Positions 1 to 32,928 of a stretch of DNA of 32,928 nt are shown here, piece after piece. A program made the position numbers and the translations under genes. Each line of letters starts with the position of its first letter. The first letter of the stretch is position 1. This stretch comes from Candidatus Infernicultor aquiphilus (GTDB lineage Bacteria; Atribacterota; Phoenicimicrobiia; Phoenicimicrobiales; Phoenicimicrobiaceae). Location: assembly GCA_002782675.1 (NCBI GenBank), contig PFIP01000131.1:6028-38955 (forward strand), written 5' to 3'. The notes below the pieces were generated by a model. That model had not been told where the DNA came from, made no database searches, and saw only the letters and a program-made list of their open reading frames with translations.

Positions 1-398
1 TATATTTAGATAATTCTTCTAAAGGAGTAACTCCTCTAAATTTAAAAAATATTACCTTAGGTCAGCATAGTATTAAATTGGTGTTGTCCGGCTATCAGGA
101 ATGGAATAGTTATGTTTCCGTCTTCCCTTCGCAGACGACTACTGTTTCTGCTGATTTGATAGTGGAACAGTCTTATGGTACAATCTCCATTTCTTGTAAT
201 CAGAGTGGGGCTAAAATATTTTTAGATGGCACCTATAAAAAGACTACCTTTTCAAGTAATCCGGTAGCCTTAGAAAATATAAAAGACGGATATCACGAAC
301 TTACCATAATTAAAGACGGTTTTAGAACCTGGGTAGAAGATATTTGGGTATATTTTGGAGAAATATCTTCAGTGGATGTAACCATGACTAAATTATAG
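1..398 (+). CDS. PEGA-domain protein, C-terminal part (5' end outside window)
   Basis: The reading frame is open from base 3, so the gene begins upstream of the window; the TTG at 78 is not a real start. Two PEGA-type repeats are visible. The first is partial (YLDNSSKGVTPL, then GQHSIKLVLSGYQEW). The second contains GAKIFLDGTYKKT and DGYHELTIIKDGFRTW. This is the usual pattern of small extracytoplasmic beta-sandwich repeats, in which a short G-x-I-x-L-D-G strand is followed by L-x-x-G-x-H-x-I/L and GY/GF. Such domains are generally found in surface or S-layer-associated proteins and contribute to binding or architecture. No catalytic domain is visible in this part. The stop is followed 42 bases later by lpdA, which has its own Shine-Dalgarno. 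The domain call is solid; the function of the whole protein is unknown. Confidence 0.8.
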   Translation, partial: YLDNSSKGVTPLNLKNITLGQHSIKLVLSGYQEWNSYVSVFPSQTTTVSADLIVEQSYGTISISCNQSGAKIFLDGTYKKTTFSSNPVALENIKDGYHELTIIKDGFRTWVEDIWVYFGEISSVDVTMTKL

Positions 399-440
399 AA
401 GTAGCTGGGAATAAATTTTATTAGGAGGAGACAGACCAAT

Positions 441-1835
441 ATGAACGAGATTGATGTAGCCATTATTGGTGGAGGACCTGGTGGATATGTGGCCGCTATA
501 AAAGCCGCTCATTTAGGGCTAAAGGCAGTCCTGATAGAAAAGGATAAATTAGGAGGAGTCTGTTTAAACAGAGGTTGTATACCTACCAAAGCTTTGGTAG
601 GTACCGCTGAGCTATTAAACCAACTCCAAAGGGCTAAAGAATTTGGAATTCAAGTTAAAGAATATTCTTATGATTTTCCGGCCATTATGAAGAGGAAAGA
701 AATGATAGCTAAGAGAATGAGTTCCGGGGTAGGACAGCTGATGAAAGCTAATCAGATTAGGGTAATTCAGGGAGAAGGTAATATATTAGAGCCAGGAGTA
801 GTGGAAGTCATTAATATTGAAGGTAAAAAAGAGCTTATAAAGACTGAGAATATTATTATTGCTACCGGTTCCTCAGTGATGAAGATACCTATTCCAGGTT
901 TAGAAAATGAGGGGGTAATAGATAGTGACGGAGCTTTATCCTTAAGCGAGTTGCCCACCAAGATGATAATTATTGGAGGAGGAGTAATAGGTATAGAATT
1001 TGCCGGTATCTTTAAAGCTATGGGAGTGGAAGTTACCGTGGTAGAGATGCTCCCCAGAATCTTACTTCCTATAGATGAGGAGATAGCCAATAGGCTTGCC
1101 TTTATTTTAAAAAGACAGGGAATTAAAATTCTAACCAATAGTAAGGTTGAAGGGATAGAAAAGACCAATCAGAATTTTAAGGTCCTAATTTCTAACCCAG
1201 AAGGAAAACAAAGACTGGAAACCGAAAAAGTTCTTTTAGCTGCCGGTAGAGTTCCAGATTTTGGGAATATAAATGTTCAAAAATTGGGTATCGAATTGGA
1301 GGGAAGAGCTATTAAAGTAGATCAGAAGATGAGGACTAATATCCCTGGCATCTATGCAGTAGGAGATGTAGTAGGCAAGATAATGTTAGCTCATGTTGCT
1401 TCCCGAGAAGGGATAGTGGCGGTGGAGAACATCTCTGGGAAAGAAGTGTTAATGGATTATAAAGTGGTGCCTAATTGTGTATTTTCTTTACCTGAAGTAG
1501 CCAGTGTAGGATTAACCGAAGAAGAAGCCAGAAAAAAATATGATCAGATTAAAGTTTCCAAATTTCCCTATCTAGCCAATGGAAAGGCTTTAGGAATGGG
1601 AGAAACTGAGGGGATGGTAAAGATAATTGCCGATAGCGATACTTCTGAACTTTTAGGTTTACATATTTTGGGGGCCCATGCTAGTGACTTAATTGCCGAA
1701 GGAACCTTGGCTCTTTCTATGGAAGCAACTGCTGAAGAGATTGTAAATACTATTCATGCCCATCCCACCCTGGCAGAAACTATCGCTGAAGCAGCTGAGG
1801 GAATAATAGGAAAGCCTATTCATCTGACCAGGTAA
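441..1835 (+). CDS. lpdA: Dihydrolipoyl dehydrogenase (E3)
   Basis: FAD-dependent oxidoreductase that reoxidises dihydrolipoamide on 2-oxoacid dehydrogenase complexes or the glycine cleavage H protein, passing electrons to NAD+. At 464 aa it is full length. An N-terminal FAD Rossmann motif (IIGGGPGGYVAA) is followed by the redox-active disulfide motif GGVCLNRGCIPTK (Cys41/Cys46). A second GxGxxG (IIGGGVIGIEFAG) marks the NAD domain, AVGDVVG the second FAD contact, and HAHPTLAE near the C-terminus the catalytic His441-Glu446 pair. AGGAGG at 424-429 precedes the ATG. No E1, E2 or glycine-cleavage genes are adjacent, so the partner complex cannot be told from context. The gene ends just before a perfect inverted repeat that could act as its terminator. 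Confidence 0.96.
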   Translation: MNEIDVAIIGGGPGGYVAAIKAAHLGLKAVLIEKDKLGGVCLNRGCIPTKALVGTAELLNQLQRAKEFGIQVKEYSYDFPAIMKRKEMIAKRMSSGVGQLMKANQIRVIQGEGNILEPGVVEVINIEGKKELIKTENIIIATGSSVMKIPIPGLENEGVIDSDGALSLSELPTKMIIIGGGVIGIEFAGIFKAMGVEVTVVEMLPRILLPIDEEIANRLAFILKRQGIKILTNSKVEGIEKTNQNFKVLISNPEGKQRLETEKVLLAAGRVPDFGNINVQKLGIELEGRAIKVDQKMRTNIPGIYAVGDVVGKIMLAHVASREGIVAVENISGKEVLMDYKVVPNCVFSLPEVASVGLTEEEARKKYDQIKVSKFPYLANGKALGMGETEGMVKIIADSDTSELLGLHILGAHASDLIAEGTLALSMEATAEEIVNTIHAHPTLAETIAEAAEGIIGKPIHLTR

Positions 1836-1845
1836 TTGGTCAAAG

Positions 1846-1907
1846 TTTGCCAAGGGACGGTCCTTTGACAAAGTCTTAAGTTTGTCAAAGGACCGTCCCT
1901 TGGCAAA
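1846..1907. repeat. Paired inverted REP palindromes (BIME-like), probable bidirectional terminator
   Basis: A perfect 27-bp inverted repeat (1846-1872 and 1881-1907) with an 8-base loop. Each arm begins or ends TTTG(C/T)CAA and contains GGGACGGTCC. Each arm is itself a near-palindrome: in the related right-hand copy at 10649-10676, 12 of 13 base pairs match around a single central base. The same unit flanks the RAYT transposase gene at 9763-9788 and 10649-10676. The element sits between the convergent lpdA and hemolysin III genes, touching the stop codon of the latter, and could terminate both. Structure is seen directly; calling it a REP is inference from the transposase association. Confidence 0.85.
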
Positions 1908-1910
1908 GTA

Positions 1911-2591
1911 TTAAGTGAGATAAAATAATATACCAAAAAAATGAGAAATACTTCCCCCCAGGACAAAAAGATGCCAGATGGGGTGGTGGTAAGGCAATCT
2001 TTTCCATAAATAAAAGATTATTCCCAAAAGGTAAAAAGCTCCCCCGATAAACAGACAGAAAATCATTTTTTGAGGCAGTATCAGCAGCATTGGTTTAAAG
2101 GCAACAACAATGAGTAATCCCATAACTACATAAGATAAAACCATTACCGGTTTGAGTTTTTCTTTAAAGGCTATAGAGATTATAATCCCAGCTATGGCCA
2201 TTCCCCAGATAAGCCCAAAAAGAGTCCATCCCCAGGCTCCCCTCATAGAAACAAGAGTTATGGGAGTATAGCTTCCGGCGATAAGAAGATAGATAGCCAG
2301 ATGATCCAGGATTCTAAAAATATTTTTTACCTTTGGGTTTACAAAACTATGGTAAAGGGTGGAAGATAGATAAAGCAAGATAAGCGTAGCTCCATATATA
2401 CTGAAACTTACCATGCGCCAGGCATCGCCGCGTTTGCTGGCCAGAACTACCAGAATTACCAGAGCTGCAGTACTTAAAACCACTCCCAGGCCATGAGTAA
2501 TACTATTGGCAATTTCTTCACCAATAGTTTGAGCTCCAAAGAGATTAGTCTCTTTTTTTAATTTATTTTTTTTATTTTCTATTTTTTTCAT
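1911..2591 (-). CDS. Hemolysin III / PAQR-family membrane protein
   Basis: 226-aa integral membrane protein with about seven hydrophobic segments after a lysine-rich N-terminus of about 30 residues. Family features are visible: EEIANSITHGLGVVLS in the first conserved block, SSTLYHS in the second, and a late LPYHHPIWHLFVLGGSISHFFG block carrying the conserved histidines thought to bind a metal in the PAQR/hemolysin III superfamily. Bacterial members (YqfA, hemolysin III) are widespread, and their physiological role is unsettled despite the name. The gene is divergent from tldD and convergent with lpdA. A good minus-strand promoter lies at 2641-2669. The Shine-Dalgarno is weak, so the exact start among the lysine-rich residues is uncertain. 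Confidence 0.9.
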   Translation of the reverse strand: MKKIENKKNKLKKETNLFGAQTIGEEIANSITHGLGVVLSTAALVILVVLASKRGDAWRMVSFSIYGATLILLYLSSTLYHSFVNPKVKNIFRILDHLAIYLLIAGSYTPITLVSMRGAWGWTLFGLIWGMAIAGIIISIAFKEKLKPVMVLSYVVMGLLIVVAFKPMLLILPQKMIFCLFIGGAFYLLGIIFYLWKRLPYHHPIWHLFVLGGSISHFFGILFYLT

Positions 2592-2640
2592 CTATTTTTT
2601 AATTTCAGGCTATTTTTAAAAAGATAGTTATTTTATTAAA

Positions 2641-2669
2641 ATTATATAGGTTATTTATGGAGAAATCAA
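2641..2669 (-). promoter_or_regulatory. Promoter for hemolysin III gene
   Basis: Read on the minus strand: TTGATT (2669-2664), a 17-base spacer, then a perfect TATAAT (2646-2641). It lies about 50 bp upstream of the hemolysin III start, a normal distance for a sigma-70 type promoter. Confidence 0.6.
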
Positions 2670-2833
2670 CCTCCCGATGAATAATGTTTTATTAGTATGG
2701 TTTTATTTAAAAAGAAAGAATAGTATAATATGCTAAGTTGATTAAAATATTATTTTAACTCCCGTAGTAGATATAATAATTATACTGAATTTAATTATTT
2801 AAAAAAGATATAGATAGAAAGGAAGATTGATTA

Positions 2834-4204
2834 ATGAGGGAAATATTAGAAAAAGCCTTAAGGAAAAAAGGTAAAGTAGATTATCTGGAGATAAGAGCGG
2901 AAAAAAGAGAAACTACTACCATTCATTTTCAGGGTAAAAATTTAGAAAAATTAAATTGTGCTCAAGAATGGGGAGGAAATATCAGAGCCCTGGTCAAAGG
3001 GGGATGGAGTTTTATTACTTTCAATCAGTTTAATGATTTAGAGGAAAAAGTAGAACAAGCAATAAAGATAGCGAACTTAATTACTAAAGAAGAAAGTAAA
3101 CTAGCAGCTATTCCTCCCGTAGTAGAAATAGTAAAAAAAGAGTTGGATGAAGATTTCCGTCAGGTAAGTTTAAAAGAAAAAAAAGAAGTAATCGAAAATT
3201 ATAATCATAGAATTTTAAATTATGATCAAAAAATACAATCATCTAGTGTGGTTTATGCTGATATTTTTTCCACGGTTTATTTTGTTAATTCTGAAGGAAG
3301 TTATATAGAACAAGAAAAACCCTTTCTAAGAGTAAGTTTTACCGCTATAGCCCGAGAAGGAGATAATGTCCAGATGGCTAGTGAGACTTTAGGAACTACC
3401 AAAGGTTTTCGTATAGTAAGAGATATTTTACCCCGGGCAGAAAAAGCTACTACCCGAGCCCTGGCTCTCCTTAAAGCTCAGCCAGTGGAGGGAGGAGAAT
3501 ATACCGTTATTATAGATCAAACCCTGGGAGGTGTTTTTATCCATGAAGCCTTTGGGCACTTAAGTGAAGCAGATTTTCTTTATGAAGATGATAGGATGAA
3601 AAGTTTAATGATTTTAGGGAAAAGAATTGGTTCTCCCCAACTTAATGTAGTGGATGATGGATCTCTTCCGGATTTGATAGGTTCTTCTAAATATGATGAT
3701 GAAGGGGTTAAAACAAAGAAGAATTATCTGATTAAAGATGGAATTTTAGTGGGGAGACTTCACTCCAGAGAGACGGCAGAAAAGATGGGAGAGGAACCGA
3801 CCGGAAATGCCCGGGCCCTTGACTATAATTTTAAACCTATGGTCAGAATGACCAATACTTATATTGAGAATGGGGAGGTTCCTTTTAAGGATTTATTGTC
3901 TGGAATAAAAAAAGGAATTTATGCCAAAGACTGTTTTGGAGGTAATACTACTTTTGAGATGTTTACTTTTAGCTCCGGAGAAGGGTTTATGATCAGGGAT
4001 GGAAAAATTGCTGAGCCGGTTAGAGATGTAGTCTTAAGCGGCAATCTTTTTTCTACTCTTCTGAATATCGAAGGGATAGGGGATGACTTAAAAATAATAG
4101 AAGCAGCTGGAGGATGTGGTAAAGGTGGTCAGTCTCCCTTGCCGGTATCTTTCGGTAGTCCACACCTTAGGATAAAAAAAATAATCGTAGGAGGTGGACA
4201 GTAA
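2834..4204 (+). CDS. tldD: TldD metalloprotease subunit
   Basis: 456-aa member of the TldD/PmbA (U62) family. TldD supplies the zinc site of the TldD-TldE heterodimer, which cleaves unfolded peptides; in E. coli it degrades CcdA and processes microcin B17. The metal motif HEAFGH (His237-Glu238-His242, HExxxH) is present in GGVFIHEAFGHLSEAD, followed by the conserved GSxxYDDEGVKT and LHSRETA blocks and the C-terminal GxCGKGGQSPLPVSFGSPHLRI segment, which supplies another conserved cysteine. The TldE partner follows with its start inside or just past this gene's stop, indicating translational coupling. GAAAGGAAGATTG upstream serves as a moderate Shine-Dalgarno. Confidence 0.95.
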   Translation: MREILEKALRKKGKVDYLEIRAEKRETTTIHFQGKNLEKLNCAQEWGGNIRALVKGGWSFITFNQFNDLEEKVEQAIKIANLITKEESKLAAIPPVVEIVKKELDEDFRQVSLKEKKEVIENYNHRILNYDQKIQSSSVVYADIFSTVYFVNSEGSYIEQEKPFLRVSFTAIAREGDNVQMASETLGTTKGFRIVRDILPRAEKATTRALALLKAQPVEGGEYTVIIDQTLGGVFIHEAFGHLSEADFLYEDDRMKSLMILGKRIGSPQLNVVDDGSLPDLIGSSKYDDEGVKTKKNYLIKDGILVGRLHSRETAEKMGEEPTGNARALDYNFKPMVRMTNTYIENGEVPFKDLLSGIKKGIYAKDCFGGNTTFEMFTFSSGEGFMIRDGKIAEPVRDVVLSGNLFSTLLNIEGIGDDLKIIEAAGGCGKGGQSPLPVSFGSPHLRIKKIIVGGGQ

Positions 4205-4205
4205 A

Positions 4206-5522
4206 TTGAAAAAATTAATGAAAAAAATCAGTAAAAAAGTGGATTCCGCTGAGTTATTTAAAATAAAAAACCAGACTGTTCCGGTAAATTTTGAAGTAAA
4301 TAGATTAAAAGCGATAGATATTTCTGAGACTGAAGGGCAAGCTTTACGGGTAATAAATAATGGGAAAGTGGGATTTTCTTCTTCCACTGGGGGATATAAT
4401 TTAGACTTGATGATTGATAAATCAATAGCTACTTCTGAATTTGGTCCCAGAGCTTCTTTTGATTTTCCTAAAGAAGTAAAATTAGAAGAGAAAGAGAAAG
4501 TAAATATTTACGATGCTCAAGTGGCAGAAAAAAGTATTGAAGCAATGATTAGTACCGGGGAAGATATTATTAAGGAGATAGGAAAAGTCAATCGAGAGTT
4601 AAGGTGTGATGTTAATATTTTAAAGAATTACCTGGAAGTAAAATACCTGAATTCTAAAGGAGGAAGTTATTCTTATCAAAAGACCATAATGGCTTATTCT
4701 GCAATGGTGCAAAAAACAGAAGAGGAAGATATGTTGATCTTATATTCCTCTTTAGAATCGGGGAGAGATAATCTTAATTCAGGAAAATTGTGTGCTGAAC
4801 TGATTGAAAAATTAGAATGGGGAGAAAAAATTGTTTCAGTAGAAAGTGGAAAGATGCCAGTTATATTTACTCCTGAGGCAGCTTTGGTGTTAATCCTTCC
4901 TCTAATTATGGGCTTAAATGGAAAGATGGTGCTCAAGAAAGTATCCCCTTTGTCCGATAAAAAAGGAGAAAAAATGTGGAGTGAATTATTTTCCCTGGAT
5001 AGCGATGGAACTATAGATTTTGCCCTGGGGAGTGCTCCTTTTGATGATGAAGGAGTAAAGATGAAAAGGTTGCCTTTAGTAGAAAAGGGAGCAATTAAAA
5101 ACTTTTATTATGATTTACAGACTGCGGGGATAGTTGGAGTAGAAAGCACCGGTAATGGATTAAGGGGGTATATACATAGTGGACCTGCCCCGGAAGTAAA
5201 TAATTTAATTATACCAGAAGGGAAAGTTTCCTTTTTAGAGATGGTAAAAGATATTAAGCAGGGGATAATTGTAGATCAGGTTCTGGGGTTAGGACAGGGG
5301 AATATAATTAGCGGAGCTTTTTCCAATAATGTACAATTAGGTTTTAAAATTGAGAATGGTAAAATAGTAGGAAGAGTCAAGGATGTAATGATCGCTGGTA
5401 ATGCTCTCCAAGAATTAAATAATATAATAGCTTTAGGTAATAAAGCCAAATGGGTTTCAGGAAAACATAAATTTCCCCACATCTACTTAAAATCCCTTTC
5501 CGTTTCTACTAAGAATAAATAA
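4206..5522 (+). CDS. pmbA: TldE/PmbA, non-catalytic partner of TldD
   Basis: About 438 aa, same superfamily as TldD but without the HExxxH metal motif, as expected for the TldE/PmbA subunit. It retains the FDDEGVKMKRLPLVEKG block that mirrors YDDEGVKTKKNYL in TldD, plus the C-terminal G-x-x-I-x-R-V-x-D-V-M-I-A-G-N-A-L segment. Three in-frame starts are possible: GTG 4194, TTG 4206 and ATG 4218. AGGAGGTGG at 4189-4197 covers the GTG and is well placed for the TTG, which I chose. The Shine-Dalgarno lies inside the last codons of tldD, so the two subunits are translationally coupled. An adjacent BtrH-like gene begins 99 bp later. Confidence 0.93.
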   Translation: MKKLMKKISKKVDSAELFKIKNQTVPVNFEVNRLKAIDISETEGQALRVINNGKVGFSSSTGGYNLDLMIDKSIATSEFGPRASFDFPKEVKLEEKEKVNIYDAQVAEKSIEAMISTGEDIIKEIGKVNRELRCDVNILKNYLEVKYLNSKGGSYSYQKTIMAYSAMVQKTEEEDMLILYSSLESGRDNLNSGKLCAELIEKLEWGEKIVSVESGKMPVIFTPEAALVLILPLIMGLNGKMVLKKVSPLSDKKGEKMWSELFSLDSDGTIDFALGSAPFDDEGVKMKRLPLVEKGAIKNFYYDLQTAGIVGVESTGNGLRGYIHSGPAPEVNNLIIPEGKVSFLEMVKDIKQGIIVDQVLGLGQGNIISGAFSNNVQLGFKIENGKIVGRVKDVMIAGNALQELNNIIALGNKAKWVSGKHKFPHIYLKSLSVSTKNK

Positions 5523-5621
5523 GAGATAGAGCAATATTTTTAAAACAGATAAACATCTAAATCGGGAATAGCAATTATGATAATATATCATATATTTTCC
5601 CAAAAGAAGAGGAGGCAGAGA

Positions 5622-6629
5622 ATGATAATTAATAATTTTAAACCTTTTAACGGTCAACACTGTGAAACAACTGCCACCGGAAGTTTACTTCAGCATTTAG
5701 GAATTTATTTTTCCGAACCCTTACTCTTTGGATTAGGTGGAGGGTTAAGCTTCATTATTTGGAATAGGAAAACAATGGATTTCCCTTTTATTGGAGGGAG
5801 AATAAAAACTGATTTATTGACTCAGAATATTACCCGGCATCTTAACTTGAAGTTTAAGGTTCAGGAAACCTCTTCAGTGAAAAAAGCCTGGGAGAACGTA
5901 AAAGAAAAGATTGATTTAGGTATTCCGGTGGGAATAAAGCTGGACTCTTATTATCTGGACTATTTTACTAAAAAATTTTATTTCGCTGGTCATTATGTAG
6001 CTATGTATGGATATGATGAAAATAATGCTTATCTGGTGGATACTATCCAACAGGGTGGATTGGTGAAAACTTCTTTAAAGAACCTTGAACTGGCCAGGAA
6101 TGAAAAAGGACCGATGTCATCTAAAAATCTCTCTTATACCTTTCAGACTACCAATAAAAAATATGACCTAAAGAAAGAAATAATGCAGGCTATCAGCGAT
6201 AACGCTAAAAATTACTTGAATCCTCCTATCGAAAATATTAGCTATAAAGGTATCTTAAAGGCCAGTAAAGAAATAATAAAATGGTTTAAGAGAAGTAAAG
6301 ATGTGGAAGGAGATTTTAAAACAACTGCCATGTTAATGGAAAAAGCCGGTACCGGCGGGGCACTGTTCAGAAATCTTTATCGAGACTTTTTAAAAGAAAG
6401 TTATCAGCTGTTAAAAGTAGAAGAAATAAAAAAAGCTTACGGTTTATTTGTTAATATTGCCCAGTTGTGGAGAACAGTTTCTAAATTATTTATGAAAGCA
6501 GGAGATAAGAAGGACATGGTGTATGTCAATAAGGCCTCAGATGTATTAGCAGAAATATCCCACCAAGAAAAAGAAGCGATGAGTATTTTGTTAAAGATAG
6601 GTCAAGAAATAATCCTTCAACAAGTTTAA
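5622..6629 (+). CDS. BtrH N-terminal-domain protein (Cys/His acyltransferase or protease fold)
   Basis: 335 aa from the ATG at 5622, chosen because GAGGAGGCAG lies just upstream; an ATG at 5577 is in frame but has no ribosome binding site. The N-terminal ~170 residues resemble the butirosin-biosynthesis BtrH N-terminal domain (PF14399), a C39-peptidase-like fold. A nucleophile-like Cys14 lies in NGQHCETTATGSLLQ, and GHYVAMYGYDENNAYLVDT supplies His124 and Asp140, a plausible triad. The rest is helical and resembles the DUF4872 tail often attached to it. BtrH moves an acyl group from a carrier protein to an antibiotic amine; relatives elsewhere are uncharacterised. No carrier protein or NRPS/PKS gene is near. 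Family fit is by recognition of motifs; substrate unknown. Confidence 0.75.
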   Translation: MIINNFKPFNGQHCETTATGSLLQHLGIYFSEPLLFGLGGGLSFIIWNRKTMDFPFIGGRIKTDLLTQNITRHLNLKFKVQETSSVKKAWENVKEKIDLGIPVGIKLDSYYLDYFTKKFYFAGHYVAMYGYDENNAYLVDTIQQGGLVKTSLKNLELARNEKGPMSSKNLSYTFQTTNKKYDLKKEIMQAISDNAKNYLNPPIENISYKGILKASKEIIKWFKRSKDVEGDFKTTAMLMEKAGTGGALFRNLYRDFLKESYQLLKVEEIKKAYGLFVNIAQLWRTVSKLFMKAGDKKDMVYVNKASDVLAEISHQEKEAMSILLKIGQEIILQQV

Positions 6630-6776
6630 TATTTTTTGAGAAATGGAGTATATATCTTGAAATTTTTATGCTGGTGTGATAAAAAGTAATTAGAAAAAGA
6701 GCTATTTTTTAGTAAAATACTGCAACAAGGTAATTTATAGTGTTCTCAGATAATAAATAGGAAAGGTAAACAGAAA

Positions 6777-7325
6777 ATGGAAGAAAAAATTGTTTATTTC
6801 GAAAAACCGGGAAAAGAAAATACCGCAGAAGTTATAAAATTAGTTCTAGAAAGGGCCAAATTAAGAAATATCCACCGGATTGTTCTGGCCTCAACCAAGG
6901 GGAATACTGCAAAATCATTCTTAGATGCTGTGGAGGGGAAGGATGTTAATTTAGTGGTAGTTCCCTGGCAATTCAGTTTTAAAGAGGAGGGGAATCCTTT
7001 TCCGCAAGAATTAGCAAATGAACTACGGGGAAAGAAACATGTGGTACACTTTGGAACGATGCTATTTCATACTGTTGATTTATATGGGACAAATACACCA
7101 CAGGCCTTGGCTAATATGCTTAGAGTTTTTGGACAAGGAATGAAGGTATGTGTGGAGATAATTATGATGGCTTGTGATGGCGGCTGTATAAAAATGGGCG
7201 AAAAAGTAATTGTAGTTGCCGGGACGCATTCTGGTGCAGATACAGCAGTGGTAGCTACTGCAGCACCCAGTACCAAGGTAACTTTACTACGAATTAATGA
7301 GATTATTTGTAAACCTATTTTATAA
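6777..7325 (+). CDS. Stand-alone pyruvate kinase C-terminal (PK_C) domain protein
   Basis: 182 aa made almost entirely of a pyruvate-kinase alpha/beta (C-terminal) domain. It starts EKPGKENTAEVIKLVLERAKLRNI, then RIVLASTKGNTAKSFLDAV, VPWQFSFKEEGNPFPQELANEL, and ends with EKVIVVAGTHSGADTAVVATAA. In full-length pyruvate kinase this domain binds allosteric effectors. Free-standing copies without the catalytic barrel occur in archaea and various anaerobes and are usually annotated only by the domain; a role in binding a phosphorylated metabolite is inference. The cysteines in VCVEIIMMACDGGCI are noticeable. It stands alone between the BtrH-like gene and an MBL-fold gene, with 147 bp upstream. Confidence 0.85.
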   Translation: MEEKIVYFEKPGKENTAEVIKLVLERAKLRNIHRIVLASTKGNTAKSFLDAVEGKDVNLVVVPWQFSFKEEGNPFPQELANELRGKKHVVHFGTMLFHTVDLYGTNTPQALANMLRVFGQGMKVCVEIIMMACDGGCIKMGEKVIVVAGTHSGADTAVVATAAPSTKVTLLRINEIICKPIL

Positions 7326-7500
7326 TTCTTAATAAGAAAAAATTAATAAGTAATATTTCCATTATAATTATCAAAGTAGTAATTTTAATTGAATCACTTA
7401 TGGAGATAAATATCTATTAAACTCATATTTTTCAACTTATTCGTTTGGTTGGATTTTATAGAAATAAAAATATTAATTAAATTAATAAGGAGGGGAAAAG

Positions 7501-8235
7501 ATGTTTAAATTTATTTTACTTATATTGTTCTTTATGGGTATGGCGAGCTCAGCGAATGCTCAGACTCAATTTGAAACAGATATTATCACCACCTCTGCTG
7601 GTGATCTAAAAATTACCTTTATCGGTCACGGCAGCTTAATCTTTACCTTTAATGGAAAAGTTATTCATATTGACCCCTACGGTGAGCTGGCGGATTACTC
7701 TATACTTCCTAAAGCAGATATTATTCTGATAACCCACGAGCATAGCGACCATTTTGACTTAGCAGTAATCAAGATGTTACGAACTAATAAAACCGAATTG
7801 GTTCTTACGGAAACCTGTGCCCAGAAGATTTCAGGTGGTATGGTTATGAAGAATGGGGGGGTGCAAACTGTTCAGGGGATAAAAATTGAGGCAGTGCCAG
7901 CATACAATATTATTCATAAACGTGATAATGGTCAACCCTTCCATCCGCAGGGTGTAGGAAATGGGTATATCCTGACCTTTGGTGATAAACGAATCTATGT
8001 GGCCGGTGATACCGAAAATATTCCCGAGATGAAAACAATACAGGGAGTTGATGTAGCTTTTTTACCTATGAATCTGCCCTACACGATGACACCGGGGATG
8101 GTTGCTGATGCTGCAAAAGTCTTAAAGCCGAAAATCCTGTACCCCTATCATTACGGTGATACGGATACTTCTAAACTGGTGGAATTGCTGAAGGATGAGC
8201 AGGAGATTGAAGTGCGTATTCGTAAGATGAGCTAA
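7501..8235 (+). CDS. Exported MBL-fold metal-dependent hydrolase (UlaG-like)
   Basis: 244 aa. A signal peptide (MFKFILLILFFMGMASSANA, cleavage predicted after ANA) places the enzyme outside the cytoplasmic membrane. The metallo-beta-lactamase signature THEHSDHFD gives His79, His81, Asp83 and His84. Further ligands are probable in AVPAYN, YVAGDTENI (Asp) and LYPYHYGDTD (His). This is the pattern of the UlaG/YtnP-like 'beta-lactamase superfamily 2' proteins of unknown substrate. AAGGAGGGG at 7490-7498 immediately precedes the ATG. The upstream gap of 175 bp shows no neighbour in an obvious operon. Confidence 0.9.
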   Translation: MFKFILLILFFMGMASSANAQTQFETDIITTSAGDLKITFIGHGSLIFTFNGKVIHIDPYGELADYSILPKADIILITHEHSDHFDLAVIKMLRTNKTELVLTETCAQKISGGMVMKNGGVQTVQGIKIEAVPAYNIIHKRDNGQPFHPQGVGNGYILTFGDKRIYVAGDTENIPEMKTIQGVDVAFLPMNLPYTMTPGMVADAAKVLKPKILYPYHYGDTDTSKLVELLKDEQEIEVRIRKMS

Positions 8236-8276
8236 ACCTACGATTTTATATTATTCTAATTTTTTGGAGAAATTTG

Positions 8277-9794
8277 ATGCCCAAAAAACTCTCCGCCAAT
8301 ATGCTCTATAACTACGTCAAATGTCCTCACCGTGTAAGATTAGATCTTTTTGGAGATTATTCAAAACAAGATCCCATCAGTGTATTTGTCAAATTATTAT
8401 GGGAAAAGGGTACTGATTTTGAAAAACAAGTAATCCAGGGTTTGGAGTTACCATTTTTAGATTTAAGCTCCTACTCAGGAATGGAAAGAGAAAAGCGAAC
8501 CAAAGAAGCTATTGACCGTGGCGAAGATTTAATCTATGGTGGAAGAATCAGTACCGAGGGGCTGGTCGGCGAACCTGATCTTTTAAGAAAATATGGTAAG
8601 GGCTACATTAGCGGTGATATTAAGAGCGGTTCCGGTTTAGAGGGAGAAAATGATACCTCCGAAGGTAAGCTGAAAGTCCACTATGCAGTCCAGCTTGCCC
8701 TTTATACCGATATCCTGGAAAGACTCGGTATATCGGGAGGCCGAACCCCTTTTATTTGGGATATCCAGGGACGAGAAATTGAATATGATTTAAATTCACC
8801 CCAAAGTATACGAAAAATAGAATCCTGGTGGGTTAGATATGAAAATTGTTTAGAGGCAGTTAGTAAAATAGCGAACCAGGACTTAAAAACTTTGCCTGCC
8901 TATTCAGGAATATGCAAATTATGCCAATGGCGGACTTATTGCTTTAGATGTTTAAAAAAGGCTAATGATTTAACCTTGATACCGGAACTGGGTCGGGTAA
9001 AAAGAGATGCGATGATTAGCTATATAGATTCCGTTTCTGATTTTGCCACCATTGATTTGGAGATGTTTAAAAGGAAAAATAAAACCATTTTCCCAGGTAT
9101 CGGGATAGAAAGCCTGCGAAAATTTCAAGAAAGAGCAATCCTTTTATCAAAAAAAGATTCCCAACCCTATTTGAAAGAGCAAGTCACCTTACCAGATGCC
9201 TCCACTGAATTATTTTTCGATATTGAGACCGATCCGCTGAGAGATATCTGCTATCTGCATGGTTTTCTGGAACGTCGCAATCGAGATACTACCACCGAGC
9301 GATATGTTTCTTTCTTTTCCGACCAACCAAATAAAGAAGAACAAAAACAAGCCTTTGGTAAAGCCTGGGAATTTATTCAAAGATCAATGCCCTGTATCAT
9401 TTATTATTATTCACCCTATGAAAAAACCCAATGGAAAAAATTGCAAGAAAAATATCCCGAGGTGATGTCCAAAGACGATATAGAAGGGATGTTTAATTCC
9501 GGTTATGCAATTGATCTCTACCTTGATGTGGTGAAGAAAAAAACAGAATGGCCCACTAATGATTACTCTATTAAAACATTAGCCTCCTATCTGGGATTTC
9601 GTTGGCGGGATACCAGTCCATCCGGTGCTGAATCTATTGAGTGGTATCATCGATGGGTAGAGACCGGTGATGAAAACATAAAAAAGAGGATTCTCCAATA
9701 CAATGAAGATGACTGTATTGCCACCCGCGTTTTATTGGAGGGTATTTGTTCATTACCTTTATTGTCAGGGGACGGTCCTTTGACAAAGTTTTAG
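8277..9794 (+). CDS. TM0106-family RecB-like nuclease with RNase H-like domain
   Basis: 505 aa from the ATG at 8277 (TTGGAGA just upstream; an in-frame TTG three bases earlier is less likely). The N-terminal ~230 residues have a RecB/Cas4-like PD-(D/E)xK layout: GEPDLLRK then GDIKSG. One Cys near the N-terminus (KCPHR) plus three in ICKLCQWRTYC can form the 4Fe-4S cluster typical of such nucleases. A helix-hairpin-helix-like stretch is followed by an RNase H-like exonuclease domain with ELFFDIETDP (DxE), IDLYLDV and YNEDDCIATR. No helicase or CRISPR genes are nearby. The last nine or so codons lie within the REP copy at 9763-9788, so the natural C-terminus appears to have been replaced by repeat sequence. 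Confidence 0.85.
   Translation: MPKKLSANMLYNYVKCPHRVRLDLFGDYSKQDPISVFVKLLWEKGTDFEKQVIQGLELPFLDLSSYSGMEREKRTKEAIDRGEDLIYGGRISTEGLVGEPDLLRKYGKGYISGDIKSGSGLEGENDTSEGKLKVHYAVQLALYTDILERLGISGGRTPFIWDIQGREIEYDLNSPQSIRKIESWWVRYENCLEAVSKIANQDLKTLPAYSGICKLCQWRTYCFRCLKKANDLTLIPELGRVKRDAMISYIDSVSDFATIDLEMFKRKNKTIFPGIGIESLRKFQERAILLSKKDSQPYLKEQVTLPDASTELFFDIETDPLRDICYLHGFLERRNRDTTTERYVSFFSDQPNKEEQKQAFGKAWEFIQRSMPCIIYYYSPYEKTQWKKLQEKYPEVMSKDDIEGMFNSGYAIDLYLDVVKKKTEWPTNDYSIKTLASYLGFRWRDTSPSGAESIEWYHRWVETGDENIKKRILQYNEDDCIATRVLLEGICSLPLLSGDGPLTKF
9763..9788. repeat. REP unit, left flank of RAYT gene
   Basis: 26 bp starting TGTCAGGGGACGG and ending CCTTTGACAAAG. Its reverse complement matches 10649-10674 at 25 of 26 positions, and it shares the core of the arms at 1846-1907. 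It overlaps the 3' end of the TM0106-family gene and encodes the odd tail SGDGPLTK. With the right copy it brackets the transposase gene in inverted orientation. Confidence 0.85.
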
Positions 9795-9841
9795 ATTATA
9801 GATATAATAAATTAAATAAAAAAAGATAAAAGGTAAACAAT

Positions 9842-10636
9842 ATGTCTAGACAAAGAAGAAAATTAAGTTCAAGTCAAATTTATCATGTTATGCTTCGAGG
9901 TAATTCTGGAAGAGATATTTTTATTGATGATGAAGATAAGCATAGATTTTTAAATATTCTGACTAACAAGAAAAAGGATAATGAATTTGTTATTTATGCC
10001 TATTGTCTAATGGATAATCATATCCATTTACTTTTAAAAGAGAATAAAGATAATATTTCTCATATAATGAAGAGGATTGGTACTGCTTATGCAGTGTATT
10101 TTAACAAAAAATACCAGCAGAATGGTCACCTCTTTCAAGATAGATTTAAGAGTGAAGTTATAGAAGGCGAACTATATTTATTAGCGGTTATCCGTTATAT
10201 CCACAATAATCCCCTCAAGGCCAGATTAGTAAAATTGCCAGAAGATTATAAGTGGAGTTCTTATTCTGAATATCTTAAAAATCGGACTAAAATGGTTATA
10301 GTAGAAGATATTTTAAAGCTATTTTCTAAGAATTTATCAAAAGCTCTCCCTTTATTTATGAAATTTTCTCAAGCAGAAGATAATCATGATTTTTTAGAAT
10401 ACAAAGAAGATAATCAGACTAAGAAAGATATAAATACTTATCAAAAGGCCTCTAATTTCCGTGACCAATATTTAAAAAGAAATCATTTTGAACTTATTTT
10501 ATTAAGAAAGAGAAGAAACAAAATATTTCGTGATAAGCTGATAAGGGAATTAAAGGAGAAATCAATATTATCGAATAGAGAAATCGCTAATCTTTTAGAG
10601 ATTAATCGAGGAATTGTGCAATTAGTTAAGTTATAA
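9842..10636 (+). CDS. REP-associated tyrosine transposase (RAYT, Y1_Tnp/TnpA_REP)
   Basis: 264 aa, IS200/IS605-related single-strand transposase that in known systems cleaves and joins REP hairpins. The HUH motif is MDNHIHLLL (His60, His62), and the downstream helix GTAYAVYFNKKY holds the candidate catalytic tyrosine. RYIHNNPLKARLV is the strongly conserved RAYT block, followed by KWSSYSEYL. The N-terminus MSRQRRKLSSSQIYHVMLRGN is typical. The C-terminal ~50 residues include a helix-turn-helix-like SNREIANLLEINRGIVQLV, found in the longer RAYT subfamily. The gene appears intact and is flanked at about 50 and 13 bp by inverted REP copies. RAYTs are usually single-copy domesticated genes that spread REPs rather than classic mobile elements. 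Confidence 0.92.
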   Translation: MSRQRRKLSSSQIYHVMLRGNSGRDIFIDDEDKHRFLNILTNKKKDNEFVIYAYCLMDNHIHLLLKENKDNISHIMKRIGTAYAVYFNKKYQQNGHLFQDRFKSEVIEGELYLLAVIRYIHNNPLKARLVKLPEDYKWSSYSEYLKNRTKMVIVEDILKLFSKNLSKALPLFMKFSQAEDNHDFLEYKEDNQTKKDINTYQKASNFRDQYLKRNHFELILLRKRRNKIFRDKLIRELKEKSILSNREIANLLEINRGIVQLVKL

Positions 10637-10648
10637 AAAGTTTATAGA

Positions 10649-10676
10649 CTTTGTCAAAGGACCGTCCCTTGACAAA
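10649..10676. repeat. REP unit, right flank of RAYT gene
   Basis: The 27-bp unit 10650-10676 reads TTTGTCAAAGGAC, a central C, then GTCCCTTGACAAA: an imperfect palindrome with 12 of 13 pairs matched. It is the inverted partner of 9763-9788, 13 bp past the RAYT stop and 7 bp from the stop of the convergent LysE gene. It may also work as a transcription terminator for both. Confidence 0.85.
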
Positions 10677-10682
10677 TTATAG

Positions 10683-11288
10683 TCAGGAAATGATTCCGGT
10701 AATCTTTATCGCCGTATAGACCAGAAGAAGGGATAGGATAATGTTTAAAATGGTTCTTAATTTTGCCTGATGCAAATATTGGTTAATGATTGCCCCGAAT
10801 AAAGCCCAGGTTAAAATAGAGCAGAAGCCTAGGAGGGCAAAGCCCAATGAGAATAGAACTATATAGAAAAAATTGCCGATAAGGGGATTTAGAAAGACCG
10901 AATAAAGGGTCAAGCCATAAATGATTCCTTTAGGATTTAAAAATTGGAGCAATACACCTTTATAAAAACCCCAAAGATACTGATTAGTTTTTTCCTTAAA
11001 GGAAAAGCTAGTTTTAAAAGTGCCATAGGCTAAGTAGAGAATATAGGTCGCTCCAATCCAACGCAGGATAGGTTCAATAGAGGGAATGGCCGTGAGAAGC
11101 AGATTAGAAAAAAATCCACAAAGCAAAAGCAGTAAGAAAAATCCGGTAATAATTCCAAAGAGGTAAGGCCTAGTTTTTTTAATTCCAAAATTAATACCCA
11201 TAGAGGCGCAGCTCAGGTTATTAGGTCCTGGGGTGAAGGTAGTAATCAGAGCGAAGGGAATCAAAGCACTAAAGTCTATTAAGTTCAT
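10683..11288 (-). CDS. LysE-family amino acid exporter
   Basis: 201-aa membrane protein with about six hydrophobic helices. The N-terminal signature FALITTFTPGPNNLSCASMGINFG matches the LysE/RhtB translocator family, as do GATYILYLAYGTFK and LLQFLNPKGIIYGLTLYS in the middle. These are proton-driven exporters of amino acids or related small molecules. Substrate cannot be told. The gene is on the minus strand, convergent with the RAYT gene, and ends 7 bp from a REP unit. GAGGGAAGAAAA is the Shine-Dalgarno, and a good promoter is seen at 11361-11389. A second, broken LysE-type gene occurs at 24624-25130. Confidence 0.93.
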   Translation of the reverse strand: MNLIDFSALIPFALITTFTPGPNNLSCASMGINFGIKKTRPYLFGIITGFFLLLLLCGFFSNLLLTAIPSIEPILRWIGATYILYLAYGTFKTSFSFKEKTNQYLWGFYKGVLLQFLNPKGIIYGLTLYSVFLNPLIGNFFYIVLFSLGFALLGFCSILTWALFGAIINQYLHQAKLRTILNIILSLLLVYTAIKITGIIS

Positions 11289-11360
11289 TTTTCTTCCCTC
11301 CCCGATTATTTATTTTGAATTATAATTTTTGGATTCAGGCAGTAAGTAAAAGTGTTTATC

Positions 11361-11389
11361 AATTTACAGTAAAAAAGTTCTATTGTCAA
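11361..11389 (-). promoter_or_regulatory. Promoter for LysE gene
   Basis: Minus strand: perfect TTGACA (11389-11384), 17-base spacer, then TAAATT (11366-11361). Predicted transcription start is about 65 bp before the LysE start codon. Confidence 0.6.
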
Positions 11390-11530
11390 GAAATTTACAT
11401 AAATTTACATAAGTTACAAAACCTGCTAAAATTAAAAATGTTTAAGAATAGTTAAACTTATTATATAATTTAACCGAATAATGGGTGAACTCAAGGATGA
11501 TTTAAAAATAGAATATAGATAGGGTAAGGC

Positions 11531-12472
11531 ATGAGTAAAAAGATTAAAAATGTCTGTGTATATGGTGTAGGAGGCGTTGGTGGATATTTTGGCGGGAAGA
11601 TAGCTTATGAAATTAGTAAAGGTAAGCATGCTATACAGGTCTATTTTATAGCCCGAGGAGAACATTTAAAAGCCATTCGAAAACAGGGGTTACATTTACT
11701 TACTGATAAAGGAGAATTTGTTTGCTATCCGAATGTTGCTACAGATAAGGTAGAACAAATTCCTATCCCAGATTTATACTTATTGTGTGTAAAAGGGTAT
11801 GACCTGGATAATACTGTTGCATCAATTTCAAAAAAGATACACCATGATACCATAATTCTTCCCTTGCTTAATGGAGTAGATATCTATGAACGTATCAGGA
11901 CCAATTTGCATCAAGCGATAGTTTCGCCTGCCTGTGCCTATGTTTCCTCTAGTATTGAAAACCCCGGGACGATCAGACAAAAAGGTCCTGAGGGGCAGAT
12001 CGTATTTGGTAAAGACCCAAAATATGTAGATTATAATTATACGTATCTTATTGAGTTCTTTAATGAGATGGGAATTGGCAACACCTGGTATGATAATCCC
12101 TATCCGGTAATATGGGAAAAGTATATATTTATCACTGCGCTTAGTTTAATGACCGCTTATTCAGGAAAAACGATAGGAAAAGTACTCGCTGATGATAAGT
12201 TAAAGAGTATGACGGAAAATATTATGAAAGAAGTTGTTTTAATTGGGAGAGCAAAAAATATAGATTTTGAGCAAGATATAGTGGAAAAAACTCTACAAAA
12301 AGCCAGGAATTTTCCCTACGAAACCAAGACCTCCTTTCAAAGAGATTATGAAAAAGGGAATGCCAGACATGAGGGAGATATTTTCGGAGGGACTTTAATC
12401 CGTTGGGGAAAAGAATATAATATTTCAATTCCCATCATTACAGAGGTGTATGGAGCGTTAATGGCACGGTAA
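11531..12472 (+). CDS. panE: Ketopantoate reductase family protein (PanE/ApbA)
   Basis: 313 aa. The N-terminal NADPH-binding Rossmann fold VCVYGVGGVGGYFGGKIA has the GxGxxG motif, and LLCVKGYDLDNTV and LPLLNGVDIYERI are typical of 2-dehydropantoate 2-reductases. The C-terminal helical domain contains VIWEKYIFITALSLMTA (the catalytic Lys region) and the conserved SFQRDYEKGNARHEGDIFGG substrate segment. The expected reaction is NADPH reduction of ketopantoate to pantoate for coenzyme A synthesis, but the family also has paralogues acting on other 2-keto acids, and no panB/panC is next to it. Transcription is likely with the two small downstream genes (36-bp gap). Confidence 0.88.
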   Translation: MSKKIKNVCVYGVGGVGGYFGGKIAYEISKGKHAIQVYFIARGEHLKAIRKQGLHLLTDKGEFVCYPNVATDKVEQIPIPDLYLLCVKGYDLDNTVASISKKIHHDTIILPLLNGVDIYERIRTNLHQAIVSPACAYVSSSIENPGTIRQKGPEGQIVFGKDPKYVDYNYTYLIEFFNEMGIGNTWYDNPYPVIWEKYIFITALSLMTAYSGKTIGKVLADDKLKSMTENIMKEVVLIGRAKNIDFEQDIVEKTLQKARNFPYETKTSFQRDYEKGNARHEGDIFGGTLIRWGKEYNISIPIITEVYGALMAR

Positions 12473-12508
12473 AATTTAAGAGGATCTTACTTTAGGAGGG
12501 AGAAATAA

Positions 12509-12850
12509 ATGTTGAAAGAATTAATCCAAGAAGGGTACGGGGTTAAAGAAGATTTAAATTGTGCCGAAACTATTTTGTATGCTGCTAATCAGGTTTATCA
12601 TCTTAACTTAAACTCAGATTCTCTAAAACTGGCCGCTACCTTTGGTGGGGGGATGGGAATTGAAAGTGTCTGGGGTGTATTGGCTGGTTCTCTTATGGTT
12701 TTAGGAAGGCTTTTTATTAAAGAGACTGCTCACAAACATCCTGAAATTAAAGAATTAAGTAAAGAATTATTTGATACTTTTCAAAAGGAAATGGGCGATA
12801 TTCTGTGTAAACCATTAAAAAATAATAGAGAAAAGGAGAAGTTAGTATGA
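12509..12850 (+). CDS. C-GCAxxG-C-C family-like small protein with altered Cys motif
   Basis: 113 aa. It matches the C_GCAxxG_C_C family (PF09719, possible redox or metal proteins): EDLNCAETILYAANQVY supplies the first cysteine, and TFGGGMG precedes the signature loop. In the family this loop usually reads CGAxxG; here it is WGVLAGSLMVLG, so that cysteine is lost. DILCKPL retains the late cysteine. AGGAGGGAG precedes the ATG. It overlaps the next gene by ATGA, indicating tight coupling. Function of the family is poorly known; loss of the central cysteine suggests either divergence from redox use or a variant subfamily. Confidence 0.75.
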   Translation: MLKELIQEGYGVKEDLNCAETILYAANQVYHLNLNSDSLKLAATFGGGMGIESVWGVLAGSLMVLGRLFIKETAHKHPEIKELSKELFDTFQKEMGDILCKPLKNNREKEKLV

Positions 12851-13395
12851 GTGAGATTATTGACTACAAGATTTATGGGGATGACATGCAGATTGTGGAG
12901 ATTGAATTAGATCCAGGTGAAGGGATAAGGGCTGAAGCAGGGGCAATGATGTATATGGACGAAAAAATAGAAATGCAAACTTCTACTGGAGGAGGCTTGT
13001 TTAAAGGATTTAAACGTATAATCACTGGTGAGTCTTTCTTTATCACCACTTTTCTTAATCAGGGAAATGGAAAAAGTCATATTGCCTTTGGAGCCCCTTT
13101 TCCAGGTAAGATAATTCCTCTGGAGATAGATAAACTGGGCGGAAAATTTTTATGCCAGAAAGATTCTTTCTTATGTGCGGCGAGAGGGATTGAAATTGAA
13201 GTAGCCTTTACTAAAAAGATTGGAGCCGGACTTTTCGGAGGAGAAGGTTTTATCCTGCAGCGATTGGAAGGCGATGGGTTGGCTGATCGAATTATTGCCG
13301 CCTCTCGTTTTCATAAAAGAGAAGAACAAAAGGGCATTGCAGGTTTCGGCGGTAACATTTTAGGTGGAATATTAGGGGGAGATAAAAAATTTTAA
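12847..13395 (+). CDS. TIGR00266/AIM24-family protein with internal deletion
   Basis: 182 aa, whereas members I know of are roughly 220-260. The start (DYKIYGDDMQIVEIELDPGEGIRAEAGAMMYM), GGGLFKGFKRIITGESFF and GAGLFGGEGFILQRLEGDGLA are textbook for the family. The usual second half (AGG-x-x-I-E-x-E-L, VDTGCLVAF, VGG, second FGGEG) is absent, and the protein jumps from GDGLA directly to DRIIAASRF, which normally lies near the C-terminus. The frame is preserved. The tail GFGGNILGGILGGDKKF is normal. It starts within the stop of the preceding gene (ATGA). The AIM24 fold is a beta-sandwich of unclear function. Whether the shortened protein folds is not known. Confidence 0.88.
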   Translation: MSEIIDYKIYGDDMQIVEIELDPGEGIRAEAGAMMYMDEKIEMQTSTGGGLFKGFKRIITGESFFITTFLNQGNGKSHIAFGAPFPGKIIPLEIDKLGGKFLCQKDSFLCAARGIEIEVAFTKKIGAGLFGGEGFILQRLEGDGLADRIIAASRFHKREEQKGIAGFGGNILGGILGGDKKF

Positions 13396-13411
13396 ATTAT
13401 TAATCAAGGGC

Positions 13412-13439
13412 TTGACAGCAGGAAGTACTAAAGGATAAG
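13412..13439 (+). promoter_or_regulatory. Probable promoter for radical SAM gene
   Basis: Perfect TTGACA at 13412-13417, 16-base spacer, then GATAAG (13434-13439). It lies about 80 bp before the ATG at 13522 and just after the stop of the AIM24 gene. The -10 is weak. Confidence 0.4.
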
Positions 13440-13521
13440 ATAGGTCATTAATAGAAAATATTTAGTTAGATTAAGTTTTTATTCTTCTGGAAGAAAATAT
13501 AAAATAAAAGGGAAGGTTAAT

Positions 13522-15000
13522 ATGAAAATACTTCTTGTTTACCCTGAGTATCCAGAGACTTTCTGGAGCTTTAAATATGCCTTAAAGTTTATTTCTAAAA
13601 AAGCGAGTCTCCCACCTTTGGGGTTGTTAACTGTAGCTGCCTTGCTTCCTAAGGAATGGGAGAAAAAGCTGGTAGATATGACCTTAATAGAATTAATTGA
13701 TAGAGACATTAAGTGGGCTGATTATATATTTATTAGTGCTATGTCTATTCAGAAGGAATCTGTGAAGAAGATAGTTGATAAATGCAAAAAGTTAGGGGCT
13801 AAGATAGTGGCAGGCGGTCCACTTTTTACCTCTGAATATGAAGATTTTAAGGAGATAGATTATTTTGTACTTAATGAAGCTGAAATTACTTTGCCTTCTT
13901 TTTTAAAAGATTTAGAAGAAGGACATCCTAAACATCTTTACACTTCGGATCAATGGGTAGATATAAAAAATACACCTATTCCACTTTGGGAACTAGTTGA
14001 TCTAAATAAATATGCCACTATGTGCATTCAATATTCTCGAGGTTGTCCCTTTAATTGTGAATTTTGTGATGTTACCTTACTTTTTGGGCATAAAATGCGG
14101 CTTAAAATTAAAGATCAGATACTCGCAGAATTAGATAGTCTCTACTCACGGGGATGGAGAGGTGGAGTATTTATTGTCGACGACAATTTTATCGGCAACA
14201 AGAGAGAGTTAAAAAACGAGGTACTTCCCGCCATAATTGATTGGATGGAAGAGCGAAAACATCCTTTCTCTTTTACTACTCAGGCTAGCATAAATCTATC
14301 CGATGATGAGGAGCTTATGCAGTTAATGGTTCGGGCCGGATTTGGTTCAGTATTTGTGGGTATTGAGACTCCTAATGAAGAGAGTTTAGCTGAATGCAAC
14401 AAATTGCAAAATAAAAATCGTGATCTAATAGCTTGTGTTAAAAGGATGCAAAAATCTGGTTTAATAGTTAATGGAGGATTTATTGTGGGCTTTGATAATG
14501 ATCCGCCTTTAATTTTCGAAAGAATAATTGAATTCATTCAAAAAAGTGGAATTGTAAGTGCTATGGTCGGATTATTAAATGCTCCTCGCGGCACCAAACT
14601 TTACCAGAAACTGGTTAAGGAAAATAGATTGCTTCAGGAAGCTTCTGGTGATAATACTGACCTTTCTATTAACTTTATCCCTAAAATGAAATATAAAACG
14701 CTTATTGATGGTTATAAAAAAGTATTAAGTACAATTTATTCCCCCAAATATTACTATGCACGTCTCCTGACCCTTTTAAAGAATACTAAACCTTTACAAA
14801 AAAATAAATATCAATTCCATCTTTATTATCTTACCGGATTTTTTAAATCTATCTGGCATCTGGGTATAGTAGGGAAGGAAAGAACTTATTATTGGAAACT
14901 CTTTTTCTGGTCTTTATTTCGACGCCCACAACTTCTTCCTATGGTAATAACCTACGCTGTATATGGATTCCATTTCCGTAAGATTTACGAAAATTATTAA
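13522..15000 (+). CDS. B12-binding-domain radical SAM protein (class B type)
   Basis: 492 aa. An N-terminal cobalamin-binding-like Rossmann domain (LLVYPEYPETFWSFKYALKF, ASLPPLGLLTVAALLP, KIVAGGPLFTSEYE) precedes a radical SAM domain with YSRGCPFNCEFCDV (Cys175, Cys179, Cys182 for the 4Fe-4S cluster). It also has FVDDNFIGNK-like IVDDNFIGNK, SVFVGIETPNEESL, and a C-terminal DUF4070-like region with aromatic-rich segments. Class B radical SAM enzymes of this layout typically carry out methylation or ring chemistry on lipids and secondary metabolites; the substrate here is unknown. It has its own promoter and is followed by the T-box leader promoter, so it seems monocistronic. GGGAAGG precedes the ATG. 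Confidence 0.88.
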   Translation: MKILLVYPEYPETFWSFKYALKFISKKASLPPLGLLTVAALLPKEWEKKLVDMTLIELIDRDIKWADYIFISAMSIQKESVKKIVDKCKKLGAKIVAGGPLFTSEYEDFKEIDYFVLNEAEITLPSFLKDLEEGHPKHLYTSDQWVDIKNTPIPLWELVDLNKYATMCIQYSRGCPFNCEFCDVTLLFGHKMRLKIKDQILAELDSLYSRGWRGGVFIVDDNFIGNKRELKNEVLPAIIDWMEERKHPFSFTTQASINLSDDEELMQLMVRAGFGSVFVGIETPNEESLAECNKLQNKNRDLIACVKRMQKSGLIVNGGFIVGFDNDPPLIFERIIEFIQKSGIVSAMVGLLNAPRGTKLYQKLVKENRLLQEASGDNTDLSINFIPKMKYKTLIDGYKKVLSTIYSPKYYYARLLTLLKNTKPLQKNKYQFHLYYLTGFFKSIWHLGIVGKERTYYWKLFFWSLFRRPQLLPMVITYAVYGFHFRKIYENY

Positions 15001-15020
15001 TTATACTGGTAACAAAAGTT

Positions 15021-15049
15021 TTGACTGAACTTGACATCTATGTTATAAT
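15021..15049 (+). promoter_or_regulatory. Promoter for the T-box/trpB2 transcript
   Basis: TTGACT (15021-15026), 17-base spacer, perfect TATAAT (15044-15049). The predicted start near 15056 lies just before T-box Stem I. Confidence 0.75.
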
Positions 15050-15065
15050 TTTAAAAATGAATATT

Positions 15066-15360
15066 TAAAAGCTAAGCGTGGGAGAAGTAGCAGATTACAA
15101 AATTGGACAGAGAGTCGTTTATGGTGAGAATCGACAAAAGATTTTAAATAATTTGTGAAATGGACCCACAAGCTTCGGGCTAAAAGGGCTAAAATAGCCT
15201 GAGTAAGTTTTGACGGATTTTTCCACCGTGAAAAGGAAAAGTATATCGGTATATAATTAATGTACTGGTATTCTATAGAGTAGGATTTTCTAAATAAAAA
15301 TCCTATTAGAGTGGTACCACGGAATTAACCTTTCGTCTCTCAGAGATGAAAGGTTTTTTT
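15066..15360 (+). promoter_or_regulatory. T-box riboswitch, Trp (UGG) specifier, first antiterminator/terminator
   Basis: Stem I base pairs 15069-15073 with 15171-15175 and 15078-15082 (GTGGG) with 15165-15169 (CCCAC). The apical region has the family-typical AGAGAGTCG and GGTGAGAATCGAC. The 3' side of the specifier loop reads GTGAAA-TGG-A-CCC, giving UGG (15161-15163), the Trp codon. A Stem III-like hairpin (AGGATTTT/AAAATCCT, 15281-15304) precedes the T-box sequence GTGGTACCACGG (15311-15322). The terminator is AACCTTTC.../...GAAAGGTTTTTTT (15327-15360). The bulge residue is U, which pairs with discriminator A or wobble G. Uncharged tRNA-Trp should favour read-through toward trpB2. Confidence 0.9.
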
Positions 15361-15440
15361 ATTTACAATTTATATTATATACCCATATGCCATATAAGAG
15401 GAGTTTAATAATTAAGACTGTATATTATATTAATTTATTA

Positions 15441-15520
15441 GACTCAATAAGGGTGGCACCGCGGAAAAATAGCTCTCCGTCCCTATTATTAAAATAAGCT
15501 GGGATGGAGAGCTATTTTTT
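15441..15520 (+). promoter_or_regulatory. Second T-box antiterminator/terminator module without its own Stem I
   Basis: A second, fully consensus T-box sequence GGGTGGCACCGCGG (15451-15464) is followed by a strong terminator AAATAGCTCTCC(G)TCCC ... GGGATGGAGAGCTATTTTTTT (about 15467-15520). Only about 80 AU-rich bases separate it from the first terminator, too few for a Stem I with specifier and apical loops, and none is visible. The bulge residue is C, matching a G73 discriminator, which bacterial tRNA-Trp carries. The likely reading is a duplicated decision module served by the single upstream specifier stem. Confidence 0.87.
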
Positions 15521-15538
15521 TAACCAAGGAGGTGCAAT

Positions 15539-15568
15539 ATGTTCATATTACGTAATTGGCCCCCTTAA
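15539..15568 (+). CDS. Putative nine-codon leader peptide with Trp codon (MFILRNWPP)
   Basis: AAGGAGGTG (15526-15534) is followed five bases later by an ATG and the short ORF MFILRNWPP-stop. It lies after the second terminator and 89 bp before trpB2. Its only tryptophan codon (15557-15559) sits three codons before the stop, followed by two prolines, and the codons after Trp form one arm of a perfect palindrome. The arrangement recalls the B. subtilis rtpA (anti-TRAP) leader, where a T-box is followed by a short Trp-containing leader ORF that adjusts translation of the next gene. Stalling at UGG or at Pro-Pro-stop could alter the hairpin. That it is translated is inference. Confidence 0.6.
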   Translation: MFILRNWPP

Positions 15569-15574
15569 GGGGGC
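15559..15574. repeat. Perfect 16-bp palindrome at the end of the leader ORF
   Basis: GCCCCCTTAAGGGGGC: a 6-bp all-GC stem with a TTAA loop, in otherwise very AT-rich DNA. It overlaps the Trp, Pro, Pro and stop codons of the leader ORF and has no U-run after it, so it is not a normal terminator. A ribosome on the leader ORF would melt it. Confidence 0.8.
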
Positions 15575-15657
15575 AAAGACTATTTTCAAAAGAGAGTAAT
15601 AGAAATAAAAGAAAACTTAATTAGAGAAAATAATTTTAAAAATAAAAGGAGAAAAAG

Positions 15658-17016
15658 ATGAAAAGAGTTAAATTTGTTCTTGATGAAAAAGAAATGCCGA
15701 CTACCTGGTATAATATTCTGGCCGATTTACCTGAATCACTTCCACCTCCTTTGCACCCGGCAACCAGGAAACCAATTAAGCCTGATGACCTTACTCCCTT
15801 ATTCCCCATGGCTTTAATTGAACAGGAAATGAGTACCCAGCGGTATATTGAAATTCCGGAAGAAGTACAGGATATTTATCGAATGTGGAGGCCAACTACC
15901 CTTTATCGGGCCTGGAGATTAGAGAAAGCATTGGATACACCGGCTAAGATTTATTATAAATATGAAGGGAGTAGTCCTTCTGGAAGTCATAAACCCAATA
16001 CTGCAGTAGCTCAAGCTTACTATAATAAAAAAGAAGGAATTAAGCGAATAACTACTGAAACGGGAGCAGGTCAGTGGGGTAGTGCCTTATCTTTTGCTGG
16101 TGCCTGTTTTGGTCTGGAGATTAAAGTATATATGGTTAAAATCAGTTATATGCAAAAACCTTATCGTAGAGTAATGATGCAGACCTGGGGGGCAAACTGT
16201 ATTCCTAGTCCTTCTCCTGATACCCAAGCCGGGAGAGATATGTTGGCTAAAGATCCTGATTGTCCCGGAAGTCTTGGTCTGGCTATTAGTGAGGCGGTAG
16301 AGGAGGCCGCTAAGCGTGATGATACCCATTATTCCTTAGGAAGCGTATTAAATCATGTCTTGCTGCATCAGACTATCATTGGATTAGAATCAAAGAAGGT
16401 TATGGAACAGATTGGTGAATATCCCGATATTATTATTGGATGTGTGGGGGGAGGATCAAACTTTGCCGGTCTTTTCTTACCATTTTTAAAAGATAAAATT
16501 GAAGGGTTGAAGCCTGATTTAAGGATAATATGTGTTGAACCGGCAAGTTGTCCGACTTTAACCAGGGGTCCTTATAGTTATGATTATGGTGATGTAGCTG
16601 GGCTTACTCCTTTATTAAAGATGTATACTCTGGGACATGGTTTTATTCCTCCACCAGTTCATGCCGGAGGTTTGAGGTATCATGGTATGGCTCCTATTAT
16701 CAGTCATTTACTTAAATTAGGATTAGTTGAAGCACGAGCAGAACACCAATTGGGGACTTTTCAGGCTGGAGTGACCTTTGCCAGAAATGAAGGTATTATT
16801 AGTGCTCCGGAAACCAACCATGCCATTAGAGCTACTATCGATGAAGCACTTAAATGTAAAGAATCTGGAGAGGCAAAAACTATATTATTAGGTCTTAGTG
16901 GACATGGTCATATGGATATGGCTGCATATGAGGCTTATTTTGCCGGAAAATTAAAAGATTATGCCTATCCTAAGGAAAAAATTGAAGAAGCCTTAAGAGA
17001 ATTACCAAAAATTTAA
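15658..17016 (+). CDS. trpB: TrpB2-type tryptophan synthase beta chain
   Basis: 452 aa, PLP enzyme that condenses indole with serine (or phosphoserine in some relatives) to tryptophan. Length, the N-terminal extension and the motif [16 protein letters not shown] (PLP Lys112) mark the TrpB2 branch rather than the ~400-aa TrpB1. [15 protein letters not shown] is the substrate-carboxylate loop, [14 protein letters not shown] binds the PLP phosphate, and [11 protein letters not shown] is near the C-terminus. No trpA or other trp gene is beside it, suggesting indole salvage or a separately regulated subunit. AAAGGAGAAAAAG precedes the ATG. Expression is expected to depend on tRNA-Trp charging through the long leader. 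In some phyla TrpB2 is the sole TrpB and in others a paralogue. Confidence 0.94.
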
Positions 17017-17195
17017 AATAAAATATTTAGGTAAGGGGATTTTTCTATCTTATTTTACTCTAAAACAATAGAAATTTCCCCTGCCTGAATATACCAAATC
17101 AAGAAATTTCCTTTTTGAAAAACTACTATTATAAATAATGGTTGTAACCCAAAAAGTAAACAAACCTGTCCTCGACCTGATTGGGGAATGGTAAT

Positions 17196-17253
17196 GTAGG
17201 GGTCGGATTTATCCGACCCGCTTATTTACGGGTTCGATAAATCGAACCCCTAC
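17196..17253. repeat. GTAG-flanked inverted double palindrome (BIME-like)
   Basis: Two hairpins in inverted orientation: GTAG + GGGTCGGA-TTTA-TCCGACCC (17196-17219) and GGGTTCGA-TAAA-TCGAACCC + CTAC (17230-17253). The overall 25-bp arms match at 21 positions; the differences at two spots are compensated within each hairpin. A GTAG tetranucleotide 5' of a palindrome is the signature of REP units recognised by RAYT transposases in enterobacteria and pseudomonads. The sequence differs from the repeats beside the local RAYT. The surrounding 17017-17605 spacer holds no gene; it contains only this repeat, an imperfect hairpin at about 17031-17096 and a putative promoter. Confidence 0.8.
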
Positions 17254-17483
17254 AATATAATTATAACCAAAAAATTATAATTTACTATAAAATTATCTAC
17301 AACGCACTAAATATATAATCTATTGAAAATATTTTTGGCTTTTTGGGAAATAACCAATAATTATATAAATTAGTGAAAATCTATTTTTTATTTTCAGGAG
17401 ACTACCTACCTCTATTCCTATTTTAAACTCCATATTTTCTTTAAAATTTATTTGAATTAATATTTTATTGATTACTTTAAAAA

Positions 17484-17516
17484 AAAGAAGGATTTTTTAG
17501 ATTTAATGTAGTATTT
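17484..17516 (+). promoter_or_regulatory. AAGAAGGATTTT motif upstream of CsgG-like gene
   Basis: AAAAAGAAGGATTTTTTAG, then TTTAATGTAGT, about 90-120 bp before the CsgG-like start. It shares the AGAAGGATTT block with the sites at 21854, 25845 and 26442. This is the weakest of the set in its downstream half. Confidence 0.3.
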
Positions 17517-17605
17517 AAGATAAAAGAGTTTTAAAAAATATTTTATTTAAAATTTAAGTAGTATAGTATAATAAATATAATCATAATAATAGGAGGTTTA
17601 AAGAG

Positions 17606-18563
17606 ATGATAAAAATAAGAAATATCTTATTCACAATTTTAATCGTTATTTTGCTTGCATCAAATTTAGGATTTTCAGCAGAACTACCCCGAGTAGCGGT
17701 TATCGGATTTGATTCCACTTCTCCTGGTTACCTCTGGAGTATTGATTCAGAGCTATCCAAGGCAGCTACAGATTTAATGGTCAATGCTTTAATTAATACT
17801 TAATCGTTTTCGGGTCTTTGAAAGAACTAAGGTAGAGGCCATCTTACAGGAACAAGATTTTCAAGTTACTTCAGGGAGAGTTGATCCTTCTACCGCAGTT
17901 AAAATTGGAAAAATGTTCGGGGTAGATTCTATAGTAACTGGAAGTGTAACTAGTATAATGTTTAGTAAGTCAGGAGGGATTGCTTTAGGACCTATAAATC
18001 TGAAGAAATCAACAGCTACCGTAACGATTATGGTAAGGGCGATAAATGTAACTACGGGAGAAATTATTTTTTCGGAAGTGAAAAAAGGAACTACTTCCAA
18101 TTCTGGAGTATCTCTTCGTATCCCAGTCCCAGTGGTCGGAGGATTAGGTTTATCTTCTGAATCAGCAACCGACATTTTTTTAGCTATAGACGATGTCTGC
18201 CGGCAAGTCGCAGTAGAATTTGCGGCAAAATTGGATAGTAATTTAATAATATCTTCTTCCACTTCCCTGCCTTTAGAAGGATATGTAGTAAAAGTGGATT
18301 CCACTTCCAGTGGGGAAATAACCCAGGTTTATATAAATCTGGGAGCAAATTCGGGAATTCAGGTAGGGGAGGAAATAAAAATATCCCAGAAAGGAGAAGT
18401 TATTTTAGATCCTAATACTCAAGAAGTTTTAGATACAGAGTTAATTTTAGTTGCCCAGGCTAGAATAATCGAAGTTAAAGAAAAACTTTCTATTGCCCTG
18501 GTTACTACTAAATACTCTAATCTGTCTATAATGCCTACTGATATTGTAGAAGTTATTAGATAA
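17606..18563 (+). pseudogene. CsgG-like exported protein, frameshifted
   Basis: A signal peptide (ILFTILIVILLASNLGFSA) and ELPRVAVIGFDS open the gene in one frame, ending ALINT-stop at 17803. The sequence continues without a gap in another frame as NRFRVFERTKVEAILQEQDF, VTSGRVDPSTAVKIGKMFGVDSIVTGSV, and on to 18563. Removing one T at 17801 would join the frames as ALINT-NRFRVFER, which matches the CsgG/LpoB-type domain (a gene product for curli secretion or outer-membrane assembly in other bacteria). The C-terminal ~80 residues form an extra beta-rich domain. The single-base shift is not in a long homopolymer, so a real mutation is plausible, but a sequencing error cannot be excluded. AATAGGAGG precedes the ATG. 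Confidence 0.85.
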
Positions 18564-18590
18564 AGATAAAAAAGAAAAGGAGAATAAATA

Positions 18591-19379
18591 ATGAAAAAAT
18601 CTCAACTAAAAAGTTTATCCATTCTAAATTTATTGAGCTTTGTTAGTATGGTTATCGTAAACTATCTAGTGGTCACCCTTCCTTTAAATAACAAAACTAC
18701 TGGTGCCTTAGCTGATCAATATCCCAACCTTTTTGTGCCAGTAGGGCTTACTTTTTCTATCTGGGGGATCATTTACTTATTACTGGCTATTTTTATAGTC
18801 TATCAGTTAGCTTATGCTTTCCGAAAAAATACTCCCGATTCCTCTTTTTTAGAAAAGATAGGTTTATTGTTTTTTCTTTCTTGTTTAGCGAACTTTAGCT
18901 GGATTTTTGCCTGGCATTTTGAAAGGGTCTTTCTATCTTTTTTGATTATGTTAATTCTTTTGTTATCTTTAATAGCGATCTATCAAAAACTAAATATTGG
19001 CCGTTCGGCTGCCTTAAAATCTGAAAAATATTTAGTCCATCTTCCCTTCAGTGTATATTTGGGCTGGGTTACCATCGCTACTATTGCCAATACTACCGCA
19101 CTTTTAGTGAATCTAAACTGGAATCGTTGGGGACTAAGTGAACCATTCTGGACCATAGTAGTTATCATTATTGGTCTGTTCATTTCGCTGATGATGCTTT
19201 TTTATCGAAAAGACATTTTCTACTGTCTGGTAGTGGATTGGGCTTTACTGGGAATATTAATCAAAAGACTTACCGTAGATATGGTAAGGATACAAAGTAT
19301 AATTACGATAGTTTACCTGGGATTAGTGATTATTTCCCTGGGAATCATCATCCAAATAATAAGAAAGAAAGTTTATTAA
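18591..19379 (+). CDS. TspO/MBR-like tryptophan-rich membrane protein
   Basis: 262 aa with about seven hydrophobic helices. FVPVGLTFSIWGIIYLLLA, CLANFSWIFAWHFERVFLS and LPFSVYLGWVTIATIANTTALL are the aromatic-rich signatures of the TspO/peripheral benzodiazepine receptor-like group, in its longer variant (plain TspO is about 160 aa with five helices). TspO proteins bind porphyrins, tryptophan-like and sterol ligands; the longer version is uncharacterised. It is placed 28 bp after the frameshifted CsgG-like gene with AAAGGAG upstream, so probably co-transcribed. Confidence 0.75.
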   Translation: MKKSQLKSLSILNLLSFVSMVIVNYLVVTLPLNNKTTGALADQYPNLFVPVGLTFSIWGIIYLLLAIFIVYQLAYAFRKNTPDSSFLEKIGLLFFLSCLANFSWIFAWHFERVFLSFLIMLILLLSLIAIYQKLNIGRSAALKSEKYLVHLPFSVYLGWVTIATIANTTALLVNLNWNRWGLSEPFWTIVVIIIGLFISLMMLFYRKDIFYCLVVDWALLGILIKRLTVDMVRIQSIITIVYLGLVIISLGIIIQIIRKKVY

Positions 19380-19497
19380 AAAAATAGAGTTATGCTGGTA
19401 ACTACGACTATTAGGTCAAGTAAGAGTAGTAAAGTTTTAAAAGGGTAGAAATAAAATGAAAAGTGAAAAGAAACATTATAGGTAGGGTAAATTAATT

Positions 19498-20418
19498 ATG
19501 CAAAACTTGATTGCAGGGATACAAAAAACTATTGGGTTGAGCCCTGAAATACAAATAAAACTCTTTACTTCGATAATTATTATTTTGATCCTCTGGTTTC
19601 TTCGAACCTTAGCTATAAAGTTGGTTCGGTTTCGTACTGAAGATGTGCGCATTAGTTATAACTGGAGAAAGATTTTAAGTTATATAACCATTATTTTAGG
19701 CATTCTTTCAGTTACCCGAGTATGGTTTGTAGGTTTTCAGTCTATTACTACTTTCTTAGGTCTATTAACAGCAGGTATTGCTATTGCCTTAAAAGATCTG
19801 ATTGCTAATGTAGCCGGGTGGATTTTTATTATTTGGGGTAAACCTTTTAGTGCTGGAGATCGTATCCAGATTGGGAATCATGCTGGAGATGTTATAGATA
19901 TACGAGTTTTTCAATTTACTATTTTAGAAATAGGTAATTGGGTGGAAGCCGATCAAAGTACCGGTCGAATTATTCACATTCCTAATAGTATGATACTAAA
20001 TCAAACCTTAGCTAATTATAGTAAAGGTTTCCAATATATATGGAATGAGATTCCGATCCTTATCACCTTCGAGAGCAATTGGGAAAAGGCAAAAGATCTA
20101 CTGCAAAAAATCGCTAATAAACATGGAGAACATTTAAGTCAAGCAGCTGAAAAGAGAGTAAAAGAAGCAAGTAAAAAATTTATGATATTTTATTCTAAAC
20201 TTACTCCCATTGTTTATACTAGCGTAGAGGAAAGTGGGGTATTATTAACCATACGTTATCTTTGTGAACCCTCCCGTCGTCGGGACAGTAAACAAGCGAT
20301 ATGGGAAGATGTTCTGAAAGAGTTTGCTAAAAATAAGGATATAGATTTTGCCTATCCTACTCATAGAATAGAACATTTAAGTCAAGCAGCTGAAAAGAAA
20401 GTAAAAGAACCAAATTAG
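19498..20418 (+). CDS. MscS-family mechanosensitive channel
   Basis: 306 aa. Three hydrophobic segments in the first ~110 residues are followed by the conserved pore/vestibule segment LKDLIANVAGWIFIIWGKPFSAGDRI, then the beta domain with GDVIDIRVFQFTILE and GRIIHIPNSMILNQTLANYS. It is a tension-gated channel that releases solutes on osmotic downshock. The C-terminal 15 residues (EHLSQAAEKKVKEPN) are an almost exact copy of an internal stretch (EHLSQAAEKRVKEAS), encoded by a 46-bp direct repeat, so the tail was acquired by local duplication after the usual end DFAYPTHRI. A LapA-like gene follows 35 bp later. Confidence 0.92.
   Translation: MQNLIAGIQKTIGLSPEIQIKLFTSIIIILILWFLRTLAIKLVRFRTEDVRISYNWRKILSYITIILGILSVTRVWFVGFQSITTFLGLLTAGIAIALKDLIANVAGWIFIIWGKPFSAGDRIQIGNHAGDVIDIRVFQFTILEIGNWVEADQSTGRIIHIPNSMILNQTLANYSKGFQYIWNEIPILITFESNWEKAKDLLQKIANKHGEHLSQAAEKRVKEASKKFMIFYSKLTPIVYTSVEESGVLLTIRYLCEPSRRRDSKQAIWEDVLKEFAKNKDIDFAYPTHRIEHLSQAAEKKVKEPN
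20370..20415 (+). repeat. 46-bp direct repeat inside mscS (other copy 20127-20172)
   Basis: Both copies begin AGAACATTTAAGTCAAGCAG; 43 of 46 positions are identical, 243 bp apart, in the same reading frame. The second copy supplies the C-terminal tail of the MscS protein. Confidence 0.9.
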
Positions 20419-20453
20419 AAATCTAAAAAAAGTAAAGAAGGTGATTTATTTAT

Positions 20454-20771
20454 ATGCAGTTATTATTAATTGTAGGTATTATAATAGCTATTTTGGCTGT
20501 TGTTTTTGCACTTCAGAATGCGGTTCCTATAACAGTGAGTTTTTTAGTTTGGAAATTTGAAAGCTCATTAGCCTTGGTGCTTTTGATTGCAATTGCGTTA
20601 GGGGTTCTAATGAGTTTATTGGTTTCAGTACCTTCAATGATAAAAAGAAGAGGGATGATTTCCAGTCAGAAAAAAAAGATTAAACAGTTGGAGAAGAGTC
20701 TTCAAAGAGAAAGTGAAATTGAAAAAGAGAACGAAAGTAAAAATAAAGAATCTGAACTGCCCTTAGAATAA
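20454..20771 (+). CDS. LapA-domain (DUF1049) membrane protein
   Basis: 105 aa. Two N-terminal transmembrane helices are separated by the family hallmark VVFALQNAVPITVSFLVWKFESS, followed by a second helix (LALVLLIAIALGVLMSLLVSVP) and a charged coiled-coil tail rich in Lys/Glu. LapA/LapB in E. coli tune LPS synthesis, but DUF1049 proteins are also found in organisms without LPS, so an LPS role is not implied here. It lies 35 bp downstream of mscS with GAAGGTG as ribosome binding site. Confidence 0.85.
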   Translation: MQLLLIVGIIIAILAVVFALQNAVPITVSFLVWKFESSLALVLLIAIALGVLMSLLVSVPSMIKRRGMISSQKKKIKQLEKSLQRESEIEKENESKNKESELPLE

Positions 20772-20807
20772 TCATCCTCTAATTCAATTCATGAATCAAG
20801 ATTATAA

Positions 20808-20966
20808 ATTATTAAACATTTGACTTTTATAGTCGGCATTTATGGGATGAATTTTAAATATATGCCAGAACTTAAATGGGTCTGGTCTTATCCGGTGGTT
20901 TTATTAAGAATGTTAATTATGGGGATTATTATGGTTTTCTATTTTAGGAGAAAAAAATGGATGTAA
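20808..20966 (+). pseudogene. corA: corA magnesium transporter, 3' remnant
   Basis: About 50 codons open in one frame without a start: LTFIVGIYGMNFKYMPEL, then KWVWSYPVVLLRMLIMGII, FYFRRKKWM and a stop. This is the C-terminal two-helix end of CorA including the invariant GMN motif and the basic tail. The rest of the ~300-residue protein is absent; upstream DNA is the LapA-like gene. It is a clear deletion remnant. Confidence 0.85.
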
Positions 20967-21008
20967 AGCTAATTAATAATATTTTAAAGAATATTTAAGG
21001 AGTGAATT

Positions 21009-21806
21009 ATGAGGAAAAATAAAGTAAAAGAGAAACTCCTAAGAGGAGAACCAGTATTAGGAATTTGGCAGAGTATCAATTCAATGGATCTTGCTGAAAT
21101 GTCAGGTTATTCAGGATATGATTTTGTTATTTTTGATACAGAGCATGGTCCAATGTCTGCTGAATCTTGCATACCTTTAATTTGTGCTTCTGAACGGACT
21201 AACCTTATTCCAATTATTAGGGTAAGCGAAATTCAAAAAACATATATTTTAAAGGCATTAGATGTAGGGGCTATGGGAATTATTTTTCCAATGGTCAGCA
21301 CTTATGAAGAGGCCAAAAAAGCCGTATCATGGTCTAAATACATCCAAAGAGAGGGGGAAAAAAGAAAAGAATTTAGAGGATTGATAAGTGTTAGTCGTGC
21401 AGCTGGATATGGCCTGGCGATTGACGAAAAAACCCACCTAAAGACTTCAAATAAAGAGATTATGCTCATTGTTCAATTCGAAACCAAAGAAGCAGTTGAT
21501 AATCTGGATGAAATCCTCAAGCTTGAAGAAATAGATGTAGTTTTTATTGGGTCTTATGATTTATCTCAATCATTAGGCTTTCCGGGAGAAATTAATAACC
21601 CAATGGTAAAAAATATAATAGAAGAGGCTATTAAAAAAATAATAAATTCGGGTAAAGTGGCTGGTGCGATAGTGGTATCACCTGATTCGATAAAATATTG
21701 GATTGAATTAGGAGTAAAGTTTATTACTTGTCACCAAACCATAATTTTAACGAAAGCGTTAAGTAATTTTGTAGATAACTTTAATAAAGTTATTCAAGAT
21801 TGGTAA
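21009..21806 (+). CDS. HpcH/HpaI aldolase family protein
   Basis: 265 aa, class II (metal-dependent) aldolase of the HpcH/HpaI family, which cleaves or forms 2-keto-3-deoxy acids, giving pyruvate and an aldehyde. The start is LLRGEPVLGIWQSINSMDLAEMSGYSGYDFVIFDTEHGPMS; the EHGP motif carries the family's catalytic His. IPIIRVSE has the conserved Arg, LDVGAMGIIFPMVST and IVQFETKEAVDNLDEIL hold metal-binding Glu, and VFIGSYDLSQSLGFPG the metal-binding Asp. TAAGGAG precedes the ATG. No pathway partners adjoin; it sits between remnants. Substrate is not assignable. Confidence 0.9.
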   Translation: MRKNKVKEKLLRGEPVLGIWQSINSMDLAEMSGYSGYDFVIFDTEHGPMSAESCIPLICASERTNLIPIIRVSEIQKTYILKALDVGAMGIIFPMVSTYEEAKKAVSWSKYIQREGEKRKEFRGLISVSRAAGYGLAIDEKTHLKTSNKEIMLIVQFETKEAVDNLDEILKLEEIDVVFIGSYDLSQSLGFPGEINNPMVKNIIEEAIKKIINSGKVAGAIVVSPDSIKYWIELGVKFITCHQTIILTKALSNFVDNFNKVIQDW

Positions 21807-21853
21807 AAAAATAACCAGTCCTTTGGCTTTTGCTGAAGGGCTTATTATTTGAA

Positions 21854-21889
21854 AAGAAGGATTTTAAAAAGTTTTATCGTAGATATAAT
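21854..21889 (+). promoter_or_regulatory. AAGAAGGATTTT...ATCG...TATAAT motif
   Basis: AAGAAGGATTTTAAAAAG, TTTTATCG, then GATATAATTAT, about 95-130 bp before the DUF6512 start. It closely matches the motif upstream of lspA (25845) and the ABC operon (26442). Confidence 0.4.
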
Positions 21890-21983
21890 TATAAATAATT
21901 TTACTATATATCTTTTAGGTACCACGCGAATGTCTTGAAGAGAAAATGAATACATGGTGGACTTCATATCCAAGGAGTTATAG

Positions 21984-22549
21984 ATGATATCAACTGAGTA
22001 TAAACGGTCAATTCTAATATGGGAAATCAGCTGCACTTTATTCGTGATATTTTTTGGTTCCATGCTCCATTTCATATATGGATGGACCAATCATTTATCA
22101 GTAATAGGACTATTTGCTCCCGTAAATGAAAGTGTTTGGGAGCATCTCAAATTGGGATTTTGGTCCTTAACTATCTTTTCGATCCCCGAATACTTTTTAA
22201 TAGGAAAGAAAGTAAAAAACTTTTTTATTGCTAAATTAGCTGGAGTGTTCGCGCTTGAAATTGTAATTGTAGTGATCTTTTATATATATACCTCAATATT
22301 GGGAAAGGATCTATCAGCTATGGATATAGGTTCATATGTTGCAGGAGCTATCGTATGTCAGATCATAGCAATGCAAATCTTCATTAAGACCAAGCAAAGC
22401 AACCAAGGTAACTCTTTTGCAATTGCTGGCATTGTGGCATAACATTAATCTTTATGCTATTTACTTATATCACACCAAGAATCCCCATTTTCAAGGATAA
22501 GAATACCGATGAATATGGTGCAAAATGGGGAATAGAAACTATGCAATAG
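21984..22549 (+). pseudogene. DUF6512-like membrane protein, frameshifted near 22440
   Basis: The first 152 codons encode a multi-pass membrane protein with the recognisable GWTNHLSVIGLFAPVNESVWEHLKLGFW block of the DUF6512 family. The frame closes at 22442, but the next frame continues at once with TLIFMLFTYITPRIPIFKDK, DEYGAKWGI and stop at 22549. That is the expected family end (FTY-x-x-P-x-x-P-x-F-x-D ... YG). One missing base near 22439 explains the break; it is not in a homopolymer. Function of the family is unknown. Confidence 0.75.
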
Positions 22550-22717
22550 TAAGTAGAGGCAATATTTAAGCGCTTTGTTAAAGAATGATATCCATTAAAA
22601 TAAGATTAAATTCCTATTTGAGCCTTGACCCCACTTACACTGAACCTTTCACTTACAGTGGGAATGGGAAGGTTTATAATCTTTAAGAAAAAATGATGAA
22701 ATCTTTTATTAAAGATA

Positions 22718-22746
22718 TTGACAAAAAATCTTTTTTACTGTATATA
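22718..22746 (+). promoter_or_regulatory. Promoter of DKGK mini-gene
   Basis: Perfect TTGACA (22718-22723), 17-base spacer, TATATA (22741-22746), about 80 bp before the 25-codon ORF at 22825. The rest of 22550-22717 shows no gene; it holds an imperfect hairpin around 22630-22665. Confidence 0.6.
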
Positions 22747-22824
22747 TATTATATTAATTGGTCGATCAAATCTTATGATTGTCTTGCTCTCGTTTTAAAC
22801 TTTTAAGAAAGTGAGGTGATTTTA

Positions 22825-22902
22825 ATGTCGTGCTATGGTGATAAAAAGGATAAAGGTAAGGATAAAGGTAAGGATAAAGGTAAGGAAAAGAAGACAGAAT
22901 AG
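22825..22902 (+). CDS. 25-aa protein with DKGK repeats
   Basis: ORF MSCYGDKKDKGKDKGKDKGK-EKKTE, preceded by GTGAGGTGAT and a consensus promoter, and followed about 140 bp later by a clean terminator hairpin. Three perfect tandem 12-bp units (GATAAAGGTAAG, 22849-22884) encode the DKGK repeats. The N-terminal SCYG contains the only Cys. The promoter-RBS-ORF-terminator layout argues for a real transcript. The protein would be highly charged and unstructured; function unknown. It could alternatively be a small RNA in which the repeat is incidental. Confidence 0.5.
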   Translation: MSCYGDKKDKGKDKGKDKGKEKKTE

Positions 22903-23040
22903 TTATATCGGTTAACTTCATATATAAAAATGCCAGGTTATCTCTTTAATTAAATAAATAAGAGTTTAAGGAACCTGTGCCAGTCATTTCTATAACTAGC
23001 TTGACTTACTATTAAAAAAAACAAAGAAATCCTTTAGATT

Positions 23041-23074
23041 AAGCCCTGACCATTCTGTAGTTCAGGGCTTTTTG
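23041..23074 (+). terminator. Rho-independent terminator
   Basis: AAGCCCTGA, an 11-base loop, TTCAGGGCTT, then TTTGT. It lies downstream of the DKGK mini-gene. Confidence 0.75.
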
Positions 23075-23092
23075 TATTTATTGATTATAATA

Positions 23093-23369
23093 GTGGAATC
23101 TCGTTCCGAACGCCCTATAGCTAAAGTTATTACAGTATCTTCTAAGGAGGGATAACTATTTAAAAGGTATCTTCTCTGATCAAAATTTAAACGTTTTTAA
23201 AAAATTTATCTTTAAAAAGGAAGTGATAATAGATACTCCCAATACAGCTTTAGATAAAAAAGTAGACAGAATTTTAAATTTATTACCTAAGGAAGAGGAG
23301 TCAAAAGTAATTAAAAAGAAAGTTAAGCCAGTAAAGAATGTAGAAGAAGAGAAAGAAGAAAAGGCTTGA
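23093..23369 (+). pseudogene. Unrecognised coding remnant split across two frames
   Basis: A GTG at 23093 begins VESRSERPIAKVITVSSKEG-stop (23155). Overlapping in another frame, an open stretch reads DNYLKGIFSDQNLNVFKKF, then IFKKEVIIDTPNTALDKKVD, RILNLLPKEEE and a Lys/Glu-rich tail to a stop at 23369. Composition and the uninterrupted ~70 codons look like real coding sequence, with the break near the AAGGAGGGAT at 23144-23153. I do not recognise the family. A short intact gene with a start I cannot place is the alternative. Confidence 0.4.
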
Positions 23370-23394
23370 TACTTTTATAAACTATGAGTATTGG

Positions 23395-23640
23395 ATGGAC
23401 CCTAAAAATATTGATGATTTAATAGCTCAGGATATCCGGATCATATTTTTACTTGAATATATACCGCCATCTCCTTTAAATACATTACTTCTTACTCCAG
23501 AACAAAGGAGAGAATTTAGAGCCCAAATCCTTGAATTTCGGAAAATAAAACCTAGTGCTTTATTTGCCCATCCAGATGAGGTCTCTAATCTTGCTCAATT
23601 AGTTGGTGCCTATAAGACAAATATGAATTTAGAGGAATAA
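23395..23640 (+). pseudogene. Fragment resembling part of a radical SAM protein
   Basis: 81 codons from an internal ATG; the frame is open further upstream (FINYEYW). There is no Shine-Dalgarno. The run NIDDLIAQDIRIIFLLEYIP followed by LLLTPEQRREFRAQILEFRK and a HPDEV end resembles the stretch of radical SAM/SPASM proteins after the core barrel. No CxxxCxxC cluster motif remains. It is more likely a remnant than a functional gene. Family call is by impression only. Confidence 0.4.
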
Positions 23641-23735
23641 AATAAAAATAAAATAATTAAAGATAATATGGTTTTTTAAAATTAGCAAGCTAAATAGGAT
23701 TGGACAGATGTTAAAACATATGAAAAGAAAAGATT

Positions 23736-23778
23736 AAAAAACCCTTTAGTATTTAGTATATGTACTAAAGGGTTTTTT
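23736..23778. terminator. Bidirectional terminator
   Basis: AAAAAACCCTTTAGTA pairs perfectly with TACTAAAGGGTTTTTT over an 11-base loop. Runs of T in both directions fit termination of the minus-strand RRM gene (stop at 23809) and of any plus-strand transcript. Confidence 0.8.
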
Positions 23779-23808
23779 GTTTCTTAACTAAGATATTTTA
23801 ACTAAAAC

Positions 23809-24081
23809 TTAATAACGTTTTCGGCTATCGTTAAAATCTCTTCTGGGTTTTTGCGGACGAGCTTCATCAATCTTTAAAGGACGACCTTCAAAGTCAGTAT
23901 CATTTAAAGCTTCTCTAGCCTTTTCAGCTTCTTCTGAAGAAGACATTTCCACAAAACCAAAACCTTTGCCTTCGATAATATTGACACTTTTTACAGTACC
24001 ATGATTACCAAAAAGCTCTTCCAGCTTCTGTTTAGTTACGGAATAGTTTAAATTTCCGACATAAAGCTTACTACCTTGCAT
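23809..24081 (-). CDS. RRM-domain RNA-binding protein
   Basis: 90 aa, a single RNA-recognition motif with RNP2 KLYVGNL (residues 5-11) and RNP1 KGFGFVEM (39-46), then a short basic tail (RPQKPRRDFNDSRKRY). Bacterial RRM proteins of this size (cyanobacterial Rbp type) bind RNA and are often cold-induced. AAAAGGAGGAGAAGG is the ribosome binding site. A consensus promoter 180-210 bp upstream leaves a ~175-nt 5' UTR with two stable hairpins, as in cold-shock mRNAs. A strong bidirectional terminator follows the gene. Confidence 0.93.
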   Translation of the reverse strand: MQGSKLYVGNLNYSVTKQKLEELFGNHGTVKSVNIIEGKGFGFVEMSSSEEAEKAREALNDTDFEGRPLKIDEARPQKPRRDFNDSRKRY

Positions 24082-24262
24082 ACCTTCTCCTCCTTTTTTA
24101 TTAATTTATTCAGTAACATTTTATTTAGAGATAAAGTAGAACAAGATAGAAAAACTCTATTTAATATATTACTGTAAGCCAATCTTCAAATAAAAGATTG
24201 CCTTCTAATGTTATAAACTGTTTATTTTATAACATTTGCACTTATTGGTAAGTGACTACATT

Positions 24263-24292
24263 ATTATATATATTAATTGGGAAAAATGTCAA
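24263..24292 (-). promoter_or_regulatory. Promoter of RRM gene with long structured 5' UTR
   Basis: Minus strand: TTGACA (24292-24287), 18-base spacer, TATAAT (24268-24263). The UTR (about 24256-24082) contains the inverted repeats GTTATAAA/TTTATAAC (24211-24240) and GCCAATCTT/AAGATTGCC (24178-24203). Confidence 0.65.
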
Positions 24293-24623
24293 GCATTATT
24301 TAGTTTTTTAATAATAATTTTTTCAGTTGGGGGAGAGTATTTGTCTTACAACTTGGTTAGCTGTGGTTCAGTGGAATGCAATTGGCAGCTGTATTTATGC
24401 TGATAAATTCTGTCTTGGACGCTATAGAAAATATTCCTTTAATTCCATTAAAGAAAATGTCTTCGGGATCAGATTCAGGGAATCGATGATGATTTTATCC
24501 CTGATGTCCTGGAAAACGCACAATTTTAATTTCAAAAAAAGAGGATTTTATGGTATGATGTTTTATTAAATATACCATAAAGATAAAAAATAATAGATTA
24601 ACTTTTCAACTAAGGAATAAAAA
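24293..24623. other. Spacer with no gene I can support
   Basis: An 80-codon open stretch from a TTG at 24327 has no Shine-Dalgarno and no recognisable motif. An overlapping frame gives FMLINSVLDAIENIPLIPLK, which has protein-like composition, so this may be another decayed gene. A GAGGATTTTATGGTATGATG segment at 24541-24560 loosely resembles the AAGAAGGATTTT promoter motif and lies about 80 bp before the LysE relic. Confidence 0.4.
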
Positions 24624-25130
24624 ATGTTACTATCTACTTTTTTATTAGAAGCAGTCTTAATCTCTTTATCTGGAGTGGTAGCTCCCGGACCGGTTACTGC
24701 AGTAACGGTTAGTAAAGGGACTAAATCTCCTCATGCCGGAGCAATTATTGCCCTGGGGCATGGGATAGTAGAAATTCCTTTTATGGTTTTAGTCCTTTAT
24801 GGTTTTAGTGAAATATTAAAAATAACTTACGTTAAAGCGATAATAGGTTTACTGGGTGGCATGGTTCTCTTCAAGATGGGCCTCGACTTACTTAAGGGGA
24901 TTAAATCAGAAAAAATGATTCATCTAATGATTCACATTCTCCTCTGATGGCTGGAATTATACTTACTCTGGCCAATCCTTATTTTCTGGTCTGGATGGCC
25001 ACCATTGGTTCTATTCTCATTTTTTGGTAAAAAACTCCAACAGGGACTATTTTTTATTTGTGGAGTTTTTCTCCTATTTTTCAGCGTTAAATTTATCTTC
25101 GATGCAATAAAAATACTTATTTCTTTATAA
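24624..25130 (+). pseudogene. LysE-family transporter relic (frameshift and internal deletion)
   Basis: The N-terminal 95 codons are good LysE: LISLSGVVAPGPVTAVTVSK, then HGIVEIPFMVLVLYG. The frame breaks at the A6 tract 24914-24919: adding one A restores SEKNDSSNDSHSPLMAGIIL, then TLANPYFLVWMATIGSILIF. After that about 70 residues are missing, and the C-terminal GKKLQQGLFFICGVFLLFFS resumes in a further frame, ending at 25130. So there is at least one homopolymer shift plus a deletion. An intact LysE gene is at 10683-11288, but the two are only distantly alike. Confidence 0.85.
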
Positions 25131-25142
25131 ATATTTAAACCA

Positions 25143-25277
25143 ATGGAGCGAATAGGAATGAGGGAAGAAGGGTATTTACGAGAAAGTGTATAGTTCAAAG
25201 ACGAGTGGGCGGATGATGTAATCTATGCGATTCTCGAGAAAGAGTGGAGGTTACAAGGAAGGAAAAAAGATGAATAA
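25143..25277 (+). pseudogene. GNAT acetyltransferase, 3' remnant with in-frame stop
   Basis: The frame reads MERIGMREEGYLRESV, a TAG at 25191, then FKDEWADDVIYAILEKEWRL and a stop at 25275-25277. GM-x-x-EGYLRES ... W-x-D-x-I-x-YAILE-x-EW is the C-terminal signature of RimJ/RimL-type N-acetyltransferases. Everything upstream of this block is gone (the preceding DNA is the LysE relic). Confidence 0.8.
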
Positions 25278-25407
25278 AAAAGAAAATAGTATTAAAATAA
25301 CCCATCTTATGCGTAGAGAAATAATAGAACTAATAAGGACAAAAACTATAATGGAAGGATATGAATGTTGTGATTTTCGATATGTGCAAAAACAAAGATA
25401 TAATTAG
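25270..25407 (+). CDS. Short hypothetical ORF (45 aa)
   Basis: ATG at 25270 with AAGGAAGGAAAAAAG before it; product starts MNKKENSIKITHLMRREIIE and ends CCDFRYVQKQRYN. It overlaps the tail of the GNAT remnant. No recognisable family. It may be the start of a truncated gene. The following 25408-25605 contains no gene I can see. Confidence 0.3.
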   Translation: MNKKENSIKITHLMRREIIELIRTKTIMEGYECCDFRYVQKQRYN

Positions 25408-25605
25408 CTCTACCTTATACCTGACTTTGCCCTCTGCCTGAGGAACTGATCCAAAGGACTTTTGCTACTGTGGTTCAATCGTCAAATTTTATTACTAACC
25501 ATCGAAGCTAACTTTGCTATATATAATAAGGGAGTGGTTATTACAGTCCGCTCTATTTAGAAAGGGCTTTATATGTATTGATTAATTAAAAGGAGGTAAA
25601 AGGTT

Positions 25606-25767
25606 ATGTTAAAAAAAGAGCGTCGTGGTGGGAAAGAGCGTAGGTCAGGACTAAACCGCAGGATTAGTAATGATTCGGATTATAAAGGACCTGAACGCCG
25701 AGGTGGCCGAGATAGGAGATCCGGAAAGAATCGAAGAAAGACGGTCTTAAAGACCGGGATACGTTAA
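25606..25767 (+). CDS. 53-aa arginine-rich protein with duplicated ERRGG-RRSG-NRR block
   Basis: AAAGGAGGTAAAAGGTT precedes the ATG. The product contains ERRGGKERRSGLNRR and, after ISNDSDYKGP, ERRGGRDRRSGKNRR: two copies of a 15-residue unit with Arg pairs at fixed spacing. Small proteins with RR-x-G-x-D/E-RR repeats and a DYKGPERR segment occur in various bacteria without known function. The charge suggests nucleic acid or ribosome binding (inference). A terminator hairpin follows 25 bp after the stop, so it is a monocistronic unit. Confidence 0.75.
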   Translation: MLKKERRGGKERRSGLNRRISNDSDYKGPERRGGRDRRSGKNRRKTVLKTGIR

Positions 25768-25791
25768 GAGAAAGATGGGGATAATCTGTTT

Positions 25792-25826
25792 AAAGCCCTT
25801 TGGCCGGTAAGTTGAAGGGCTTTTTT
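25792..25826 (+). terminator. Rho-independent terminator
   Basis: AAAGCCCTT, a 14-base loop, AAGGGCTTTTTT. It closes the Arg-rich small gene. Confidence 0.8.
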
Positions 25827-25844
25827 AATTGAATTTTTTAAAAA

Positions 25845-25875
25845 GAAGGCATTTAAAACTATTATCGGGTATAAT
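25845..25875 (+). promoter_or_regulatory. AAGAAGG-type promoter motif upstream of lspA
   Basis: AGAAGGCATTTAAAACTATT, then ATCGGGTATAAT, ending 54 bp before the lspA ATG. The same layout is seen at 21854 and 26442. The TATAAT (25870-25875) could also serve as a normal -10. Confidence 0.45.
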
Positions 25876-25929
25876 AAAATAAAAGAAAAGCTTCTTACTC
25901 ACCAAGATTAAAAAGAGAAAAGGGAGAAA

Positions 25930-26454
25930 ATGATTAGTTATCTGAAAAGATTAAAGATTCTAATATTTGTATCGATTATAAGCGTAGGAGCTGATCAGCT
26001 GGCTAAATACGCTGCTAAAAAATTACTTCCTTATGGTGCAATGACTAGCCTTATGGGTGATACGATAAGGTTACAGTACCTTAAAAATAAAGGGGCTTTT
26101 TTAAGTCTGGGTGCTTCTTTACCCGAAGAAACACGATTTTGGATTTTTATGGTCTCAGTATCTTTAGTGCTAAATATTATATTTCTTTACCTGATTTTTT
26201 CGAAAAGGCTGTCCTTTTTACCGACCCTTGCTATATCCCTGATCTTCAGTGGAGCGATGAGTAATCTGATTGACCGACTGACTTATGATGGTGCGGTAAT
26301 CGATTTTTTAAATATCGGAATAGGAAAGTTGCGGACTGGTGTATTTAATTTAGCTGATTTTGCAGTTATCTGCGGAGTTGCACTGCTCTTTTATTTTAGT
26401 CTATTTAATCACCTACAACCTGAAATTCTTTTAATTAAAAAGAAGGATTTTTAA
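25930..26454 (+). CDS. lspA: Signal peptidase II (prolipoprotein)
   Basis: 174-aa, four-helix membrane aspartyl protease that removes lipoprotein signal peptides after diacylglyceryl modification. Family motifs: SVGADQLAKY near the first helix, RLQYLKNKGAFLSLG, GAMSNLIDRLTYDGAVIDF (catalytic Asp125) and GVFNLADFAVICGV (catalytic Asp143). AAAGGGAG precedes the ATG. Slightly longer than the ~160-residue norm owing to the C-terminal tail. The stop codon lies within the promoter motif of the following transporter genes. Presence of LspA implies lipoproteins are made. Confidence 0.95.
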   Translation: MISYLKRLKILIFVSIISVGADQLAKYAAKKLLPYGAMTSLMGDTIRLQYLKNKGAFLSLGASLPEETRFWIFMVSVSLVLNIIFLYLIFSKRLSFLPTLAISLIFSGAMSNLIDRLTYDGAVIDFLNIGIGKLRTGVFNLADFAVICGVALLFYFSLFNHLQPEILLIKKKDF

Positions 26455-26468
26455 AACTTTTGTCGAAT
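26442..26468 (+). promoter_or_regulatory. Sigma-H-like promoter motif before the BMP-ABC operon
   Basis: GAAGGATTT (26442-26450), 11-base spacer, GTCGAAT (26462-26468). This fits the B. subtilis sigma-H consensus RnAGGAwWW-N11/12-RnnGAAT. It overlaps the lspA stop codon and lies 66 bp before the permease ATG. No sigma-H gene is in the window. Confidence 0.45.
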
Positions 26469-26533
26469 ATAAAAAGGTAAAGAAAGGTAAAGAGGAGAAT
26501 ATAAGTAAAACTATATTATATAGAGGTGGTAAG

Positions 26534-27655
26534 ATGAAATACAAGAGGGTCCGGGAAATATTAACCGGCCTTATTCCTATAGCGGCGTTTCTCCTTGCCC
26601 TGTTAATGGGGACAATGATGATTGCTATTCTCGGAATAAATCCCTGGGTTGCCTACCAGGCCCTGTACAACGGTGCGTTTGGGAGTATAAATGCTATAGC
26701 AGACACCATAGTCAAGGCAACTACTTTGCTTTTCGTAGGGTTGGGAATTTGTATTGCCTTTCGTGCTGGGGTATTAAACATTGGCGGGGAAGGTCAGCTG
26801 GTAGTTGGAGCTCTCTCCGCCACTATAATTTGTCTTACCTTTCCAGATTTAGCCGGTTGGATACTGATTATTATTGCTTTGTTGGTTGGACTCTTAAGTG
26901 GAGCGATATGGGGAGGAATTGCTGGATTTCTTAAAGCTTATTTTAATGTAAACGAGATCCTGAGCACCATAATGCTGAATTATATTGCGGTTTATGGGAT
27001 GAATTATCTTCTTCGTGGACCGATAATGGACCCTCTCCAGGTAAAACTTGGCTCCTTTATTCCTCAGACTGCCCGTTTACCTCAAGCAGTTGACCTTCCT
27101 CGCCTTATTCCTACTCGTCTTAATCTGGGAATCATAATTGCCATTTTTTTTGCTATTCTGGTTTATATTTTTCTCTGGCGGACCACCATTGGCTTCCGTA
27201 TCCGAATGATAGGGCAAAATATACCAGCCTCACGAGCGTCTGGAATTAATGTACCGAAGTATATGGTCCTTGCTTTTTTCTTAAGTGGAGCTTTAGTGGG
27301 ATTAGGTGGAGCAATTGAAGTGCTGGGGGTCCATCACCGGATGTTCACCGATGGTTCCGCATCTGGTTTTACTGGTAGTGCGGGCTTTAATGGGATTGTG
27401 GCTGCTTTGTTTGGCCAACTTCATCCCCTGGGAACAATTCCAGCTTCCTTATTATTAGGAGCACTTCTTACCGGAGCAAATAAAATGCAAAGAGTAGTGC
27501 AAATACCTTCTGCATTGATTGGTGCTTTAAACGGTCTGATTGTACTCTTCGTAGTAGGAAGTGAATATCTACGCCGTAGTCAGGCTCGGCGGGTGGAACT
27601 GATTACCGAAGTGGGATATAATTCTAAGCATAAAAGTAAAAAGGAGGATGAATAA
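26534..27655 (+). CDS. BMP-type ABC transporter permease 1 (nucleoside/simple sugar)
   Basis: 373 aa with 8-10 membrane helices, BPD_transp_2 family (NupP/YufP-like). NIGGEGQLVVGALSATI, FNVNEILSTIMLNYIAVYGMNYLL and GIVAALFGQLHPLGTIPASLLLGALLTG are characteristic of the permeases of purine-nucleoside importers with BMP-family binding proteins. It is the first gene of the four-gene importer set. AGAGGTGGTAAG is the ribosome binding site. Its stop overlaps the next start by one base (TAATG), so the two permeases are coupled. Confidence 0.92.
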   Translation: MKYKRVREILTGLIPIAAFLLALLMGTMMIAILGINPWVAYQALYNGAFGSINAIADTIVKATTLLFVGLGICIAFRAGVLNIGGEGQLVVGALSATIICLTFPDLAGWILIIIALLVGLLSGAIWGGIAGFLKAYFNVNEILSTIMLNYIAVYGMNYLLRGPIMDPLQVKLGSFIPQTARLPQAVDLPRLIPTRLNLGIIIAIFFAILVYIFLWRTTIGFRIRMIGQNIPASRASGINVPKYMVLAFFLSGALVGLGGAIEVLGVHHRMFTDGSASGFTGSAGFNGIVAALFGQLHPLGTIPASLLLGALLTGANKMQRVVQIPSALIGALNGLIVLFVVGSEYLRRSQARRVELITEVGYNSKHKSKKEDE

Positions 27656-28575
27656 TGGAAGCGATTATTATTGGGATTACAAAATCTGCAATTCGTCTGG
27701 CCACACCATATCTCTACGCTTCCATTGGAGAAACACTCGGGCAGTTGAGTGGGGTCCTTAATCTTGGGGTAGATGGGGTGATGCTTATGGGAGCCTTTAG
27801 TGCCTTCTATACGGTTCTTAAGACTGGAAATCTTGGACTGGGCTTGTTAGTTGCCATAGTAGTCGGAGCAATATTTGGTCTTCTGATTGCTTTTGTTAAT
27901 GTTACCTTAAAAGCTGAACAAGGGATTAGTGGAATTGGGTTTTATATATTCGGTCAAGGGCTAAGTAGTGTCTTATTTAGTGTGATGATAGGATCAGTAC
28001 ATACGGTTAATGGTTTCCCTCCCCTTCCTATCCCTTGGTTTTCTGATCTCCCGCTGGTGGGTGAAATCTTATTTCAGCAAAATATCCTGGTATACGGTGC
28101 CTTTGCCTTGATTCCTCTATCCTGGTTTTTGTTGACTAAGACTCCTTTAGGGCTTAATATTCGAGCGGTAGGACAAAACCCCCAGGCTGCCGACTCATTG
28201 GGGGTTAATATTGTGCGTATTCGCTATTTCACGGTAATAGCAGGTGGAATACTGTCTGGGATTGCCGGAGCGTCTCTCTCTATTGCTCTACTCAATGTAT
28301 TTCAGCAAAATTTGACTAATGGAATGGGGTTTATTGCTGTAGCACTGGTATATTTTGGAGCTTGGCGTCCTCTAAGTGTTCTTAATGGTGCACTGCTATT
28401 CAGCACTGTAAATGCTATTCAGATCTGGGTTCAGGTAAAAGGTATTAATATTCCCCCTGATTTTACCTTGATGATGCCTTATCTGGTTACTATCGTGGTG
28501 CTTACCGCAATGGCTAAACGTCGTGTACGCCCCCCTGCTGCATTAAATAAGCCTTTCCAGCGTGGAGAGGAATAG
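27655..28575 (+). CDS. BMP-type ABC transporter permease 2
   Basis: 306 aa, the shorter NupQ/YufQ-like partner permease. SIGETLGQLSGVLNLGVDGVMLMGAF is the conserved N-terminal block (the counterpart of NIGGEGQ in permease 1), with LKAEQGISGIGFYIFGQGLS, GLNIRAVGQNPQAADSLGVN and GMGFIAVALVYFGAWRPLSV following. The translation start overlaps the preceding stop, with AAAGGAGGATG as Shine-Dalgarno. It forms a heterodimeric pore with permease 1. Confidence 0.92.
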   Translation: MEAIIIGITKSAIRLATPYLYASIGETLGQLSGVLNLGVDGVMLMGAFSAFYTVLKTGNLGLGLLVAIVVGAIFGLLIAFVNVTLKAEQGISGIGFYIFGQGLSSVLFSVMIGSVHTVNGFPPLPIPWFSDLPLVGEILFQQNILVYGAFALIPLSWFLLTKTPLGLNIRAVGQNPQAADSLGVNIVRIRYFTVIAGGILSGIAGASLSIALLNVFQQNLTNGMGFIAVALVYFGAWRPLSVLNGALLFSTVNAIQIWVQVKGINIPPDFTLMMPYLVTIVVLTAMAKRRVRPPAALNKPFQRGEE

Positions 28576-28671
28576 AAAGAGGAGGTGATTAATAATAAGA
28601 TAAAGTACTGAAAATAATAAAAGGTTTTCTATATTCAAAATTTTAATATTAAAAAATAGGAGGAATAAAAA

Positions 28672-29640
28672 ATGAAACGGAATAAAATAATAATAATACT
28701 TACTATAATAAGTATTTTTGTCTTATCTCTTGGTATCGGAGCAAGTGCGGAAGCCTTCCGGGTAGCCTTAATTATGCCCAGTACGATTAATGATTTTGCC
28801 TGGAGTCAAAGTATGTATGATGCCCTGCTTACGATTCAAAATGAGATGGGTAAGGAGAATTTTCAGTTTGTCTATTCAGAGAATATGTTTGTAGTAGCAG
28901 ATGCTGCGGCTGCTATTCGAGATTATGCCAGTGAGGGTTATAATTTGGTAATTGCTCATGGTTCGCAGTATGGAGCCTCTTTAGCAGATATTGCTCCTGA
29001 TTTCCCCAAGACGAGTTTTGCCTGGGGGTCAACTGCTAATGTTTTTGCTGATCAGGGTATTACTAATATATTTGCCTATGAACCTTACTCTGAGGAAGGG
29101 GGCTATGTTAATGGTGTCCTGGCCGCAAAGCTTTCCAAGAAGGATATCTTTGGAGTAATTGGTCCGATTGAGACTGGTGATGCCAAACGTTATACCGAAG
29201 GATTCAAAGCTGGTATACAAGCAGTAAAGCCAAATGCTCAAGTAAACGTAACCTGGATTGGTTCTTATAGTGATGTTGCCCTTGCTTCCGAAGCAGCACA
29301 AACTCATATTAATGCTGGAGCAGATGTTCTTACTGGCACAGCGCAGATGACCGTAGGAGCAATTGGAGTAGCGCGTCAGAGAGGGGCTCTCTGGTTTGGA
29401 TATGATGTGGACCAATCTGCCCTGGCCCCTAAAAATGTGATCTGTAGTGTAGATGTTGACTGGGTAGTTGCCCTTAAGCCAATGATTGACCTGATTAAAA
29501 AAGGAGAGAGGGGAGGTAAAATCTTTACTCTTAACTTAGCTAATGGTGGTCTCAAAATGGTTGTAAATCCAGAAGCACTGGTAGGCCAAACCATCGAGGA
29601 TATAGTTAAAGGAAATATTCAGGTCAAGGTAGAGAAGTAA
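28672..29640 (+). CDS. BMP-family substrate-binding protein
   Basis: 322 aa. A signal peptide (KIIIILTIISIFVLSLGIGASA) without a lipobox Cys precedes EAFRVALIMPSTINDFAWSQSMYDAL, the typical opening of Bmp/PnrA (PF02608) nucleoside-binding proteins. VIAHGSQYGASLADIAPDFP, YVNGVLAAKLSKKDIFGVIGP and FGYDVDQSALAPKNVICSVD follow. It is expected to capture purine nucleosides or related ligands outside the membrane for the permeases. Lack of a Cys is unusual because many relatives are lipoproteins; it may be freely periplasmic. AATAGGAGGAAT precedes the ATG. Confidence 0.92.
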   Translation: MKRNKIIIILTIISIFVLSLGIGASAEAFRVALIMPSTINDFAWSQSMYDALLTIQNEMGKENFQFVYSENMFVVADAAAAIRDYASEGYNLVIAHGSQYGASLADIAPDFPKTSFAWGSTANVFADQGITNIFAYEPYSEEGGYVNGVLAAKLSKKDIFGVIGPIETGDAKRYTEGFKAGIQAVKPNAQVNVTWIGSYSDVALASEAAQTHINAGADVLTGTAQMTVGAIGVARQRGALWFGYDVDQSALAPKNVICSVDVDWVVALKPMIDLIKKGERGGKIFTLNLANGGLKMVVNPEALVGQTIEDIVKGNIQVKVEK

Positions 29641-29685
29641 AGATAGATTCAGAGTGCCCTACAGAGCTCTGGTCTTCATTTAGAT

Positions 29686-31245
29686 ATGATAAAAAATAGT
29701 TCTAAAATAATTAATTTGATCAAGGTCGAAACAGTAGAGATGAGAGGAATAGTGAAGCAGTTCCCAGGTGTCCTGGCCAATGACCACATTAACTTTGATG
29801 TCCATGTAGGGGAAGTTCATACTCTCCTGGGTGAAAATGGAGCTGGGAAAAGTACTCTAATGAAAATTCTTTATGGTATATATCACCAGGATGAAGGTGA
29901 AATTTACGTTAATGGAAAATTGGTTAATATACGTTCTCCGCTGGATGCAATTCGACTGGGGATTGGAATGGTCCACCAGCATTTTATGCTGGTCCCTACT
30001 CTTACGGTAGCAGAAAATGTAGCCTTAGGACTTCCTTCCTCACGAAAGTTTCTTCTTGATCTGGATATGGTCACTGAGCGTATTAAAGAGCTAGTCAAAA
30101 TAAATGGTCTCTATGTTGATCCAGAGGCAAAAGTATGGCAACTCTCTGTAGGAGAGCAACAACGAGTGGAAATATTGAAAGTCTTATATCGCGGAGCTTC
30201 TCTCCTTATCTTGGATGAACCGACTGCTGTTCTTACTCCGCAGGAGGTGGAAGAACTCTTCCACGTCTTGCGGAGTATGATAAAGAGGGGATATACTATT
30301 ATTTTTATCAGTCATAAACTTCGTGAAGTTCTATCTTTAAGTAATCGTATAACCATACTGCGTGATGGTAAGGTAGTAAAGACTCTTCCTGCTGTGGAAG
30401 CAACTCAAGAGAAACTTGCCCGCCTTATGGTGGGGAGAGAAGTTCTTTTGCAAGTTGAACATCCTGCAGTAAAACTTGGGAAAGTAGCTCTTGCTTTAGA
30501 AGGAATTTGGGTTCAAGGAGATGAAGGACTTCATGCCCTGCGGGGAATTGATTTGGAAGTGCACTCTGGTGAAATTCTTGGCATTGCCGGGGTTTCCGGA
30601 AATGGTCAAAGTGAACTGGCAGAAGTTATCGCTGGTCTACGAAAACCTACCCAGGGGAAAGTATTTATAAAAGGAATTAATGTTACTAATTGGTCGCCTT
30701 CCCAGCTTCTTGATTATGGTCTTTCTTATATTCCCGAAGAACGGATGCGGGACGGTGTAGTTCAGGAATTTAATATAGAAGAAAATCTGATTCTTAAAGA
30801 TCATATCCACCCGCCTTATGCTAAGGGAATATTTATGAATTTCCATAAAATCGGTCAGGAAAGCGAACGTCTAATCAAGAATTTTGATATCAGGACTCCT
30901 TCTCGCTATACTTCTTTAAAAAGCCTTTCCGGTGGAAATATTCAAAAACTAATCTTAGCGCGAGAACTCTCTCGAAAACCCAGTGTTCTAGTAGCTGCTC
31001 AACCAACCCGCGGATTAGACATTAGTGCTACAGAATATGTTCATCGGCAATTGATTGAACAAAGGATAAAATTAAAAACCGCAACACTTCTTATTTCTGA
31101 CGACCTGGATGAAATTTTATCACTTGCTGATCGGATTGCAGTTATTTACGAGGGTGAGATTATGGGAGTAGTAAAGCGAAATGAAGTTAGTGTTGAGGAA
31201 TTGGGTATGATGATGGGAGGGGTACATAAAGATAATATCCCCTGA
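29686..31245 (+). CDS. ABC transporter ATPase with two nucleotide-binding domains
   Basis: 519 aa, fused double ATPase of the NupO/RbsA type. Domain 1 (residues ~15-245): Walker A GENGAGKST (49-57), signature LSVGEQQRVEI, Walker B LLILDEPTAVLTP. Domain 2 (~265-515): degenerate Walker A GVSGNGQSE, LSGGNIQKLILARELS, and VLVAAQPTRGLD, where Gln replaces the Walker B Asp/Glu as usual in this family. Powers nucleoside import with the two upstream permeases and binding protein. No clear Shine-Dalgarno precedes the ATG at 29686; the next in-frame ATG (29740) is possible, since homology begins about there. Confidence 0.93.
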   Translation: MIKNSSKIINLIKVETVEMRGIVKQFPGVLANDHINFDVHVGEVHTLLGENGAGKSTLMKILYGIYHQDEGEIYVNGKLVNIRSPLDAIRLGIGMVHQHFMLVPTLTVAENVALGLPSSRKFLLDLDMVTERIKELVKINGLYVDPEAKVWQLSVGEQQRVEILKVLYRGASLLILDEPTAVLTPQEVEELFHVLRSMIKRGYTIIFISHKLREVLSLSNRITILRDGKVVKTLPAVEATQEKLARLMVGREVLLQVEHPAVKLGKVALALEGIWVQGDEGLHALRGIDLEVHSGEILGIAGVSGNGQSELAEVIAGLRKPTQGKVFIKGINVTNWSPSQLLDYGLSYIPEERMRDGVVQEFNIEENLILKDHIHPPYAKGIFMNFHKIGQESERLIKNFDIRTPSRYTSLKSLSGGNIQKLILARELSRKPSVLVAAQPTRGLDISATEYVHRQLIEQRIKLKTATLLISDDLDEILSLADRIAVIYEGEIMGVVKRNEVSVEELGMMMGGVHKDNIP

Positions 31246-31444
31246 TATTTTCCGGATACAAGATCCACTTTTTCGGAAACGGTCTATTGACCAAATACCG
31301 GAAGGTGCGGAATTACCCTATACCATTTTAGATTTATAATCTAAGATAAATTAGTATATAATAGATAAAGCGATGGTAATAATTTAGAAGAGAAGAAAAA
31401 GTATAAAATTAAATAAAAAATAAAAAGAGAAGGAGGGGGTAAAA

Positions 31445-31681
31445 ATGCCTCATGTAATTATTAAAATGTATGCTGGTAGAACCGAAGAGCAAAAGAAAAA
31501 ACTGGTCAAAGCTATTACCGATTCTATCGTGAAAATAGTCGATGCTGATAAAAAATATGTCTCTATTGCTATTGAAGATGTAAGTCCGGAAGACTGGGCG
31601 GAAAAGGTATATCGTCCGGATATATTAGAGAAGCAAAACACACTTTATAAGAAACCAGGATATAATCCGTTTTGTGAATAA
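31445..31681 (+). CDS. 4-oxalocrotonate tautomerase-like protein
   Basis: 78 aa, with Pro2 as the catalytic base after Met removal (MPHVIIKMYAGRTEEQKKKL) and the family block VKAITDSIVKIVDADKKYVSIAIEDVSPEDWAEKV. A tautomerase superfamily member, the hexamer-forming 4-OT size class, which interconverts keto/enol acids or may act in other proton-transfer reactions. GAAGGAGGGGGTAAAA is a strong Shine-Dalgarno. It is 200 bp after the ABC ATPase; the gap contains a TTAGATT/AATCTAA inverted repeat at 31328-31344 but no clear promoter. A stem-loop lies just downstream. Confidence 0.9.
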   Translation: MPHVIIKMYAGRTEEQKKKLVKAITDSIVKIVDADKKYVSIAIEDVSPEDWAEKVYRPDILEKQNTLYKKPGYNPFCE

Positions 31682-31691
31682 TAAGACTGTT

Positions 31692-31716
31692 CTATTTATA
31701 TATCTTATATAAATAG
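31692..31716. repeat. AT-rich perfect stem-loop after tautomerase gene
   Basis: CTATTTATATA, TCT loop, TATATAAATAG: 11 bp perfect stem. No U-run follows, so it may be a pause or processing site rather than a terminator. Confidence 0.5.
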
Positions 31717-31832
31717 TATGATAAGGGATTAAAGTAAGGGACAGTTAACCAGCTCAAGGTAGTATTTTTATGGAGAGAAGAGATAGAAGGCTGGAAAGAG
31801 CCAAAGGAAGGTTTTTTTTAAAGGAGGTTAAT

Positions 31833-32177
31833 ATGTTTTGGGCCTTAGTAGTAGGAATTATTTCTATGGCGGTATTAGGTTCTATTCCTTTGTTTGGTCC
31901 ACTTTTGGCTGGTTTTATCGCCGGATTGATCGTTAGAGGAACAGGGAATGGAGCCTTAGCTGGTTTTTTAAGTGGGAGTATCGGAGGAATTTTAGCTATG
32001 TTTATCCTTACTAGTTTAGGTGGGGTAGTCGGCAGTGTCACTGGCGGATTACTGGGAGGGGTATTAGGTGGAATGTTTGGGGCCATATTAGGAGGAGGGA
32101 TTTTTATAGCTACCCTTTATTTCGGTTTATTGGGACTAATCGGGGGAGCTCTGGGAGGTTTGGCCCGACCTAGATAG
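31833..32177 (+). CDS. Glycine-zipper membrane protein (DUF5518-like)
   Basis: 114 aa from the ATG at 31833, chosen because TTTAAAGGAGGTTAAT precedes it; an earlier in-frame ATG (31770) lacks a ribosome binding site. Four hydrophobic segments rich in G-x-x-x-G: IPLFGPLLAGFIAGLIVRGTG, then GALAGFLSGSIGGILAMFIL, GLLGGVLGGMFGAILGGG, and a last helix ending in ALGGLARPR. The P-x-x-G-P-x-x-A-G-x-x-A-G opening resembles DUF5518. Role unknown; such small proteins sit in the cytoplasmic membrane. Confidence 0.75.
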   Translation: MFWALVVGIISMAVLGSIPLFGPLLAGFIAGLIVRGTGNGALAGFLSGSIGGILAMFILTSLGGVVGSVTGGLLGGVLGGMFGAILGGGIFIATLYFGLLGLIGGALGGLARPR

Positions 32178-32233
32178 GGAATATAGGTCTGAAGGAAATC
32201 TTGAAAATAAATTAGGTAAATTGGAATTAATAA

Positions 32234-32464
32234 CTGAAAAATAGTAGTTTCTTCAATGCGAATTTTTATCTTCCATCTTTCGAGGGAAACTGTTGTGGGA
32301 ATCCATTAGCCTATAGTGAAGTTAGAGAAGGGGAGACTGTACTTGATCTGGGTATGGGTGCAGGGCTTGATTTTTTGATTGCTTCCCGCAAGGTAGGTCC
32401 TTTAAATACCTCTTTAAATTTTATCAAACCTATCTTAAACTGTTTTTTGGTATATGTTTCATAA
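32234..32464 (+). pseudogene. arsM: Arsenite methyltransferase-like fragment
   Basis: An open stretch without a start contains FYLPSFEGNCCGNPLAYSEV, then REGETVLDLGMGAGLDFLIA and SRKVGP, which matches the SAM-binding motif I region of ArsM-type methyltransferases (GCGNP ... GE-x-VLDLGSG-x-G-x-D). Homology ends at about 32402, and the frame runs into unrelated sequence. The N-terminus and the rest of the domain are gone. It lies beside an insertion-sequence end. Confidence 0.8.
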
Positions 32465-32490
32465 AGTATTATAAATTATTGTTAGTTAAA

Positions 32491-32651
32491 AGTTAAAAGT
32501 GGACTATTTAAAAGTTAAAACTGGACTAAATTAAACTCAATATTTCTCTTAGTTACACTTTAAAAGTGAGCCACCTTTAAAGATTAAAAATATACTATTT
32601 TTTTCTCTATAGCTGTAAATAAATTATTAATTAAAACTTAAACCTGGACTA
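32491..32651. repeat. Subterminal repeats of the adjacent insertion sequence
   Basis: Three related 16-mers ending TGGACTA: AGTTAAAAGTGGACTA (32491-32506), AGTTAAAACTGGACTA (32513-32528) and ACTTAAACCTGGACTA (32636-32651, overlapping the transposase stop). A GTGAGCCACCTTTAAAG segment follows the second copy (32566-32582). Such arrays just beyond a transposase gene usually mark its end sequence; the exact IS boundary is not clear. Confidence 0.55.
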
Positions 32652-32928
32652 AATTAAGGTCTGTATTTTTAACTTTTTGACTACCTAAAAACTTATCTTC
32701 ATGCCAGAATCTTACTTCAGACAAACCAGATTCTTTATCTGGTATTATACGAAGTTGTATCTTCTCTGCCTGTGCGTGTACGCACGCAGACAGGTCGTGT
32801 AGTGGTGCACCAGGTACTTTTAATTCTAAATTATTGATAGAAACTTTACGATAAGGGTTTACCATTCTCTCTACCCTTAAACAGAAGATATCCTTGCTGG
32901 ATAAAAAAGGTGGCCTTATCGTAAATTC
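32638..32928 (-). CDS. DDE transposase/integrase, C-terminal part (runs off the window)
   Basis: The minus-strand frame is open to the window edge, so the gene continues beyond 32928 and the ATG at 32865 is internal. The visible ~96 residues read EFTIRPPFLSSKDIFCLRVE, RMVNPYRKVSINNLELKVPG, ..., SEVRFWHEDKFLGSQKVKNTDL. This resembles the beta-rich C-terminal end of rve-type (IS481-like) transposases. Between VPGAP and KIQLRIIP the protein has an odd stretch, LHDLSACVHAQAE, encoded by a GC-rich palindrome that looks inserted. Confidence 0.7.
   Translation of the reverse strand, partial: EFTIRPPFLSSKDIFCLRVERMVNPYRKVSINNLELKVPGAPLHDLSACVHAQAEKIQLRIIPDKESGLSEVRFWHEDKFLGSQKVKNTDLNLVQV
32766..32794. 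repeat. GC-rich palindromic insertion within transposase gene
   Basis: CTGCCTGTGCGTG, TACG, CACGCAGACAGG: an imperfect inverted repeat of 29 bp and roughly 60% GC inside a gene of about 35% GC. It keeps the frame and encodes an extra, poorly conserved segment of the transposase C-terminus, much like palindromic elements that insert into coding genes. Confidence 0.55.

Follow-up and report, generated by a model that had tools for sequence, protein, structure and literature searches.

A tRNA-Trp T-box leader of trpB2 in Atribacterota with one Stem I, two terminator-antiterminator modules and a Trp-codon reading frame

Introduction

Why would a single T-box Stem I be followed by two complete T-box/terminator modules, and what could a second module contribute when it has no Stem I of its own? 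The question is raised by the leader of a gene for a TrpB-like tryptophan synthase beta subunit in Candidatus Infernicultor aquiphilus (Atribacterota), which we analysed within a stretch of 32,928 nucleotides, hereafter the window. An earlier note, made from the letters alone, had drawn attention to this leader and to the TrpB2 type of the gene, with no trpA nearby. Both remarks about the gene hold: the assignment as trpB2 is backed by two family models (Table 1), no trpA was found near the window trpB2, and a separate and complete trp operon, read by sequence as trpE-G-D-C-F-B1-A, stands on contig C9. The term trpB2_o is used for a trpB2 outside the operon where trpB1 is present in the genome as well (PMC1854888), and the window trpB2 is an ordinary gene of this kind.

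Architecture of the leader

Positions 15065-15343 of the window align with the Rfam T-box model RF00230 from model position 1 to 219 (87.2 bits, E 1.7e-19), with the UGG specifier at the loop position expected of a T-box Stem I, and a second match covers only model positions 155-216 (15392-15484, 36.3 bits, E 2.1e-6). A default Rfam scan at the gathering score of 93 does not list the window, the score of the first match being marginally lower; the missing entry is therefore a threshold effect and not an absence. The T-box core motif RGGTGGYACCRCGG has two matches in the 33 kb window, against 0.14 expected from shuffling. The earlier note had read a single Stem I with a UGG specifier followed by two complete modules, and had proposed RF00230 as a check for one Stem I against two antiterminators; the full and the partial match, the nine of nine A1/A2 pairs in each module and the two terminators, both much more stable in folding than shuffled sequences (z −4.6 and −8.5), bear this out.

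The 5' arm of each intrinsic terminator contains the 3' arms of the A1 and A2 of its module, so that the antiterminator and terminator states are mutually exclusive, as in a transcriptional T-box. Module 2, its terminator included, spans 15392-15521 without a Stem I, and the end of terminator 1 is separated from the Stem III of module 2 by about 37 nt, a gap that leaves no room for a second Stem I, as the note had stated. Nor did RF00230 match a further specifier-bearing Stem I, and the leader is not a fully tandem T-box; with one Stem I and at least two terminator-antiterminator units, in the window and in a layout kept across the order, it belongs with the partly tandem T-boxes. Beyond a spare terminator, module 2 reads as a whole discriminator domain (AAGAG-Stem III-AA, the UGGCACC bulge and helices A1 and A2) followed by a terminator. 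RRRxG-Stem III-AA together with the antiterminator is the unit described as necessary and sufficient for aminoacylation sensing (PMC7583486), and module 2 contains this minimal sensor entirely, including the terminal G-U pair of A2, albeit without Stem I.

A likely promoter precedes Stem I (Table 1), and TTGACA-N7-TATAAT is also kept in the trp leaders of the order. This arrangement, in which TTGACA lies 7 nt before TATAAT (window 15031-15049; L009, L011, L013, L026, L034, L189, L190, L192 and L195), is common to trpE and trpB2 leaders; the spacing is too short for a −35/−10 pair, and the element may be an operator, or else a promoter of the extended −10 type.

Table 1. Features of the trpB2 leader in window coordinates.
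Feature	Position	Strand	Evidence or sequence
Likely promoter, TTGACT-17-TATAAT, with TG one base 5' of the −10 (extended −10)	15021..15049	+	sequence reading
Stem I with apical AGAGAG/GGUGA elements	15065..15175	+	RF00230 alignment, model position 1 onward
Specifier codon UGG (Trp)	15161..15163	+	RF00230 alignment position; AAAUGG(A/G)CC kept in trpB2 and trpE leaders of the order
Module 1 Stem III	15280..15306	+	GTAGGATTTT/AAAATCCTAT helix
Module 1 antiterminator, A1 AGAG/CUCU, A2 ACGGA/UUCGU	15308..15340	+	9/9 pairs; RF00230
Module 1 bulge UGGUACC	15312-15318	+	within antiterminator 1
Terminator 1, overlapping the 3' arms of antiterminator 1	15327..15360	+	−18.3 kcal/mol, z −4.6, then U run
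Module 2 Stem III with RRRxG (AAGAG, 15396-15400) and 3' AA flank	15396..15447	+	GAGTTTAATAA/TTATTAGACTC helix; motif definition PMC7583486
Module 2 antiterminator, A1 AGGG/CCCU, A2 GCGGA/UCCGU, terminal G-U pair	15450..15484	+	9/9 pairs; RF00230, 36.3 bits
Module 2 bulge UGGCACC	15454-15460	+	within antiterminator 2
Terminator 2, overlapping the 3' arms of antiterminator 2	15463..15521	+	−33.6 kcal/mol, z −8.5, U run
uORF MFILRNWPP*, SD AAGGAGGUG just upstream	15539..15568	+	ATG TTC ATA TTA CGT AAT TGG CCC CCT TAA
uORF Trp codon UGG	15557-15559	+	sequence
uORF hairpin GCCCCC-UUAA-GGGGGC, starting inside the UGG codon	15559..15574	+	−13.4 kcal/mol; compensatory changes
trpB2 (TrpB-like tryptophan synthase beta subunit, outside the trp operon)	15658..17016	+	NF009057 749 bits, TIGR01415 660 bits, both above cut-off

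The discriminator position of the two bulges

The only tRNA-Trp found in the genome (anticodon CCA) ends in GCCA and so has the G73 that the earlier note had assumed; its G73CCA can pair with the UGGU of module 1 and with the UGGC of module 2. The U of the first bulge and the C of the second had also been read correctly, and U stands opposite G73 in 46% of the Trp T-boxes of TBDB (PMC7778990). The further proposal, that module 1 matches by wobble and module 2 strictly, describes the window but does not extend to the order: among the leaders of the order that were examined, only that of the window has U as the N of its module 1 UGGN, the 16 others having C, in module 2 this base is C in 14 leaders and U in 2, and two trpE leaders show the reverse arrangement, with C in module 1 and U in module 2. 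A wobble-then-strict contrast as a conserved design is rejected in view of the 16 module 1 copies with C and, as far as the aligned leaders indicate, the U/C contrast cannot explain the point of the duplication.

Conservation of the two-module layout

Relatives of TrpB2 were taken from named genomes, which place the window in Atribacterota, and from 40 related genomes. Thirteen genomes of the order, from families f1 and f2, have a close trpB2, and 12 of the leaders could be read, one contig ending too early. A comparison of homologous leaders had been suggested in the earlier note, and it came out in favour of both modules: two are present in 11 of the 12 readable trpB2 leaders, with a conserved UGG specifier, and the remaining one (L103) has a single module. 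The layout is identical in the trpE leader of the genome that holds the window, where it stands before the complete trp operon and gives a full and a partial RF00230 match, and five further trpE-type leaders of the order (L189-L192 and L195, the leader of L191 ending before its gene) also have two modules, which makes six of the six read. Outside the order, four trpE leaders from other Atribacterota families (L196-L199) have one module, and the second module was therefore probably gained within this order.

At the level of residues, the module 2 bulge follows UGG[CU]A[AC]C in all 16 copies, and A1/A2 pairing is complete (9/9) in 15 of these. As to the third pair of A1, 15 of the 17 copies of module 1 have A-U, against G-C in 15 copies of module 2 and a return to A-U in one (trpE leader L195), and the Stem III helices, when the modules are compared across the order, diverge in sequence and retain their pairing. 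Since bulge, A1/A2 and Stem III are kept with compensatory change, module 2 looks maintained as a tRNA-binding domain, and thus as more than a terminator. One could suppose instead that module 2 is a fail-safe terminator only, a decayed copy that lowers leakage and senses no tRNA, given that terminator 2 is the stronger hairpin of the window and that the relative L103 manages with a single module. We consider this improbable: a mere terminator needs neither bulge nor A1, A2 or Stem III and would block expression constitutively, whereas all these elements, together with the flanking purines, are kept with compensatory changes across the order and in two operons.

In L103 (G019:C47), the Stem III is module 1-like and the core module 2-like, and the leader looks like a natural collapse of duplicated modules; by this example, two gates would appear not to be indispensable. 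A single phylum holds a natural series, made up of leaders with a single module beyond the order, leaders with two within it and the one fused module of L103, which makes the role of a second discriminator without a second Stem I directly testable.

A short reading frame with a Trp codon at the foot of a hairpin

Two points were absent from the earlier note, namely that trpE has this architecture too and that a conserved uORF with a Trp codon and a hairpin lies downstream. The uORF is placed between terminator 2 and trpB2, with AAGGAGGUG directly 3' of terminator 2. The pattern was put into a rule (SD, start, at least four codons, and a stem of at least five pairs, at least four of them GC, with codon X at its foot) that was run on 100 non-redundant trpB2 leaders from many phyla. 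X is UGG in 26 of the 100, against a mean of 0.15 and a maximum of 2 in shuffles, a count that describes the pattern and is not a blind test, the rule having been written after examples had been seen. No other of the 64 codons occupies the hairpin foot as often as UGG; the runner-up, CCC (10), sits inside the same uORF-hairpin element, and all others reach at most 4. The difference from shuffles and from the other codons is large all the same. L034 and L036 narrowly fail the rule.

The uORF hairpin is found in all 13 trpB2 genomes of the order, at 14 Chloroflexota loci (mostly Dehalococcoidia) and in 3 Spirochaetota. It stands after T-boxes (Atribacterota, Dehalococcoidia), 3' of classical Trp-rich leader peptides and terminators (L024, L052), and also without T-box or leader peptide, for example directly behind a trpA-like gene (L025). 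The trpE leader of the genome that holds the window lacks it, and in this genome the pattern GGAG-ATG-TGGCCCC matches only the trpB2 uORF and one more site, on C131. The W is mostly codon 8 (range 7-13), and the stem has C-G 24 times and T-A 4 times at position 3, and C-G 22 times and G-C 6 times at position 4, counts that lean towards a stem, the register having been chosen per sequence for best pairing.

In the spirochaete trpB2 leaders (L024, L031 and L052), a leader peptide with Trp codons (WWWW in L024, WWW in L052) and two serial terminators precede the uORF hairpin, the peptides lying about 100-300 nt upstream of trpB2. WWW-type leaders without the uORF hairpin were observed in Neomarinimicrobiota (L016, L044 and L045) and Latescibacterota (L072).

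What, then, could this element do? The Trp codons of E. coli trpL lie at the foot of hairpin 1:2, and a UGG in the leader of a tryptophan gene, at a trpL-like place at a hairpin foot, suggests by analogy that ribosome dwell at the uORF UGG may report the supply of Trp-tRNA. A different reading is that the hairpin is not Trp-regulated and acts as a 5' stabiliser or ribosome-loading element, the UGG being a by-product of a GGCC-type stem; indeed, the stems often start with GGCC or GGCG, which supplies the GG of UGG. Against this, a U precedes the GG in 28 of 28 aligned cases although the stem varies (GGCCCC, GGCGCC, GGTCCC), an invariance that is partly circular, as the cases were picked for UGG, whereas the comparison of the 64 codons is not circular. 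Moreover, the UGG is in frame with an upstream start with no stop between, the number of codons before W varies, and the gene behind the uORF is a tryptophan synthase, so that we regard a stem without Trp regulation as unlikely.

Several outputs known from other leaders were considered. Unmasking of the ribosome-binding site of the ermC type, by a ribosome stalled at UGG, is not supported by the folding models, in which the mean cost of opening the trpB2 start is 3.2 kcal/mol in the free leader and 3.3 kcal/mol in the stalled one; the cost is essentially unchanged, with stalling lowering it in 2 of 28 leaders and raising it in 7. For Rho control of the tnaC type, a C-rich, G-poor rut segment is missing after the uORF, the spacer to trpB2 being A-rich with a C content of 2-17% in 26 of 28 leaders, which still allows for Rho action without a canonical rut. 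Nor is an intrinsic terminator supported as the output, since a reading of the leaders showed no U-tailed hairpin on either strand between the uORF hairpin and trpB2. Decay, pausing, coupling and non-canonical Rho action remain as outputs of the uORF.

The same stretch bears on the idea that a classical trp leader-peptide attenuator, with a downstream terminator as its output, survives in the uORF as a remnant or in variant form. This would be in line with the placement of the Trp codons in trpL and with the spirochaetes, where the same uORF is preceded by a classical Trp-rich leader with terminators; the A-rich, C-poor spacer that separates the uORF hairpin from trpB2, however, contains neither a terminator nor an alternative pairing partner, and we find a classical attenuator distinctly unlikely. 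The uORF shares with the trpL attenuator a short translated ORF with a Trp codon at a hairpin foot; it differs in having no downstream 2:3 antiterminator or 3:4 terminator, in having mostly one Trp codon and, in Atribacterota, in following a T-box.

We are confident that the uORF-hairpin element is real, and somewhat inclined to regard it as Trp-dependent; that it is undescribed also seems rather probable, judging from a literature search limited to open-licence papers. The element is compact, phylogenetically wide and tied to a tryptophan synthase gene, fits no attenuator output tested, and may reveal a different way to read ribosome stalling.

Relation to known T-box leaders

A structural class with duplicated terminator-antiterminator elements was reportedly introduced by Vitreschak et al. 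in the journal RNA in 2008. Partly tandem T-boxes constitute a mechanistically unexplained class (PMC7583486), with which the present leader has in common a single Stem I that carries the specifier, multiple terminator-antiterminator units and an association with amino-acid biosynthesis genes. In contrast to those described, it occurs in Atribacterota and, within a single genome, on two Trp operons; the duplication takes in the entire Stem III discriminator domain and, at trpB2, a Trp-codon uORF follows. The T-box layout is thus rare but already described, and its novelty is the new phylum.

Fully tandem Trp T-boxes are well documented in the trp operons of Bacillota (PMC12452182), and these likewise place two serial terminators before Trp biosynthesis genes; they consist, however, of two contiguous complete T-boxes, whereas the window has one Stem I for both modules. 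In Dehalococcoides, a single T-box precedes a trpB-like gene (PMC2494555), a Trp T-box before a trpB2-type gene as here, but with one module only; several Dehalococcoidia also have the uORF hairpin.

Proposed mechanism

We propose, with considerable confidence, that the leader is a partly tandem T-box, the class in which terminator-antiterminator elements are duplicated, and that it controls transcription, is specific for tRNA-Trp and is read serially at two gates, with the uORF as a third check. Stem I would recruit tRNA-Trp through its UGG specifier, and two successive discriminator domains, each overlapping its own intrinsic terminator, would test the acceptor end in turn, so that RNA polymerase would have to pass two tRNA-dependent terminators before trpB2. 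Both modules presumably sense uncharged tRNA. After the polymerase has cleared terminator 1, the tRNA bound to Stem I is probably passed on from the first bulge to the second, or another uncharged tRNA may dock. As two serial terminators would multiply their leakage, expression could be expected to be lower at the basal level and to respond more steeply; that two decision points sharpen the response to uncharged tRNA-Trp, as the earlier note had put it, is a plausible inference.

Because there is one Stem I for two modules, and a tRNA acceptor end fills only one bulge at once, module 2 might also work without Stem I, with a free uncharged tRNA of matching acceptor end docking directly, which would leave gate 2 weaker and less Trp-specific. 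We think this unlikely, as T-box discriminators rely on recruitment by Stem I for their specificity, and prefer a second gate served by the Stem I of the leader.

Transcripts that pass both gates would carry the translated uORF, in which the Trp codon opens a GC hairpin, and ribosome dwell at UGG could provide a third, translation-linked measure of Trp-tRNA that acts on trpB2. To the full statement, that the trpB2 leader gauges Trp-tRNA three times in series (uncharged at two discriminators with one Stem I, charged through dwell at the uORF UGG) and that the uORF is an undescribed Trp-responsive element without terminator or sequestration of the ribosome-binding site, we give about even chances.

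Other T-boxes of the genome and order

Several further T-boxes were observed. The leuS T-box (specifier CTC, Leu) has a complete tRNA-Ala(GGC) gene as its Stem III loop, GTAGAT-[tRNA]-ATCTAC, followed by GGGTGGTACCACG. This arrangement occurs in L008 (G000:C101:22982-23235, minus strand) and also in L193, L194, L201, L203 and L204, that is, in each of the six genomes read from the order, which represent two families. Processing of the tRNA would cut the leader in two. A literature search found no description of a tRNA-hosting T-box. To our knowledge, no T-box that hosts a tRNA gene has been described.

The carA leader T-box (L202, G000:C9:31473-31671, minus strand, and downstream) likewise carries an additional T-box/terminator unit, GTGTGGCACCACGGG ... 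CGTCCC ... GGGGCGGGATTTTTT, and is the third T-box with duplicated modules in the genome. In the ilvD leader (L007, G000:C9:26646-26901, minus strand, and downstream), the T-box is followed by a ykkC-like sequence, CTAGGGTTCCG ... GGACCAAGTGGCG ... ACACCGTGGG, which resembles known tandems of T-box and ppGpp riboswitch. Finally, a T-box with an apparent TTC specifier (Phe) in L001 (G000:C91:1638-1857, minus strand) precedes archease-like and RtcB-like genes, an unusual T-box target, and the RtcB-like gene seems to hold an intein.
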